A DNA stretch of 64,000 nucleotides, from positions 37,723 to 101,722 of the forward strand of contig NZ_JABZFL010000074.1 in assembly GCF_014237455.1 (NCBI RefSeq). Direction: 5' to 3'. Below, piece by piece: positions 1-64,000 of this stretch (within the stretch, counting starts at the first letter, position 1; every line of letters starts with the position of its first letter). Origin of the DNA: Desulfobacula sp. (GTDB taxonomy: Bacteria; Desulfobacterota; Desulfobacteria; Desulfobacterales; Desulfobacteraceae). Below the pieces are notes generated by a model, which had not been told where the DNA came from, searched no databases, and saw nothing but the letters and a program-made list of their open reading frames with translations. The position numbers were made by a program, and so were the translations under genes.

Positions 1-2
1 CC

Positions 3-206
3 GTGTATTTCGTCATTAATACATGGAAAAAACCACCCATTCTAACCCTGGTCAGAAGAAGAGGGTTTGATTCCGAGGAGCTGGGAAATTTCAGACTTCC
101 ACAGAATCTTGAAACAGAATTTATGAAGGGAATCGGTCAATACAAGGGAGTCTATGCGGTTGAAGGAGACGTCAGAGATTGGCTCAAAAAGGAACTTGAA
201 GTTTAA
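3..206 (+). CDS. C-terminal part of an unidentified protein, possibly truncated at the window edge
   Basis: ORF at the window edge followed by a terminator hairpin at 251-290. Confidence 0.35.
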   Translation: MYFVINTWKKPPILTLVRRRGFDSEELGNFRLPQNLETEFMKGIGQYKGVYAVEGDVRDWLKKELEV

Positions 207-250
207 GTCTAAATCTTAACCACCGCCTTGAAGTTCCGTAGCCAAACGTT

Positions 251-297
251 CGGGGCAGAAATACAACGCCATGCTGTGATTTCTGCCCCGATTGTTT
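251..297. terminator. Rho-independent terminator
   Basis: CGGGGCAGAAAT / ATTTCTGCCCCG 12-bp stem followed by ATTGTTTTTT, at the end of both flanking genes. Confidence 0.75.
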
Positions 298-298
298 T

Positions 299-1156
299 TT
301 AACTGCCTTTTTTATTATTTTCTATAAAATCTTTTACCATCATTTCACCCAGCTCTTTTGAGCGTTTTGTGGCCGATTCTATGGCATTGATCATGGTGGT
401 TCGAAGTCCTCCCTGTTCCAGAGTATGGATACCGGCAATGGCTGTCCCGCCAGGGGATGCCACCCTGTCTTTGAGTTGCCCGGGGTGTTCTTTTGATTCA
501 AGCAGGAGCTTTGCAGCCCCGAGAACCGTCTGGGTGGATAAAAGCAGAGAGTCTTTTCTTGACAACCCCATTTTAACACCGGCATCTGCCATGGCCTCAA
601 CAATGATAAAGATATAGGCAGGCCCGCTGCCGCTTAATCCGGTAAATGCATCCATGAGAATATTTTCCTGGATAAAAACGGTTTTTCCAACAGAATCGAA
701 AATAGCTCTTGCAAGCGCCACATCATCCTTTGATGCGTATTCACCGGCTGCAATGGCTGTAGCACTCTCTTTTACAAATGCGCAGATATTGGGCATAACC
801 CTGATCAGCCGAAGCTCCTTGCCAAGCCCTGACGCGATGGCAGCCAGGGGAACACCCGCTGCAATTGAAATGATCAGTTTTGATTGATCAAGGGCCCTTG
901 CCGTTTCTTTTAAGACTGATCCTAAGATCTGGGGTTTTGTGGCATAGACGATGATTTCAGATTTTTTTGCCACTTCAATATTGTCTGTGGTTGTTGAGAC
1001 CCTGTATTTATGTTGAATTTCTTCTAAAAGATCTTCTGCAATATCTGAACAGATAATATTTTCGGGTTTTGTCGCCTTGGAAAGAACCAAACCACTGATC
1101 AACGCTTCACCCATATTTCCGCTTCCAATAAATCCTATCTTTTTCTCCTGCAGCAT
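299..1156 (-). CDS. proC: pyrroline-5-carboxylate reductase
   Basis: N-terminal IGFIGSGNMGEALISG Rossmann motif and C-terminal FTGLSGSGPAYIF...VASPGGTAIAGIHTLE typical of ProC. Confidence 0.95.
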   Translation of the reverse strand: MLQEKKIGFIGSGNMGEALISGLVLSKATKPENIICSDIAEDLLEEIQHKYRVSTTTDNIEVAKKSEIIVYATKPQILGSVLKETARALDQSKLIISIAAGVPLAAIASGLGKELRLIRVMPNICAFVKESATAIAAGEYASKDDVALARAIFDSVGKTVFIQENILMDAFTGLSGSGPAYIFIIVEAMADAGVKMGLSRKDSLLLSTQTVLGAAKLLLESKEHPGQLKDRVASPGGTAIAGIHTLEQGGLRTTMINAIESATKRSKELGEMMVKDFIENNKKGS

Positions 1157-1925
1157 ATTGATAGTACTCCTTAATATTATTGATTAAAATAAAGAATTTA
1201 TATTAAGACGTTCAAATTAATATAGTCAAGACAAATTATCTGGCCCTGCAGGGCAATCGGTCTGATCAGCCCGCGTTTATTGTAACGCGGCACATCATCT
1301 GTGGAATCAAACCAAATTCGCTGTTATCAGTCGCCAAGGCACTTTGTCGTTGAGAAGGGCAGAAAAGATCGGGTGGGCAACGACTTCCTGATTAAGTTCA
1401 AAGCAGAGGCAGACGAGAGTCTGTCATGCATTTATGTTTTGGGAAATAATGATTTTCAAATAAATGAATGGGCTGTCTGTTTTTCGGATTTACGAGATGA
1501 TTCGATTCTCTATTGGTTAGAGACAGGAAACGCCTCCCAAAACAATAATTTTGATTTGATATCAAATAGGATCTGCTTGGTCTTTGAAACATGTCGGTCA
1601 AGGATCAATTATAAAAATTAATTTGTATTGTTTTCATACATAAAGTATGTTGATTTTCATTGAATTGATTTGAGTAACAAAAAGAAAATGCATAAAGATG
1701 CCACGAATGGTATCCAGGCGATTGAGGTCAAAGCTTGAATAGTGAATAAGACAATATATTATTTATTAATTCAAGAATTTAACATAACCAGCAAGAAAAA
1801 ATGGGTCAAGTCTATATTTGAAACGGACGGCTTCGCGTTTGATGTTCTGCAAGGAAAACACTACATTAATGAGCATGCCAGCCTTGTTATTCGGTATAGG
1901 TCCACAAACTTTATAGGAGGAATTT

Positions 1926-2087
1926 ATGAACATAACGGACAGCGAATCAATAATTCTTTTGACGGCCTCCAATCTCGTGACAATGAGAGCGCCCGGACAA
2001 GGGATGAAACAGAAAGACCTGGTGGAAGCCACGGTGAAAATATACAAAATGCTTAAAGAAGAATTGGCAAAGGCTACCAACAAGTAG
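1926..2087 (+). CDS. small hypothetical protein (53 aa)
   Basis: ATG preceded by AGGAGG; reads MNITDSESIILLTASNLVTMRAPGQGMKQKDLVEATVKIYKMLKEELAKATNK; below the ORF-track length cutoff. Confidence 0.5.
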   Translation: MNITDSESIILLTASNLVTMRAPGQGMKQKDLVEATVKIYKMLKEELAKATNK

Positions 2088-2353
2088 TTGAGATCGCTGC
2101 AGATTATGTAGAAAGGGGTATTAAGTATTTTGTATTTGATCTCGTAGATGTTACACTAGAAGTACATTTTGTAGAACCTATTGTCTACAGATTCAAGAGT
2201 AAAAAACTCTATTATCCGCTTAAAACATCCAATACCTTCGGGGGCTCCGGTGGGATCGATCTTATTATTATTGCGCCAGTGACATTATGCAATCCACTTG
2301 TGGGGGAAGATCTTTACAGCCAGGAAAAGGAACTATATTCCCGGTATTTCTGA
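2057..2353 (+). pseudogene. possible gene remnant or non-ATG-start ORF
   Basis: Open frame ..VVEIAADYVERGIKYFVFDLVDVTLEVHFVEPIVYRFKSKKLYYPLKTSNTFGGSGGIDLIII.. without ATG; its TGA overlaps the ATG at 2353. Confidence 0.3.
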
Positions 2354-2550
2354 TGCTGGTATTCATTGTTGCCGTCTCCTCCCAGGCAATAGCCGACTGT
2401 GGTTCAGACTGTGTAAGCAGTTGTTCAGGGCTTACCGGCAAGGACTATGAGGAATGCATACATGACTGTATAAATAATTGCCTGGACAATGATCCGCCAC
2501 CGGTTCCTGACGTGCCAGCTCCAACGCCAGCAAAACCGGCATCGGAATAG
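2353..2550 (+). CDS. small secreted Cys-rich protein with twin CX3CX3C motifs (track ORF starts at 2287)
   Basis: MLVFIVAVSSQAIADCGSDCVSSCSG...ECIHDCINNCLDNDPPPVPDVPAPTPAKPASE; signal-peptide-like N-terminus, two CX3CX3C motifs, Pro-rich tail. Confidence 0.5.
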   Translation: MLVFIVAVSSQAIADCGSDCVSSCSGLTGKDYEECIHDCINNCLDNDPPPVPDVPAPTPAKPASE

Positions 2551-2721
2551 GCTGCTTTTTTTTCCGGCAGGCTATTTGAAATGTATAAAAATTTAATTGT
2601 GATTATCCCTTCTGGCCCTATAATTGCTTATTTATTTTAAAATAAAAAGTGGCATGATTGTTATAAATTCAGGTGTGAGTGTATGGAGACGGGTTTACAA
2701 GTATAATAAAAGGAAGATGAT

Positions 2722-3435
2722 GTGAAATACAAAGGATTTCAATTGCCGACATTAATCAGTGGAATATTGATTCAGCGGTATAAACGGTTTCTTGCCGATA
2801 TAGAGCTTGAAACAGGTGAAAAGGTAACAGCCCATTGTCCAAACTCAGGTTCTATGAAAGGGTGCGCAATGCCAGGATCACAGGTCTGGCTGTCAGAGAG
2901 CGATAACCCCAAAAGAAAGTATAAATATACCTGGGAATTGATTAAGGTGCCGGGAACAATGATCGGTATCAATACCCAGGTGCCCAATAAACTGGTGAAA
3001 CAATCCATTGAAAATGGTCTGATAAAAGAGTTGTCCGGCTACACGCGCGTGAAAGCCGAGGTGAAAACAAGCAGCCATACAAGGCTTGATCTGTTACTGG
3101 AAAATGAGGTTGAAGAAAAGTGCTATGTGGAGATAAAAAACTGCACTCTGGCAGAAGAAGGAACGGCCATGTTTCCGGATGCAGTGACAACAAGGGGGCA
3201 AAAGCATCTTGACGAACTGGACCGCCTTGTATCTCTCGGTCACAGGGGGGTCATTTTTTTTCTGATTCAGCGTATGGATGCAAAAGCCTTTAAACCGGCG
3301 GCTATGATTGATAAAGTCTATGCCGAAAAATTGAGGAACGTTGTGAAAAATGGTGTTAAGGTTATTGTAAGGGATACGGTCATCAGTACGCAGATGATCA
3401 GGTTGGGAAATACCGTGCCTGTGGATCTGGATTGA
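2722..3435 (+). CDS. sfsA: sugar fermentation stimulation protein / DNA-binding nuclease SfsA
   Basis: RYKRFLADIELETGEKVTAHCPNSGSMKGC...YVEIKNCTLAEEGTAMFPDAVTTRGQKHLDEL is characteristic of SfsA. Confidence 0.95.
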   Translation: MKYKGFQLPTLISGILIQRYKRFLADIELETGEKVTAHCPNSGSMKGCAMPGSQVWLSESDNPKRKYKYTWELIKVPGTMIGINTQVPNKLVKQSIENGLIKELSGYTRVKAEVKTSSHTRLDLLLENEVEEKCYVEIKNCTLAEEGTAMFPDAVTTRGQKHLDELDRLVSLGHRGVIFFLIQRMDAKAFKPAAMIDKVYAEKLRNVVKNGVKVIVRDTVISTQMIRLGNTVPVDLD

Positions 3436-3552
3436 TGGCCTGCTATTGCCAGGTAAGATGCCAATTAAAAAGATACGGTTTCATTGACATCCTACCACTC
3501 TGTAGTATGTTAGACTTGGTTATTTGAATAAAAAGTTCAATCCTGTGGAGAT

Positions 3553-4134
3553 TTGATTAAGGAGGCGTTTATGTGGGATTATACAGATAAAGTTAAAGAT
3601 CATTTTTTAAAACCCAGGAACGTGGGTGAGTTGGAAGGAGCCAATGCGATTGGAGAGTCCGGCTCTTTAAGTTGCGGTGATGCATTAAAACTGTATTTAA
3701 AAGTCAATGAGAACGAAAGAATTGTTGATGCAACTTTTATGACCTTTGGATGTGCAAGTGCTGTGGCGTCTTCATCAGCCTTGACTGAGATTATTAAGGG
3801 GATGACCCTGGATGATGCGGCAAAAATAACCAATGATGATATTTCAGATTATCTAGGGGGCCTGCCAAAAGCAAAAATGCATTGTTCGGTCATGGGACAG
3901 TCAGCTTTGAAAAAAGCTATTGCAGATTACAGAGGCATCCAGATTCTGGAAAAACCGGGCGAGATTGTTTGTGAATGCTTTGATGTTACTGATCTTGAGA
4001 TCATAGATGCTGTAAAAACAAACGGCCTTGAAACTACTGAAGATGTGACAGACTACCTGAAAGCCGGTGGCGGATGCGGCAATTGTCTTGAAAGGATTGA
4101 AGAATTAATTGAGTCTGTTAAAGCCAAAGGATAA
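3553..4134 (+). CDS. nifU: NifU/IscU-type Fe-S scaffold with C-terminal BFD-like [2Fe-2S] domain
   Basis: FLKPRNVGELEGANAIGESGSLSCGD...MTFGCASAVASSSALTEIIKG; C-terminal CECFDVTDLEI...GGGCGNC; next to nifS. Likely initiator is ATG at 3571. Confidence 0.92.
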   Translation: MIKEAFMWDYTDKVKDHFLKPRNVGELEGANAIGESGSLSCGDALKLYLKVNENERIVDATFMTFGCASAVASSSALTEIIKGMTLDDAAKITNDDISDYLGGLPKAKMHCSVMGQSALKKAIADYRGIQILEKPGEIVCECFDVTDLEIIDAVKTNGLETTEDVTDYLKAGGGCGNCLERIEELIESVKAKG

Positions 4135-4142
4135 TTCAAACA

Positions 4143-5315
4143 ATGAAAATAGTCTATACAGATAATAATGCAACAACAAAAGTCGCTGATGAAGTCATAG
4201 AAGAAATGCTTCCCTATTTTGGGGAACTATATGGCAACCCGTCTTCCATGCATACCTTTGGAGATAAGGTAGACAAAAAACTCAAACAGGCAAGACAGCG
4301 GGTGGCCGATTTGATCAATGCTGATCCGGATGAGATTGTTTTTACTTCCTGCGGAACAGAGAGTGATAATTCAGCTATTTTTTCAGCCATTAACGCCTTT
4401 CCTGAAAAAAAACATATTATTACTTCCAAAGTGGAGCATCCTGCCATTAATAAGCTTTATCAGCATCTCCAGGAGACAAAAGGCTATGAGGTAACATTTG
4501 TTCCGGTTGATGAGAAAGGACTTTTAGATCTTGATCTGCTGTATGACAGCATGACGGATAACACGGCCATTGTTTCATTAATGTGGGCAAACAATGAAAC
4601 CGGTGTCATGTTCCCCATAGAAGATATTGCAAAAAAAGCCGGTGAAAAAGGTATTTTGTTCCATACCGATGCGGTTCAGGCCGCCGGTAAAATTTCCATT
4701 GATGTGAAAAAGTGCGGTGTTACCATGTTGTCACTTTCCGGGCATAAAATTCATGCACCTAAAGGGGTTGGTGTCCTTTATATAAAAAAGGGATTTAAGT
4801 TTTCACCCTATCTGATCGGCGGACACCAGGAGAAAGGACGACGCGGTGGTACGGAAAATACCGTTTCCATTATCGGGCTTGGAAAGGCCTGCGAGCTTGC
4901 CCGTGAGAATCTGTCCGTTATGAATACCAAAGTCAGGGAACTTCGGGATTATTTACAAAAAGGTATTCTTGAGGCAATACCCGGGTCTTCGGTTAACGGG
5001 GATCTTGAGCAGAGGCTTCCAAACACCTTATCTATCGGGTTTGATGCCGTGGAAGGAGAATCCATACTGTTGATGCTGGACCGTGATGGAATCTGTGCAT
5101 CTTCGGGCTCTGCCTGCACATCAGGCTCTTTAGAACCTTCTCATGTGCTTATGGCTATGAAAGTGCCCTTTAAATCAGCCCATGGATCTATTCGATTCTC
5201 TTTGTCTCATTATAATACTAAAGAAGAAATGGATATCATTATTACAACACTCGTGCCTGTGATTCAAACGCTGAGAGATATGTCGCCCTTCTGGAAAGAC
5301 GGGAAAGTTATATGA
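4143..5315 (+). CDS. nifS: cysteine desulfurase (NifS/IscS family)
   Basis: TDNNATTKVADEV, SGHKIHAPKGVGVLYI, SSGSACTSGSLEPSHVL active-site motif. Confidence 0.95.
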   Translation: MKIVYTDNNATTKVADEVIEEMLPYFGELYGNPSSMHTFGDKVDKKLKQARQRVADLINADPDEIVFTSCGTESDNSAIFSAINAFPEKKHIITSKVEHPAINKLYQHLQETKGYEVTFVPVDEKGLLDLDLLYDSMTDNTAIVSLMWANNETGVMFPIEDIAKKAGEKGILFHTDAVQAAGKISIDVKKCGVTMLSLSGHKIHAPKGVGVLYIKKGFKFSPYLIGGHQEKGRRGGTENTVSIIGLGKACELARENLSVMNTKVRELRDYLQKGILEAIPGSSVNGDLEQRLPNTLSIGFDAVEGESILLMLDRDGICASSGSACTSGSLEPSHVLMAMKVPFKSAHGSIRFSLSHYNTKEEMDIIITTLVPVIQTLRDMSPFWKDGKVI

Positions 5316-5848
5316 TAACCCTTGACAACGAACAGGATGCGTTTGCAGATGAAATAAAGACAAGATCAGGGATTAATTTTAGTGCCTGTTTGCACTGTCA
5401 ATCCTGTGCAAACGGATGTCCGTTTTTAGAGGGCATGGATTATGCCCCCAATGCTGTGCTTCGCCTTATTCAGCTGGGCCTTGAAGAAACAGCCTTAAAA
5501 TGCTCCACCATCTGGATCTGTGTGGGATGCAATACCTGCAGCAGTTATTGCCCCATGGCGATTGACATATCTGCTGTTATGGATGAACTTCGACATAAAG
5601 CCATTGAAAAAGGGATCAAAATTGCAGAACCTGATGTGTTAAATTTTCATAACGAAGTATTGAACACGGTAAAAAAATACGGCAGAACCCATAAACTTGA
5701 GATCATGATGCGGTATAAGCTCAAGAAGATGGATCTTTTCAGTGATATGGGGGTGGGCCTTAAAATGTTGAAAAAAAGAAAACTGGATTTAACACCGTCA
5801 AAAGTTCAGGATGAAAAAGCGATTGAAAAAATCTTCAAAGGCAAATGA
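5312..5848 (+). CDS. heterodisulfide reductase subunit C-like 4Fe-4S protein
   Basis: CLHCQSCANGCP and CVGCNTCSSYCPMAIDI double 4Fe-4S motifs. Confidence 0.85.
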   Translation: MITLDNEQDAFADEIKTRSGINFSACLHCQSCANGCPFLEGMDYAPNAVLRLIQLGLEETALKCSTIWICVGCNTCSSYCPMAIDISAVMDELRHKAIEKGIKIAEPDVLNFHNEVLNTVKKYGRTHKLEIMMRYKLKKMDLFSDMGVGLKMLKKRKLDLTPSKVQDEKAIEKIFKGK

Positions 5849-6713
5849 AAACAGCCGTCAGTCCGACAGATTAAGGTTTTCTTTCTTTCCGGGGTGTTCG
5901 CTCAAAGCATCCGGGCATGAGAATACCCTGTCCTTATTGAAGTTTTGCGATAGCGTGAATATTGAACTGAAGGAGCTTGAAGACTGGAATTGCTGTGGAT
6001 CATCATCTGCCCACAGCGTTGACCGGGATGTGGCAGAAAAGCTTCCCATGAGAAATATCTCCCTGGCTCCAAAGGGAATCCCGTTAATGATCGCCTGCCC
6101 AAGCTGCCTTATCCGTATCAAGTCCATGTATTTAAAAATTAAAGGGGATGAGACTTTAAAACAGGAATATGAAGATCTATGGGGGAAACCCTTTGATGAA
6201 GATCTTGAAATCATCCATTTTTTTGAAATTCTTAATCGGGTTCGCATTGACGATTATATTGATCGTCCTAAAGAAAAATTGAAAAAATTGAAGGTTGCAC
6301 CCTATTATGGCTGCATGCTTTCCATGCCGCCGGATTTAAGATTTGAAAAAAGCTATTACGGGATCATGGAAAAGACCCTTGCAACACTTGGGGCTGACCT
6401 CATCTCTTTCGGGTATGGATCCCGGTGCTGCGGCACATACCTGTCTGTTGCAAAACCTCAGATTGCCCAGAAGGTTGTGAATGAAATTATATCCAGGGCA
6501 ATGGAAGCAGGAGCGGAGTGTATGGTAACTGCCTGTTCCATGTGCCACCTGAATCTTGAAATCCGGTGTTCGCTTGAAAATCCCATCCCGATCCTTCATT
6601 TTTCCGAATTGCTCTCAATGGCTTTGGGAGCCGAAGACCAGAAAAAATGGTTCCCGCGGCATATCGTGGATCCTGTCCCCCTTCTAAAAAAAAGAGGTTT
6701 GTTAATTTCCTGA
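5811..6713 (+). CDS. heterodisulfide reductase subunit B-like protein (CCG domains)
   Basis: FFPGCSLKASG, WNCCGSSSAHS, ACPSC, SRCCGTYLS, CSMCH: two CCG domains. Confidence 0.88.
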   Translation: MKKRLKKSSKANENSRQSDRLRFSFFPGCSLKASGHENTLSLLKFCDSVNIELKELEDWNCCGSSSAHSVDRDVAEKLPMRNISLAPKGIPLMIACPSCLIRIKSMYLKIKGDETLKQEYEDLWGKPFDEDLEIIHFFEILNRVRIDDYIDRPKEKLKKLKVAPYYGCMLSMPPDLRFEKSYYGIMEKTLATLGADLISFGYGSRCCGTYLSVAKPQIAQKVVNEIISRAMEAGAECMVTACSMCHLNLEIRCSLENPIPILHFSELLSMALGAEDQKKWFPRHIVDPVPLLKKRGLLIS

Positions 6714-6906
6714 TAACCTCAATAACCCCAACTTTTTAAATATTAAAAACAACCTTGTCTTTTTAAATCAATACCTGAAAGTATAAAAGTATTTATTGAA
6801 AGTGGCAGCATTTGATTGGAATATCAGATTATCTAACGCTACTCTATTTTAATTCTGATGTCAGGCTTGTGTTAGCAACAGATATTGTGGTCTGGTTCTG
6901 ATTCAG

Positions 6907-6937
6907 AAAGCCCGGGACTTCTATTAGTCCTGGCTTT
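6907..6937. terminator. terminator-like hairpin
   Basis: AAAGCCCGGGACT-TCTATT-AGTCCTGGCTTT stem-loop. Confidence 0.45.
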
Positions 6938-6964
6938 TAAATTCAGAGACGTTGGAAAACCATA

Positions 6965-7020
6965 ATAGACAAAGTCCGCACCATATCAGAATGGATATTC
7001 CTTACTTTTTGTCTCCAATT
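6965..7020. repeat. left copy of ~55-bp imperfect direct repeat
   Basis: ATAGACAAAGTCCGCACCATATCAGAATG...TCTCCAAT; matches 14193-14247 with 26/29 identities in the first 29 bp. Confidence 0.6.
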
Positions 7021-7200
7021 AAAATTGAATAGAATCTTGATTGATTTGATGATGTCCTCTCCCAAATAATGGATGATCAGTCTTGTAGTTTGATAAATTA
7101 TGAGATAGTTTACTGCTATCGGTTGTGAAAAAACATAGTCATGGAAGGTTTGTAATTATCCCTTTTCCAAAGAACTCTCCTGACTTAATTGAGGTGAAAT

Positions 7201-10200
7201 ATGGCAGTTGATATTCTTGGACCAAAACAAGCTCTTAACAAAGCCTTTTTAAAAATAAAGCCTCTTAGAAGCGATATTGAAAAATTTAAAACAAATGTTA
7301 AGATCCTGCTGGATCAAGTCCATGAGAGCGAGTCGGAAGAATTTCATAAAAATCTTATTTCTGATTTTCTTAAAATCACCTATTACCACCCCGATTTTTT
7401 TATCAATACCAAGGACAGAAAAGACCTTGTAATTCATAACGGGAAAGATGCCAGAGCCAGTGCCGGGGTTATAATCGAGGCAAAGAATCCATCCAACAGG
7501 CAAGAGATGGCCCAGAAAGGCAAGCTTAACACCAAAGCACTTCAGGAACTTATTTTTTATTATCTACAGGAGAGGTTTAAGGAAAAGAACATCGAAATAA
7601 AGCACCTTATCATAACCAATGTTTATGAATGGTTTATCTTTGATGCCAATATTTTTGAAAAGCTTATTTCAGCGGACAAGGGGCTGTTAAAAAAATTCAA
7701 GTCATTTGATGGAGGCAGCCTTTCAGGCAGGACCACTGATTTTTTTTATTCCGAGATAGCAAAGCCGTTTATCGATTCCGTCCAAAATCAAATCAGCTTT
7801 ACTTATTTTAACTTAAAGGAGTATGAAAAAGCGCTTAGAAACAGTGACAAAAAAGATGATAATAAGTTCATTGCACTTTTTAAACTTTTTTCTCCTCAGC
7901 ATTTATTAAAACTTCCTTTCAAAAACGACAATAACAGCCTTGACCGGTCTTTTTATTCAGAACTGCTTCATATTATCGGACTCACTGAAATAAAAAAAAC
8001 CGGCAAAAAACTGATACAGAGGGAAGAGCAATCAAACCGCAGTCAAGGAGCATTAATTGAAAGTGCCATTGTACAATTAGATACAATGGGGAAAATTTAC
8101 AGATTACAAACGCCTTATAAATATGGCGAGTCTTTTCAGGAAAAACTTTTTAATGTCGCACTTGAACTGTCCATCACATGGATCAACAGAGTCCTTTTCC
8201 TTAAATTGCTTGAAGCCCAGATAATAAATTATCATAACGGCAACAAAGAATACGCCTTTATGACCATTGAAAAAATTAAGGATTATGATGATCTCAATAC
8301 CCTGTTTTTCAGTGTGCTAGCCAGAAGGCCAAACGAAAGAAATGAGGATGTAAAGAATCAATTTGGAAAAGTCCCTTATCTTAACAGCTCCCTTTTTGAG
8401 CCGACTGAGTTAGAGCAGAGAACGATTTCAATCAGCAATCTAAGGGATGATAAAAAATTATCAATTGTTTCTTCTACGATATTAAAAGACCGAAAAGGGA
8501 AAAAGAAAAAAGGCGAAATAACAGCAATTGAATATCTTTTCCAATTTCTGGACGCTTATGATTTCAGCAGCGAAGGAGCTGAGAAAATCCAGGAAGACAA
8601 TAAGGCTCTTATCAATGCCTCTGTTCTGGGGCTTATCTTTGAGAAAATAAATGGTTACAAGGACGGATCTTTTTTTACCCCTGGTTTTATCACCATGTAT
8701 ATGTGCAAAGACACGCTGAGAAAGGCCGTTATTCAAAAATTTAATCGTGTCAAAAATTGGAATTGTTCGTCATTTGAAGATCTTAGAGAAGATTTGCATG
8801 AGTATATAAAAATCCACCCTGAAGGCAGGAAAACGCCAAGGAAAGAGGCAAATGAAATTATCAACAGCATAAAGATCTGCGACCCGGCTGTCGGCTCCGG
8901 CCACTTTCTTGTTTCTGCCTTAAATGAACTGATCGCCATCAAATATGACCTGGGGATTTTTCAGGACAGAGATGGAAAAAAAATCACTGAATATTCCGTT
9001 ACGGTTGTGAATGATGAACTCATTGTTACAAGAGACAGTGATGATGAAAACCTGTTTTTTGAATACAGACCGTCAAACAAGGAATCTCAGTGTATCCAGG
9101 AAACCCTTTTTCATGAAAAGCAGGGATTAATAGAAAATTGCCTTTTTGGAGTGGATATAAATTCCAACTCTGTCAAGATCTGTCGGCTGCGACTCTGGAT
9201 CGAACTGTTAAAAAGCGCTTACTATACTGCGGAAAGCAGGTTTTCCGAACTTGAAACCCTCCCTAATATCGATATCAATATTAAATGCGGTAATTCCCTT
9301 ATCAGCAGATATCCCCTTGATTCGGATTTGAAGGAAGCTCTGAAAAAAAGCAAGTTGAGTATCAATGCATACAAAAAGGCTGTTCATACCTACCAAAACG
9401 CTGAAAGCAAAGATCAGAAAAGGGAAATGGAGGCCCTGATCGCAGAAATTAAATCCAACTTTCAAAGCGAAATCACAAAAAATGATCCCAGAGTAAAAAG
9501 GCTCGCAAGACTCAAAGGAGCGCAGATAGACCTTGTTAAGCAATTGGAATTGTTTGAAAGAACAAAAGCTGAAGAAAAGGAGAGAAAGAAGAAACTTGAA
9601 AAACTTGAAAAAGAAATCGCTCAGATTGAAAATACCATAGAAGAAATCAAAAGCAACCGGATATACGAAAATGCCTTTGAATGGCGTTTTGAATTTCCGG
9701 AAGTTCTCAATGATAATGGTGAATTTGAAGGGTTTGATGTGGTCGTTGGCAACCCGCCATATATCAGACAGGAAGCGATCAAGAATCAAAAACCCTATCT
9801 CAAATCAAATTTCATCACTTACACAGGTACTTCGGATTTGTACGTTTTCTTTGTTGAGCGGGGGTTTCAGATTTTAACAAAAACAGGTTGTTTTTGTTAT
9901 ATCATGCCGAATAAATGGATGCAGGCGGGATATGGGAAGCCTCTCAGAGCTTTTTTCCTTGAAAACAGATTGGAAAAAATAATCGATTTCGGTGATTTGC
10001 AGGTTTTTGAAGAGGCAACCACCTACCCCTGCATCCTGTCGGCAATTAACAAACCCTGTGGAGATGATGCGGCATTTGATTCCGCTCCTGTAAAGACTCT
10101 TTTATTTAAAGATGGATTTGAAAATTATGTAAAATCGATAAACAATCAAATGAAAATTTGTGAACTTAGCGATGCAACATGGATTGTCAGCTCAGGGCCG

Positions 10201-11016
10201 GATCAAAAACTGCTTTCTAAGTTAAACAGTTACTGTGTTTCATTAGCTGACTATGTGGATGGAAAGTCATTTAGAGGTGTTGTAACTGGATTAACAGAGG
10301 CATTTATCATAGGAGAGGGCATAAAAGAAAACCTGTTGTCAACAGATCCCAAAAACTTAGATTTATTAAAGCCGGTATTGAGAGGCAGGACAATAAAAAA
10401 ATGGTACACAAATCAGGATAATCTTTGGCTGATTGGCACCTTTCCTGTTTTAGATATCAATATTGATAAGTATCCAGCCATAAAAGATTATTTTTTTACT
10501 TTTGGTGAAAAAAGACTTGAACAATCAGGTTCAAAAGGGAGTCGAAAAAAAACAGGAAACAAATGGTTTGAAATCCAGGATAATATAGCGTATTGGCGGG
10601 AATTTGAAAAAAACAAAATTATGTATCAAGTTTTTCAGGTCAAGCCATGCTTCATTTATGACGATCAAGGATTATATTGTAACAATTCTATGTGGATAAT
10701 CCCAAAAGACGACAAAGTCCTTTTGGCAATTTTGAACTCTAAAATCGGCTGGTGGCTTATTTCTCAATATTGCACTGCCATTCAAAACGGGTATCAGCTT
10801 ATCTGGCAATATTTCGGCCGGATTCCCATCCCGAAAATCCTTGATGAACAAAAAGAATTGAGAGAAAGAATAACCGATCTTGCTGATCGAATTATCGAAG
10901 CAAAAAAAGGCAACCCGGGAGCAGATACCACTTCAGCGGAAAACAAAATTGATCAGCTTGTTTATCAACTTTATGGCCTTGATGATGAAGAGATTCAACT
11001 TATTGAAGGAAAATAA
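7201..11016 (+). CDS. Type IIG-like restriction-modification protein (N-terminal PD-(D/E)xK-like nuclease, Eco57I-type N6-adenine methyltransferase, TaqI-like specificity region)
   Basis: SAM motif CDPAVGSGHFLVSAL, catalytic VVGNPPYIRQEA, N-terminal GVIIEAKNPSNR; 1271 aa single polypeptide. Confidence 0.88.
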   Translation: MAVDILGPKQALNKAFLKIKPLRSDIEKFKTNVKILLDQVHESESEEFHKNLISDFLKITYYHPDFFINTKDRKDLVIHNGKDARASAGVIIEAKNPSNRQEMAQKGKLNTKALQELIFYYLQERFKEKNIEIKHLIITNVYEWFIFDANIFEKLISADKGLLKKFKSFDGGSLSGRTTDFFYSEIAKPFIDSVQNQISFTYFNLKEYEKALRNSDKKDDNKFIALFKLFSPQHLLKLPFKNDNNSLDRSFYSELLHIIGLTEIKKTGKKLIQREEQSNRSQGALIESAIVQLDTMGKIYRLQTPYKYGESFQEKLFNVALELSITWINRVLFLKLLEAQIINYHNGNKEYAFMTIEKIKDYDDLNTLFFSVLARRPNERNEDVKNQFGKVPYLNSSLFEPTELEQRTISISNLRDDKKLSIVSSTILKDRKGKKKKGEITAIEYLFQFLDAYDFSSEGAEKIQEDNKALINASVLGLIFEKINGYKDGSFFTPGFITMYMCKDTLRKAVIQKFNRVKNWNCSSFEDLREDLHEYIKIHPEGRKTPRKEANEIINSIKICDPAVGSGHFLVSALNELIAIKYDLGIFQDRDGKKITEYSVTVVNDELIVTRDSDDENLFFEYRPSNKESQCIQETLFHEKQGLIENCLFGVDINSNSVKICRLRLWIELLKSAYYTAESRFSELETLPNIDINIKCGNSLISRYPLDSDLKEALKKSKLSINAYKKAVHTYQNAESKDQKREMEALIAEIKSNFQSEITKNDPRVKRLARLKGAQIDLVKQLELFERTKAEEKERKKKLEKLEKEIAQIENTIEEIKSNRIYENAFEWRFEFPEVLNDNGEFEGFDVVVGNPPYIRQEAIKNQKPYLKSNFITYTGTSDLYVFFVERGFQILTKTGCFCYIMPNKWMQAGYGKPLRAFFLENRLEKIIDFGDLQVFEEATTYPCILSAINKPCGDDAAFDSAPVKTLLFKDGFENYVKSINNQMKICELSDATWIVSSGPDQKLLSKLNSYCVSLADYVDGKSFRGVVTGLTEAFIIGEGIKENLLSTDPKNLDLLKPVLRGRTIKKWYTNQDNLWLIGTFPVLDINIDKYPAIKDYFFTFGEKRLEQSGSKGSRKKTGNKWFEIQDNIAYWREFEKNKIMYQVFQVKPCFIYDDQGLYCNNSMWIIPKDDKVLLAILNSKIGWWLISQYCTAIQNGYQLIWQYFGRIPIPKILDEQKELRERITDLADRIIEAKKGNPGADTTSAENKIDQLVYQLYGLDDEEIQLIEGK

Positions 11017-11258
11017 TTTCAACCTTGGTCATAAATTCCAAAATATCATCAGAGCTTATAGCTGAAAGATTAATATCTCCGAAATGGGCCTATTTTCGAT
11101 TATAACAGCAGCGCTTGTAGGCATTCTAATCTTTGTATTGGTTGATTTATAAAGGGAAAGAGGAAAACGAAGTTATAGAAATTTAAGAGCTGAAGGATCA
11201 AAATTAAATTTACGCAAATATAGGAGTATTTATCTTCTCTTTTTTTGGCGTAAAAACC

Positions 11259-11287
11259 TTGACAAGCTTAATTTTAATAACTATATT
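11259..11287 (+). promoter_or_regulatory. sigma70-type promoter for the XRE/ImmA pair
   Basis: TTGACA - 17 bp - TATATT upstream of the HTH gene. Confidence 0.6.
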
Positions 11288-11347
11288 GATTTTATGATAT
11301 ACGCTAATGTGTATAAATTAATAAATAAAAACAAAAAGGAGGCTCTA

Positions 11348-11710
11348 ATGATTGATTTTGGCAGGTCATTAAAAAAAGCAAGGCAAGCCAAAAGGATCAC
11401 GCTTAGAAAACTTGGAGAACATGTAGATCTGTCGGTGGGATATTTGTCTGATATTGAACACAACAGGAAAAATCCACCAAAGCTTGATTTGGTCCAGAAA
11501 ATTGAAGAATTTTTAGGAATTCTGGATGGCAGTCTTGTAGGATTGGCATCGGTAATTAAAAGAAAGATGCCAAAAGATCTATCGAGCAATATAATGCTAA
11601 AGCCCAACCTATCAGGTGCTTTGTTAAGAGTTGATGAAGATATCGATGCTGATCAGGTTGATGAATTTATGAATTTTGTAAAACAACTTGAGCGAAAAAG
11701 GAGACAATAA
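11348..11710 (+). CDS. XRE-family HTH transcriptional regulator (track ORF from 11294; ATG at 11348 has an upstream AGGAGG)
   Basis: SLKKARQAKRITLRKLGEHVDLSVGYLSDIEHNRKNPPKLDLVQKIEEFL HTH. Confidence 0.88.
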   Translation: MIDFGRSLKKARQAKRITLRKLGEHVDLSVGYLSDIEHNRKNPPKLDLVQKIEEFLGILDGSLVGLASVIKRKMPKDLSSNIMLKPNLSGALLRVDEDIDADQVDEFMNFVKQLERKRRQ

Positions 11711-12308
11711 TTTGGGAAACATGGTTCCTATTGCTAAACCTAAAAGCGGAGCTGGAATTGATTTGGATGCTCAAATGCTAATCATGAGGATTCAACCAGA
11801 TGCTCTAAAGAGACCATCTTCTTTTGATATTGAATCATTTTTTGATCTGGATTTAAAAAAGCTTACGGGAATAGATCCCGATTATCGCGAGTTGCCAGTA
11901 GGAATTCATGGATTTACAGATTCAGATAAAAAAGAATGTGTTATTTCAGCAAAACTTATGGAGGGAAATTCCAAGCCAGATATATACTTCGCGAGATCAA
12001 CAATGGCACATGAAATAGGTCATGCAATAATACATGTCCCAGAATTCAGATTAAAGAAAGCTATATTGAGATCTATACACGATGATGATCACGCTTCTTT
12101 GAAAATGTATAGACAAAGCGATATTCCTTTATTTAAAAATCCGGAATGGCAGGCATGGAGATATGCAGGTGCACTGCTAATGCCTGCTATTACTTTTAAA
12201 AAACTTGTTAATGATGGTGTTAGTGCAAGAGAAATGGCAAATATATTTGAAGTCAATCCTGCTTTTGTTCAGACGAGAGCCAGGGCATTAAAAATTGAGC
12301 TTAAATAA
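11688..12308 (+). CDS. ImmA/IrrE family metallo-endopeptidase (likely start at 11712 or 11724)
   Basis: ARSTMAHEIGHAIIHVPEFR (HExxH) and C-terminal LLMPAITFKKLV...FEVNPAFVQTRARAL. Confidence 0.85.
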   Translation: MSEKGDNNLGNMVPIAKPKSGAGIDLDAQMLIMRIQPDALKRPSSFDIESFFDLDLKKLTGIDPDYRELPVGIHGFTDSDKKECVISAKLMEGNSKPDIYFARSTMAHEIGHAIIHVPEFRLKKAILRSIHDDDHASLKMYRQSDIPLFKNPEWQAWRYAGALLMPAITFKKLVNDGVSAREMANIFEVNPAFVQTRARALKIELK

Positions 12309-12338
12309 AAAAAGAGCATTTGGCCATGCTCTTTTTTT
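12307..12338. terminator. Rho-independent terminator
   Basis: AAAAAAAGAGCAT-TTGGCC-ATGCTCTTTTTTT. Confidence 0.85.
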
Positions 12339-12518
12339 ATATTTGCAGCTTTAATATTATCCGGCGTGAGGACTGGAAATATCAAAAATAATTTTCAACG
12401 ATTCAGTTGAAAATGGTTTGCTGCCCATTGTGTATTTAAATTACAATGTCCGTAAAGTCATTATTTACACTCTGAGACCAATTTGTCAATAAAAAATCCT
12501 CGATAAGGAATTTAGATT

Positions 12519-12656
12519 ATGGATCATAAATCTAAAGGCCGTCGGATTATTGGGTTCATCTTCCGAGCTTGGAGATATACCAAGGATGGAACTCAAATCT
12601 GGGCTAAAGACTATGGCCTCAAAGCTTGGAAAATTCCAATCTATGAAAAGGCATAG
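12519..12656 (+). CDS. small hypothetical protein (45 aa)
   Basis: MDHKSKGRRIIGFIFRAWRYTKDGTQIWAKDYGLKAWKIPIYEKA; AAGGA upstream; below the track cutoff. Confidence 0.45.
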   Translation: MDHKSKGRRIIGFIFRAWRYTKDGTQIWAKDYGLKAWKIPIYEKA

Positions 12657-12750
12657 TTAACCTGAATCAGTGCCTACGGCACCATGTTTTGGTCTCGGCA
12701 TGGAACAGAACAGAGACCACTTCTATTAATTCTTTATTATGAGGTAAAAA

Positions 12751-13704
12751 ATGATTGACTTTGTAACAGTAAATGAATTGAAAAACGGTATTAAATTTAA
12801 ATCACTGCTCATCATTCTCCTTCTTCTAACATTTTGTTTATCTGGATGTGTTGGGCTTCTGACTGAGTCTCAAGTAACAGAAATTAAAAAATTCTCTTCC
12901 GCTTCAAACTCATACAGTGATTATCCAGGAGCAGTTATTAATTCTCATGCAGATCTGAGTTTTCATAACCAGCTTACAAACGCATCCAGTTCAGTGGATG
13001 GGAAAAATGCCTTTGGCTTCATTGAAAAAGGTATTGAAAAACACAAAAGGCTTACAGGGTTGGAAAAAAGAACAGACAATGCATGCGGAATATTGCGCTC
13101 CTATTCAGCTATCCTTGATAAACTTTCTTCAGACACCTACACAGCAGATACACAGGCGAGTTTGGAAAAATTGGGATCGCAGCTGGATCATTCAATCCAA
13201 GAATACAATGAAATTTCGAAATCTTCATTGACAACTTTTGGTAGTTTGATTGCAGCCACTCTGAGAGGTGTTAGTTCGATATACATTAAAAACAGACAGC
13301 ACAAGGCGATTAAAATGGCAGTTACAGAAGCTGACCCTGCGATTGAAGAAATCATGAACGCCATAACAGAGCTTCTGGAAATGTATGCCGGTGAAAATAG
13401 CCTGGACATTATACAAGCGGAAAAAGACGATTTGCAGACGTGGTACGAAACTTCAGGATATAAACAGCCTTTGTCCACGGCCATATGGGTGGCTGAAGAA
13501 CTTGAAAGAATTGAATCCGTCCTAATTTTAGTTGAAAAATCGAAAAATGCGGCTGTAAATCTGCAAAAAGCCCATAAGATTTTGATAACAAAGATAGAAA
13601 AAAAGACGGATTTAAAAGATACCATTGAGATTATTGAAACCTTGGTTGAGGAAGTTGAGGCTGCCAAAAATTTTAAAGAAAAACTTGATAAAAAGAATTC
13701 CTGA
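12751..13704 (+). CDS. hypothetical lipoprotein
   Basis: LLIILLLLTFCLSGC lipobox then a helical domain. Confidence 0.7.
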   Translation: MIDFVTVNELKNGIKFKSLLIILLLLTFCLSGCVGLLTESQVTEIKKFSSASNSYSDYPGAVINSHADLSFHNQLTNASSSVDGKNAFGFIEKGIEKHKRLTGLEKRTDNACGILRSYSAILDKLSSDTYTADTQASLEKLGSQLDHSIQEYNEISKSSLTTFGSLIAATLRGVSSIYIKNRQHKAIKMAVTEADPAIEEIMNAITELLEMYAGENSLDIIQAEKDDLQTWYETSGYKQPLSTAIWVAEELERIESVLILVEKSKNAAVNLQKAHKILITKIEKKTDLKDTIEIIETLVEEVEAAKNFKEKLDKKNS

Positions 13705-13719
13705 TAGGAGGGTATTATA

Positions 13720-14052
13720 ATGGTAAATAAAGAAATTAAAACGGTTTTGGATGATATAAGGTCTTTGAAAAAAAAGGTTCAGATTCGGAAAGCCAATGCC
13801 GACCACCCTGCAAAAAAAGAGTTGGAAGATGTTTACATTATCCTCGACGACCTCGAAGATGACCTGACATTCAGCGAGTTGGAAAAGAAAGTTGAGAATA
13901 TTGAAAGATCTTCAAAAAAACTAAAATCGGTCATTAAAAAGGCCAAAGAAAAGTCGGATGATATAGATGACATCGTTCGAAAAATAGACAAAATTACTGA
14001 TGTCCTTGATAAGATAGCTGACATAGCTGGGAAAGGTGCTTCTATTGTATAG
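13720..14052 (+). CDS. hypothetical coiled-coil protein
   Basis: 15 bp after the lipoprotein gene, GGAGGG upstream, heptad-like charged helices, followed by a terminator. Confidence 0.65.
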   Translation: MVNKEIKTVLDDIRSLKKKVQIRKANADHPAKKELEDVYIILDDLEDDLTFSELEKKVENIERSSKKLKSVIKKAKEKSDDIDDIVRKIDKITDVLDKIADIAGKGASIV

Positions 14053-14066
14053 AAATTTAATCTGAC

Positions 14067-14094
14067 AAATGGGAGATTTTCGGATCTCCCATTT
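14067..14094. terminator. terminator hairpin
   Basis: AAATGGGAGAT-TTTCGG-ATCTCCCATTT, perfect 11-bp stem. Confidence 0.7.
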
Positions 14095-14192
14095 TCACAC
14101 CGGGGCAAAATGTGAATGAGTGATGAAATCGTTAAGCGTTGACTACTGGCTAAAATCTGGATCAATAAATTATTAAAAAAAACAACGGATGT

Positions 14193-14247
14193 ATAGACAA
14201 AGTCAACACCATTTCAGAATGAGTATCGGTATATTTTTTCTCCAATA
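14193..14247. repeat. right copy of ~55-bp imperfect direct repeat
   Basis: ATAGACAAAGTCAACACCATTTCAGAATG...TCTCCAAT; see 6965-7020. Confidence 0.6.
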
Positions 14248-14291
14248 AAGGTTATTTTGACATTTTTTCCGCAATAAATTATATTTTCACA
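14233..14291. repeat. two tandem ~29-bp imperfect repeats
   Basis: ATTTTTTCTCCAATAAAGGTTATTTTGACA and ATTTTTTCCGCAATAAATTATATTTTCACA, about 24/30 identical. Confidence 0.5.
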
Positions 14292-14571
14292 AAAGTTGAT
14301 TTGCTGAAATGCTTCGAAGGTCATTAAAAATGTTGATACGGAATACTTAAACCATGTTTTGAATTTGTATGGTCATTCGAATTTATAGAATATGCGGGGA
14401 TGTGCACCGAGATTCCAATTTGATGATATTATTGACAACTTCTTCATTCCTAAACTATAGTCAACCCAATTAAAAGGATTGGGGATATAAATGCAGTTCC
14501 TATAACCCAGCCTTGCTCACTCTGCATTGTTTGTTGTGGAGTAAAGACAGAGAACCTGGAGATATAAAAAG

Positions 14572-15579
14572 ATGTCTAACCCCATTGATATACGCACAAA
14601 TGCAATGCTTTGCTTGAATTTTGGTTATGGAAGTTTAATTCGAGCAAAGACAACAATCGACTACAGGAATTCGATAGTATCAGTGCATAATGGAGTTGAG
14701 TTGCTTATGAAAATATATCTAATGGAAAAAAACAGAGCATTGATATACCAAAAAATAAATTACACATCTCTTTTAATTGACAGAACTGATACAGTGAATA
14801 AAATTACCATAGATTCAAACACTATAAACTATGCAGAATGCCAAACTAGACTGTCTAATTTTTCCAAATTACCTGAACAATATTCAGTACATCTAAAGAA
14901 GCTAAACCATTTTAGGAATAAGTGCGTTCATTTCGAATACCAGATTAGCCACAGAAAGTTAAAGATCTTACTGATTGTTCATATTTTTGAATATATAAGT
15001 GTACTGATAAAAGAGATGGGTCTCGAAATCGATTTGTTTCTCAAGGCAGGAATTGTAGCCTCATTAAGCAGGTTCAAAGAGTCGATAGACAGCCAAACAA
15101 AAAGTAGTTTTTACGAGAAAGTCGAGATTGCAAAAAATCACTATTTCGAAGATCTTACACCTCAAGAGCGAGACCAGAAGAAAAACACCGAAGATTATAT
15201 TGTAAGAAGTATAGATAAAATTGTGGCCTGCCCATCATGCCAACAAAAAGCCATACTAAAGAGAAAAGTACAACGGCAAAGGGAACGGGGTGTTGAGTTC
15301 ATAATCACAAAAAGTAGATTGATCCTTGAAGAACTGGCTTGCCACTACTGTGGCTTAAATATAACTGAATACGAAGAACTAATATTTAAGTTTGCGATAG
15401 AAGAAGTATCTCTACCCGATAAAAGGCTGCGCTTAAGCTACCCAAATGATGATTATCCATATGATGATTGCCCAAATGATGATTATCCATATGATGATTG
15501 CCCAGATGATGATTGCCCAGATGATGATTGCCCAGATGATGATTGCCCAGATGATTGCCCAGATGATTGCCCAAAATAA
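14572..15579 (+). CDS. HEPN-like domain + zinc ribbon protein with C-terminal Asp/Cys/Pro repeat tail
   Basis: VHNGVELLMKIYL...LNHFRNKCVHFEYQ (R-x4-H HEPN-type motif), CPSC...CHYC zinc ribbon, tail PNDDYPYDDCPNDDYPYDDC(PDDDC)n(PDDC)2PK. Confidence 0.7.
   Translation: MSNPIDIRTNAMLCLNFGYGSLIRAKTTIDYRNSIVSVHNGVELLMKIYLMEKNRALIYQKINYTSLLIDRTDTVNKITIDSNTINYAECQTRLSNFSKLPEQYSVHLKKLNHFRNKCVHFEYQISHRKLKILLIVHIFEYISVLIKEMGLEIDLFLKAGIVASLSRFKESIDSQTKSSFYEKVEIAKNHYFEDLTPQERDQKKNTEDYIVRSIDKIVACPSCQQKAILKRKVQRQRERGVEFIITKSRLILEELACHYCGLNITEYEELIFKFAIEEVSLPDKRLRLSYPNDDYPYDDCPNDDYPYDDCPDDDCPDDDCPDDDCPDDCPDDCPK
15440..15576 (+). repeat. in-frame 12/15-bp tandem repeats encoding the DDYP/DDDCP/DDCP tail
   Basis: Iterated GATGATTATCCATATGATGATTGCCCA then GATGATGATTGCCCA and GATGATTGCCCA units. 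Confidence 0.95.
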
Positions 15580-15615
15580 TAATGAAAATTTTGAATTCTA
15601 CATGGAGAGTGTTAC

Positions 15616-16500
15616 TTGCCTGCGTACATTGCGCCAACATATAGATGCAACTTGAAATGTGAGCAATGCTACTCCGCCAAGTATGCTTCAGAGTTCCCCT
15701 ATGATTTAGACTGGCCAAACTTCATTGGTGTTTGCAAGTCTCTGATGTGGAGATATAATAGATTTTGCATTATTGGTGGAGAGCCTACTCAATGGAAGTT
15801 TATCAATGAGGCCATCTTAGTATTGAAGAATAAAAATAAGTATGTATCAGTTTTCACCAATGGTATAACACCGTTGGGAGCTTTTCCTAACAGCTTATTT
15901 ATAAACGCTAGTTCGTTCTGGAGTGATACACTACAATCAATTTTTCTAAAAAATCTTCAAAAATATAAGCACAAATCTAGGATAGTCCTTCGTTTTAATA
16001 TTGGAGAAGAATTTACAAAGCTTAACATTGAGGATGCTGTGTCGTTAGCATGCAAGTATGCAAATTCAGTGTCACTATCGTGCCGGTTCCCTGCTAAACC
16101 AATGCCCAATATTGGCAATATTATATATGAACTAGTAACAAAATTGGCATCAAAATCAATCACGACTCGAATATCTAGAGCGACACCACTCTGCATCTTT
16201 AATTCGGAACAAATAAAAATTCTGGTAAAAACAAGCAGATTGAAGGGACATTGTAGTTTACCATCGAATTCTCTTTATATACATCCAGATGGACGAACTA
16301 TACAACCGTGCCCGGAGCTTGATATAAGAGCAGATATCAAAACCCTTGACAATCTTTCCCCAAAAACTTTTTTTAGGAAAGATATAGAATTGAAGAAACG
16401 AAAACGCATTTCATCTTGTTTGAGTTGTAATCTTTTCAAGCATGGCCATTGTTGTGGTGGCTGCCTTGCTTATGATCTAATATCTGATGATATAGAATAG
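15616..16500 (+). CDS. radical SAM/SPASM domain protein
   Basis: YRCNLKCEQCYSAKY (CX3CX2C), IGGEPTQW, SPASM-like CSLPSNSLYIHPDGRTIQPC...CLSCNLFKHGHCCGGC; TTG start preceded by GGAGAG. Confidence 0.88.
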   Translation: MPAYIAPTYRCNLKCEQCYSAKYASEFPYDLDWPNFIGVCKSLMWRYNRFCIIGGEPTQWKFINEAILVLKNKNKYVSVFTNGITPLGAFPNSLFINASSFWSDTLQSIFLKNLQKYKHKSRIVLRFNIGEEFTKLNIEDAVSLACKYANSVSLSCRFPAKPMPNIGNIIYELVTKLASKSITTRISRATPLCIFNSEQIKILVKTSRLKGHCSLPSNSLYIHPDGRTIQPCPELDIRADIKTLDNLSPKTFFRKDIELKKRKRISSCLSCNLFKHGHCCGGCLAYDLISDDIE

Positions 16501-16779
16501 TTATCCCTCGCAAAGTCCGGTATTTGGGACAATTTCGAACTCAAACTTTGATTCAACTATATTTCCAGACAAATTCCATTAATTTTATATCCTTGCAGTG
16601 TTCTTTATAAAAAATTTAAGTGAGCAATTCTGGCTATAGTTCTGGCTTTTCAAAATTCAAAAAGTACCCCGGACTATTCCCTGAATGAATTTTTGACAAA
16701 AAATTGTTATTCAGCCATTTTGACAGCCTTGGCATTTCCGCCAAATACCCGAGTCGGGAAATCTGAATCATCCCTCTAT

Positions 16780-17703
16780 TCAGGATGTTTTAAACAGATC
16801 TGTACTCAGATATCTTTCCCCTGTATCCGGGATGATAAACACAATTGTTTTGCCTTTATTCTCTGGACGAGATGCAATGGTTTTTGCGGCATGAAATGCT
16901 GCACCCGATGAAATACCGCATAGGATTCCTTCCTGTTTGGCAAGATCCCTTGCTCCCTTAAGGGCCTCTTCGTTTTCAATGGTAATGACTTCATCGAGGA
17001 TATCCACGTTAAGATTTTTGGGAATGAAGCCTGCACCAATGCCCTGAATTTTGTGGGGACCCGGAGTTCCGCCGGAAATGACGGGTGAAGCGGCAGGCTC
17101 TACTGCCACGGATTTGAGATCAGGATTTTTTTCTTTTAAAACTTCAGAAACCCCTGTGATGGTGCCGCCGGTGCCCACGCCTGCTACAAAGATATCAACC
17201 TTTCCATGGGTATCATTCCAGATTTCCAATGCAGTGGTTTTTCGATGGATTTCAGGATTGGCTGGATTGGAAAACTGGTCGGGCATAAAGGAATTGGGCG
17301 TTTCTTTAACAATTTTCTTTGCCGCTTCAATGGCACCTTTCATCCCCTTTGACCCTTTGGTCAGAACAAGGGTTGCTCCCAGGTGTTCTAAAAGCTGCCG
17401 TCTTTCAATGCTCATGGTTTCCGGCATGGTTAAAATCAGTTTCAATCCTTTGACCCGGGTCACAAAGGCAAGGGCAATGCCGGTATTGCCACTGGTCGGT
17501 TCAACAATGGTGGATTCCAAATTGATTTTTTTTGTTTCAAGGGCATCCTCAATCATGGCAAGACCGATCCGGTCTTTTACACTGGAGGCCGGGTTAAAAA
17601 ATTCAGGTTTTCCATATAGTTTTGTTCCTGTTTCCCTGCTGGCGGTTTTCAGGTAGACCAAAGGGGTGTTGCCGCAGGCCTTTGTAATGTCAGGCTTGTG
17701 CAT
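16780..17703 (-). CDS. cysK: cysteine synthase A (O-acetylserine sulfhydrylase)
   Basis: [59 protein letters not shown]. Confidence 0.96.
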
Positions 17704-18673
17704 GGCTCAAATCTTTCCGGGTTTTCTGGTATTTGTAAATAAGGTGCGGAGAGTCAATAAAGACTTTGGTGTCCGGCGGAATAGAATTGGTCAGCCAGAC
17801 ATTGCCGCCCACAACGGACCGGGCACCAATGGTGGTTTCTCCTCCCAGGATGGTGGCACCGGAATAGATGATGACATCATCTTCAATGGTGGGATGGCGT
17901 TTGGCCCCCCGAAGTTTTTCTCCTGCGTCCGGGGGCAGAGACAATGCACCAATGGTAACATTTTGATAGATTCTGACATTATTGCCGATGATACTGGTTT
18001 CACCCACAACAACACCTGTTCCGTGATCAATGACAAATCTTTCTCCTATTTTTGCACCCGGATGAATGTCGATCCCGGTCAGGCTGTGGGCATGTTCCGT
18101 CATAATTCTTGGCAGTTGGGGAACCCCCAGATTGGAAAGAATATGAGAGATTCTGTAAACCGTGATGGCATATAATCCGGGATAGGAAAAAATGACTTCA
18201 TCATGACTTTTTGCAGCAGGATCACCATCGTAGGCGGCTTTTACATCTTTGGCCAGAGAAATGCGAATATCCGGAATGGACTGGATGATTTCCAAAGCAA
18301 TGGAATTCCCGCTTTTTTCACATTCAGCGCATGCCTGACCATATCGCAGACAGTCATGTCTCAGCACATGAATGATCTGTTCTGACAGGATATCATACAA
18401 TAATGAAACTGCCTGGCCCATATTGTAAACAAGGTTTGCCCCGTCAATTTTCTCACGGGAAAAGTAGCCGGGAAAAAGAATTTCTCTGAATTTATCAATC
18501 ATTTCTTTTACGCTTGTTGAAAAATGAATCGGTTCATCTCCTATATGGGCAAAGCACCTCTTATCATCCATAGATGCAAGAATAGCATTGATAGCATGTG
18601 GTAATTCTTTGCGATACTCAGAAGCATTGTCTCTTTCGGTTCGGCAGGCGTTATTTATAATAAAATCATCCAT
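17690..18673 (-). CDS. cysE: serine O-acetyltransferase
   Basis: Hexapeptide-repeat domain: [43 protein letters not shown]; overlaps cysK start. Confidence 0.94.
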
Positions 18674-18678
18674 TGGTT

Positions 18679-19074
18679 TTAAATTCCTTTTTTTGCTTCA
18701 AAAAAATGTATAAACACTTTGCAGGCTCGGCATTCTTCCATTTTGTCCTCCCATGACTTGTGGGCTTCTCCACTGCATTTGGTTCCGTTGATAAACCAGC
18801 ACAGATCGCCGGATTTAAATTCCCAGGCCGGGCATTTTTTAAGCCTTTTATCAGGACATTTCCGTAGATCCCAGCATTTATCCGAAGGTTTGCCATTGTC
18901 CAGGATTACCCGGGAAAGCAGGAAAAGTAATTGCCGTTCAACATGATGAGGTATTTTGCGCCAGCCTTGTTCATAACTGTGAATTGCCTTGATAGAGACT
19001 CCAAGAAGCTGTGCCAGCTCTTTTTGTGTTTTATTCAGTTTGGCTCGGATGTCTTTGAATTTATTGCTTTTCAT
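18679..19074 (-). CDS. HTH regulator with C-terminal Cys-rich (two-CW-like) domain
   Basis: NKTQKELAQLLGVSIKAIHSYEQGWRKIP HTH; CWDLRKCP...KKCPAW...DLCWFINGTKCSG...CRAC. Confidence 0.75.
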   Translation of the reverse strand: MKSNKFKDIRAKLNKTQKELAQLLGVSIKAIHSYEQGWRKIPHHVERQLLFLLSRVILDNGKPSDKCWDLRKCPDKRLKKCPAWEFKSGDLCWFINGTKCSGEAHKSWEDKMEECRACKVFIHFFEAKKGI

Positions 19075-19127
19075 TAGTGCACTTTTTTAAGTTAAAGGGT
19101 TATTTGTCATCTTGACTTATTTTTCTA

Positions 19128-19156
19128 AACATATACCACAGAGTGGGGGTTGTCAA
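19128..19156 (-). promoter_or_regulatory. candidate promoter of the HTH-cysE-cysK operon
   Basis: TTGACA - 17 bp - TATGTT on the minus strand. Confidence 0.45.
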
Positions 19157-19278
19157 TGAGAAAACCGTGCATCCAAAGGATAGACAGATACAAAAATAAT
19201 TGAGAGGCGGTTGCTTGACGCCATCTTTTTTTGCATTACTTTATGTAATAAATTATAAAAAATAATGAAAGGTGTTTT

Positions 19279-21870
19279 ATGGAACTCGATAAATTAACGC
19301 TTAAATCCCAGGAGCTCTTGCAGGCAGCCCATGATACGGCCCGGAAAAATGGCAACCAGGCCATTGAGCCGACCCATTTTTTAAAGGCCATGATAGAGGA
19401 TGATCAGGGAATTGTCCTGTCCATATTAAAAAAGATCGGTGTCCAGGTTGGTGTTCTGAAAAAAAATATCCAGACATCTATTGAGAAACTCGTCAAGGTG
19501 TCGGGGACCGCCAGTATTTATCTCTCGCAGGACAGTAAAAAAGTGTTGGATCATTCGTTTTTGGAAGCTGGAAAAATGAAGGATCAGTACGTGAGCCTTG
19601 AGCATATCATTTTGTCCCTTACCACAATGAAAGGAGAGGCCTTTAATATACTGAAACAAAATGGTGTCACTCGGGAAGCAATTCTGACCGTGTTAAAGGA
19701 TATCCGGGGAAACCAGAGCGTGACAGACCAGAATCCCGAAGAAAAATACCAGGCCCTTGAAAAATTCGGACGAGATTTAACGATGCTTGCCCGGGAAGGC
19801 AAGCTTGATCCGGTCATTGGAAGGGACGAAGAAATCCGGCGAATTGTACAGGTCCTGTCAAGAAGACGGAAAAACAATCCCGTACTCATAGGTGAACCCG
19901 GCGTCGGGAAAACTGCTATTGTAGAAGGCCTGGCCCAGAGAATTGTTGAAGGAGACGTATCTGAAACCTTAAAAAACAGGCGGGTGATAGCCCTTGATAT
20001 GGGGGCGCTGCTTGCCGGAGCCAAGTTCCGGGGTGAGTTTGAAGAACGGCTCAAAACTGTATTAAAAGAGGTGGAAGCAGCCCAGGGTGAAGTGGTGCTT
20101 TTTATCGATGAGCTGCATACCGTGGTCGGTGCCGGGGCAGCAGAGGGGTCTGTGGATGCCTCCAATATGTTAAAGCCTGCCTTAGCCCGTGGAACCCTGA
20201 GATGTGTTGGCGCTACCACACTGAACGAATATCGAAAATATATTGAAAAGGACGCTGCTCTTGAAAGGCGCTTTCAGCAGGTTTTTGCAAAAGAGCCCAC
20301 TGTAGAAGATACCATCTCTATATTAAGAGGGTTGAAAGAAAAATATGCGGTTCACCATGGGATAAGGATAAAAGACTCTGCCCTTGTAGCGGCTGCCACC
20401 CTGTCAAACCGATATATTGCAGACCGGTTTCTCCCGGATAAGGCGGTGGATCTGATTGACGAATGTGCGTCCCGGCTGAGGATAGAGATTGACTCCATGC
20501 CAAGGGCAATTGATGAGATCTTAAGAAAAATCACCCAGGCCCAGATCGAACAACAGGCCCTGCTCAAGGAAAAAGACAAGGCATCTAAAGAGCGGCTTGG
20601 AAAACTTGAAATGGATATCGCGGCTATGAAAGAGGAGGTTGAGCCGTTAAAATTTCATTGGGACAGTGAAAAACAGCTTATTCAGGTGATCAGTGGTATC
20701 AGAGAGGATATTGACCGATTTCAGACGGAGGCTCATGTGGCAGAGCGCAATGGAGATCTTGAAAGGGTGGCCCAGATCAGATACGGAACTATCGAACAAT
20801 TACAAAAAGACCTTGAAGTCAAAAAACAGACCTTAAATGATCTTCAGCAGGACAAAAGAATGCTTAAAGAAGATGTGGAAGCATCTGATGTGGCAGAAGT
20901 TGTTTCAGCCTGGACAGGGATTCCAGTGTCTAAAATGCTCAAGGGGGAGCAGGAAAAACTGATCCGGATGGAAGATGCAATTAAAAAAAGGGTGATTGGT
21001 CAGCAAAAAGCCATTGATGCTGTATCCAATGCAGTAAGACGTGCCAGATCAGGACTTGCGCCGGAAGACCGCCCCATCGGCACCTTTATTTTCATGGGGC
21101 CGACAGGGGTTGGGAAGACTGAACTTGCTAAATCCCTTGCCCAATTTATCTTTGACAGTGATGAGAATATGATCCGGGTGGACATGTCAGAATATATGGA
21201 AAAGCATTCTGTGGCCCGGCTCATTGGCGCACCCCCGGGATATGTGGGATATGATGAAGGAGGGTTTTTGACAGAGGCCGTGAGAAGACGTCCTTACTCG
21301 GTGATTCTGTTTGATGAGATTGAGAAAGCGCATCAGGATGTATTCAATGTTCTTCTACAGGTCCTGGATGACGGAAGGATGACAGACGGGCACGGCAGGA
21401 CTGTGGATTTTCGAAACACCATTATCATTATGACATCCAATGTGGGTTCCCGGTTTTTGCAGGAGGCAGGGATAAACAGCAGACTTGAGGATGCCGATAT
21501 TCAGCAGGGGATTGCCCATGCATTGAAAGAGGCGTTCAGGCTGGAATTCTTAAACCGGATTGATGAAATCATTACGTTTCATACTTTGACAATGGAGGAT
21601 ATAAAACAGATTGCCGCCATTCAGATTGAAAAGCTTAATCAACGGCTGAAATCCCGCAACCTGAAGATCCATTTGGATGATTCTGCAATGGAGCACCTGG
21701 CAAAAAAAGGATATGATCCGACCTTTGGCGCACGCCCTTTAAAACGACTTATTCAGCAGGAGATCGAAAATCCCTTGTCTATGGTGATCCTTAAAGGAGA
21801 ATTCAGCCAGGATGAGATCATCGAGTTCAGTTTTGATGAAAATGGAAAAAGTTTGAAATTACACGGCTAA
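19279..21870 (+). CDS. clpB: ATP-dependent chaperone ClpB
   Basis: Two AAA+ Walker A motifs ([33 protein letters not shown]) and the ClpB middle domain, 863 aa. Confidence 0.97.
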
Positions 21871-23252
21871 AATTGATCCACATAATTTTTTATTTCTTCA
21901 TTCCGGGTAAGGAATCTGTAAAGCGTTGCTCTTCCTACACCTAAGAGTCTCGCAGCCTTGGATTTGTTACCGCCGGTTTTTTTGATGGCAGCCTTAACCG
22001 ATTCAATGTCAAGTTTTCCCCTGGCAGGAATGATATCCTGTGGCTCAGGTCTGTCTGAGAACCGAAAGCTAACATCTTTGTCCCGGATGATTTCCATGGG
22101 TAGATCCGATGGCAGTATTTTGCCCCCCCGGGATCGCACCACGGAAAACTGGATCACATTTTTTAATTCCCTGACATTTCCCGGCCAATGGTAATCGAGC
22201 ATCATATCAAGCGTCTCACCGGCAAGTTGCGGAACAGCATTTGGGCTTTCCTGTTCAGCCTGTTTTAAAAAAAGGGCAGCCAAAAGGGGGATATCACTTT
22301 TGCGCTGTCTTAAAGGCGGTAGATGGATGGGAATCACATTAAGCCTGTAAAAAAGGTCTTCTCTGAATCTGCCGGCCATGACTTCTTCTTTAAGATTTTT
22401 ATTGGTGGCACTGATGATCCTGACCTCCACAGAGATTTTTTTTTCACCACCGACTTTTTCAAAAGAACCTTCCTGTAAAAATCTTAACAATTTCACCTGG
22501 GTTTTTAAGGGCAGTTCAGCCACTTCATCCAGAAAGAGGGTTCCCTTGTGGGCCAGTTCAAACCTTCCTTTCCTCTCTTTGATAGCGCCTGAAAAGGCCC
22601 CTTTGACATGACCAAATAATTCACTTTCCACAATTCCTTCAGGAAGGGCACCGCAATTTACAGGCACAAAAGCACCGCTACCATAGGAACTGATATCATG
22701 AATGGCATAGGCCACCCGCTCTTTTCCCGTGCCGGTGGCACCGGATACATTGACCGGATAATTGTACAGGGCAACATCCCTGATTTGTCTGAAAACATCC
22801 TGCATGGATTCGTGTTTGCCAATAATGTCTGCAAAATTTGAAAGGGTTTCAGCTTTTAAAGACAGGTTAAAGGATTCAGTCATATCTCTGAAGGATGCAA
22901 GCACTCCCTTAAATATATTATCGTGGCTGATAATGGCGGAGACAGTCATTTCAAGCTGACGGGCGGAACCGTCTTTTGTAACAATGTTCAATGGATATTC
23001 TTTTGAACCAAAAGAAAAATCCGGTATACCGTCGCAAAAAGAACATTTTTCTCCACAGAAAGGTGCCTGGAAAACCGTATGACAATCTTTCCCAATAACC
23101 TCTTTTTTTAGATATCCGGTAATTTTTTCCGCTTCTTTATTAAAAACCGTAATAATTCTTTCAGGAGTATGGACAATAATTCCTAATTTTAAGCTGTCCA
23201 GAACAAGATTGAGATTGTCATGGTCAAGTATGGGCTGTATCAAGTCGGTCAT
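21867..23252 (-). CDS. sigma54-dependent transcriptional activator with N-terminal PAS domain
   Basis: PAS, AAA+ ([30 protein letters not shown]), C-terminal Fis-type [24 protein letters not shown]. Confidence 0.93.
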
Positions 23253-23410
23253 TGTGTTATTTCCCAGATATAAAAAAATAATTATTTATTAGGGTCGCTT
23301 GGTTGGTAAATGACACATTTGTGTATCAGGCGCAATGTTTTTTTTATTGATTTATAAAATACTCATAGAATTTGAGTAAAAAAGGGGTGTGTTCGGGTGA
23401 GATGAAACCA

Positions 23411-23439
23411 AACCCGAAGATTTAAAAAATCTTCGGGTT
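23411..23439. terminator. terminator downstream of the ferredoxin gene
   Basis: AACCCGAAGATT-TAAAA-AATCTTCGGGTT perfect 12-bp stem with flanking A/T tract. Confidence 0.8.
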
Positions 23440-23445
23440 AAAAAT

Positions 23446-23649
23446 TTATTCCCAGGTGATACAGTCTTTGGGACAATTTTTTATGGCTTCATGGATATCT
23501 TCGTCTGAGTAGTCGTCAAGGTAAAGTACTTCAACAAAGCCTGCATCATTGATGGCAAATGCGTGGGGAGCCAGCTCAACACAGATTTCGCAGAGGATAC
23601 AGCTACTCAACTCAACAACAGGTGTTTTCATAGATAACAATGTTTCCAT
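23446..23649 (-). CDS. ferredoxin (single 4Fe-4S type)
   Basis: SCILCEICVELAPHAF...EAIKNCPKDCITWE. Confidence 0.85.
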   Translation of the reverse strand: METLLSMKTPVVELSSCILCEICVELAPHAFAINDAGFVEVLYLDDYSDEDIHEAIKNCPKDCITWE

Positions 23650-23665
23650 GATTTATAAAATTGGT

Positions 23666-24208
23666 TTATTTGAAAAACCGGTTTAACAGTCCTTGAAATG
23701 CCAGACCGTGACGGGCCTCATCCTTGCACATTTCATGTACGGTATCATGGATAGCATCATACCCAAGTTCTTTTGCTTTTACAGCAATTTCTTTTTTCCC
23801 GGCACAGGCACCATATTCTGCAAGCACCCTGGCTGTCAGGTTTGCCTTTGTATCAGCTTCAACCACTTCACCTAAAAGTTCTGCAAATTTTGATGCATGG
23901 TCAGCTTCTTCAAATGCGATTCTTTTATAGGCTTCTGCCACTTCGGGGTATCCTTCACGGTCTGCCTGGCGGCTCATGGCAAGGTACATGCCCACTTCCG
24001 TGCATTCGCCCATAAAATTGTTCCTTAATCCCTGAAGGATTTCAGCATCAACATCTTTTGCCACACCAATCACATGGGCATCGGCCCAGACCAGTTCTCC
24101 TTCCTGTACGGAAAATTTTTCTTTTGCTGCGCCGCATTGAGGGCATTTTTCAGGGGCCTGGTCACCCTTATGGGAATAACCGCATACTGAACAAACATAC
24201 GTCTTCAT
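23666..24208 (-). CDS. rubrerythrin-family (NADH peroxidase-like) protein, N-terminal rubredoxin domain
   Basis: [24 protein letters not shown]; diiron [14 protein letters not shown]...FEEADHA...DEARHG; start taken at MKTYV. Confidence 0.88.
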
Positions 24209-24471
24209 TAAATCGTCTCCTTTTTTATTGAATTGTCCCACCAGCCTTTTTGGACATGCGCGTGCTTTTCTTTTTGTGCCAGATCGAGAAGCCGGTACCC
24301 GGAATCCAGAAGAATTCCATAAAGGATGCCGCATCCCGGGTCTTCCCGCTGCTCATAACCCGTTTGCGCAAGTTTGATCATTTGTTGCGCAAGGTCAATG
24401 GTTTGAGCAATATTTATGTCACATTTTTTTTTAAGCATAAGTCCATCATTATTATTATTTGTTTCACACAT
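24208..24471 (-). CDS. conserved-looking hypothetical protein
   Basis: 87-aa ORF abutting the rubrerythrin gene in the same direction. Confidence 0.5.
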
Positions 24472-24525
24472 ATCCGGCTAACTTCGTTTTTAAGGGTTAA
24501 TTCAATAAGCATGCCACAAAATAAT

Positions 24526-25221
24526 TTATGCAAATATTTCCTGACTTTCACAGGACAGGGCCATATCTGAAATACGTGTTGCTATAAAATCCCAGCCGTT
24601 AAATAGATCAATCCGATGAGTGTCTGCCATAATGTTTTCAGGTACAAGGCTGCAATTAAAACAGTTGTTGTTAATCAAGGCCCTTACGGCATATCCTCGT
24701 TTGACAGGATCTAAAGAATATAAATATCCCCAAAGGAGTCCTTTTGTCTTTTCATTCAGCTCGTGGGGATTATTTGATTCGAGATATGTCCCGATTCCCC
24801 ATAAAACACCCCTTTGAAGCGCTTCATGTTCAAGATAATTGCCATCCGGATCAAGGTATGAGAAAAGAATGGATTTAAATTCCAGGGCGAGTTCCGGACT
24901 TTGGGAAAGAATTTCTCCCATAGCTTCAGGCGACCCCCATCCGATTCCGCCGGATTCGTCATTCAGGTTCCACATGATTCGCCGTAGAACAATCCTGGCT
25001 TTTTCCATATTTTTTCGTCCCATTCGTGATCCAAGGGCTCCCATTGCTGCGATACTCCGGAATTTTATCAGTTCATTTTTATGATAAAAATGAGAAAAAA
25101 AATGCCCAACCAGCTGCTCATCAGGAATTTGCCTTAACATTTTCATGGCAGTTTCCCGATGGGGTTCCAGAAGAATTTTCCCCACCTTTTTTTTTGTTTT
25201 TCTTCCATAGGGTTTTGCCAC
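24526..25221 (-). CDS. HEAT-repeat-like protein (DVU0298 family)
   Basis: FRSIAAMGALGSRMG...GGIGWGSPEAMGEIL...LEHEALQRGVLWGIGTYLE. Confidence 0.65.
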   Translation of the reverse strand: MAKPYGRKTKKKVGKILLEPHRETAMKMLRQIPDEQLVGHFFSHFYHKNELIKFRSIAAMGALGSRMGRKNMEKARIVLRRIMWNLNDESGGIGWGSPEAMGEILSQSPELALEFKSILFSYLDPDGNYLEHEALQRGVLWGIGTYLESNNPHELNEKTKGLLWGYLYSLDPVKRGYAVRALINNNCFNCSLVPENIMADTHRIDLFNGWDFIATRISDMALSCESQEIFA

Positions 25222-25475
25222 GCGACACCTTTTTTTATTTAAAGTTTAATAACTTACTTAAAAACTTATTAAGAGTAAAAAGCATAAAGTATGCCAGATA
25301 TTGGAAGACCGGTTGATGCGAAGACATTTCAGGGCTGTTGCAGACAATCGGTAGGGGTTGTGTCTCAAATTATGGGACATTTTTGTTTCGAGATACAATA
25401 AAACCTTCCTTTTTTTAATAAGGTGCTATACAAAAGACACTTGCTTATAATAAGAATTAGGATCAGGTCTAAATT

Positions 25476-26138
25476 ATGGAAGAATATTTACAACCAACGT
25501 ATTTTATTGACAGTGATCATCCAGCAGTGATTGAGTTTGCAAACCGGAATAGTAAATCCGGTGAAACTGAGATCCAAAAGGCGGTTTGCCTTTATTATGC
25601 CGTCAGGGATGGCATCAGATACAACCCATACAGCATAGAGCCTTTAAAAGAATCCATGAAGGCAAGTTCCGTTTTGAATAAAGGACATGGATATTGCGTG
25701 GCCAAAGCGGTGCTGCTGGCCGCCTGTGCCAGGAGTCAGAAAATTCCCGCAAGACTTGGATTTGCTGATGTTAAAAATCATCTGAACACCAAACGGTTAG
25801 AGGAATTGATGGGGACAGATGTTTTTGTTTATCATGGATACACAGAATTGTTTTTAACTAACAAATGGGTGAAGGCAACGCCTGCGTTCAACCTGACACT
25901 TTGTAATAATTTTAATGTAAAACCTTTGGAGTTTGGCGGAACAAAGGATTCCATATTCCATCCTTTTGATAAATCAGGGAACAAACATATGGAATACGTT
26001 AAAGATCATGGGACATTTGCAGATCTTCCATGGGATAAAGCGCTTGCTGAAATGATGAAATGCTACCCTGTTTATTTTGAAGATCTCGAAAGGCGCTCCA
26101 AGGATTTTTCAACTGAAGCCCTAAAAGAGAATCAATAG
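25476..26138 (+). CDS. transglutaminase-like domain protein
   Basis: YYAVRDGIRYNPYSI...ASSVLNKGHGYCVAKAVLLAACARSQKIPARLGFADVKNH. Confidence 0.88.
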   Translation: MEEYLQPTYFIDSDHPAVIEFANRNSKSGETEIQKAVCLYYAVRDGIRYNPYSIEPLKESMKASSVLNKGHGYCVAKAVLLAACARSQKIPARLGFADVKNHLNTKRLEELMGTDVFVYHGYTELFLTNKWVKATPAFNLTLCNNFNVKPLEFGGTKDSIFHPFDKSGNKHMEYVKDHGTFADLPWDKALAEMMKCYPVYFEDLERRSKDFSTEALKENQ

Positions 26139-26152
26139 TATTTTTGATGGCA

Positions 26153-27220
26153 TTAGTCTCGTCTGAATGCCGCTGACACCTCTTTGGTCAGTCTTAATAC
26201 CTTTTTGGCAGACCCAAGATCAAGAGAGCCTGTGCCGCAGCTGGGTGTAATAAAGGATTGTGATAGGATAGTCTCTTTATCCATCTGGATTTTTTTCGAC
26301 AATTCATCCATCTGGTCATGGAGCAGTTGAACAAGACCCTGGGTGGTTTGTGCCTCAATTACTTCTGCTTTGTGGGTTGGGACAATCCCCCAGGCAAGAA
26401 ATTTCCCTTGGCCTAAGTAAGCTTTAATCATTTCAGGATAAAGGATAAATCTATCAAAAAAGGAATAGGCATCAAAGCTGATAATATCAATATTTGAGTC
26501 TAAAAGCATATCCCATTCTGTGTTGGCACAGACATGGACACCTGCCAGACCGTTTTCAGCATGGATTTCCTGAACGATTTCTTCAATGCTTTGAATGACA
26601 TCCTCTTTGGTAATAGTAATATACGCGGAGGTTCCAAACCCGGCCAATGCCGGTTCATCAAGAAAAATTATGGGAACTGCCCCTCTTTTTGAGAACTCTT
26701 TGGCCTGCCACCTGGCATTCATGGCAAGTTTTTTTATAGCCGCATCTTTTAACTGGTCATTGTAAAAAATATCTTTATCATTTTCATCTTTTACCGCAGT
26801 CCCAAAAGTGATGGGACCTGTCACCTGACCTTTCAGGGCAGTAAATGGCGCGTCTCTTTTATCCACCTGGTTTAAAAATTCAAAAAAGCCTTTTCCTCTT
26901 GTGCCTGACAGGGCAAATCTTGAAGCCCCGACATCTGAACCAGATTCAGTTACGGATAGATATTCCTCAAAAAAGGCAATAAATTCTTCATTAAATTCAG
27001 GCTTTGATGTATCAATAACGCTTTTGTCGGTCTCATCGGTAAATCCGGGAAGTCCGGGAAGAAACTGGCTGATCATGCCTTCTTCTTTATAAAGAGGCAG
27101 CTGTACCCAGAGCGGAATGTCAGGTGTGTAATCAAGAACCAGTTTTGTTGCTTCTTCATGACTGTCCATGGGAAGGCTTCCGATCAACAGGGGCAGTCCA
27201 TTGGCCTTAAAATTTTTCAT
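26153..27220 (-). CDS. UroD/MetE-like (cobalamin-independent methionine synthase family) protein
   Basis: GQVTGPITFG, FLDEPALAGFG, VHVCANTEWDMLLD, ITPSCGTGSLD. Confidence 0.8.
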   Translation of the reverse strand: MKNFKANGLPLLIGSLPMDSHEEATKLVLDYTPDIPLWVQLPLYKEEGMISQFLPGLPGFTDETDKSVIDTSKPEFNEEFIAFFEEYLSVTESGSDVGASRFALSGTRGKGFFEFLNQVDKRDAPFTALKGQVTGPITFGTAVKDENDKDIFYNDQLKDAAIKKLAMNARWQAKEFSKRGAVPIIFLDEPALAGFGTSAYITITKEDVIQSIEEIVQEIHAENGLAGVHVCANTEWDMLLDSNIDIISFDAYSFFDRFILYPEMIKAYLGQGKFLAWGIVPTHKAEVIEAQTTQGLVQLLHDQMDELSKKIQMDKETILSQSFITPSCGTGSLDLGSAKKVLRLTKEVSAAFRRD

Positions 27221-27311
27221 TTTTCATTTTCCATCCAAAGTTGTTTTAAATCCCGGCATTAATTACATGGGATGAATGATTATAGCATCTTTGAAAATGA
27301 ATGAGAATAGC

Positions 27312-27346
27312 AAACGGATTGCCTTAAAAGCTGAGGCAATCCGTTT
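27312..27346. terminator. Rho-independent terminator-like hairpin
   Basis: AAACGGATTGCCT-TAAAAGCTG-AGGCAATCCGTTT. Confidence 0.75.
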
Positions 27347-27378
27347 TATGTAGGCGGATAACTTAAATTTATAGTTGT

Positions 27379-29202
27379 CTATTTGGGGAACATGTTATCA
27401 TCAATATCTACTGCAGCACTGCTGGTGTTCATCAGTGCATTGAATCTGCCAAGAGTTACAGGAATCTGAGTTTCCACGTAAAACTGCAGGGATTTGATTA
27501 TTCCTTCATAAAAAGATTTATCTTTCTTTTTGGCTTTTTCAAGTTTTTGGACGGCAATGGTGGCTCTCCAGAGCAGCATCCACGCCATGGTGACATCTCC
27601 TGCTGCATCCTGAAAAGGATGGGCATTGGCAAAGGCATTCAAGGCTTTTTCAGACATGGCTGTCTGGCCCATATGGATGGCAACCTCTGCAAATTTATTC
27701 ATGGCTTCTTCGACTTTGACAGCCTGTTTTTCAAGCTCGGGAAGGGCTTTGGCAGCAGCAACAGCTTTCTGCATTTCACCAAACAGATCCATAATAGGCT
27801 TGCCCTTGTTTAAGCCCAGTTTTCTTCCCAGAAGATCCATGGCTTGAATACCGTTTGTCCCTTCATAAATCAGTGTGATCCTGCAATCTCTGAGAAGCTG
27901 CGCTACGGGATATTCTTCGATGAAACCGTATCCGCCATATACCTGCATACTCTGGCTGCAAATCTCAAAAGATCGGTCGGTTACATATCCTTTCGCAATC
28001 GGGGTCAATACTTCAACAAATCCCTGGTATCTGTCTTTTTCTTCCTGGGTTGGTGCGTGATGGGCCATGTCAGAAGAATACATAACAAAATAAAGCAGGG
28101 ATCGCATGCCTTCGACCATTACCTTCATTATCATTAACTGCCTTCTAACATCCGGGTGTCTCATGATGGAGACGGATTTGGCATCCGGGTTCATGAATTC
28201 AAGCAGATCTTTTCCCTGTATCCTGTTTTTTGCATAATCAAGGGCATACATATAAGCGGCTGTAGCACACGCAAATCCCTGGAATCCAACAAGACATCTT
28301 GCTTCATTCATCATCAGGAACATGGCTTTCATCCCTTTGTTTTCTTCACCCAGAAGGGTCCCGATACAATTACCCTTGGAACCAAGAGAAAGGGAACAGG
28401 TACTGTTGCCATGGATACCCATTTTATGTTCTATTCCTGTACAGATTACATCATTAAATTCACCCAGTGTCCCATCTTTGTTTACAAGATACTTGGGGAC
28501 GAGAAAAAGAGAAATTCCTTTTGTGCCCTCAGGTGCGCCTTCTATCCTTGCAAGAACAGGATGGATGATGTTTTCTGCCAGATCATGATCACCGCCTGAA
28601 ATAAATATTTTTTCGCCGGTGATTGAAAAAGTACCGTCATCATTTTTGACGGCTTTGGTTGTCAAAGCCCCGACATCAGAGCCTGCACCGGGTTCGGTCA
28701 GGAGCATGGTGCCGGTCCATTTGCCGGTAAACATATTTTTAAGATAGGTGTCTTTTTGTTCTTGGGTGCCGAATTTTTCCAACAGGTGGCCGGCCCCCTG
28801 GGTCAATCCCGGATACATCATGAAAGGATAATTTGCACCATTGAAATATTCAGCAACACCAGAGGCAACTGTTTTTGGCATCCCCTGACCGCCCCATTCC
28901 GGGTCTTCGGTTATTGCCAGCCATTCTCCTTCATTAAATATTTTATAGAGTCTTTTAAAAGAATCCGGGGTGGTTACCTTGCCGTTCTCAAGTTTGCAGC
29001 CCTGCTCGTCCCCTTCCTTGTTGGTCGGAAGCAATTCTTTGACCGCAAAGTTTTTTGCTTCTGAGATGACAAGGTCGATGGTTTTTTTATTAAAATCAGC
29101 AAAATTTTCATGAAGTTGGGAAAGATTTTCAGCTTCAAGTTGTTCATGGATTACAAATTCAATATCCCTGCGATCGGTAATTACTTGTGTCATTTTAAAC
29201 AC
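27379..29202 (-). CDS. acyl-CoA dehydrogenase (DmdC-like, long form with C-terminal extension)
   Basis: LTEPGAGSDVGALTTKA, GEKIFISGGDHDL, QVYGGYGFIEEYPVAQLLRDCRITLIYEGTNGIQ; 607 aa. Confidence 0.92.
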   Translation of the reverse strand: MFKMTQVITDRRDIEFVIHEQLEAENLSQLHENFADFNKKTIDLVISEAKNFAVKELLPTNKEGDEQGCKLENGKVTTPDSFKRLYKIFNEGEWLAITEDPEWGGQGMPKTVASGVAEYFNGANYPFMMYPGLTQGAGHLLEKFGTQEQKDTYLKNMFTGKWTGTMLLTEPGAGSDVGALTTKAVKNDDGTFSITGEKIFISGGDHDLAENIIHPVLARIEGAPEGTKGISLFLVPKYLVNKDGTLGEFNDVICTGIEHKMGIHGNSTCSLSLGSKGNCIGTLLGEENKGMKAMFLMMNEARCLVGFQGFACATAAYMYALDYAKNRIQGKDLLEFMNPDAKSVSIMRHPDVRRQLMIMKVMVEGMRSLLYFVMYSSDMAHHAPTQEEKDRYQGFVEVLTPIAKGYVTDRSFEICSQSMQVYGGYGFIEEYPVAQLLRDCRITLIYEGTNGIQAMDLLGRKLGLNKGKPIMDLFGEMQKAVAAAKALPELEKQAVKVEEAMNKFAEVAIHMGQTAMSEKALNAFANAHPFQDAAGDVTMAWMLLWRATIAVQKLEKAKKKDKSFYEGIIKSLQFYVETQIPVTLGRFNALMNTSSAAVDIDDNMFPK

Positions 29203-29491
29203 CTCCGGCTATTTTATGTTACAAATTTTAAATTTTGTTTGCTAAATAATGAATTGATGCTCACTGAAATGAACCCGATAATATTTATTCCGAAATAATT
29301 GGAAGCATTGTATTTATTAAATGTTTTGCTTAATAAAAATAGAAAGTTATAAAATTTATTATGTGCCATGAATTTTAAAATACTCCGCTTGAGCACCTGC
29401 CATTAAAAAATGAATGCCAATTCATTGCATTTAATTTTAAATGTGTCAATGATTATTTTTACAAATTTAGAATAATCTTATATGCTTTGGT

Positions 29492-29971
29492 ATGGGAAAA
29501 ATTTTAATAAGTGGTTGCCTTGTAGGAGATCTGGTCAGATATGACGGCAAACATGTGCCTTTAACGGATGAATCGTTGCGCAAATGGAGCCGGAAAGGAT
29601 TGGTTGTAAGCGTCTGTCCTGAAGTTTTGGGTGGATTGAAAATCCCGAGGCTTCCAGCTCAAATCGTGAATGGAAACGGCCTGGACGTTTTAGAAGGGAA
29701 GGCAAAGGTGGTGGATATTGAGGGCAATGATGTAACACTTCCTTTTATCAGAGGGGCTGAATATGCGCTCAGTGTTGCAGAAAAATATGATATTCAGATT
29801 GCAATATTAAAGGAAAAAAGTCCTTCTTGCGGCGTGCACCATATCTATGACGGTCATTTTGACTCTAATCTTATACTAGGCTTTGGCGTTACCACTGCGA
29901 TTTTGAAACAAAGCGGAATCAAGGTTTTTTCAGAAAATGAACTGGATCAGATACCGCGAGATTATAGATAA
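29492..29971 (+). CDS. DUF523 family protein
   Basis: MGKILISGCLVGDLVRYDGKH...CPEVLGGLKIPR...LKEKSPSCG. Confidence 0.88.
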   Translation: MGKILISGCLVGDLVRYDGKHVPLTDESLRKWSRKGLVVSVCPEVLGGLKIPRLPAQIVNGNGLDVLEGKAKVVDIEGNDVTLPFIRGAEYALSVAEKYDIQIAILKEKSPSCGVHHIYDGHFDSNLILGFGVTTAILKQSGIKVFSENELDQIPRDYR

Positions 29972-30301
29972 GCCTTTAAATTAGCAATATATGCGTCAAC
30001 TGGCCGTCTGGATCTGCCAATTGCCTTGTCGATTTTGAAAGGTGTTAATTTGGGATTTTATTTAATCTCAGGGGACATATTGGCTCACTACCTAAAATAT
30101 TTTCCATTTTTGATCTTGCCAACACCCGGTATAAACGATAAAGTTTTTTATAGTAAAAAAGTAACCCGTCAAAGACATGGCACGCCGAGTTGTCGGATTT
30201 GTAAGAAAGTCCGTCCGGCATCCTTATTTCAACGGTCTTGACTTGTCCAATAAGGTGGGGGCAATCTTATTTTTAGAATTCATTCCGGTTCAATAAGAAA
30301 C

Positions 30302-31057
30302 ATGGAAAATATGGAGAAAAATAATTGGATTTTTTTGACAAGAGATGAAGCTCTGGATGCCATTGCAATTGATTTCCAGCAATATGGCCCCCAGCCCCTG
30401 ATTTTCAGGGAACTCGCCCCTTTGATCCTGAAAAATCGGTACAGGATTGTACAACAAGGAAAAGATACCAGCCTATGGATTCAACACGGCCGGGAGTATC
30501 CGCTACAAAAGATTGATGACAAAGATCTGGGCTTTTATTTTTCTCATATATTGGAGACAACAAAATACCCGTTGAAAATTATAGCCCGCATCTGCGCCAT
30601 TGTCTTTCAGACCCGGGTTTGCCCTGGAATGGCGGTAGAAAAGGACAAGTATGGTCTCTGGATTGAAAACCATATGAATGGGTTTACCTGCTGTCGGTGT
30701 GGGCACTGTTGCAGAAGTCTCGGGTATAGCAATGATTGCACAAAAGAAGATTACCTCAGGTGGCAGGCCCTTGGCCGCAGGGATATTATGGAACGGGTTA
30801 TGATTATTCAAGAAAAAGGTAAAGACACTCAGTACAGGATCTGGCTGGATCAGGATACTGGTGTCATTGCCCGGACATGCCCCTGGCTGAAGCCAAAGCC
30901 GCAAGAACAAAGTTTTTGCTGTCTGATTCAGGATATAAAACCAGAGGTCTGCCAACAGTATCCATTTACCCGAAAACATGCCATTATGACAGGCTGTAAG
31001 GGCGAGTTTCGGCCATCCCCTCAGGGAAAACCCCCTGGCCGGTCTTTAGACCATTGA
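30302..31057 (+). CDS. YkgJ-like cysteine cluster protein
   Basis: GFTCCRCGHCCRSLG...CPWL...CCLIQDIKPEVCQQYPFT. Confidence 0.8.
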   Translation: MENMEKNNWIFLTRDEALDAIAIDFQQYGPQPLIFRELAPLILKNRYRIVQQGKDTSLWIQHGREYPLQKIDDKDLGFYFSHILETTKYPLKIIARICAIVFQTRVCPGMAVEKDKYGLWIENHMNGFTCCRCGHCCRSLGYSNDCTKEDYLRWQALGRRDIMERVMIIQEKGKDTQYRIWLDQDTGVIARTCPWLKPKPQEQSFCCLIQDIKPEVCQQYPFTRKHAIMTGCKGEFRPSPQGKPPGRSLDH

Positions 31058-31111
31058 ACAACCGATTCAGGTCGTGTTGCGTTAACACTGATTTGATGGA
31101 GAAAAATTTGA

Positions 31112-31867
31112 ATGCTTGAAAATCCATATGTTTTTAAAATCCAGAGATATTCCATTCATGATGGCCCTGGAATAAGAACCACGCTTTTTTTTCAAGGCTG
31201 CCCTTTGTCCTGTCACTGGTGCCATAACCCCGAAAGCCAGAAAAAGTCCTTGCAAACAGATGCAGAAGATATGGACAGGGTCGCTGCCGATTTAATGGAA
31301 GAAATTGAAAGAGATCTTATTTTCTATGATGAGTCAGGTGGCGGGGTAACTTTTTCAGGCGGGGAGCCGTTGTGTCAACCGAAATTATTATTCAAACTAT
31401 TGGATCTGTGCCGAAAGAAAGAGATTCATACCTGCCTCGACACTTCAGGATATACTGACGTTAAGATTCTTTTGAAGGCGGCAGAAAAAGTGGATTTGAT
31501 TCTTTATGATATTAAATTGATAGATGAGACGGCGCATCAAGAATATACCGGGGAAAGCGGCTGCCTTGTACTGGATAATTTAAAACAATTATCAAACCAA
31601 AGGGCCAATATCAGGTTACGGTTTCCCCTCATCCCGCAGATGACGGATACAGACGAAAACATTGGCAGGATTATGGTTTTTTTAAAAGAAAATACAATTT
31701 ACCGGGATATTCATATCCTGCCGCTTCATAAGGCAGGTGAGGCGAAATATAATTTTTTGAATATGAAAAATCATATGGAAGACATACAACCGCCATCCAA
31801 AGAAAGGGTTTTAAACGTAAAAGAACAATTTGAATCCAGGGGATTCGGTGTGGCAATCGGGGGATAA
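31112..31867 (+). CDS. glycyl-radical enzyme activating protein (radical SAM, short form)
   Basis: SIHDGPGIRTTLFFQGCPLSCHWCHNPES; GGGVTFSGGEPL; adjacent to the GRE gene. Confidence 0.93.
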   Translation: MLENPYVFKIQRYSIHDGPGIRTTLFFQGCPLSCHWCHNPESQKKSLQTDAEDMDRVAADLMEEIERDLIFYDESGGGVTFSGGEPLCQPKLLFKLLDLCRKKEIHTCLDTSGYTDVKILLKAAEKVDLILYDIKLIDETAHQEYTGESGCLVLDNLKQLSNQRANIRLRFPLIPQMTDTDENIGRIMVFLKENTIYRDIHILPLHKAGEAKYNFLNMKNHMEDIQPPSKERVLNVKEQFESRGFGVAIGG

Positions 31868-31869
31868 AA

Positions 31870-34230
31870 ATGAATTCAAGAATAAAAAGCTTAAGAAAAA
31901 AAACAAGACAAAAAGAGGTGACCGTCTCCCATGAAAGGGCTGAGCTTGTTACCGCTTTTTTCAAGACCTATGTCAGTATGGATGAATCTATTCCGGTTCA
32001 AAGAGCATTGTGTCTGAAACATGTGCTTGAAAATAAAAAAATATTTATCGATGACAATGAACTGATTGTCGGAGAACGGGGACCCGAACCCAAAGCGGTT
32101 CCGACATATCCTGAAATCTGCCTGCATTCTTTGGAAGATCTTGAGATTTTAAACTCAAGACCCAAGGTGCCCTATAAGGTTTCAGAGGAAACAAAAGCAA
32201 TCTATAAAGAAAAGATTATCCCGTTCTGGAAAGGTAAGACCATAAGGGAAAAGATTTTTGCTGCCATGGAGGATCAGTGGATTGATTCTTTTAATGCCGG
32301 AATTTTTACCGAGTTTCAGGAGCAGCGGTCTCCGGGGCATACTGCCGGCGGTGAGTTGATTTATCAAAAAGGATTCAATGATCTGAAAACAGATATTGGG
32401 CACTGTCTTGGGAACATTAATTTTTTTGAAGATAAAGAGGCCCTTGAAAAGCAGGAAATCTTAAAATCTTTTGATATTGCAGCAGATGCCCTGATCGCCT
32501 TTGCCGAACGGCATGCAGATGAACTGGAACACATGGCAAAAGATGAAACAGATTCCAAACGAAAAGCAGAGCTTGAGAATATGGCCTGTGTCTGCCGGAG
32601 AGTGCCTGCCAGAAAACCTGAAACTTTTCACGAGGCCTTGCAGTATTACTGGTTCCTTCATGTCGGGGTCATCACGGAACTCAATCCCTGGGATGCCTAC
32701 AACCCGGGAAGATTTGATCAGAACCTTTATCCTTTTTATAAAAAGGATATTGAGAGCGGGATATTGACAAGGGAAGAAGCAAAGGAAATGCTTTGTTGTT
32801 TCTGGATAAAATTTCATAACCATCCGGCCCCTCCAAAGGTGGGCGTAACTGCCAGGGAAAGTAATACTTATGTGGATTTTTGTCTGATCAACCTTGGCGG
32901 AGTCACAAAGGATAATCAGGATGGCGTTAATGAATTGACCTACCTCACCCTTGATGTGATTGAAGAGATGAGACTCCTGCAGCCAAGCTCCATGATCCAG
33001 GTATCACGGAAAAATCCGGATCGGTTTATCAGGCGGGCCTTGAAAATTATTGCCACGGGATTTGGTCAACCATCAGTGTTTAATACCGATGCTATTATCC
33101 AGGAGATGATTCTTCATGGCAAATCTGTGGAAGATGCGAGAAAAGCTGGTGCCTCGGGCTGCGTAGAAGCAGGGGTCTTTGGAAAGGAATGCTATATTCT
33201 GACAGGCTATTTTAATCTTCCCAAAATTTTTGAAATCACCCTTTACAATGGCTGGGATCCAAGGACAGAAAAGCAGATCGGTCTTAAAACAGGAGACCCC
33301 ATAAGTTTTGAAATATTTGACAATTTTTTTGATGCCTATAAAAAGCAATTGGAGCATTTTGTTAATATCAAAATCAGGGGTAACAATATAATTGAACAGA
33401 TTAACGCAAGGTACATGCCTGTTCCCTTACTTTCCCTTGTTACCGAAGATTGTATAAAAAATGCAAAAGATTATAACCAGGGGGGTGCCAGATACAATAC
33501 CTCCTATATCCAGGGTGTGGGCATGGGAACTATTACAGATTGTTTTTCATCACTGAAATATAATGTATATGATAAGCAGCATATCTCCATGAAAACCATG
33601 ATGGAGGCGCTGGAAAAAGACTTTGAGGGAAACGATATCCTTATTCACAGGCTGGATCAAACGCCCAAGTATGGCAATGATGATGATTATGCAGATGAGA
33701 TATTAAAGACAGTGTTTAAGGTTTTCCATGGATTGGTAACCAAAAGACCCAATGCTAAGGGAGGGGTTTTTCGGATTAATCTTTTATCCACTACCTGTCA
33801 TGTTTACTTTGGTGAAATCACCGGTGCGTTGCCCGATGGGAGGAAAAAGGGTGTGCCGGTTTCCGAAGGAATATCTCCGGTACAGGGGGCTGACCGGTGT
33901 GGCCCCACAGCCGTATTGAAATCTGTAGCCAAAATCGATCATTTAAAGACAGGTGGGACACTCTTAAATCAAAAATTTTTGCCCGATCTTTTTAAAGAGA
34001 AAAAGGAACTTCAGGCTCTGGTGCATTTAATCCGCTCCTATTTTAAAATGGATGGCCACCATGTACAGTTTAACGTGGTGGCAGAAGAGACGTTAAGGGA
34101 TGCCCAGAAGCATCCGGAAAACCATCAAGATCTGATCGTCAGAGTGGCGGGATATTCCGATTATTTTGTGGATCTTACTTTGGCTTTGCAGGAAGAGATT
34201 ATACTTAGAACAGCCCATACCAATTTTTAA
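31870..34230 (+). CDS. hypD: glycyl-radical enzyme, probable trans-4-hydroxy-L-proline dehydratase
   Basis: GCVEAGVFGKECYILTGYFNLPKIFEI active site (C431, E433, Y447) and RVAGYSDYF glycyl loop (G761). Confidence 0.8.
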   Translation: MNSRIKSLRKKTRQKEVTVSHERAELVTAFFKTYVSMDESIPVQRALCLKHVLENKKIFIDDNELIVGERGPEPKAVPTYPEICLHSLEDLEILNSRPKVPYKVSEETKAIYKEKIIPFWKGKTIREKIFAAMEDQWIDSFNAGIFTEFQEQRSPGHTAGGELIYQKGFNDLKTDIGHCLGNINFFEDKEALEKQEILKSFDIAADALIAFAERHADELEHMAKDETDSKRKAELENMACVCRRVPARKPETFHEALQYYWFLHVGVITELNPWDAYNPGRFDQNLYPFYKKDIESGILTREEAKEMLCCFWIKFHNHPAPPKVGVTARESNTYVDFCLINLGGVTKDNQDGVNELTYLTLDVIEEMRLLQPSSMIQVSRKNPDRFIRRALKIIATGFGQPSVFNTDAIIQEMILHGKSVEDARKAGASGCVEAGVFGKECYILTGYFNLPKIFEITLYNGWDPRTEKQIGLKTGDPISFEIFDNFFDAYKKQLEHFVNIKIRGNNIIEQINARYMPVPLLSLVTEDCIKNAKDYNQGGARYNTSYIQGVGMGTITDCFSSLKYNVYDKQHISMKTMMEALEKDFEGNDILIHRLDQTPKYGNDDDYADEILKTVFKVFHGLVTKRPNAKGGVFRINLLSTTCHVYFGEITGALPDGRKKGVPVSEGISPVQGADRCGPTAVLKSVAKIDHLKTGGTLLNQKFLPDLFKEKKELQALVHLIRSYFKMDGHHVQFNVVAEETLRDAQKHPENHQDLIVRVAGYSDYFVDLTLALQEEIILRTAHTNF

Positions 34231-34340
34231 GGTGTCGGTGTTTTTCAAAATTTTGATATCGAGAATTGCTGTAAATTCCTTGACCCCTTGGCTATTTTTT
34301 GATAGGTGAAATTTATTCGTGACAGCTATTTTTTTTTATC

Positions 34341-34371
34341 ACCAAAATATGCCTGAAAAATATATTTTGGT
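34341..34371. promoter_or_regulatory. inverted repeat upstream of the SBP gene, candidate operator
   Basis: ACCAAAATAT-11 nt-ATATTTTGGT perfect 10-bp arms. Confidence 0.45.
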
Positions 34372-34401
34372 ATATGTTTTAATTTTATAATGGAGGATAG
34401 G

Positions 34402-35955
34402 ATGAAAAAATTAATTTTAATTGGTTTAAGTTTATTTATGGTTTTATCTTTTACCTGTACTGCCAGTGCCAAGACCTTAAAAGTGGGTCTTGATGCCGAC
34501 CCCGTGTCCCTTGACCCTCAGGTACAGCTTTCAGGTGGGATGCTTCAGCTCTCACACTGGGTATTTGATCCGCTTGTAAGGTGGAATAAGGATCATCAGA
34601 TTGTCCCCCGTCTTGCTTCAAAGTGGGAAAGACTGGATGAATTGACCGTTCGTTTTTATCTTTTAAAAGGCGTAAAATTTCACAGTGGCAACCCATTTAC
34701 AGCAAAAGATGTCAAATGGTCTTTTGCACGTCTGCAGAAAAGTGTTGACTTTAAAGGTCTTTTTGAACCCTTTGAAAGCGTTACCATTGTTGATGATTAC
34801 ACAGTGGATATAAAAACAAAAAAAGCCTATCCCCTTCTTTTGAACATGGCAACCTATATTTTCCCAATGGATAGTGTATTTTACACAGGAACCGATGCAA
34901 CCGGACAACCCAAAGATGCCTGTGTGAAATTTACACATACCTTTGCAAATGGAAATGAATCCGGAACGGGTGCCTTTGTTGTTAAAAAATTTGAACAGGG
35001 TGTTGTGCTTGAAATGGAACGGTTTAAAGACTACTGGGATACAAAATCTCCTGGTAATGTTGACAAAGTCGTCCTGACGCCCATTAAAAATAATGCAACA
35101 CGGGTTGCAGCGCTTTTATCCGGTGATGTTGATTTTATTTCTCCGGTTCCTCCCACAGATTTTAAACGGATTAATTCCGATTCCAAAGTTGATCTGGTTA
35201 CACTGAACGGCGGACGTATCATTACGTTTCAGATGAATCAGGATAGAGTTGCAGCCTTTAAAGATGCCAGAGTTCGAAATGCCATCTGTTATGCAGTTAA
35301 CAATACGGGTATCGTGGAAAAAATAATGAAGGGAACGGCATCAGTTGCTGCACAGCAAAGCCCTGTGGGTTATGTTGGATACAAAGAAAGCCTTAAACCA
35401 AGATTTGATCTTGATAAAGCCAAAGCCCTCATGAAAGAAGCAGGCTATGCTCAAGGGTTTGAAATTACGATGATGGCGCCAAATGATCGGTATGTTAATG
35501 ATGCAAAAATTGCAGAAGCAACCGCTCAGATGCTGGGTAAAATTGGTATTAAAGTGAATCTTAAAACCATGCCAAAGGCGCAGTACTGGGATGAATTTGA
35601 TAAAAGAGCCGCTGATATGATGATGATTGGATGGCATTCAGATACTGAAGATTCCGGTAATTTCTCTGAATTTTTAACCATGTGTACCAATGCCGACACA
35701 GGATATGGCCAGTATAACAGTGGTGCTTACTGCAACAAAAAAATTGATGAACTTGTTCTTGGTGCTCAGTCAGAGACGGATATGGCTAAAAGAGCGGCAA
35801 TGCTTAAGGAAGTGGAACAGATTCTTTTTGATGAGGCTGCCTTTTTACCATTTCACTGGCAAAATCATTCCTATGCTGCAAAGAAAAACTTTAAGATCGA
35901 ACCCATTGTTAATGCACTGAACTTTCCTTATTTTAGTGACCTTGTAGTAGAATAA
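34402..35955 (+). CDS. ABC transporter peptide/dipeptide substrate-binding protein (SBP_bac_5)
   Basis: Signal peptide MKKLILIGLSLFMVLSFTCTASA; LDPQVQLSGG...VFDPLVRW; GGAGG RBS before 34402. Confidence 0.92.
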   Translation: MKKLILIGLSLFMVLSFTCTASAKTLKVGLDADPVSLDPQVQLSGGMLQLSHWVFDPLVRWNKDHQIVPRLASKWERLDELTVRFYLLKGVKFHSGNPFTAKDVKWSFARLQKSVDFKGLFEPFESVTIVDDYTVDIKTKKAYPLLLNMATYIFPMDSVFYTGTDATGQPKDACVKFTHTFANGNESGTGAFVVKKFEQGVVLEMERFKDYWDTKSPGNVDKVVLTPIKNNATRVAALLSGDVDFISPVPPTDFKRINSDSKVDLVTLNGGRIITFQMNQDRVAAFKDARVRNAICYAVNNTGIVEKIMKGTASVAAQQSPVGYVGYKESLKPRFDLDKAKALMKEAGYAQGFEITMMAPNDRYVNDAKIAEATAQMLGKIGIKVNLKTMPKAQYWDEFDKRAADMMMIGWHSDTEDSGNFSEFLTMCTNADTGYGQYNSGAYCNKKIDELVLGAQSETDMAKRAAMLKEVEQILFDEAAFLPFHWQNHSYAAKKNFKIEPIVNALNFPYFSDLVVE

Positions 35956-35989
35956 AAAGATTAGATAATTTTAAATTATCTTACTATTC

Positions 35990-36017
35990 ACCAGGGGTCT
36001 GTTTACAGACCCCTGGT
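35990..36017 (+). promoter_or_regulatory. intercistronic hairpin between SBP and permease genes
   Basis: ACCAGGGGTCTG-TTTA-CAGACCCCTGGT perfect 12-bp stem without U-tract. Confidence 0.7.
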
Positions 36018-36048
36018 CATCTAAATCAACACAACACAAGATAAATTT

Positions 36049-37032
36049 ATGTTTGCATTCATTATAAGAAGAGCTTTCCAGGCAATCATGGTCATGCTGG
36101 TCATCAGTTTGATTGGATTTTCAATAAAAAGCAATATTGGTGATCCGGTCAGAGACCTTGTGGGTGAAAGGGTTACACCGGCAGAAAGAGCGGCAATCGC
36201 TGATCAACTGGGTCTAAATGATCCTTTTCTCAAACAGTATACACGATTTGTAAAAAATGTTTGTCATGGTGACTTTGGAACATCTTTAATCTATCGGAAA
36301 CCCTGTCTTGAGGTCATATTAAAACATGCACCTGCAACCATTGAACTTGTTCTAGGTGCCGCCTTAATCATTATTTTAATTTCTTTACCATTGGGGGTGT
36401 TTGCAGCTTTAAAACCCAAACATCTGTTTTCCCGGTTTCTCATGGGGTTTTCTACATTAGGCGTTTCAATCCCTGTCTTTTTAACCGCTATTATGTTTAT
36501 TTATCTCTTTTCTGTGATTCTGGGCTGGCTGCCATCCTATGGCAGGGGTGAAACGGTTGATATTTTTAATAATGGCTACTGGAATTCTGGCTTTTTAACC
36601 CTGGATGGATTGCAACATCTGGTTCTCCCCTGTGTCTCTCTTGCATCGATTATGCTGCCCTTATATATCCGCCTCATCCGGTCTGAAATGATGGAGGTTC
36701 TTGAAACAGAATATATTAAATATGCCTGGGCAAAAGGCCTTGCGCCCATGCGCATCTGGCTTGTTCACGCCTTTAAAAACACGTTGCTTCCCGTTGTCAC
36801 TGTTTTTGGTTTACAAATTGGTATTATGTTTGCTTTTACAATCCTTACTGAAACCGTTTTTCAATGGCAGGGCATGGGGTTTATGTTTTTAGAAGCAATA
36901 GAACGGGCTGATATTTCTCTTTTAATTGCATATCTGGTTATCGTGGCAAGTGTATTTGTTTTAGTCAATACTGTGGTTGATATATTTTATGGATTTATTA
37001 ATCCCACAGTCAGAATATCAGGAACAAAATGA
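36049..37032 (+). CDS. ABC transporter permease (DppB/OppB type)
   Basis: IRRAFQAIMVMLVISLIGF...ERVTPAERAAIADQLGL; binding-protein-dependent transport fold. Confidence 0.92.
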   Translation: MFAFIIRRAFQAIMVMLVISLIGFSIKSNIGDPVRDLVGERVTPAERAAIADQLGLNDPFLKQYTRFVKNVCHGDFGTSLIYRKPCLEVILKHAPATIELVLGAALIIILISLPLGVFAALKPKHLFSRFLMGFSTLGVSIPVFLTAIMFIYLFSVILGWLPSYGRGETVDIFNNGYWNSGFLTLDGLQHLVLPCVSLASIMLPLYIRLIRSEMMEVLETEYIKYAWAKGLAPMRIWLVHAFKNTLLPVVTVFGLQIGIMFAFTILTETVFQWQGMGFMFLEAIERADISLLIAYLVIVASVFVLVNTVVDIFYGFINPTVRISGTK

Positions 37033-37949
37033 AAAGTTCATTACAAAAATTTAAAGAGTCATATTTTCTATACAGCTTCAAACAGGATAAAGTTGCCATG
37101 GCAAGCTTTATTGCAATTGTCATATTTATCATCCTCGCAATCACAGCGCCATGGATTGCGCCAATGGATCCCTATGATGCCAACAATATCGATATTATGA
37201 ACTCTGAAATCCCTCCAAGCTGGAATGAAGGAGGGGAAAAAAGTTTTCCTTTGGGCACGGATAACATGGGAAGAGATATGCTTTCCACAATGTTATATGG
37301 TCTTAGAACATCCATAATGATCGGCATAGGCGCTGTGTCACTTCAGGCATTCATCGGTATTTTCATGGGATTGTCGGCAGGATATCTTGGGGGGAAAACC
37401 GATGCCATACTGATGCGGATAGCAGATATTCAATTTTCATTTCCGTATCTTATGCTGGCAATACTGGTGGGTGCAATTTTCCAGATTATTTTTGGCATCG
37501 GCCGATACGAACAACTGGCAGTCCCTCTTCTAATACTGATCATTGGTTTTGCGGAATGGCCAATGTACGCAAGAACCATTCGTGCTTCTGTCATGAGAGA
37601 AAAAAATAAAGAATATGTTGAAGCTGCAAAAGTCATCGGGTTATCAAAGTCAGTCATAATGGTCAGACATGTCCTGCCCAACTCCCTTACCTCCCTGATG
37701 GTTATTTCAACCATACAGATTGCAAATGCAGTTATGAGTGAAGCAGCCCTGTCTTTTCTGGGCCTGGGCATGCCGGTTACAATGCCTTCCCTGGGTTCTC
37801 TTATCAGGTCCGGGTTTGACTATATTTTCTCAGGATCATGGTGGATTACGGTTTTCCCCGGCGTTCTGCTTATTTTATTTGTACTTTCGATTAACCTGCT
37901 GGGTGACTGGCTAAGGGATGTACTTAACCCGAAACTTTATAAAGGATAG
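37029..37949 (+). CDS. ABC transporter permease (DppC/OppC type)
   Basis: FPLGTDNMGRDMLSTMLYGLRTSIMIG; SEAALSFLGLG. Confidence 0.92.
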   Translation: MKSSLQKFKESYFLYSFKQDKVAMASFIAIVIFIILAITAPWIAPMDPYDANNIDIMNSEIPPSWNEGGEKSFPLGTDNMGRDMLSTMLYGLRTSIMIGIGAVSLQAFIGIFMGLSAGYLGGKTDAILMRIADIQFSFPYLMLAILVGAIFQIIFGIGRYEQLAVPLLILIIGFAEWPMYARTIRASVMREKNKEYVEAAKVIGLSKSVIMVRHVLPNSLTSLMVISTIQIANAVMSEAALSFLGLGMPVTMPSLGSLIRSGFDYIFSGSWWITVFPGVLLILFVLSINLLGDWLRDVLNPKLYKG

Positions 37950-37960
37950 GATTTTTTTTA

Positions 37961-38920
37961 ATGTCTCACCTATTAGAACTTCATGATCTTGAAGTAAAAT
38001 TTGCATTGAGAACAGGCGATATTATAGCCATTGATGGTGTGGATTTGACTCTGGACAAAGGGGAAACTTTAGGATTGGTTGGAGAAAGCGGCGCCGGTAA
38101 ATCTGTTACAGGGTTCTCAATCATAAATCTTATCAGCAAGCCCGGATATATCTCAAAAGGCAAAATTATTTTTGATGGAGAAGTGATAAGTTCATTTTCC
38201 GATGAAAAGATGCGTGAAATCAGGGGAAATAAAATAAGTATGATTTTTCAGGATCCAATGATGACCTTGAATCCAGTTTTTACCATTGGCACCCAAATGA
38301 TTGAAACCCTGCTTGCCCATAAAAATATTTCAAAATCGGAAGCCACAAAGATTGCGCTTGAAAAACTTCAAAAAGTACAAATCCCGTCACCTGAAACACG
38401 GCTTGACCAGTATCCTCATGAATTATCAGGCGGCATGCGTCAAAGAATCATTATAGCGATTGCACTGCTTACGGATCCTCAAATCATTATTGCAGACGAA
38501 CCCACAACTGCCCTGGACGTCACAATCCAGGCTGAAATCATGGATCTTTTACAAGAGCTGTGTGAAACAGATCATATGTCCCTGATCTTAATTACCCATG
38601 ACCTTGCCGTTGTTTCCCAGGTTACTGAAGAAATAGCTGTAATGTATGCTGGAAAGATTATTGAATCAGGTGCCACCAATGAAGTCATATCCAATCCCCG
38701 ACATCCTTATACCAAAGGACTGATTAATTCCATCCCAGGATCAATAAAACCTGGAGAAAAACTTCAGCAGATTCCCGGTATGATGCCGACACTTTCAAAA
38801 ATTCCACCCGGGTGTGCATTTAATCCAAGATGCTTAGAAAAAATAGGAATTTGCGAAACCAATATTCCTGAGCCTAAAAAAACCGATGTTGGAACGATGG
38901 CGTCATGTCATCTGATATAA
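37961..38920 (+). CDS. ABC transporter ATP-binding protein (DppD/OppD type)
   Basis: GESGAGKSVTG, HELSGGMRQRIIIAIAL, C-terminal CAFNPRC oligopeptide motif. Confidence 0.94.
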   Translation: MSHLLELHDLEVKFALRTGDIIAIDGVDLTLDKGETLGLVGESGAGKSVTGFSIINLISKPGYISKGKIIFDGEVISSFSDEKMREIRGNKISMIFQDPMMTLNPVFTIGTQMIETLLAHKNISKSEATKIALEKLQKVQIPSPETRLDQYPHELSGGMRQRIIIAIALLTDPQIIIADEPTTALDVTIQAEIMDLLQELCETDHMSLILITHDLAVVSQVTEEIAVMYAGKIIESGATNEVISNPRHPYTKGLINSIPGSIKPGEKLQQIPGMMPTLSKIPPGCAFNPRCLEKIGICETNIPEPKKTDVGTMASCHLI

Positions 38921-38934
38921 GGAAACTAAAAAAA

Positions 38935-39951
38935 ATGTCTACCCCCATTCTGACCATTGATAACGTTGTTAAACATTTTGACATTACAGGCGGATTTCTT
39001 GATCAAATCCGATTTAAAAATGGAAAATTCAAACTGGAAAAGACAACGGTTAAAGCGGTCAACAATGTATCGCTTTCTATTAACCAAGGAGAAACCTTAA
39101 GTGTTGTTGGAGAAAGCGGGTGTGGAAAATCAACCCTTGCAAGGGTTGTTATGGGGCTCTATGCGCCAAATTCAGGACAGATCCTTTATAGCGGCAAAAG
39201 AATTGACAACCTCAGCCATAAAGAGATGCTGCCCTTTAGAAAAAAAATGCAGATGATCTTTCAGGATCCTTATGCTTCCTTAAACCCCAGAAAAACAGTA
39301 CAAAGGACATTAGAAGAGCCTTTAAGATTCCATAACCCTAAAATGTCTTCAAAAAAAATTTACGATAAAATTGAAGAGATCATGGAGCAGGTCGGGGTTG
39401 ACCCTGCATGGGCGAAAAGATTCCCCCATGAGTTCTCAGGGGGTCAGAGACAGAGAATAAGTATCGCACGGGGGTTAATACTTGATCCTGAGTTAATCGT
39501 TGCAGACGAACCTGTCTCAGCACTGGATGTATCCATACAGGCTCAAATTTTGAACCTGCTGATGGAAACCGGTAAAAAACGAAGGTTAACCTATCTTTTT
39601 ATTACCCATGACTTATCCGTTGTACAGCACATCAGCACCAATGTTGCCGTTATGTATCTGGGGAACTTATGTGAACTCGCTGACTCAGGAACGCTTTTTG
39701 AAAACCCCCGTCATCCTTATACAAAAGCGCTTTTAAGTGCTATCCCCAAAATTGGTGAAACATCAGAAAAGCATATCAAGCTTAAAGGTGAGGTTCCCAC
39801 TCCGATTCATCTCCCGTCGGGATGTGTTTTTCATGACAGGTGTGTCCACGCAAATGAAAGATGTGTCAATCAGATTCCTGAATTATTGACATTAGATAAT
39901 GGCACGTGCGTCGCCTGCCATGCAGTGGAGGAAAACAGGGTAATATCCTGA
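38935..39951 (+). CDS. ABC transporter ATP-binding protein (DppF/OppF type; track ORF from 38905)
   Basis: [41 protein letters not shown]. Confidence 0.94.
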   Translation: MSTPILTIDNVVKHFDITGGFLDQIRFKNGKFKLEKTTVKAVNNVSLSINQGETLSVVGESGCGKSTLARVVMGLYAPNSGQILYSGKRIDNLSHKEMLPFRKKMQMIFQDPYASLNPRKTVQRTLEEPLRFHNPKMSSKKIYDKIEEIMEQVGVDPAWAKRFPHEFSGGQRQRISIARGLILDPELIVADEPVSALDVSIQAQILNLLMETGKKRRLTYLFITHDLSVVQHISTNVAVMYLGNLCELADSGTLFENPRHPYTKALLSAIPKIGETSEKHIKLKGEVPTPIHLPSGCVFHDRCVHANERCVNQIPELLTLDNGTCVACHAVEENRVIS

Positions 39952-39968
39952 TAACAGGGATTGTTCTA

Positions 39969-40943
39969 TTAAATAAAAAAGCAGGCTGCAAAATGCCCTT
40001 TTTCATGTTCGATAAATTCAGGTTCCTTTTGGGAACAGATATCCTGCCGTTTAGGACATCGGGTATGAAACCTGCAACCGGGCGGTGGGTTTATCGGGCT
40101 GGGCACATCTCCCATCAATGGCAGTGATTTCCTCTGGTAATTGGGGTCAGGCATGGGTGAAGACGATAAAAGGGCTTTGGTATAAGGGTGCAAAGAATTT
40201 TTATATAACTCTCCTGATTCGGCAAATTCAACGATTTTTCCAAGGTACATGACAGCGACTCTGTCTGAAATATATTCCACTACATGCAGGTCATGGGAAA
40301 TAAACAGGTATGTCAGATTGAACTTTTCCTGAAGGTCTTTCAACAGGTTGATCACCTGGGCCTGGATGGAGACATCAAGGGCTGAGACGGCTTCATCACA
40401 GACAATGAATTCAGGTTTCAGAGCAATCGCTCTGGCAATACCGATTCTCTGTCGCTGTCCACCGGAAAACTGGTGGGGATACCTTCGCATGTATTCTTTT
40501 CCAAGTCCTACTGTTTCAAGTATCTCAGCTACTTCCCTGTCCCTTTGTGACCTGCTGCGCATCCCATGGACCAGGAGAGGTTCTCCTATGATCTGGGAAA
40601 TTGATTTTCTCGGGTTAAGAGAGGAAAAAGGATCCTGGAAAATGATCTGCATTCTTTTTCTCAACTGGCGCATTGCTTCAGGTTCCAGATTTCCGATTCC
40701 CTGATCCTGGAAAAACACCTTGCCCGAGGTAGGCTCTTCCAGTCTTAAAATTGTTCTTCCAAGTGTTGATTTACCACATCCGGATTCTCCTACAAGCCCC
40801 AGGGTCTCGCCTTGTTGAATAGTGAGGCTGACGTTATCTACTGCTTTGACCGAGGCAATCTCCTTCATTAAAATACCACCCTTGATGGGATAATACTTAA
40901 CCAGGTTTTCTACTCTGAGTAATGTTTTGGAATGATTAAGCAT
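39969..40943 (-). CDS. ABC transporter ATP-binding protein (DppF/OppF type)
   Basis: [48 protein letters not shown]. Confidence 0.94.
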
Positions 40944-41913
40944 ATTTTAAACACCGTACCATATGATTTTTACTTATATTACAGATCTGAGGACTTGTGG
41001 TCATGCAGTCCTTGAACACATCCGGACAACGATTTGAAAAATAGCATCCTTGGGGAAGATCGAATAATGACGGGACCGAACCTTTTATAGTCTGCAGCCT
41101 GTTCATGTCCATATTTTTGCCCAGAACAGGTATGGACTCCATCAATCCGATGGTATAGGGATGCTTGGGGTTGGCAAACAGGGTTTTGACGTCGGCGTAT
41201 TCAACGATTTTCCCTGCATACATGACGGCCACCATCTGGGCCATTTCCGCAATCACCCCAAGGTCATGGGTGATAAATAAAATTGCGGCCCCTGTTTCAG
41301 ATTTCAAGCGGTTCATCAGATCAAGGATCTGGGCTTGAATGGTTACATCCAAAGCTGTGGTGGGTTCATCGGCAATCATCAGTCTGGGGTTGCATGCCAG
41401 TGCCATGGCAATCATGACTCTCTGGCGCATACCCCCGCTCATTTGATGGGGATATTCGTCAATCCTTGTCTGCTGGTCCGGAATTCCAACCAGTTTGAAC
41501 ATTTCAATTACCCGGTTTTTCAATTCTTTTTTGGATAGATTCTTATGAAGTTCAATGACTTCCGAAACCTGATCTCCCACAGTGAAAACCGGGTTCAAAG
41601 AAGTCATGGGTTCCTGAAAGATCATACTGATCTTGTTGCCCCTGACTTTTCTCATCTGCTTCTCGGTGGCTTTTACCAGATCCTTTCCGTCAAATAGGAT
41701 TTTTCCGCTCACAATTTTTCCGGGAGGCTCCGGAATCAGCCTCATGATGGAATGTGCAGTCACACTTTTTCCGCATCCAGATTCTCCCACTAGTCCTAAG
41801 GTCTGGCCAGGTGCGATGGTGATGCTGACATTATCAACAGCCTTGGCAATCCAGTCCCTGACGAAAAAATGTGTTCTAAGTTCTATTATATCAAGTAGAT
41901 TGTCGTTATCCAT
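40936..41913 (-). CDS. ABC transporter ATP-binding protein (DppD/OppD type)
   Basis: [40 protein letters not shown]. Confidence 0.94.
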
Positions 41914-41914
41914 T

Positions 41915-42808
41915 TTAATCCCTCATTCGCGGATCAAGAGCATCCCTTAATCCATCACCCAGCAGGTTGAATCCTAAAACAGCAAATAAAATAGCAAGTC
42001 CCGGCAGGGTCATAACCCATGAAGCCCTTAAAATCAATGATCTGCTCTGGGCAATCATTGCACCCCATTCGGGTGTGGGTGGCTGAGCACCCAGGCCCAG
42101 AAAGCTTAAGGCGGCCGCATCAAGAATGGCACTGGCAAAATTTAATGTTGTCTGGACAATGAGGGGGCCCAGGCAATTGGGAAGAATGGCAATAAAAATA
42201 ATTCTGAATTCATTTGCCCCGATGGCCCTGGCAGCTGTCACATAGTCTTTCTCACATTCTTCAAGAACACTTCCCCGGACAATTCTTGCAAATCTGGGAA
42301 TATAGGTTATTCCGATGGCAATCATGGCATTTTTCAGACTGGGTCCAAGATAGGCAACAATCACGATGGCCAGAAGAATATAGGGAAAAGAAAGAATAAT
42401 ATCCATAATTCTCATGGTGATATTATCTATCCATCCTTTCTTGTATCCTGAAACAGCACCGATCAGGGTGCCGAAAAAGAATGCAAGACTCACGCTGATG
42501 ACAGATACCAACAGTGAGATTCTGGCGCCGTATATCAATCTGGAAAGTATGTCCCGCCCCAGGTCATCCGTACCGAGCAGATTCTTGGTAGTGCCGCCTT
42601 CGTACCAGACAGGGGGCTTGAGTTGGTCGTATAGGGATGTCTCGATCGGATCATGGGGACTGATATAGGGGGCAAATATAGCAACCATGATGAAAATGAC
42701 AATAATAATCAGTCCTGCAACGGCTGTTTTATTCCGCCACAACTGACTGAGCTGTTCCAGCATGGGATGCCGGTCCAGGGTTTTTTTGTTAGTATTTTTC
42801 TTGCTCAT
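41915..42808 (-). CDS. ABC transporter permease (DppC/OppC type)
   Basis: LLGTDDLGRDILSRLIYGARISLLV; ILDAAALSFLGLGAQPPTPEWG. Confidence 0.94.
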   Translation of the reverse strand: MSKKNTNKKTLDRHPMLEQLSQLWRNKTAVAGLIIIVIFIMVAIFAPYISPHDPIETSLYDQLKPPVWYEGGTTKNLLGTDDLGRDILSRLIYGARISLLVSVISVSLAFFFGTLIGAVSGYKKGWIDNITMRIMDIILSFPYILLAIVIVAYLGPSLKNAMIAIGITYIPRFARIVRGSVLEECEKDYVTAARAIGANEFRIIFIAILPNCLGPLIVQTTLNFASAILDAAALSFLGLGAQPPTPEWGAMIAQSRSLILRASWVMTLPGLAILFAVLGFNLLGDGLRDALDPRMRD

Positions 42809-42824
42809 AAACTTTACTTTTGGG

Positions 42825-43829
42825 TTATTTGATACTGATTTTAGGATTTATTACTGCATAGAGAAGATCAACAAACAGGTTAATCATGATAAAGATAGTG
42901 GCAATAATCAATGTCCCGCCCTGGATAACCATGTAGTCCCTCTGCATGACCGCATCATACATCCATTTGCCGACTCCGGGCCAGGCGAAAATGGTCTCGG
43001 TCAGGATAGCACCGCACAAAAGTACGCCGAACTGAAGGCCTATGGTCGTGACAACCGGAATCAATGCATTCCTCAATGCATGTTTGTAAACAACTTTGAA
43101 TTTGGAAAGCCCTTTGGCCATTGCGGTTTTAATGTAGTCCTGTTTTAAGACCTCAAGCATGCTGGATCGGGTCATTCTGGCAATAATTGCCGTGGGAATA
43201 GTACTTAAAGTCACAGCAGGCATGATCAGATGCCAGATTGAATCTTTGAGTGCCACCCAGTTTTTAGTGATAATGGAATCAAGCACATAAAAATTTGTCA
43301 CGACTTCCAGGTCGATCAAAACGCTCAAACGGCCGGAAATGGGCAGCCACCCGAGATTGACGGAAAATATCAGCATCAGCACAAGGCCCAGCCAGAATAT
43401 GGGCATACTGACCCCTGTCAAGGCACCTAACATGCTCAGGTAGTCAAACACGGAATACTGCTTTGTGGCGGAAATAATCCCCAATATGATCCCCACAAAA
43501 CATGAAATAAACAAGGCACACACAGACAATTCCAAGGTTGCAGGAAATCTGTGTTTGATCTCAGTCCAGACCTTTTGCCTTGTAAATATGGTTTCGCCAA
43601 GATCTCCTTTCATCAGGCGTTTCATGAACATGCCGTACTGGACATGAAGCGGTTCATTTAAGCCTAAGTGTTCCCTGACTTGATGAAGGGATTCTTCTGT
43701 TGCCCTCTCCCCCAGCATAAGTTCGGCTGGATCTCCCGGGGTCAGACGAAGCATAAAAAAGACGATCAATGACACGCCTAAAAGTGTTGGAACAAGAATA
43801 AAAATACGTCTAATAATATAAGCTAACAT
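42825..43829 (-). CDS. ABC transporter permease (DppB/OppB type)
   Basis: IIRRIFILVPTLLGVSLIVFFMLRLTPGDPAELMLG. Confidence 0.94.
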   Translation of the reverse strand: MLAYIIRRIFILVPTLLGVSLIVFFMLRLTPGDPAELMLGERATEESLHQVREHLGLNEPLHVQYGMFMKRLMKGDLGETIFTRQKVWTEIKHRFPATLELSVCALFISCFVGIILGIISATKQYSVFDYLSMLGALTGVSMPIFWLGLVLMLIFSVNLGWLPISGRLSVLIDLEVVTNFYVLDSIITKNWVALKDSIWHLIMPAVTLSTIPTAIIARMTRSSMLEVLKQDYIKTAMAKGLSKFKVVYKHALRNALIPVVTTIGLQFGVLLCGAILTETIFAWPGVGKWMYDAVMQRDYMVIQGGTLIIATIFIMINLFVDLLYAVINPKISIK

Positions 43830-43856
43830 AATGTTATGATAATGTGTTTGAAAAGA

Positions 43857-43880
43857 AAAAGAGCTCTTTCAAGCTCTTTT
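43857..43880 (-). terminator. intercistronic hairpin/attenuator between SBP and permease genes
   Basis: On the minus strand AAAAGAGCT-TGAAAG-AGCTCTTTT followed by TCTTTT. Confidence 0.6.
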
Positions 43881-43895
43881 CCTTTTTTTAGGTGT

Positions 43896-45500
43896 TTATT
43901 TAAACGACACGTTTTTCAATCTCACACTTCCGGTTGGATGAAGTTTGAAATTCATGACATTTTTGGTGGTAGGCCAGATAACAGTTGAATGGGCAATGGG
44001 AATAGTACCCACTTGATCAAAAATCACCTGGAGGGCTTTTTCATAGATTTTAGTACGTTCCGCCTGATCAATTGTGGTTTTGCCCTTGACTATCAGATTA
44101 TGATATTCCTGGTTGTGCCACTGGGTCCTGATGGAGGGGGAAGCAAGGCCGTCAAAAAGAACCGCAAGGAAATTATCAGGATCACCATTGTCACCTGTCC
44201 ATCCAAGCTGGAATAGATCCATGTCATCAGGCTGCTCACGTTGTTTTTTAAGATAAGTGCCCCAGTCATAGCTGACAATTCTTGCCTTGATACCGATCTT
44301 TGCAAGGTTTGAAATCATGGCTACACCGACCTTAAGACCTTCAGGGTTGTAGGGACGTGGAACCGGCATTGACCAAAGCGTAATTTCGCCCAGGCCTTTT
44401 CCATCTTTAAATCCGGCTTTTTCAAGTTCTTGTTTGGCAAGTTCCACATCAAAGGCATAGCCCGGGATGCTTTTATTATATCCCCACATGGTTGGCGGAA
44501 TCGGGTTCTTTGCAATCTGGCCCATACCCTGATAGATATTATCAACAATGGCTTGCCTGTTGAGAGCATGTGCAATGGCTTTTCTTAAATGCAAATTGCT
44601 CTTCCAGGGTTCCTTGGTATGGTTGAAAGACAGGTAACCAACGTTCATGCCCGGCTGAGCAATAAGCTGGAGATTTTTATCTTTTTTGGCAAGAGGGATA
44701 TCTGCCGGATTTGGGAACTGGCAGACATTGATGGAACCGGTTTTAAGTTCAAGGAATCTTACGGAGTTTTCAGGAATTGCCCTGAAAATGACTTTGTCAA
44801 AATAAGGGCCACCGGTTTTATCCCAGTACTCTTTAAATTTTTCAAGGACAATCTTATCATCCTTTACCCAGGAGACAAATTTAAAAGGTCCGGTACCAAC
44901 CGGCTGTCTTAAAAATTCTTTTGGGTTGGAAAGAAAGGCTGTCGGGCTGATAATATCGGCGAAATCCATTCCCATGTTGGCAAGGAAAGGTGCCTCTACT
45001 CTTTTCAGCTTGAATACGACTGTGTATTCGCCGGTTGCTTCAATGGAACCGATGGTGGTGTCCATTTCCATGGATACCCAATACTCAGGCGTCCTATCCT
45101 GTTTAGGAATATCAAAACCTTTTCCAACGAATTTGACATTTTTCTCCTTCATCATCCTGCCGATGGAGAAAACAACTGCATTCGCATTAAACGGTGTGCC
45201 GTCATGAAATTTGACACCTTTCCTCAAATGGAATGTATATGTCAGACCATCCGCAGCAATATCCCAGGATTCAGCCAGGCCGGGTTCCAGAGCGGTTGAT
45301 TCGTCCTTGTATGAAACCAGTGCTTCAAAGATATTATCACAGACCATAAACGAATTGCCGTCGGTTTCATATGCAGGATCAAGCCCTACGCTGTCACCGC
45401 CACGGCCGAAAACAAAGGTTCCGCCTGCTTTTGGAGCAGCAAGAACCGAACCGGAAAATAAAAACATAAATAATGTTAAAAAAATCCCTATTTTTTTCAT
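43896..45500 (-). CDS. ABC transporter peptide/dipeptide substrate-binding protein (SBP_bac_5)
   Basis: Signal peptide MKKIGIFLTLFMFLFSGSVLA; GGDSVGLDPAYETDGNSFMVCDNIFEALV; start taken at MKKIG. Confidence 0.93.
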   Translation of the reverse strand: MKKIGIFLTLFMFLFSGSVLAAPKAGGTFVFGRGGDSVGLDPAYETDGNSFMVCDNIFEALVSYKDESTALEPGLAESWDIAADGLTYTFHLRKGVKFHDGTPFNANAVVFSIGRMMKEKNVKFVGKGFDIPKQDRTPEYWVSMEMDTTIGSIEATGEYTVVFKLKRVEAPFLANMGMDFADIISPTAFLSNPKEFLRQPVGTGPFKFVSWVKDDKIVLEKFKEYWDKTGGPYFDKVIFRAIPENSVRFLELKTGSINVCQFPNPADIPLAKKDKNLQLIAQPGMNVGYLSFNHTKEPWKSNLHLRKAIAHALNRQAIVDNIYQGMGQIAKNPIPPTMWGYNKSIPGYAFDVELAKQELEKAGFKDGKGLGEITLWSMPVPRPYNPEGLKVGVAMISNLAKIGIKARIVSYDWGTYLKKQREQPDDMDLFQLGWTGDNGDPDNFLAVLFDGLASPSIRTQWHNQEYHNLIVKGKTTIDQAERTKIYEKALQVIFDQVGTIPIAHSTVIWPTTKNVMNFKLHPTGSVRLKNVSFK

Positions 45501-45588
45501 TTCTCCCCCTTTGAAAATTGTGTTAAACAAAGAATAACAATGATCACTTCAACGAATCATTTCTGTCTAATAACAATGTTTACTATTA

Positions 45589-45608
45589 AAGTCAAAATAA
45601 TTTGACTT
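45589..45608. promoter_or_regulatory. palindrome upstream of the second transporter operon
   Basis: AAGTCAAA-ATAA-TTTGACTT. Confidence 0.45.
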
Positions 45609-45666
45609 GTTCCAGAAAATTTTCGATGGAGTATGAAATTTCTTTATCTTTATTTAAAAAATCAGA

Positions 45667-45858
45667 TTAAAGAAAAGAAATCAGGTACACGAAGATCATG
45701 GAATTCATGACCCAGAATAATGCCTTTGCAGACCCGATACCCACCATGTCGGATTCAATTTTAAAAGAAATGATTCCGTTATGAATTGGGGTTGCAGAAT
45801 CTTCAGGGGTAAAAAAATATATTATCACTCCCATAATTTTTTTGAGTAATGCTTTCAT
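45667..45858 (-). CDS. small hydrophobic hypothetical protein
   Basis: 63-aa ORF with AGGAG 6 bp before ATG. Confidence 0.45.
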   Translation of the reverse strand: MKALLKKIMGVIIYFFTPEDSATPIHNGIISFKIESDMVGIGSAKALFWVMNSMIFVYLISFL

Positions 45859-45985
45859 GTGTCACTCCTTTGGTTATTTTATTGTAACGACGATTGCCTG
45901 TTCCCAAAATGTTTTATTTATGTTGAAAATATAAAACGGTTTTGTTATTAAGTAAAATTAAAACAATTTAATCTTAGGTTAAGTA

Positions 45986-46945
45986 TTGCTAATGCTTCCG
46001 GATTTTAACAGACTGAAAGTTTTTTATTATATTTTTGTACAAAAGAGTGTGGCCGGTGCAGCCAGGGAATTGAATGTTACGCCTTCCGCTGTAAGCCAGG
46101 CCCTGAATAAACTTGAGTGCGAGATAAACGTTCCTTTGTTCACACGACTTCACAAAAAACTTGTCCCAACTTTTGCTGGGGATCAATTATTTGAAATCCT
46201 TAAACCCTTTATCCGTGATCTTGAAGCCGGTATCAAACAGATGAGGCAGGCAAAACAGGTTCCCTCGGGTATGATCAGAATTGGTTCTCCCATTGAATTT
46301 GGTAAATCGTATTTTCCGGGACTGTTTGCATCCTTCAGGAAAAAATATCCAAAAGTTGTATTTACGATGAAACTGGGTGGTCCTGCCGAAATTTTTCCAA
46401 TGGTTAAAGCCGGTGAGCTTGACTTTGGTCTAGTGGATATTTTTTTAACCCGGGATCAGGTGTTTGAGGATTTCGGAGTTTACAGTATTGAGCCTTTGAT
46501 AGATGAAGAAGTGATCATGGCCTGCTCAAAAAAGTATTATGAAAAAGAAATAAAAGGAGATCATTCCTTTGAAAACCTGGTTTCAAAAGAGTTTATTTCA
46601 TACCAGAAATCTTCCTTGACTCTGAAAAATTGGTTTAAACACCATTTTAATAAATTTTCAGCCGGATTAAACCGGGTTCTGACGGTTAACAGTCATCAAG
46701 CGGTTATTACCGGGATAAAAACTCAATTGGGTATGGGAGTGATTGCTTCACATATTGTCAGCAGGGACATTAAAAGGGGCAAAATCATCCCCATAAAAAC
46801 AGACAAAAAGAATGTGATCAATAAGATATCACTGGTCCAGCTTCAGGATAAGGTGCCCAGCTTGACGGAAAAAACGTTTATAAATTTTCTAAAGACCGAT
46901 ATTCTTTTATCTGGTAAATCAAGGAAATTTGTTAACATTTCTTAA
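45986..46945 (+). CDS. LysR-family transcriptional regulator
   Basis: FNRLKVFYYIFVQKSVAGAARELNVTPSAVSQALNKLE; first ATG in frame may be at 45992. Confidence 0.92.
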   Translation: MLMLPDFNRLKVFYYIFVQKSVAGAARELNVTPSAVSQALNKLECEINVPLFTRLHKKLVPTFAGDQLFEILKPFIRDLEAGIKQMRQAKQVPSGMIRIGSPIEFGKSYFPGLFASFRKKYPKVVFTMKLGGPAEIFPMVKAGELDFGLVDIFLTRDQVFEDFGVYSIEPLIDEEVIMACSKKYYEKEIKGDHSFENLVSKEFISYQKSSLTLKNWFKHHFNKFSAGLNRVLTVNSHQAVITGIKTQLGMGVIASHIVSRDIKRGKIIPIKTDKKNVINKISLVQLQDKVPSLTEKTFINFLKTDILLSGKSRKFVNIS

Positions 46946-46984
46946 AACATGTCATTACTTTTGCAGGATTTTTTTTATAACACC

Positions 46985-47812
46985 TTATTCAAAAACCTGC
47001 GGCGTCAAAATTTTTTCTATGATTTTATTCACTTTTTTAAAGTGCGTAATGGGAGACATATGCCCGCCTGGAACAGAATGAATGGAACGGTCTGGAATGG
47101 TCTGTGCCAGGATCTGGAAGATTTGAAGCGATGATAAAGGGCTTTGTTCTCCTTTAATCATGCAAATGGGAATATTGATTTTTGAATAGTCTTCAAGGGT
47201 CAATGATTCGTTAAACAGGGCCTGAAAGTCAAGTAGTACCTTGTCAATGTATTGAATAAATATGGTTTGATTATTTGGTGCCAGTTTTTCAAATGTCCCT
47301 TTCCCGGACCAGTAATTAATAAATAATTGTGTGGCGTAGGTCCTGTTTTTTTTAAGTGCAGATGTTAATTGGTCGACAATGGCTGTAATCTCATTTCGGG
47401 CGCTTCCATCAGTCGGCAGCAGGTGAAAGGCAACGGGTTCAAACACGGTCAGAGTTTTGACCCTGCTAAGTATTTTAAGCAATAGTTTCAAGGCTATCGC
47501 ACCTCCATACGAGTGGCCAATCAGATGAAATTGTTCATTGGTTTCTGTTTCTTTTGCCAAAATACCTTCGATGAGATTGATTTCATCCTCTGTTGAGAAG
47601 GTTTGAGGACTAAGAGGCAGTTCATTGTCTCCATAGCCTGCCAAATCAATGGCAATGGTTTTGAACTTGTGGCGTAATAGTTGGATTAATGGGTTCCACT
47701 GTTCCTTTGAACTCATTGAACTGTGAAGTAAAACAGCGACAGGCCCGTGGCCTATAACAGAATATCCCGGTGTCGTGTCCAATAATTTTCTCCTGTTTTT
47801 AAAAAAAAGCAT
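46985..47812 (-). CDS. alpha/beta-fold hydrolase
   Basis: GPVAVLLHSSMSS, LIGHSYGGAIALKLL, VPGGHMSPI. Confidence 0.9.
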   Translation of the reverse strand: MLFFKNRRKLLDTTPGYSVIGHGPVAVLLHSSMSSKEQWNPLIQLLRHKFKTIAIDLAGYGDNELPLSPQTFSTEDEINLIEGILAKETETNEQFHLIGHSYGGAIALKLLLKILSRVKTLTVFEPVAFHLLPTDGSARNEITAIVDQLTSALKKNRTYATQLFINYWSGKGTFEKLAPNNQTIFIQYIDKVLLDFQALFNESLTLEDYSKINIPICMIKGEQSPLSSLQIFQILAQTIPDRSIHSVPGGHMSPITHFKKVNKIIEKILTPQVFE

Positions 47813-47902
47813 AAAACCGACCCTTTATAGGGTATTCATACAATTATTACAATAAATTCATTAATGGTAAAATTCATGATGTCAGGAGGGTTTAAATAAT
47901 GT

Positions 47903-48565
47903 ATGGTGGCCTTTGCGCACTATGAATATATTGGAAGAGTGGGTGAAGTGATTCATTATTTAACCATTGGAACTATTTTGGGATTATCTGCCGGGTTGGC
48001 ACCAGGACCATTATTGGCGCTGGTGATTTCAGAAACCATTTTGCATGATATCAGGGCCGGTATCAAAGTAGCCCTGGCCCCTCTGGTTACAGATTTACCC
48101 ATTATTGTGTTGACGGTATTTATCCTGTCCAGGTTATCAGGCTTTCATGGCATATTGGGAGTGATTTCCCTTGTTGGTGGTATGTTGGTACTGGTTATGG
48201 GGATTCAGGGCATGAAAGCTAAAGGCGTAGAAATTGATATTCAAAAGGCTAGTCCAAGATCACTGACAAAAGGAATACTGGTCAATATGTTAAGCCCTCA
48301 TCCTTATCTTTTCTGGCTGAGTGTGGGAGCACCCACAATGACCAGGGCAAATGATAAGCATGTTTTTGCCGCAGCAGCGTTTGTCATCAGCTTTTATGTG
48401 TTATTGGTCGGAACAAAAATAGTGCTGGCGATTCTGGTTGGAGAGTCCAAAGCTTTTTTAAAGGGCCGTGTCTATATTTATACTATGAAATTTTTAGGTT
48501 TTGCCTTGTGCACCCTTGCTGTCTTTCTTTTTAAGGATGGGTTCAGTCTTCTGGGAATATTATAA
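47903..48565 (+). CDS. LysE-family translocator
   Basis: IGTILGLSAGLAPGPLLALVISETI; multiple TM segments. Confidence 0.85.
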   Translation: MVAFAHYEYIGRVGEVIHYLTIGTILGLSAGLAPGPLLALVISETILHDIRAGIKVALAPLVTDLPIIVLTVFILSRLSGFHGILGVISLVGGMLVLVMGIQGMKAKGVEIDIQKASPRSLTKGILVNMLSPHPYLFWLSVGAPTMTRANDKHVFAAAAFVISFYVLLVGTKIVLAILVGESKAFLKGRVYIYTMKFLGFALCTLAVFLFKDGFSLLGIL

Positions 48566-48638
48566 CCATAGAAGCAACAACGGCTGCAATAATAATTTGT
48601 GCAGCCATTGTTGTTCGTAATGAAAAAAAGATGAAGGT

Positions 48639-49079
48639 CTATTCCCAGTCAAATTCCCTTGAAGTGACTGTATGTTCCATCCTCTGAATGCGGCGTTCAA
48701 TATTTTTAAATTTTCTTTTGATTCTCTGGATGGCCGATTGCCTTGAACGGGTATAGGTGTCATAGAATTCTTCGTCTTTTTCATCACGCAAAGGGGAAAC
48801 CGGTTCCATTTTCAGCAGCAGGCCTGCAACGATATACATGACGCCGATCGGCCAGAAGCCGGTAAAAAGAAATAAGACCAGGGTAATTATCCTCAGCCAG
48901 AAAACACTGAGATTAAAGTGTTCGGCAAGTCCCCGGCAGACGCCCATGAAGATGCCTTTTCTGGATCGATAGATCCCCTGGCTCGAGGTCAGAGCTTCAA
49001 GCCTGTCTCTGAGACCATTATAATGCCTTTTGTATTGTTTAAATTTATGGTTTCGTCTATGTCCATAGTGTCGCCTCAT
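48639..49079 (-). CDS. pspC: PspC-domain protein
   Basis: GIYRSRKGIFMGVCRGLAEHFNLSVFWLRIITLVLFLFTGFWPIGVMYIVAG. Confidence 0.92.
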   Translation of the reverse strand: MRRHYGHRRNHKFKQYKRHYNGLRDRLEALTSSQGIYRSRKGIFMGVCRGLAEHFNLSVFWLRIITLVLFLFTGFWPIGVMYIVAGLLLKMEPVSPLRDEKDEEFYDTYTRSRQSAIQRIKRKFKNIERRIQRMEHTVTSREFDWE

Positions 49080-49330
49080 TTGTGAAAATCCTTTCTTTGG
49101 CGCTCAATCAGTATGGTTTCAAGCGCTTCAACCCGTTCTTCCATTTTTGACAGTCCATGATAAATATCCTGGATCATTTTAGTCTCTTCAGCATGGGCTT
49201 GTTTTTCTTTTTTGGACAGCCCCCCTGTTTTGGCGGCCCTGATGATGCCGATAATAAGCAATCCAAGGGTGGCGATTAAGAGTATTGCACCGCCAATGCA
49301 GAGTCCTACGATAAGTGCGCCAGTCATCAT
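49076..49330 (-). CDS. pspB: phage shock protein B-like
   Basis: N-terminal TM and coiled-coil, between pspA and pspC. Confidence 0.75.
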   Translation of the reverse strand: MMTGALIVGLCIGGAILLIATLGLLIIGIIRAAKTGGLSKKEKQAHAEETKMIQDIYHGLSKMEERVEALETILIERQRKDFHK

Positions 49331-49363
49331 ACTATTACTCCGATTTGATTAGTGTCTGAAGGT

Positions 49364-50047
49364 TTATGCATTATTCGTATCATTATTTTTTGAAGATTGG
49401 GAGGATTTTAATTTATCGAGTTCTGCTTCAATGTCGTCATCTGCCTCCAGGGCATCGAACTCCTCTTCAAGTGTTGCAGGCCTGCCATAGTTGACAAGGT
49501 CTGCCTCTGCTTCCATTCTTTCGATGTGATTTTCAAGTTCTTCAAATTTTAGCATTACATCGGCACTGTCCGCACGCCGGATTTCTTCCTGGGCTCTTTT
49601 TTTGCGTTTTGCCCGGATGTGTCTTTGTACCAGCATTCGTTGCTTTTCCCTGGCAGATTTGAGTTTGTTTTCAAGTTCCTGGATGTCATCGCGATATTGT
49701 TCAATGATCACACTCAGCTCGATTAATTCTACCTCAACAGCCTCGGATTTCTGTGTATACCGCCTTTTTTCCTGAAGTGCCTGTCTGGCCAGCGAATCTT
49801 TTTCTTTATTCACGGCAAGTTCAGCTTTATGAGCCCAGAAATCTTCTTTTTCCTGAATGTTGTCCAGAAATCTTTGAACTTTTTTTTGATTTGCAATGGC
49901 ATTCGCGCAGGAAGATTTGATTTCAATCAATGTGTCTTCCATTTCTCTGATCATCAGCTTGATTAATTTTTCCGGATCTTCTGCTTTATCCAGCATGGCA
50001 CTCATGTTTGATGCGACAATGTCTTTAAACCGTGTAAAAATTCCCAT
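49364..50047 (-). CDS. pspA: phage shock protein A
   Basis: MGIFTRFKDIVASNMSAMLDKAEDPEKLIKLMIREMEDTLIEIKSSCANAIA. Confidence 0.95.
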   Translation of the reverse strand: MGIFTRFKDIVASNMSAMLDKAEDPEKLIKLMIREMEDTLIEIKSSCANAIANQKKVQRFLDNIQEKEDFWAHKAELAVNKEKDSLARQALQEKRRYTQKSEAVEVELIELSVIIEQYRDDIQELENKLKSAREKQRMLVQRHIRAKRKKRAQEEIRRADSADVMLKFEELENHIERMEAEADLVNYGRPATLEEEFDALEADDDIEAELDKLKSSQSSKNNDTNNA

Positions 50048-50102
50048 TTTGTTTTCTCCTTGTATGTAAAAATTATTTTTTCTAAAATTCATAGATACAA
50101 AT

Positions 50103-50118
50103 AGCATTTTGCGTGCCA
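50103..50118 (-). promoter_or_regulatory. sigma54 promoter of pspABC
   Basis: Minus strand TGGCACGCAAAATGCT vs TGGCACGNNNNTTGCW, 1 mismatch outside the GG/GC cores. Confidence 0.85.
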
Positions 50119-50278
50119 GGCTAGGTTTTTATTTTAAATACGCTTTAATTTTAGTGAGTTATGGTTATTGACTATTATGTATTATGTGTGGTAATATTTA
50201 CCAATAAATGGTAATATAGACTAATAATAGAATTATTTTGCCATACACGCCGATTGTTTCAGGGGGAAAGGGGGAGGG

Positions 50279-51343
50279 ATGGTTTTATCCGGTCAGAGCC
50301 AAGGGAGCAGCAAGCACTTTTCAATACCGGAAGCTTTGGGTCAGTCAGAGACTTTTCTTGAGTTTCAGGAGCAAATATCAAAGGTGGCATCCATTGAGCG
50401 CCCGGTTCTTATTCTCGGGGAACGCGGAACGGGTAAAGAGCTTGCAGCGTCAAGGATTCATTTTTTATCAAAACGGTGGCAAAAGCCTTTGGTGACATTG
50501 AATTGTTCGGCACTGACACCAACCCTGATAGGGTCTGAGTTGTTCGGGTATGAAAAAGGAGCGTTCACTGGTGCCGGCTTCCGGCGGCCAGGCCGATTTG
50601 AGAAAGCGTCCGAGGGCACACTTCTCCTAGATGAAGTTGGAACAATCCCCACAGAGGTTCAGGAAAAAATTTTAAGGGTAGTGGAGTATGGTAATTTTGA
50701 ACGGGTCGGTTCCTCCGAGTCCATCCATGTTGATGTGCGGATTGTGGCGGCAACAAATGTGGATCTTTCTTTGATGGCGCAGTCCGGTGAGTTTAAGCAG
50801 GATCTTCTTGATCGGCTTTCGTTCGAAGTGATTTATGTGCCGCCGTTAAGAGAGAGAAAAGGGGATATCCTGGTCCTATCAAACCATTTTGCAGGGAGGA
50901 TGGCGTTTGAGCTTGGCTGGGATGAAATACCCAGGATTTCTTCTCAGGCATTAAAGTCGCTTGAGGCGTATCCCTGGCCGGGAAATATCAGGGAATTAAA
51001 AAATGTCGTTGAACGGGCGGTCTATAAATCTTCGTTCGGTAAAATTAAAGAGGTTTCCTTTAACCCGTTTAATAATCCCTATGGAAATACTCTGGAAAAC
51101 AGGGCGGTTAAAGTCCATACAGGTTCGCTGATTCCAGATGAATCAAAAGCCGGTGACTCTGTTGATATCATGGATGGGATTTTGAAAAAATCGTTCAAGG
51201 AGGCGGTGGGTGAGTTGGAGTGGTATCTGTTATCAAGGGCTTTAAAAGAGTGTCAATTTAACCAGAAAAAAGCAGCTAAAAGACTTGGGCTTTCCTATGA
51301 TCAGTTTCGGGGTATTAAGAAAAAGTATGCAGGAAGGATCTGA
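50279..51343 (+). CDS. pspF: psp operon sigma54 activator PspF
   Basis: AAA+ GERGTGKELAASRIHFLSKRWQ; GSELFGYEKGAFTGA; Fis-like C-terminus NQKKAAKRLGLSYDQFRGI; divergent to pspA. Confidence 0.9.
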   Translation: MVLSGQSQGSSKHFSIPEALGQSETFLEFQEQISKVASIERPVLILGERGTGKELAASRIHFLSKRWQKPLVTLNCSALTPTLIGSELFGYEKGAFTGAGFRRPGRFEKASEGTLLLDEVGTIPTEVQEKILRVVEYGNFERVGSSESIHVDVRIVAATNVDLSLMAQSGEFKQDLLDRLSFEVIYVPPLRERKGDILVLSNHFAGRMAFELGWDEIPRISSQALKSLEAYPWPGNIRELKNVVERAVYKSSFGKIKEVSFNPFNNPYGNTLENRAVKVHTGSLIPDESKAGDSVDIMDGILKKSFKEAVGELEWYLLSRALKECQFNQKKAAKRLGLSYDQFRGIKKKYAGRI

Positions 51344-51359
51344 TAATAATTAAGTTACA

Positions 51360-51375
51360 GTTCATCATGATGAAC
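51360..51375. promoter_or_regulatory. perfect 16-bp palindrome, candidate operator
   Basis: GTTCATCATGATGAAC. Confidence 0.5.
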
Positions 51376-51506
51376 AAATTGTATTAATGATATACTATTT
51401 TTTTGATTAGACGAAACCCCCGACAGGCATGATTAACCTATAATTTATTGGCCCGTAAAAAGAAGTTGACCCGTTTGGCTACATCGTGTATCATAACTAC
51501 CATTGT

Positions 51507-51522
51507 GTTCATGATGCTGAAC
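51507..51522. promoter_or_regulatory. second GTTCA-N6-TGAAC site
   Basis: GTTCATGATGCTGAAC. Confidence 0.45.
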
Positions 51523-51596
51523 GGCTGTGCTTTAAATGCAAATTGATTCAATACTTTAGGAAAAGGTGGAGATGATAAGAATGGAGATCTTTAGCA

Positions 51597-52070
51597 ATGG
51601 ATGTTAAAACGCTCATAATCCATCCGGAGAAATGCAATAATTGCGGGGACTGTGAAACAGCATGCATTAATATCCGTACAAGTTTAAGTAGCCCCGGCCT
51701 GTCCTGTATTCGAATCCTGAAAGACAATGAAGATTTCTTTTTCCCCATCGCCTGCAAGCAGTGTGAAAATCCGCCCTGCATGGCAACCTGTCCCAAAGAG
51801 GCGATTTGTCGTGATGATGAACTTGCCCTGGTCTTGATTGACCGTCGAAAATGTGTGGGATGCGGCATGTGTGTATCTGCCTGCCCCTTTGGTGCAATGA
51901 AACTGGATAAACTAAAGGCTAAATCCTATAAATGTGATCTGTGCGGCGGTGATCCCGAATGTGTGAAAGTCTGTGAGCCAATGGCCATTGAATATCAGAC
52001 GTTTGAAATGCTTAAAATACCCAATATGGTTCATGTGGCAGGAAAGCTGGCACGCCTGGCAAAACCTTAA
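51597..52070 (+). CDS. 4Fe-4S dicluster electron-transfer protein
   Basis: CNNCGDCETAC, CKQCENPPCMATCP, CVGCGMCVSACPFG, CDLCGGDPECVKVC. Confidence 0.9.
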   Translation: MDVKTLIIHPEKCNNCGDCETACINIRTSLSSPGLSCIRILKDNEDFFFPIACKQCENPPCMATCPKEAICRDDELALVLIDRRKCVGCGMCVSACPFGAMKLDKLKAKSYKCDLCGGDPECVKVCEPMAIEYQTFEMLKIPNMVHVAGKLARLAKP

Positions 52071-52103
52071 AGTGATTGAAGAAGAAATCAAGGAGATATT
52101 AAC

Positions 52104-52490
52104 ATGTCCTTTTTTAAAGTAAATGAGAACTGCAATGGATGTCTGGCCTGTGTACAGAATTGCCCGGCAGGCGCATTGAATTATTTTGATCAGGAAGACA
52201 GCCGGAAAATACTGCATAATATGTCTCTTTGTGCCAGGTGTGGCCACTGCTGGAGGATCTGCCCACAGGATGCCATTGAATTCAAGGTTTTGCTTACGGG
52301 CAGATTTGACCTGGTAACAACCTTGGATCTGGTTCATTGCAAGGTTTGTGGAGAACCCATTTACACTGCAAGCCTTGGTGATACGGTTTCAAATAATACT
52401 CAGACGATTGAGCCCCTGTGCCCTGATCATAAAGGGTCAGAACCTATAAATGTATGGAAAAAACTTGCCTCCAAAAGAGCTTCCCAATAG
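52104..52490 (+). CDS. 4Fe-4S ferredoxin-type protein
   Basis: CNGCLACVQNCPAGAL; CARCGHCWRICPQDAI; CKVCGEPIY. Confidence 0.88.
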   Translation: MSFFKVNENCNGCLACVQNCPAGALNYFDQEDSRKILHNMSLCARCGHCWRICPQDAIEFKVLLTGRFDLVTTLDLVHCKVCGEPIYTASLGDTVSNNTQTIEPLCPDHKGSEPINVWKKLASKRASQ

Positions 52491-52500
52491 GAGATAATGT

Positions 52501-53184
52501 ATGATAGTCGGCGAACATAAACCAATTGAAGAGATTATTGAATCAATAAAAGAATATAATAATGTTCTGGTAGTAGGGTGTCAAACCTGTGTGGCAGTAA
52601 GCTTGACCGGTGGTGACAGGGCTGCAAGATCGATGACGGAAGCGCTAACACATGCGTTTAAAGATAGTAAAACCCTTCATCTTTTTGAAAACAGTATGAT
52701 AGAAAGACAATGCGAAAAAGATTGGATTGAACCGTTTTTTGATCTTCCCGAAGGAGTGGAGGCCATCTTGTCCCTTGCATGTGGTGCCGGGGTTCAAACC
52801 ATGGCGGATGTATTTAAAGGCATTCCTGTTTTACCAGGGTTGAATACAACTTTTGTCGGTGCATTGGATGAGCCTGGTGTTCTCAATGAAAAATGTGTGG
52901 GATGTGGTGATTGTCTTCTGGGATTGACCGGCGGCATATGCCCCATTGCCAGATGTGCCAAACGGCTTCTCAACGGTCCCTGCGGCGGGTCATCAAAGGG
53001 GAAATGCGAGATCAGTATTTCTTTGGGCCGGGATGTTGACTGTGCATGGCATTTAATTGTAGAACGTCTCAAAGAACTGGGTAAACTTGATAATTATGAA
53101 AAGATAAGTGAAACAAAAAACTGGGCACCCGGTGGTGCCGGAGGCCCCAGACAGCTGGTTCATCCAGGTGAAACACCGTTTTAA
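52501..53184 (+). CDS. metV: methylenetetrahydrofolate reductase C-terminal domain protein, MetV-like
   Basis: VGCQTCVAVSLTGGDRAA; ALDEPGVLNEKCVGCGDCLLGLTGGICPIARCAKRLLNGPCGG. Confidence 0.88.
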   Translation: MIVGEHKPIEEIIESIKEYNNVLVVGCQTCVAVSLTGGDRAARSMTEALTHAFKDSKTLHLFENSMIERQCEKDWIEPFFDLPEGVEAILSLACGAGVQTMADVFKGIPVLPGLNTTFVGALDEPGVLNEKCVGCGDCLLGLTGGICPIARCAKRLLNGPCGGSSKGKCEISISLGRDVDCAWHLIVERLKELGKLDNYEKISETKNWAPGGAGGPRQLVHPGETPF

Positions 53185-53198
53185 AAGGATTTAATCCA

Positions 53199-53381
53199 TC
53201 ACAACCTGTTTACAGGAACATTGGCCAGTTTTTCCTCAAGGTATTCATCCATGAGAATTTTATATTTATCTTCGGGGTAATTTGTTGTGCAGGCCCTGCA
53301 GCAAAGATAGACTTTTTTTCAGGTTCGTTTAATGTAAAGCTTTCCGCCGCAGTTTAAACAGTTTCCTTTTATGGTGTTCAA
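53199..53381 (-). CDS. dual-CXXC small selenoprotein candidate (in-frame TGA at 53319-53321)
   Basis: TTG start after AAGGA: MNTIKGNCLNCGGKLYIKRT(U)KKVYLCCRACTTNYPEDKYKILMDEYLEEKLANVPVNRL*; hairpin 13 nt after TGA. Confidence 0.75.
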
Positions 53382-53481
53382 AATTTTTATCCTTTATTTT
53401 TTAATATTCTGCAGATAAAATACTGCCAAATATAATAAAAGTCAAAAATAATAAGTACCAGAAAACAGGAGTCTTGAATAT

Positions 53482-53964
53482 ATGGGTAGAAATATGGAGA
53501 GATACAAACGAAGCTATCCTATTTCCTGGGACCAGCTTCACCGGGATGCAAAAGCCCTGTCATGGAGACTTCATGACATAGAAAGACCATGGAAAGGGAT
53601 TGTTGCAATCACGCGGGGCGGCATGGTTCCTGCCGCAGTTATTGCGCGGGAACTTGGGATACACTATATTGATACGGTCTGCATCACCGCCTATGACTGG
53701 AAGAATCAAGGAGAGGCAAAGGTCCTGAAAAATATTGATGATTCAGGGGAAGGATTTTTGATTATTGATGATCTTGTGGACACGGGCTCAACAGCCAGGG
53801 TTGTCAGGAAAATGCTGCCGAACGCCTATTTTGCAACGGTATATGCCAAACCCGCCGGCAAACCTCTGGTGGATGCCTATGTGACGGAAGTCAGCCAGGA
53901 CACCTGAATTCTTTTTCCATGGGATTCAGAGTCTCAATTTGTTGAACCTATTGCCGGGAACTAA
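53482..53964 (+). pseudogene. gpt: xanthine/guanine phosphoribosyltransferase with an in-frame TGA at a conserved Trp codon (track ORF ends at 53907)
   Basis: [63 protein letters not shown]. Confidence 0.8.
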
Positions 53965-54012
53965 ATAGAATCTGCCGGGAGTCTAAACCAACCTCCCGGG
54001 CAGACGATTTGA

Positions 54013-55242
54013 TCATTTTTTTTTATTGATGATATTTCTGTGGGCCATCAGCCGGATGGCATTGATTTTAATAAAACCTTCAGCATCTTCCTGATTGTAC
54101 CCGCCTTCAATATCCATGGAAGACAAATCCTGATCATAAAGGGAAGAAGGACTTGTCCGGGCAACGGGATAAGCTGTGCCTTTATAGAGCTTTAAGGTGA
54201 CTTCACCGTCAATGACTTCCTGGCTCTTATCAATGGCCACCATGAGAAATTCCATTTCAGGACTGAACCAGAATCCATTGTAAACCAGTTCTGCAAACTT
54301 GGCAGACAGCATGTCTCTGAGCCGCATCACTTCCCGGTCCATGGCCACACCTTCAATATCTTTGTGGGCTTCGTGGAGAATGGTGCCGCCCGGGGTTTCA
54401 TACACACCCCTTGATTTGATTCCCACAAACCGGTTTTCAACCATGTCAAGCCGGCCAATCCCATTTTCTCTGCCCAGCTCATTGAGGTATTCAAACAGTT
54501 CAAGCGGGTCAGTTTTAATTATATTATTTTCAAGATGGGTGACTTTAACCGGGATGCCGTCCTTGAATTCAACTTTAATCTTTGTGGGCTTGTCCGGTGC
54601 ATCTTCCGGGGACACGGTATGGGAATAAATGCTGTCTTCACATTCATGAGCAGGGTCTTCAAGGATGCCGGCTTCATGGGAAATATGCAGAAGGTTATCA
54701 TCTTCACTATAGGGTTTGGATGCAGACTGTTTGGTTGGGATACCGTGTTTTTCAGCATACTCAAGAAGATCTGTTCTCCCCTTGAAGGTGCTTAAAAAAT
54801 CAGCGTTTTTCCAGGGTGCGATGACTTTGATTTTGGGATTCAGGGCATAGTATGACAATTCAAACCGGACCTGATCGTTGCCTTTGCCTGTTGCACCATG
54901 GGAGACATACTCGGCACCAAGCTGTCTTGCAATTTCTATCTGTTTTTTTGCAATGATGGGGCGGGCAATGGCTGTTCCTAAAAGGTATCGCCCTTCATAT
55001 ATTGTGTTGGCCTTATACACGGGAAAGATATAATCGGTGACAAATTCTTTTTTCATGTCTTCGATAAATACTTTGGACGCACCGATTTTTAATGCCTTTT
55101 GTTCTGCCGCCTGAAAGTCTTCTTTCTGGCCGATATTGGCCATATAGGCGAATACTTCATACCCCTGTTCCAAAAGCCATTTCAAGATAACAGAGGTATC
55201 AAGTCCTCCTGAATAGGCAAGAACAACTTTTCCTTTTGACAT
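54013..55242 (-). CDS. argG: argininosuccinate synthase
   Basis: [36 protein letters not shown]. Confidence 0.97.
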
Positions 55243-55448
55243 TGGGTCTCCTTTATTTTTTTAAATTCCAATTGGTTTTAAATGTCATGGCTTATTAATG
55301 AAGAAAAACATTGAAATAGTCAACAAAAAATGGCTTTGATGAGGTCCTTTTCGGATCAGATTGGGTTCGATACTTGTTGACTACAGCTTTGTACCAGACT
55401 ATAGAGTTAAGAATAGAAATACAAATGTGATTTACAACAGGAAACGGA

Positions 55449-56555
55449 ATGAATATTAATAAAGAACAATTACTGGAGTTGCTGGCGCAAATCGCGCCCA
55501 ACCGTTATCTTCAGGCGGTGTTGATTGTCCTTTTGTTTTTTGGCCTGGCAAAGCTCATGGATGTGATCACCACCCGTGTAATTAAAAGATGGATAGAAAA
55601 GACCCGACTCAAAATAGACGATCAGGTACTTGACATTTTTCACAAGCCCGTCTTTCTCAGCATCATACTCTTTGGTCTTGCCCTGGCTACGGAAAGACTG
55701 GAGTTTAAAGAGACCATAAACTTCATAACCCTGGGCGGGCTGAAAACCGTGGCCATATTTTTGTGGGCAGCTGCTGCAGCACGATTCCTTAAGCTTCTAA
55801 TCAAACTGGTGAGTCATGACAAAAGTCGGTTCAAGTTAATACAGGACCAGACCCTGCCGTTGTTCAACAATCTGTTGATTATTCTGGTAACAGGCCTGTC
55901 AATTTATATTATTTTTCTGGTCTGGAATATTGATCTGACAGCCTGGGTAGCCTCTGCCGGGATAATAGGTCTTGCAATTTCCTTTGCCGCAAAAGACACG
56001 TTGGCCAATTTGTTTTCAGGTGTATTTATCATGGCGGACGCACCCTATAAACTCGGGGATTTCATTGTTCTTGATTCAGGCGAGCGGGGAGCGGTGACGA
56101 ACATCGGTATTCGCAGCACACGTCTTTTAACCCGTGATGATGTGGAAATTACTGTGCCCAATTCAATCATGGGAAATACCAAGATTACCAATGAAGCCGG
56201 CGGCAGGCATGAAAAATTTCGCATTCGTGTCAAGGTGGGAGTCGCTTATGGATCGGATATTGATAAGGTTCATAAAGCTTTGCTTGACGTGGCAACAAAC
56301 TTCCCGGATGTCTGTAAAAATCCTGAGCCGCGCATACGATTTCGCACCTTTGGAGACTCAAGCCTTGATCATGAATTATTATGCTGGGTAAACAAACCGG
56401 TATTGCGAGGCAAACTACTGCATTTGCTTAACACTGCTGTTTATAAACGCTTTGGGCAGGACGGCATTGAAATACCATTCCCCCAGCGAGATGTGCATAT
56501 CCGGTCGGCATCGGAAGACAAGGCAAGCATTGACTCATATGAAACTGATCGCTGA
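55449..56555 (+). CDS. small-conductance mechanosensitive channel (MscS family)
   Basis: AAKDTLANLFSGVFIMADAPYKLGDFIVLDSGERGAVTNIGIRSTRLLTRDDVEITVPNSIM. Confidence 0.93.
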   Translation: MNINKEQLLELLAQIAPNRYLQAVLIVLLFFGLAKLMDVITTRVIKRWIEKTRLKIDDQVLDIFHKPVFLSIILFGLALATERLEFKETINFITLGGLKTVAIFLWAAAAARFLKLLIKLVSHDKSRFKLIQDQTLPLFNNLLIILVTGLSIYIIFLVWNIDLTAWVASAGIIGLAISFAAKDTLANLFSGVFIMADAPYKLGDFIVLDSGERGAVTNIGIRSTRLLTRDDVEITVPNSIMGNTKITNEAGGRHEKFRIRVKVGVAYGSDIDKVHKALLDVATNFPDVCKNPEPRIRFRTFGDSSLDHELLCWVNKPVLRGKLLHLLNTAVYKRFGQDGIEIPFPQRDVHIRSASEDKASIDSYETDR

Positions 56556-57333
56556 TAATCTTCGAATTACAAAAAAAAATATTCAGAATGCGCTTAAGGC
56601 CTGTGACCCCAAACCCATACAGGAGCTTGTGAAGCAGTGTGTGGAAAAAGGGGCATGGGCCATTGATGTAAATACCGGGCCGTTGACCAGGTCTTCTGAA
56701 AAGGGCATGGCATTTTTTATTGAGGCGATACAGAGTGTGACAGACCTGCCATTACTCATTGATACCTCCAATCCCGTTGCTATGAAGGCAGGGCTTGAAG
56801 CTGCAAATAACAAGGCTATAATTAACGGATTTTCCCTTGAACCCCGTAAGCTTGAGCAGATTTTACCCCTTGCAGAAGTGTATGATGCGGATATTGTCGG
56901 GTTTCTGCTGTATCCTGACAGTCGGATTCCAAAGGATAAGGCTGAAAGATTTGAGATTGCCCTTGAGTTATTTGAACAGGCTGAAGCGATGGGTGTTGCC
57001 AAAGAGCGGATCATTATTGATCCGGTTGTTCCACCGCTGGCATGGGAAGACGGGATTGTCCAGGCAAGGGCGGTTTTGGATGTTATAAGGACGTTGCCGG
57101 ATTTATTGGGTTCTCCCGTGAGGACCATTGCAGGGCTTTCCAATTTGACCACAGGGGCAGGGGATAAAGTCAAAAAGAGGCTTGTGGAGCAAAGCTATCT
57201 TGCCATGCTGGCAGCGGCAGGTCTGGATTATGCCCTGCTGGATATATTGAACCATGAGACCGTAAGGGCAGCCAGGACTTCCGGCATTCTTGCCAGGGAA
57301 GAACTCTTTTCCTGGGGGATAGTTCCAGGGTAA
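56539..57333 (+). CDS. pterin-binding / methyltetrahydrofolate methyltransferase-like protein
   Basis: AIDVNTGPLTRSSEKGMAFFIEAIQSVTDLPLLIDTSNPVAMKAGLE; RIIIDPVVPPL; start MKLIADNL overlaps the mscS end. Confidence 0.82.
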   Translation: MKLIADNLRITKKNIQNALKACDPKPIQELVKQCVEKGAWAIDVNTGPLTRSSEKGMAFFIEAIQSVTDLPLLIDTSNPVAMKAGLEAANNKAIINGFSLEPRKLEQILPLAEVYDADIVGFLLYPDSRIPKDKAERFEIALELFEQAEAMGVAKERIIIDPVVPPLAWEDGIVQARAVLDVIRTLPDLLGSPVRTIAGLSNLTTGAGDKVKKRLVEQSYLAMLAAAGLDYALLDILNHETVRAARTSGILAREELFSWGIVPG

Positions 57334-57409
57334 TGGTTTATTTTATGATCACCATCGGAGGGACAAAATAATGGCAAAGAGCAGTGTGAAAGGAACCGAA
57401 GGAAAGCAT

Positions 57410-58754
57410 ATGAAAAGTTTAAAAAAATTATTGATCATTATTCCTGTCATCTGCGGGATTGTTCTCTTCGTTTGGATGAAAAGCACCAAACAGCCGCCCG
57501 CCCGTCTTGACCACAAAGAGCGGGTTCAGACCGTCCGGGTGATTTCTCTGGAAAAAACCCGGGTTGTGCCCAGGGCCATCAGCTATGGATATGTTGAGGC
57601 AGAACGTACCTGGGAAGCTATTTCCGAGGTCAGTGGTAAAATCGTTTACATGAATAAAAATTTGAGAAAAGGGTATTTTATTCGCAAAGGTGAGCTTTTG
57701 TTCAAAATTGATACCACTCCATACGGGCTTGCCGAAACCCGGGGAGTGGCAGAGCTTATGAATGTTGATGCCCGGCTCAAGGAGCTTGCCCAGTCCCAAA
57801 AAAATACCCAGCGTGTCCTGTCCATTGAAAAAAAATCCCTGACCAGTGCCGCTCAGGAGCTTAAGCGCAAGCGGGAATTGTTTGACAAAGGCTATATCTC
57901 TGCTTCCGATCTGGAAAGAGAAGAAAGAATTTTTTTGACCCATCAGACCACAGTGAATAATCTTCAAAATACCTTAGCCCTGATCCCGTCACAGAAAAAA
58001 GCCCTTTTGGCTCAGAAAAAATCAGGGGAATCCACAGTGACTGAACGGCGCCTGGATGTGGCCAAAACAGAAATCTATGCCCCCTTTAACTGCCGGCTGT
58101 CTGTAGTGAATATTGAACTTCACCAGTATGCGACTGCCGGAAGCGTGCTGGTTAAAGCAGAAAGCATTGAGAGTGCCGAGATTTCGATACAGTTGGCACC
58201 CAAAAATTTTTTAAATCTCATGCCCAGGGAAGATGGTCCCATGATTCCGGAAGTACCAAATATGGAGATTCTTCGCCAGGCAATTGGAATTACTGCCAAG
58301 GTGATACTTCCCTTAGATGAGGTGAATCAAATTGAATGGGATGGTCGGTTTTCCCGGACCAGTGAGTCCATGGATCTTAAGACAGGGGCTATTACAATCT
58401 ATATCACAGTGGATAAATATGCTTCCTGGAAAGCGGCCACCTCTGCTTACCAATATGTATGTGGAGGTGGAACTGCGGGGGAAAGCGGTTCCGGATCGGT
58501 TTGTAATCCCCAGAAGTTCCGTGCATGAAGAAAAAATTTATATCTGTTCCCCGGAAAACCGGCTTGTAATTAAGCCGGTAAAAGTTGAATTCCAGGTGGA
58601 AAATTTGGCCGTGCTATCCACAGGGCTTGAACAAGGTGAGACTCTGGTGTTAACCGATCTTGTGCCGGCCGTGGAGGGGATGCTGCTGAAACCCTTTCAG
58701 GACAGCGACATTGCAGAACAACTGAAGCGTCAGGCCACTGGGGAGGCATTGTAG
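57410..58754 (+). pseudogene. RND efflux membrane fusion protein, frameshifted near 58427
   Basis: ORF 57371-58528 and ORF 58332-58754 together give one HlyD-like protein; frame change between DKYA and PGKRPPLLTNMYVEVELRG. Confidence 0.8.
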
Positions 58755-58755
58755 C

Positions 58756-61700
58756 ATGAATTCATTTAAAAAGATGATTTCGTTCATGTGTGCCCATCCC
58801 ACGGCTGCAAATCTTCTCATGCTACTGTTTATCACCCTGGGTCTGATTTCGGTTACCGGCCTGAAACGGGAAACCTTTCCCGATTTTTCTGTCAATGCCG
58901 TTGAAGTCACGGTGACGTATCCTGGGGCCACTGCCGAAGATATAGAATCATCTGTGTGTCGGCGTATCGAAGACGTCATTGACAGTGTGACCAATATCGC
59001 CGAGGTCCGGAGTACGGCCATGGAAAACAGGGCTTTGGTTGTAGTGGAAATGGTGGATGAAGGTAATATCATCGAGTTTTTCAATGACATCAAAACCGAG
59101 GTGGAAGCCATTAATGATTTCCCGGCCCAGGTGGAGGATGTGATCGTCAAACGGATCAACAGGACCGACCCGGTAGTGTCTGTAGCAGTAACAGGACCCA
59201 TGAGTCCAGTGCATTTAAAGTTTTACTGCGAGGATCTCAAAGACAGGCTCAAGGCTCTGGGTATGGTTTCCCAAGTGGAAATATTGGGGTTTTCCGATCA
59301 TGAATTTTTAATTGAGATTCCGTTTTACACTATGATGCGCCTGGGCCTTTCCGTGTCTGATATCGAAGGGGCAGTGGGGGTTCAAAATCTGGATTTGCCA
59401 GTCGGAAGCCTGGAAACAAGGGATTCGGACATTCTGATCCGGTTTTCCGAAGAAAGAAAAACCCTATATGCCTTGGAGGACCTCATTGTGATATCCGGGG
59501 AAACGGGCGCAGAAATCCAGCTGGGGGATATTGCCAAAATTTCGGACCGATTCACGGAGGATGAAGACAAAATCCTGTTTGACGGAAAACGGGCCGGGCT
59601 GCTCCAGATCAGTAAAACCAAGTCCGAGGATGCCTTGAGAGTTCTGGATGCGGTGACAGCCTTTCTGGCAGAGGAGCAGACAAGAGCCCCTTCAGGCATC
59701 TCCTTTACCATTACCCAGAATGTGTCCAAGGTGGTTCGGGACCGGCTTCAAATGCTGGCCGTGAACGGGATACAGGGGCTGGTCCTGGTGTTTTTTGCCA
59801 TGCTGCTGTTTTTCCCTTTTTCCTTTTCCTTCTGGGTGGCCATGGGCCTGCCGGTTACTTTTCTACTGACTTTTTTCTTTATGAAACATCTGGGATTGTC
59901 TCTGAACATGCTGTCCATGGTCGGTCTTTTGATCGGGCTTGGCCTGCTCATGGATGATGCCATTGTGATTGCCGAAAATATTGCCGCCCACCTTGAAAAG
60001 GGAAAAGATTCTTTCAAGGCTGTTGTAGACGGCATATCCGAAGTAGCAGCGGGCGTGTTTTCTTCATTTCTAACCACTTTTTTTATTTTTGGGGCACTGG
60101 CCTTGAGCATGAAAGGGGATATCGGAAAAGTACTTTACGTGATTCCCGTGATTCTGATCCTGACCCTTTCCGTGAGTCTGGTGGAAGCCTTTTTCATTCT
60201 TCCCAATCATCTGTCCCATTCTCTGGCCGGGCATTCCTCAGGCAGACGTAAGGGCAGGTTCCGCCAGAAAACTGAGGCAGGCCTTGCCTGGATGCGGGAA
60301 CAGATCCTTGGCCGGTTTGTGGATGCGGCTGTCAATTTCAGGTATTTATTTGTCGGGCTGGTTATCTTTGCCTTTATTGCCTCCATCTCCATGATCGCCG
60401 GTGGGTATTTGAAAATTCGGGCTTTCCCTGAAACGGAAGGAGAAGTGCTCCAGGCCCGGATTCTATTCCCCCAGGGAACTCCCCTGGAAAGAACCGAAGA
60501 CTACGTGGACAAAATTGTAAAGGCGGCAGACAAAATGAATACTGCCTTATCTCCTTTACAGCCGGGTAAAGCGAACCTGGTGGAACATATCAGTGTGCTT
60601 TACAACACCAATGCAGATGCCGGAGAAAGCGGTCCCCATGTGGCCACGGTTTCCCTGGACCTTTTAAACGCTGAAAACAGATCCGGGTCCATGGATGATA
60701 TCATCAATAAATGGAGATCCCTGGCAGGGGAATATCCCTGATGCCATTGCCTATAAAGAGCCCACCATGGGCCCGGGCGGGCTTCCCATTGAAATCCGGC
60801 TTAAGGGGAAAAACCTTGATGATTTAAAATCAGCCTCCACAAAGCTGATCAACTGGCTATACACCTATGAGGGAGTGGCAGACCTTTATGATGATTTGCG
60901 GCCGGGCAAGCCGGAAATTCTGGTCAAACTTAAAAAAGGGGCAACAGCTAGGGGATTTGATGCCGGAAGTGTTTCAAAACAGCTGAGAGCCGCCTTTTAT
61001 GGCAGTACTGCCAGCGAGATAATTGTCAGGGATGAATCCTATGAGGTGAATCTCAGGATGGCTGCTTCTGACAGGCGCAGCATTTTTGATCTTGAAAATT
61101 TTTATCTCATGAACGGCAAAGGAGGGCGGATTCCTTTGAATACCGTGGCATCCATCACCTACAGCAGGGGATATACCGGAATCAGACGGGTGGATGGTCA
61201 ACGGACCGTCACGGTTACCGGGGATGTGGATACCCGGGTTGCCAATGCAGCGGATATTATCACCGATATAAAAGTCAGGTTTATGCCGGAATTGAAAAAA
61301 CAATTTCCCGATATTTCCATCGGACTGGAAGGTCAGGCCAAAGAAACGAAGACTTCCATGGGGGGTATGCTAAAGGCCCTTGGCATAGGTATTTTTGGTG
61401 TGTTCTGTCTTTTGAGTTTTCAGTTTAGAGCCTATCGGGAACCCTTTGTGATTATGGTGACCATTCCCTTTGCACTCATCGGTGTTGTCTGGGGTCATCT
61501 GCTTATGGGACTTGACCTCTCCATGCCCAGTATCCTGGGATTTGTTTCCCTGGCCGGCATTGTGGTGAATGACTCCATTCTTCTGGTCGGTTTTGTCAGG
61601 CAGCACACGGCAATGGGTATGGCCGTGGACGATGCCGGAAAACTGGCTTCAAGGGAGCGGTTTCGGGCAGTTCTGCTGACCACGGTAACCACTATCGCAG

Positions 61701-61879
61701 GCCTTTTGCCCCTTCTGGCAGAAAAATCCATGCAGGCCCAGGTCCTGATTCCCCTGGCCTGCTCCATTGTGTTTGGGCTGATGATGTCCACCCTGCTGGT
61801 TCTGGTGGTGGTACCCTGTCTTTATACCATCCTGTCGGATTTCAACCTGGTGAGGATGGACACTGACAGACCCGGTTAA
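58756..61879 (+). pseudogene. RND-family efflux transporter, frameshifted near 60732
   Basis: ORF 58756-60741 plus ORF 60695-61879; frame change at GEY/IPDAIAYKEPTMGPGG. Confidence 0.85.
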
Positions 61880-61953
61880 TGTTCTTATGACGTTATGCCT
61901 GAAAAGAGGTTATATTTCTTGGAATTTTATTTTGTCAATTATAATAGAAACTG

Positions 61954-62853
61954 TCAGATGAAAATTGCAAGACAGGCGCCAGTCAATGCCAGAAGTATGG
62001 CAATGCTTTTGTTCACGGTTATTTTTTCTTTCAGGAAAATAGCGGCCAGGATAAAGATAAATATGGTGGACATCTGGTTCAAAATAGCGGCCCGGGATGC
62101 TGTTGTATATTTCATTCCTGCCACCCAGCAGAGCAGTGCCAGATAATTTCCCGTAAAAGAGGCGGGAAGGGCAATAAGCCAGCCCTTTGAAAATTTGAGC
62201 TCCCTGAAGTATTGTTTCCGTTTGGGGTGGAATAAGATAAGGACCAACAGGGATACTGTTGCTGCCGTTACTCTGACAAGGGTTGCCCAGAAGACATCGG
62301 TTCGTTCCAGCAAGTTTTTTATCATCACAATACCGGCAGCCAGGAAAATCATGGAAAGGCAGCCAATAATAATGCCGGGCAAAGGATTTTTGTTTTCCCG
62401 TCTTTGTTTCAAGGTTTTATCCAGATCCTTTTTTCTTTTTATTGAGCCCACAAAAACGGCTGTAAGTACCAGGAGACCGCCGATAATGGCACCGACACTT
62501 AAATTTTCTCCCAGCAGGATAAAAGAAAAAAAGATTACACTGGGAAGATAGAGGCATTCCACAATGGCAACAAGGCCTGCACCCAGCCTGTTTAAAGCGA
62601 TGAAAAAGAAAAGATCTGCCAGCGTAATCCCGATAAACCCTGATGCTGCCAGCAGCAGCCAGTCGTTGATGGGCTTGTCCGGGAAAAACGGGATATTTAA
62701 AATTACCATGGTCAGGGAGACCAGGATCAATGCCACAAAACTTTTATAGATATTCAGAGAAATAGGAGAAAAGACTTCACCGCTTTTTTTGAACAGGATC
62801 ACAGCACTGGCCCAGAAAAAGGCCGACAAAAGTGATAATACGGAACCCAGCAT
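61954..62853 (-). CDS. EamA/DMT-family transporter
   Basis: About ten TM segments with duplicated EamA domain; ALNRLGAGLVAIVECLYLPSVIFFSFILLGE. Confidence 0.9.
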   Translation of the reverse strand: MLGSVLSLLSAFFWASAVILFKKSGEVFSPISLNIYKSFVALILVSLTMVILNIPFFPDKPINDWLLLAASGFIGITLADLFFFIALNRLGAGLVAIVECLYLPSVIFFSFILLGENLSVGAIIGGLLVLTAVFVGSIKRKKDLDKTLKQRRENKNPLPGIIIGCLSMIFLAAGIVMIKNLLERTDVFWATLVRVTAATVSLLVLILFHPKRKQYFRELKFSKGWLIALPASFTGNYLALLCWVAGMKYTTASRAAILNQMSTIFIFILAAIFLKEKITVNKSIAILLALTGACLAIFI

Positions 62854-62858
62854 AGTGA

Positions 62859-63803
62859 TTACCCTTGATGGTTGTTCAAAACCCTTCCCTTTAGATGGGG
62901 AAACTCTTTTTGTTTATCACGAAGTTCAAAAATGACAATGGTCTGTTGGTTTTCTGTATCATTTTGGCATTCATACCCCAGCGTCGTTGTGGCAGGCATG
63001 AAAATCGGCAGTTTAAAAGAGGCTTCAATAAAGGCTGAATCGTAAAGGTCAAATTTCTTGTCAAGGGTTCCAATAACCCTTGCAAGGCTCCACATACCGT
63101 GGGCAATGGATCTTTTGAATCCGAAAAGCTTTGCCAGAACCGTGTAAAGATGATGAGGGTTATAATCACCGGACACGCTTGCATATTTTCTGCCCGTATC
63201 AGGTGGTACAAGGATAGTCTTTTTTTTTTCCAGAAATATGTCGTCTTTTTTTTTTGATGTCTTTTCCTTTTTTACCTGGCTTCGGGTAAAAAAGGTAGAG
63301 ATCCCCTGCCAGACAAGTTTGCCTTCGGATATGACCTCCAGAGTAAAATCGGTTTCAATCCCTTTCTCGGTTTTTTTAATGCTGTCAAGTGTGCAGGCAA
63401 GATCAAGTGTTTCATCGGTTTTCACAGACCGTTTCTGCTCAAAAGACTGAAATATCTGGATCAGTCCCAAGGGGTTTATGGGGAAAAAAGAAGATGTAAT
63501 AAATCTGCCTAGAAGGCCAATAAAGAGTGTTTGCAAATAGGATATGGGAATGATGCCGGGCCGGTCTTTTGAAAAGCCGCAGACGGCTCTGTAATTTTTA
63601 ATCAGTTTTTTATCCGGTAAATAGTTTTTTAAAATAATCTGTGTTTTATTGACAATGGCGTCATCTTTAATCGTATTGGAGCGAAAGGGGGAAATCAAAA
63701 ATGCTTTGAGAAAAACAAATCCCATGGAGGGATGTTTTTTTATTTCCACGACAGTTTTCGGATCAGTCAGTGCTATCTGTTTGATAGATTGATTATTTTT
63801 CAT
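62859..63803 (-). CDS. MaoC-like acyl dehydratase
   Basis: YASVSGDYNPHHLYTVLAKLFGFKRSIAHGMWSLAR hot-dog motif. Confidence 0.87.
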   Translation of the reverse strand: MKNNQSIKQIALTDPKTVVEIKKHPSMGFVFLKAFLISPFRSNTIKDDAIVNKTQIILKNYLPDKKLIKNYRAVCGFSKDRPGIIPISYLQTLFIGLLGRFITSSFFPINPLGLIQIFQSFEQKRSVKTDETLDLACTLDSIKKTEKGIETDFTLEVISEGKLVWQGISTFFTRSQVKKEKTSKKKDDIFLEKKKTILVPPDTGRKYASVSGDYNPHHLYTVLAKLFGFKRSIAHGMWSLARVIGTLDKKFDLYDSAFIEASFKLPIFMPATTTLGYECQNDTENQQTIVIFELRDKQKEFPHLKGRVLNNHQG

Positions 63804-64000
63804 TTTATCCGCTTGAAAAATTTTTTATCATAAAAAAACACACTTTATCTTTGTCTGGGCTTGAAGTCAATAAAGGGATTGGGCCCAAATCCACCGCCTA
63901 AATTTTTTTATACTGCTCCAAGCTAAAATCGGGGGGATTTTTTTAAAATCAGGGGTCGATTTTAACAGAATTTAACTTTTCATGCCAAAAATATTCTGTA

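Follow-up and report, generated by a model that had tools for sequence, protein, structure and literature searches.

A 2026 review of prokaryotic selenoproteomes places two selenoprotein families, OS_HP3 and DW, under the NCBIfam model NF041197 (PMC13188914). As summarised in that review, OS_HP3 is a hypothetical protein of RxU type from the Olavius algarvensis Delta1 symbiont, taken from a 2007 study (PMC13188914, ref. 60), and the hypothetical protein DW is of GxU type and dates from 2025 (PMC13188914, ref. 65). With Cys in place of its in-frame TGA, the protein encoded at 53199..53381 on the minus strand of the window (the whole 64,000-nucleotide stretch of Desulfobacula sp. DNA analysed here) scored 71.4 bits against NF041197 (E 5e-20, profile positions 1-53 of 53), well over the curated cut-off of 40 bits for this model, which is titled 'dual CXXC motif small (seleno)protein'. 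An earlier note on this DNA had pointed to a PGAP family with Cys or Sec between two CXXC motifs, and NF041197 is that family. The same note spoke of an overlooked selenoprotein gene; the selenoprotein assignment held up, whereas 'overlooked' applies at most to the locus and not to the family, which is already in the literature and in NCBIfam. None of the three outcomes that the note had named as refuting (a genome that lacks sel genes, homologs with neither Cys nor Sec at the site, a hairpin that is not conserved) was observed. Judged by its sequence, the window gene is almost certainly a genuine selenoprotein gene of the NF041197 / OS_HP3 family. It is an additional member of a family that has been described and named. 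The 60-residue protein had no match in Pfam above that database's cut-offs.

The window protein is of RxU type (R-T-U) and shares with OS_HP3 / NF041197 the spacing CXXC-x9-U-x6-CXXC, the RxU motif, the length and a TGA in the Sec column. It differs in having CRAC where CRSC is usual, in a SECIS loop that reads GGC where GTC is usual, in a TTG start and in the lack of a truA neighbour. With DW it shares the CXXC-U-CXXC layout, but DW has a GxU motif and another C-terminus and falls in a separate clade (100/99 support). The TGA-bearing loci of this GxU ('DW') clade (L113-L119, L121-L123, L124, which is the 15361 copy, and L126) cluster apart from the RxU forms. Both types co-occur in several genomes of the phylum, and NF041197 covers both. 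No second, DW-type copy was found in the window's genome, which gave one match only. Five columns, CXXC-(U/C)-CXXC, were invariant among 58 aligned sequences (C6, C9, U/C19, C26 and C29 in construct numbering).

The minus strand from 53381 to 53199 encodes the 60-residue product MNTIKGNCLNCGGKLYIKRT-U-KKVYLCCRACTTNYPEDKYKILMDEYLEEKLANVPVNRL. Translation would begin at a TTG codon (53381-53379), read the TGA at codon 21 (53319..53321) as selenocysteine and end at a terminal TGA (53201-53199). The first CXXC (CLNC, codons at 53349..53360) is invariant in aligned family members, and the codons of the second (CRAC, 53289..53300) supply the same bases as the core stem and loop of the SECIS element described below. 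The frame with its in-frame TGA lies where the earlier note had placed it. That note had also pointed to an RBS-like AAGGA, and we found a Shine-Dalgarno sequence, AAAGGA (53390..53395, minus strand), 8 nt upstream of the TTG and kept in the genus. The start context, TAAAGGATAA..TTG, is conserved within the genus, and other relatives have ATG or GTG in the same start column. Standard ORF calling stops at the in-frame TGA of 53199-53381. A scan of the window by codon usage gave no other convincing TGA read-through gene.

Homologs over the cut-off were present in 40 of 58 close genomes, each with exactly one TGA (40/40), and in 88 of 395 genomes across the phylum, some with a TGA and some without. 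The named close relatives came from GTDB genomes of Desulfobacula, Desulfotignum, Desulfospira, Desulfamplus and other Desulfobacterales; a cultured relative, Desulfospira joergensenii (L145), has the gene as well. When the fetched loci were translated, the homologs without a TGA proved to have Cys in the same column. Among 93 distinct sequences the Sec column was TGA in 67, TGC/TGT in 26 and TAA/TAG in none, while 38 of 62 of these genes have TAA/TAG as their terminal stop. The alignment of Cys to the TGA, proposed earlier as a check, is borne out by 26 Cys forms. Compared with relatives from the genus and the family, the region after the TGA gave dN of 0.07-0.28 against dS of 0.45-1.99. As dN is far below dS, the sequence comparisons indicate that the part downstream of the TGA is coding and under purifying selection as protein. 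In a tree of 93 rows the GxU forms made up one supported clade. In the RxU group the Sec/Cys states need few changes, and at least one Sec/Cys exchange is allowed; the tree alignment has 49 columns, hence little is resolved beyond the GxU clade and this exchange. A near-identical copy in another MAG (L158, genome GH13) is frameshifted by the loss of one base right behind the TGA, which probably reflects a mistake in assembly or decay of that copy.

We analysed the RNA segment that follows the TGA in several ways. The earlier note had described a hairpin 13 nt past the TGA, and a bacterial SECIS-type hairpin, TTTG-C-TGCAG-GGC-CTGCA-CAA-CAAA, is present there (53281..53305, minus strand). It has a bulged pyrimidine, a core stem TGCAG/CTGCA (53300-53288) and an apical loop GGC whose first base is the conserved G. 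Its single-sequence minimum free energy was not lower than that of synonymous shuffles (53305-53281, p = 0.65), nor could TGA and Cys forms be told apart by minimum free energy against such shuffles, as they could by counts of pairs and by codon bias. Over seven stem pairs in 76 TGA forms, 456 of 532 cells were paired, against 369 +/- 8 in a synonymous null (maximum 394 in 1000 draws), so that comparative pairing is far above chance. The Cys forms were at their null (96 vs 93 pairs). When the partners were slid, pairing dropped from 87% to 30-48%. The pairs at the base of the stem alternate between G-C, U-A and C-G in compensatory fashion: 23 double changes were counted there, where shuffles gave 7.3 +/- 2.1. 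The loop starts with G in 75 of the 76 TGA forms. Measured per codon against local usage, synonymous bias is strongest at Arg+8 (1.78 bits) and weaker at +6, +7, +9, +10 and +11. In 49 of 54 TGA forms the Arg+8 codon is AGG, which makes up 15% of the remaining Arg codons in these genes (Fisher p 2e-26, nominal since the sequences are related). These comparisons show selection on the post-TGA hairpin at the level of RNA, and only in TGA forms.

A family covariance model trained on 55 rows, the window sequence among them, and run on the whole window picked out the SECIS site at 41 bits (E = 2.8e-9; next match 0.81). Rfam gave no meaningful match for the hairpin. The consensus element reads GC-UGCAGGUCCUGC-GGC and is very similar to that of E. 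coli fdhF. The loop of the window copy is GGC (53293-53295, minus strand, an Ala codon), where most relatives have GTC (a Ser codon); the TGA forms L107 and L134 share the GGC loop, which so appears to be tolerated. The E. coli fdhF SECIS shares the GCAGGUC..UGCA apical stem-loop and the pyrimidine before the UGCA stem. The window element differs from it in its loop, which is GGC and is set off from the UGA by some 4 nt more. The 50-nt fdhF stretch used for this comparison was confirmed in the fdhF of E. coli genomes.

The genome also carries the selenocysteine machinery, whose presence had been proposed as a check: all four of selA, selB, selC and selD were found, with tRNA-Sec (selC) at 76.5 bits, above its cut-off, selA at 597 bits, selD at 371 bits and selB at E 2.1e-103. 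The selD gene (L070, G000:C37:10289-11212) is a selenoprotein gene too, with a single TGA in frame. Across the phylum SelB was over the cut-off in 353 of 395 genomes. Selection on the hairpin accompanies UGA and is absent from Cys forms. The sequence evidence thus supports the reading of this UGA as selenocysteine by the SelB and tRNA-Sec of this genome, aided by the hairpin that lies over the codons of the second CXXC.

Two other accounts of the TGA were weighed against Sec insertion. An ordinary or premature stop, with a peptide of 20 residues or a pseudogene as the outcome, would agree with the behaviour of standard ORF calling, which ends there, and with the unexceptional energy of the single-sequence hairpin. 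We give this account next to no credence, as the TGA is kept in every over-cut-off homolog of the close genomes, the column is never TAA or TAG though these end many of the same genes, the downstream frame is under purifying selection and other lineages have Cys at the same column. The conservation past the TGA across genomes refutes it. The gene may instead be real while its UGA is decoded through near-cognate suppression or under an alternative code, with no Sec inserted; the case for translation is made here from sequence, which leaves room for such decoding. It is extremely improbable in a genome with complete Sec machinery, where selection on the hairpin is seen in TGA forms and is absent from Cys forms, and where TGA serves as the normal terminal stop of this gene and of its homologs.

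The structure of the product was approached through profile searches and modelling. Weak profile matches in Pfam and PDB were to zinc ribbons, for example RNA polymerase I subunit RPA12, and to small zinc proteins. With four invariant CXXC cysteines and weak matches that point the same way, the sequence suggests that the product is likely a zinc ribbon with the four cysteines as metal ligands. An AlphaFold2 model (pLDDT 72, pTM 0.48) has strands at 12-17 and 22-26 followed by two helices, and places the Sec (construct residue 19), with modest confidence, in the hairpin turn away from the CXXC knuckles. A Foldseek search of PDB with this model gave no significant match. We envisage a 60-residue zinc ribbon in which the four CXXC cysteines would hold a metal, followed by two short helices and a conserved N/D-R-L/I end. 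The Sec would sit in the beta-hairpin turn as an exposed selenol active in redox chemistry or thiol exchange, for which some lineages would use Cys; this chemistry is suggested by the replacement of Sec by Cys. We regard a redox role of the Sec as an even prospect. The fuller picture of a zinc ribbon with an exposed selenol at the hairpin tip, e.g. a selenol-based redox switch or carrier, is put forward tentatively and is rather doubtful as a whole.

The genes around the locus differ between lineages. No universal gene neighbour was found: truA, pyrE, the gene for a phosphoribosyltransferase, that for a probable transporter and the rest are each confined to single lineages. In the genus of the window the gene is divergent from the phosphoribosyltransferase gene, and what is presumably argG lies nearby. 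In one lineage of Cys forms the gene follows what is presumably pyrE. In many Desulfobacterales truA, encoding a tRNA pseudouridine synthase, comes next; at 14 loci (L077, L078, L079, L081, L084, L086, L088, L108, L130, L153, L159 and L161-L163) it lies directly downstream on the same strand, often with touching ends. The truA adjacency is a lineage-specific arrangement.

The main rival to a redox role is one in which the Sec is itself a ligand of Zn or another metal, in a zinc ribbon that handles metal or regulates and is not a redox catalyst. The four invariant CXXC cysteines and the resemblance to zinc ribbons are what this proposal draws on; against it, the modest-confidence model has the Sec in the turn between strands 12-17 and 22-26, and a structural Zn site with Sec among its ligands would be out of the ordinary. 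We consider it unlikely, though to be taken seriously. The protein could also work with tRNA or RNA modification, as zinc ribbons often bind nucleic acids and truA begins right after the gene on the same strand at the 14 loci; with other neighbours elsewhere (the phosphoribosyltransferase gene, pyrE upstream of one Cys group, and others) this is improbable.

Other features of the window were noted in passing. A glycyl radical enzyme and its activase are encoded at 31112-34230 on the plus strand; by NCBIfam NF043068 the enzyme is a trans-4-hydroxy-L-proline dehydratase (1233 bits, cut-off 1100). Oligopeptide-type ABC transporter genes come after this pair, and the dehydratase and transporter genes suggest a sulfate reducer that uses hydroxyproline or peptides. 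At 58756-61879 on the plus strand a gene for an RND efflux pump appears split into two overlapping ORFs, 58756-60741 and 60695-61879, probably by a frameshift or an assembly error, and the adaptor ORF at 57371-58528 has an odd ending as well.

The locus adds to the family a small gene that standard ORF calling truncates and that is very probably a true selenoprotein gene. The stem of the SECIS is made of the codons of the second CXXC, and the family offers a clean data set for this protein/RNA overlap, in which RNA-level selection for AGG at Arg+8 is confined to genes with UGA in the Sec column. With its Sec/Cys split and CXXC-U-CXXC layout, the family lends itself to tests of its function. 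If the proposed zinc ribbon with an exposed selenol is true, its architecture would differ from the thioredoxin-fold and molybdopterin ones usual among selenoproteins, with an RNA signal written in the codons of the protein's own second zinc knuckle.
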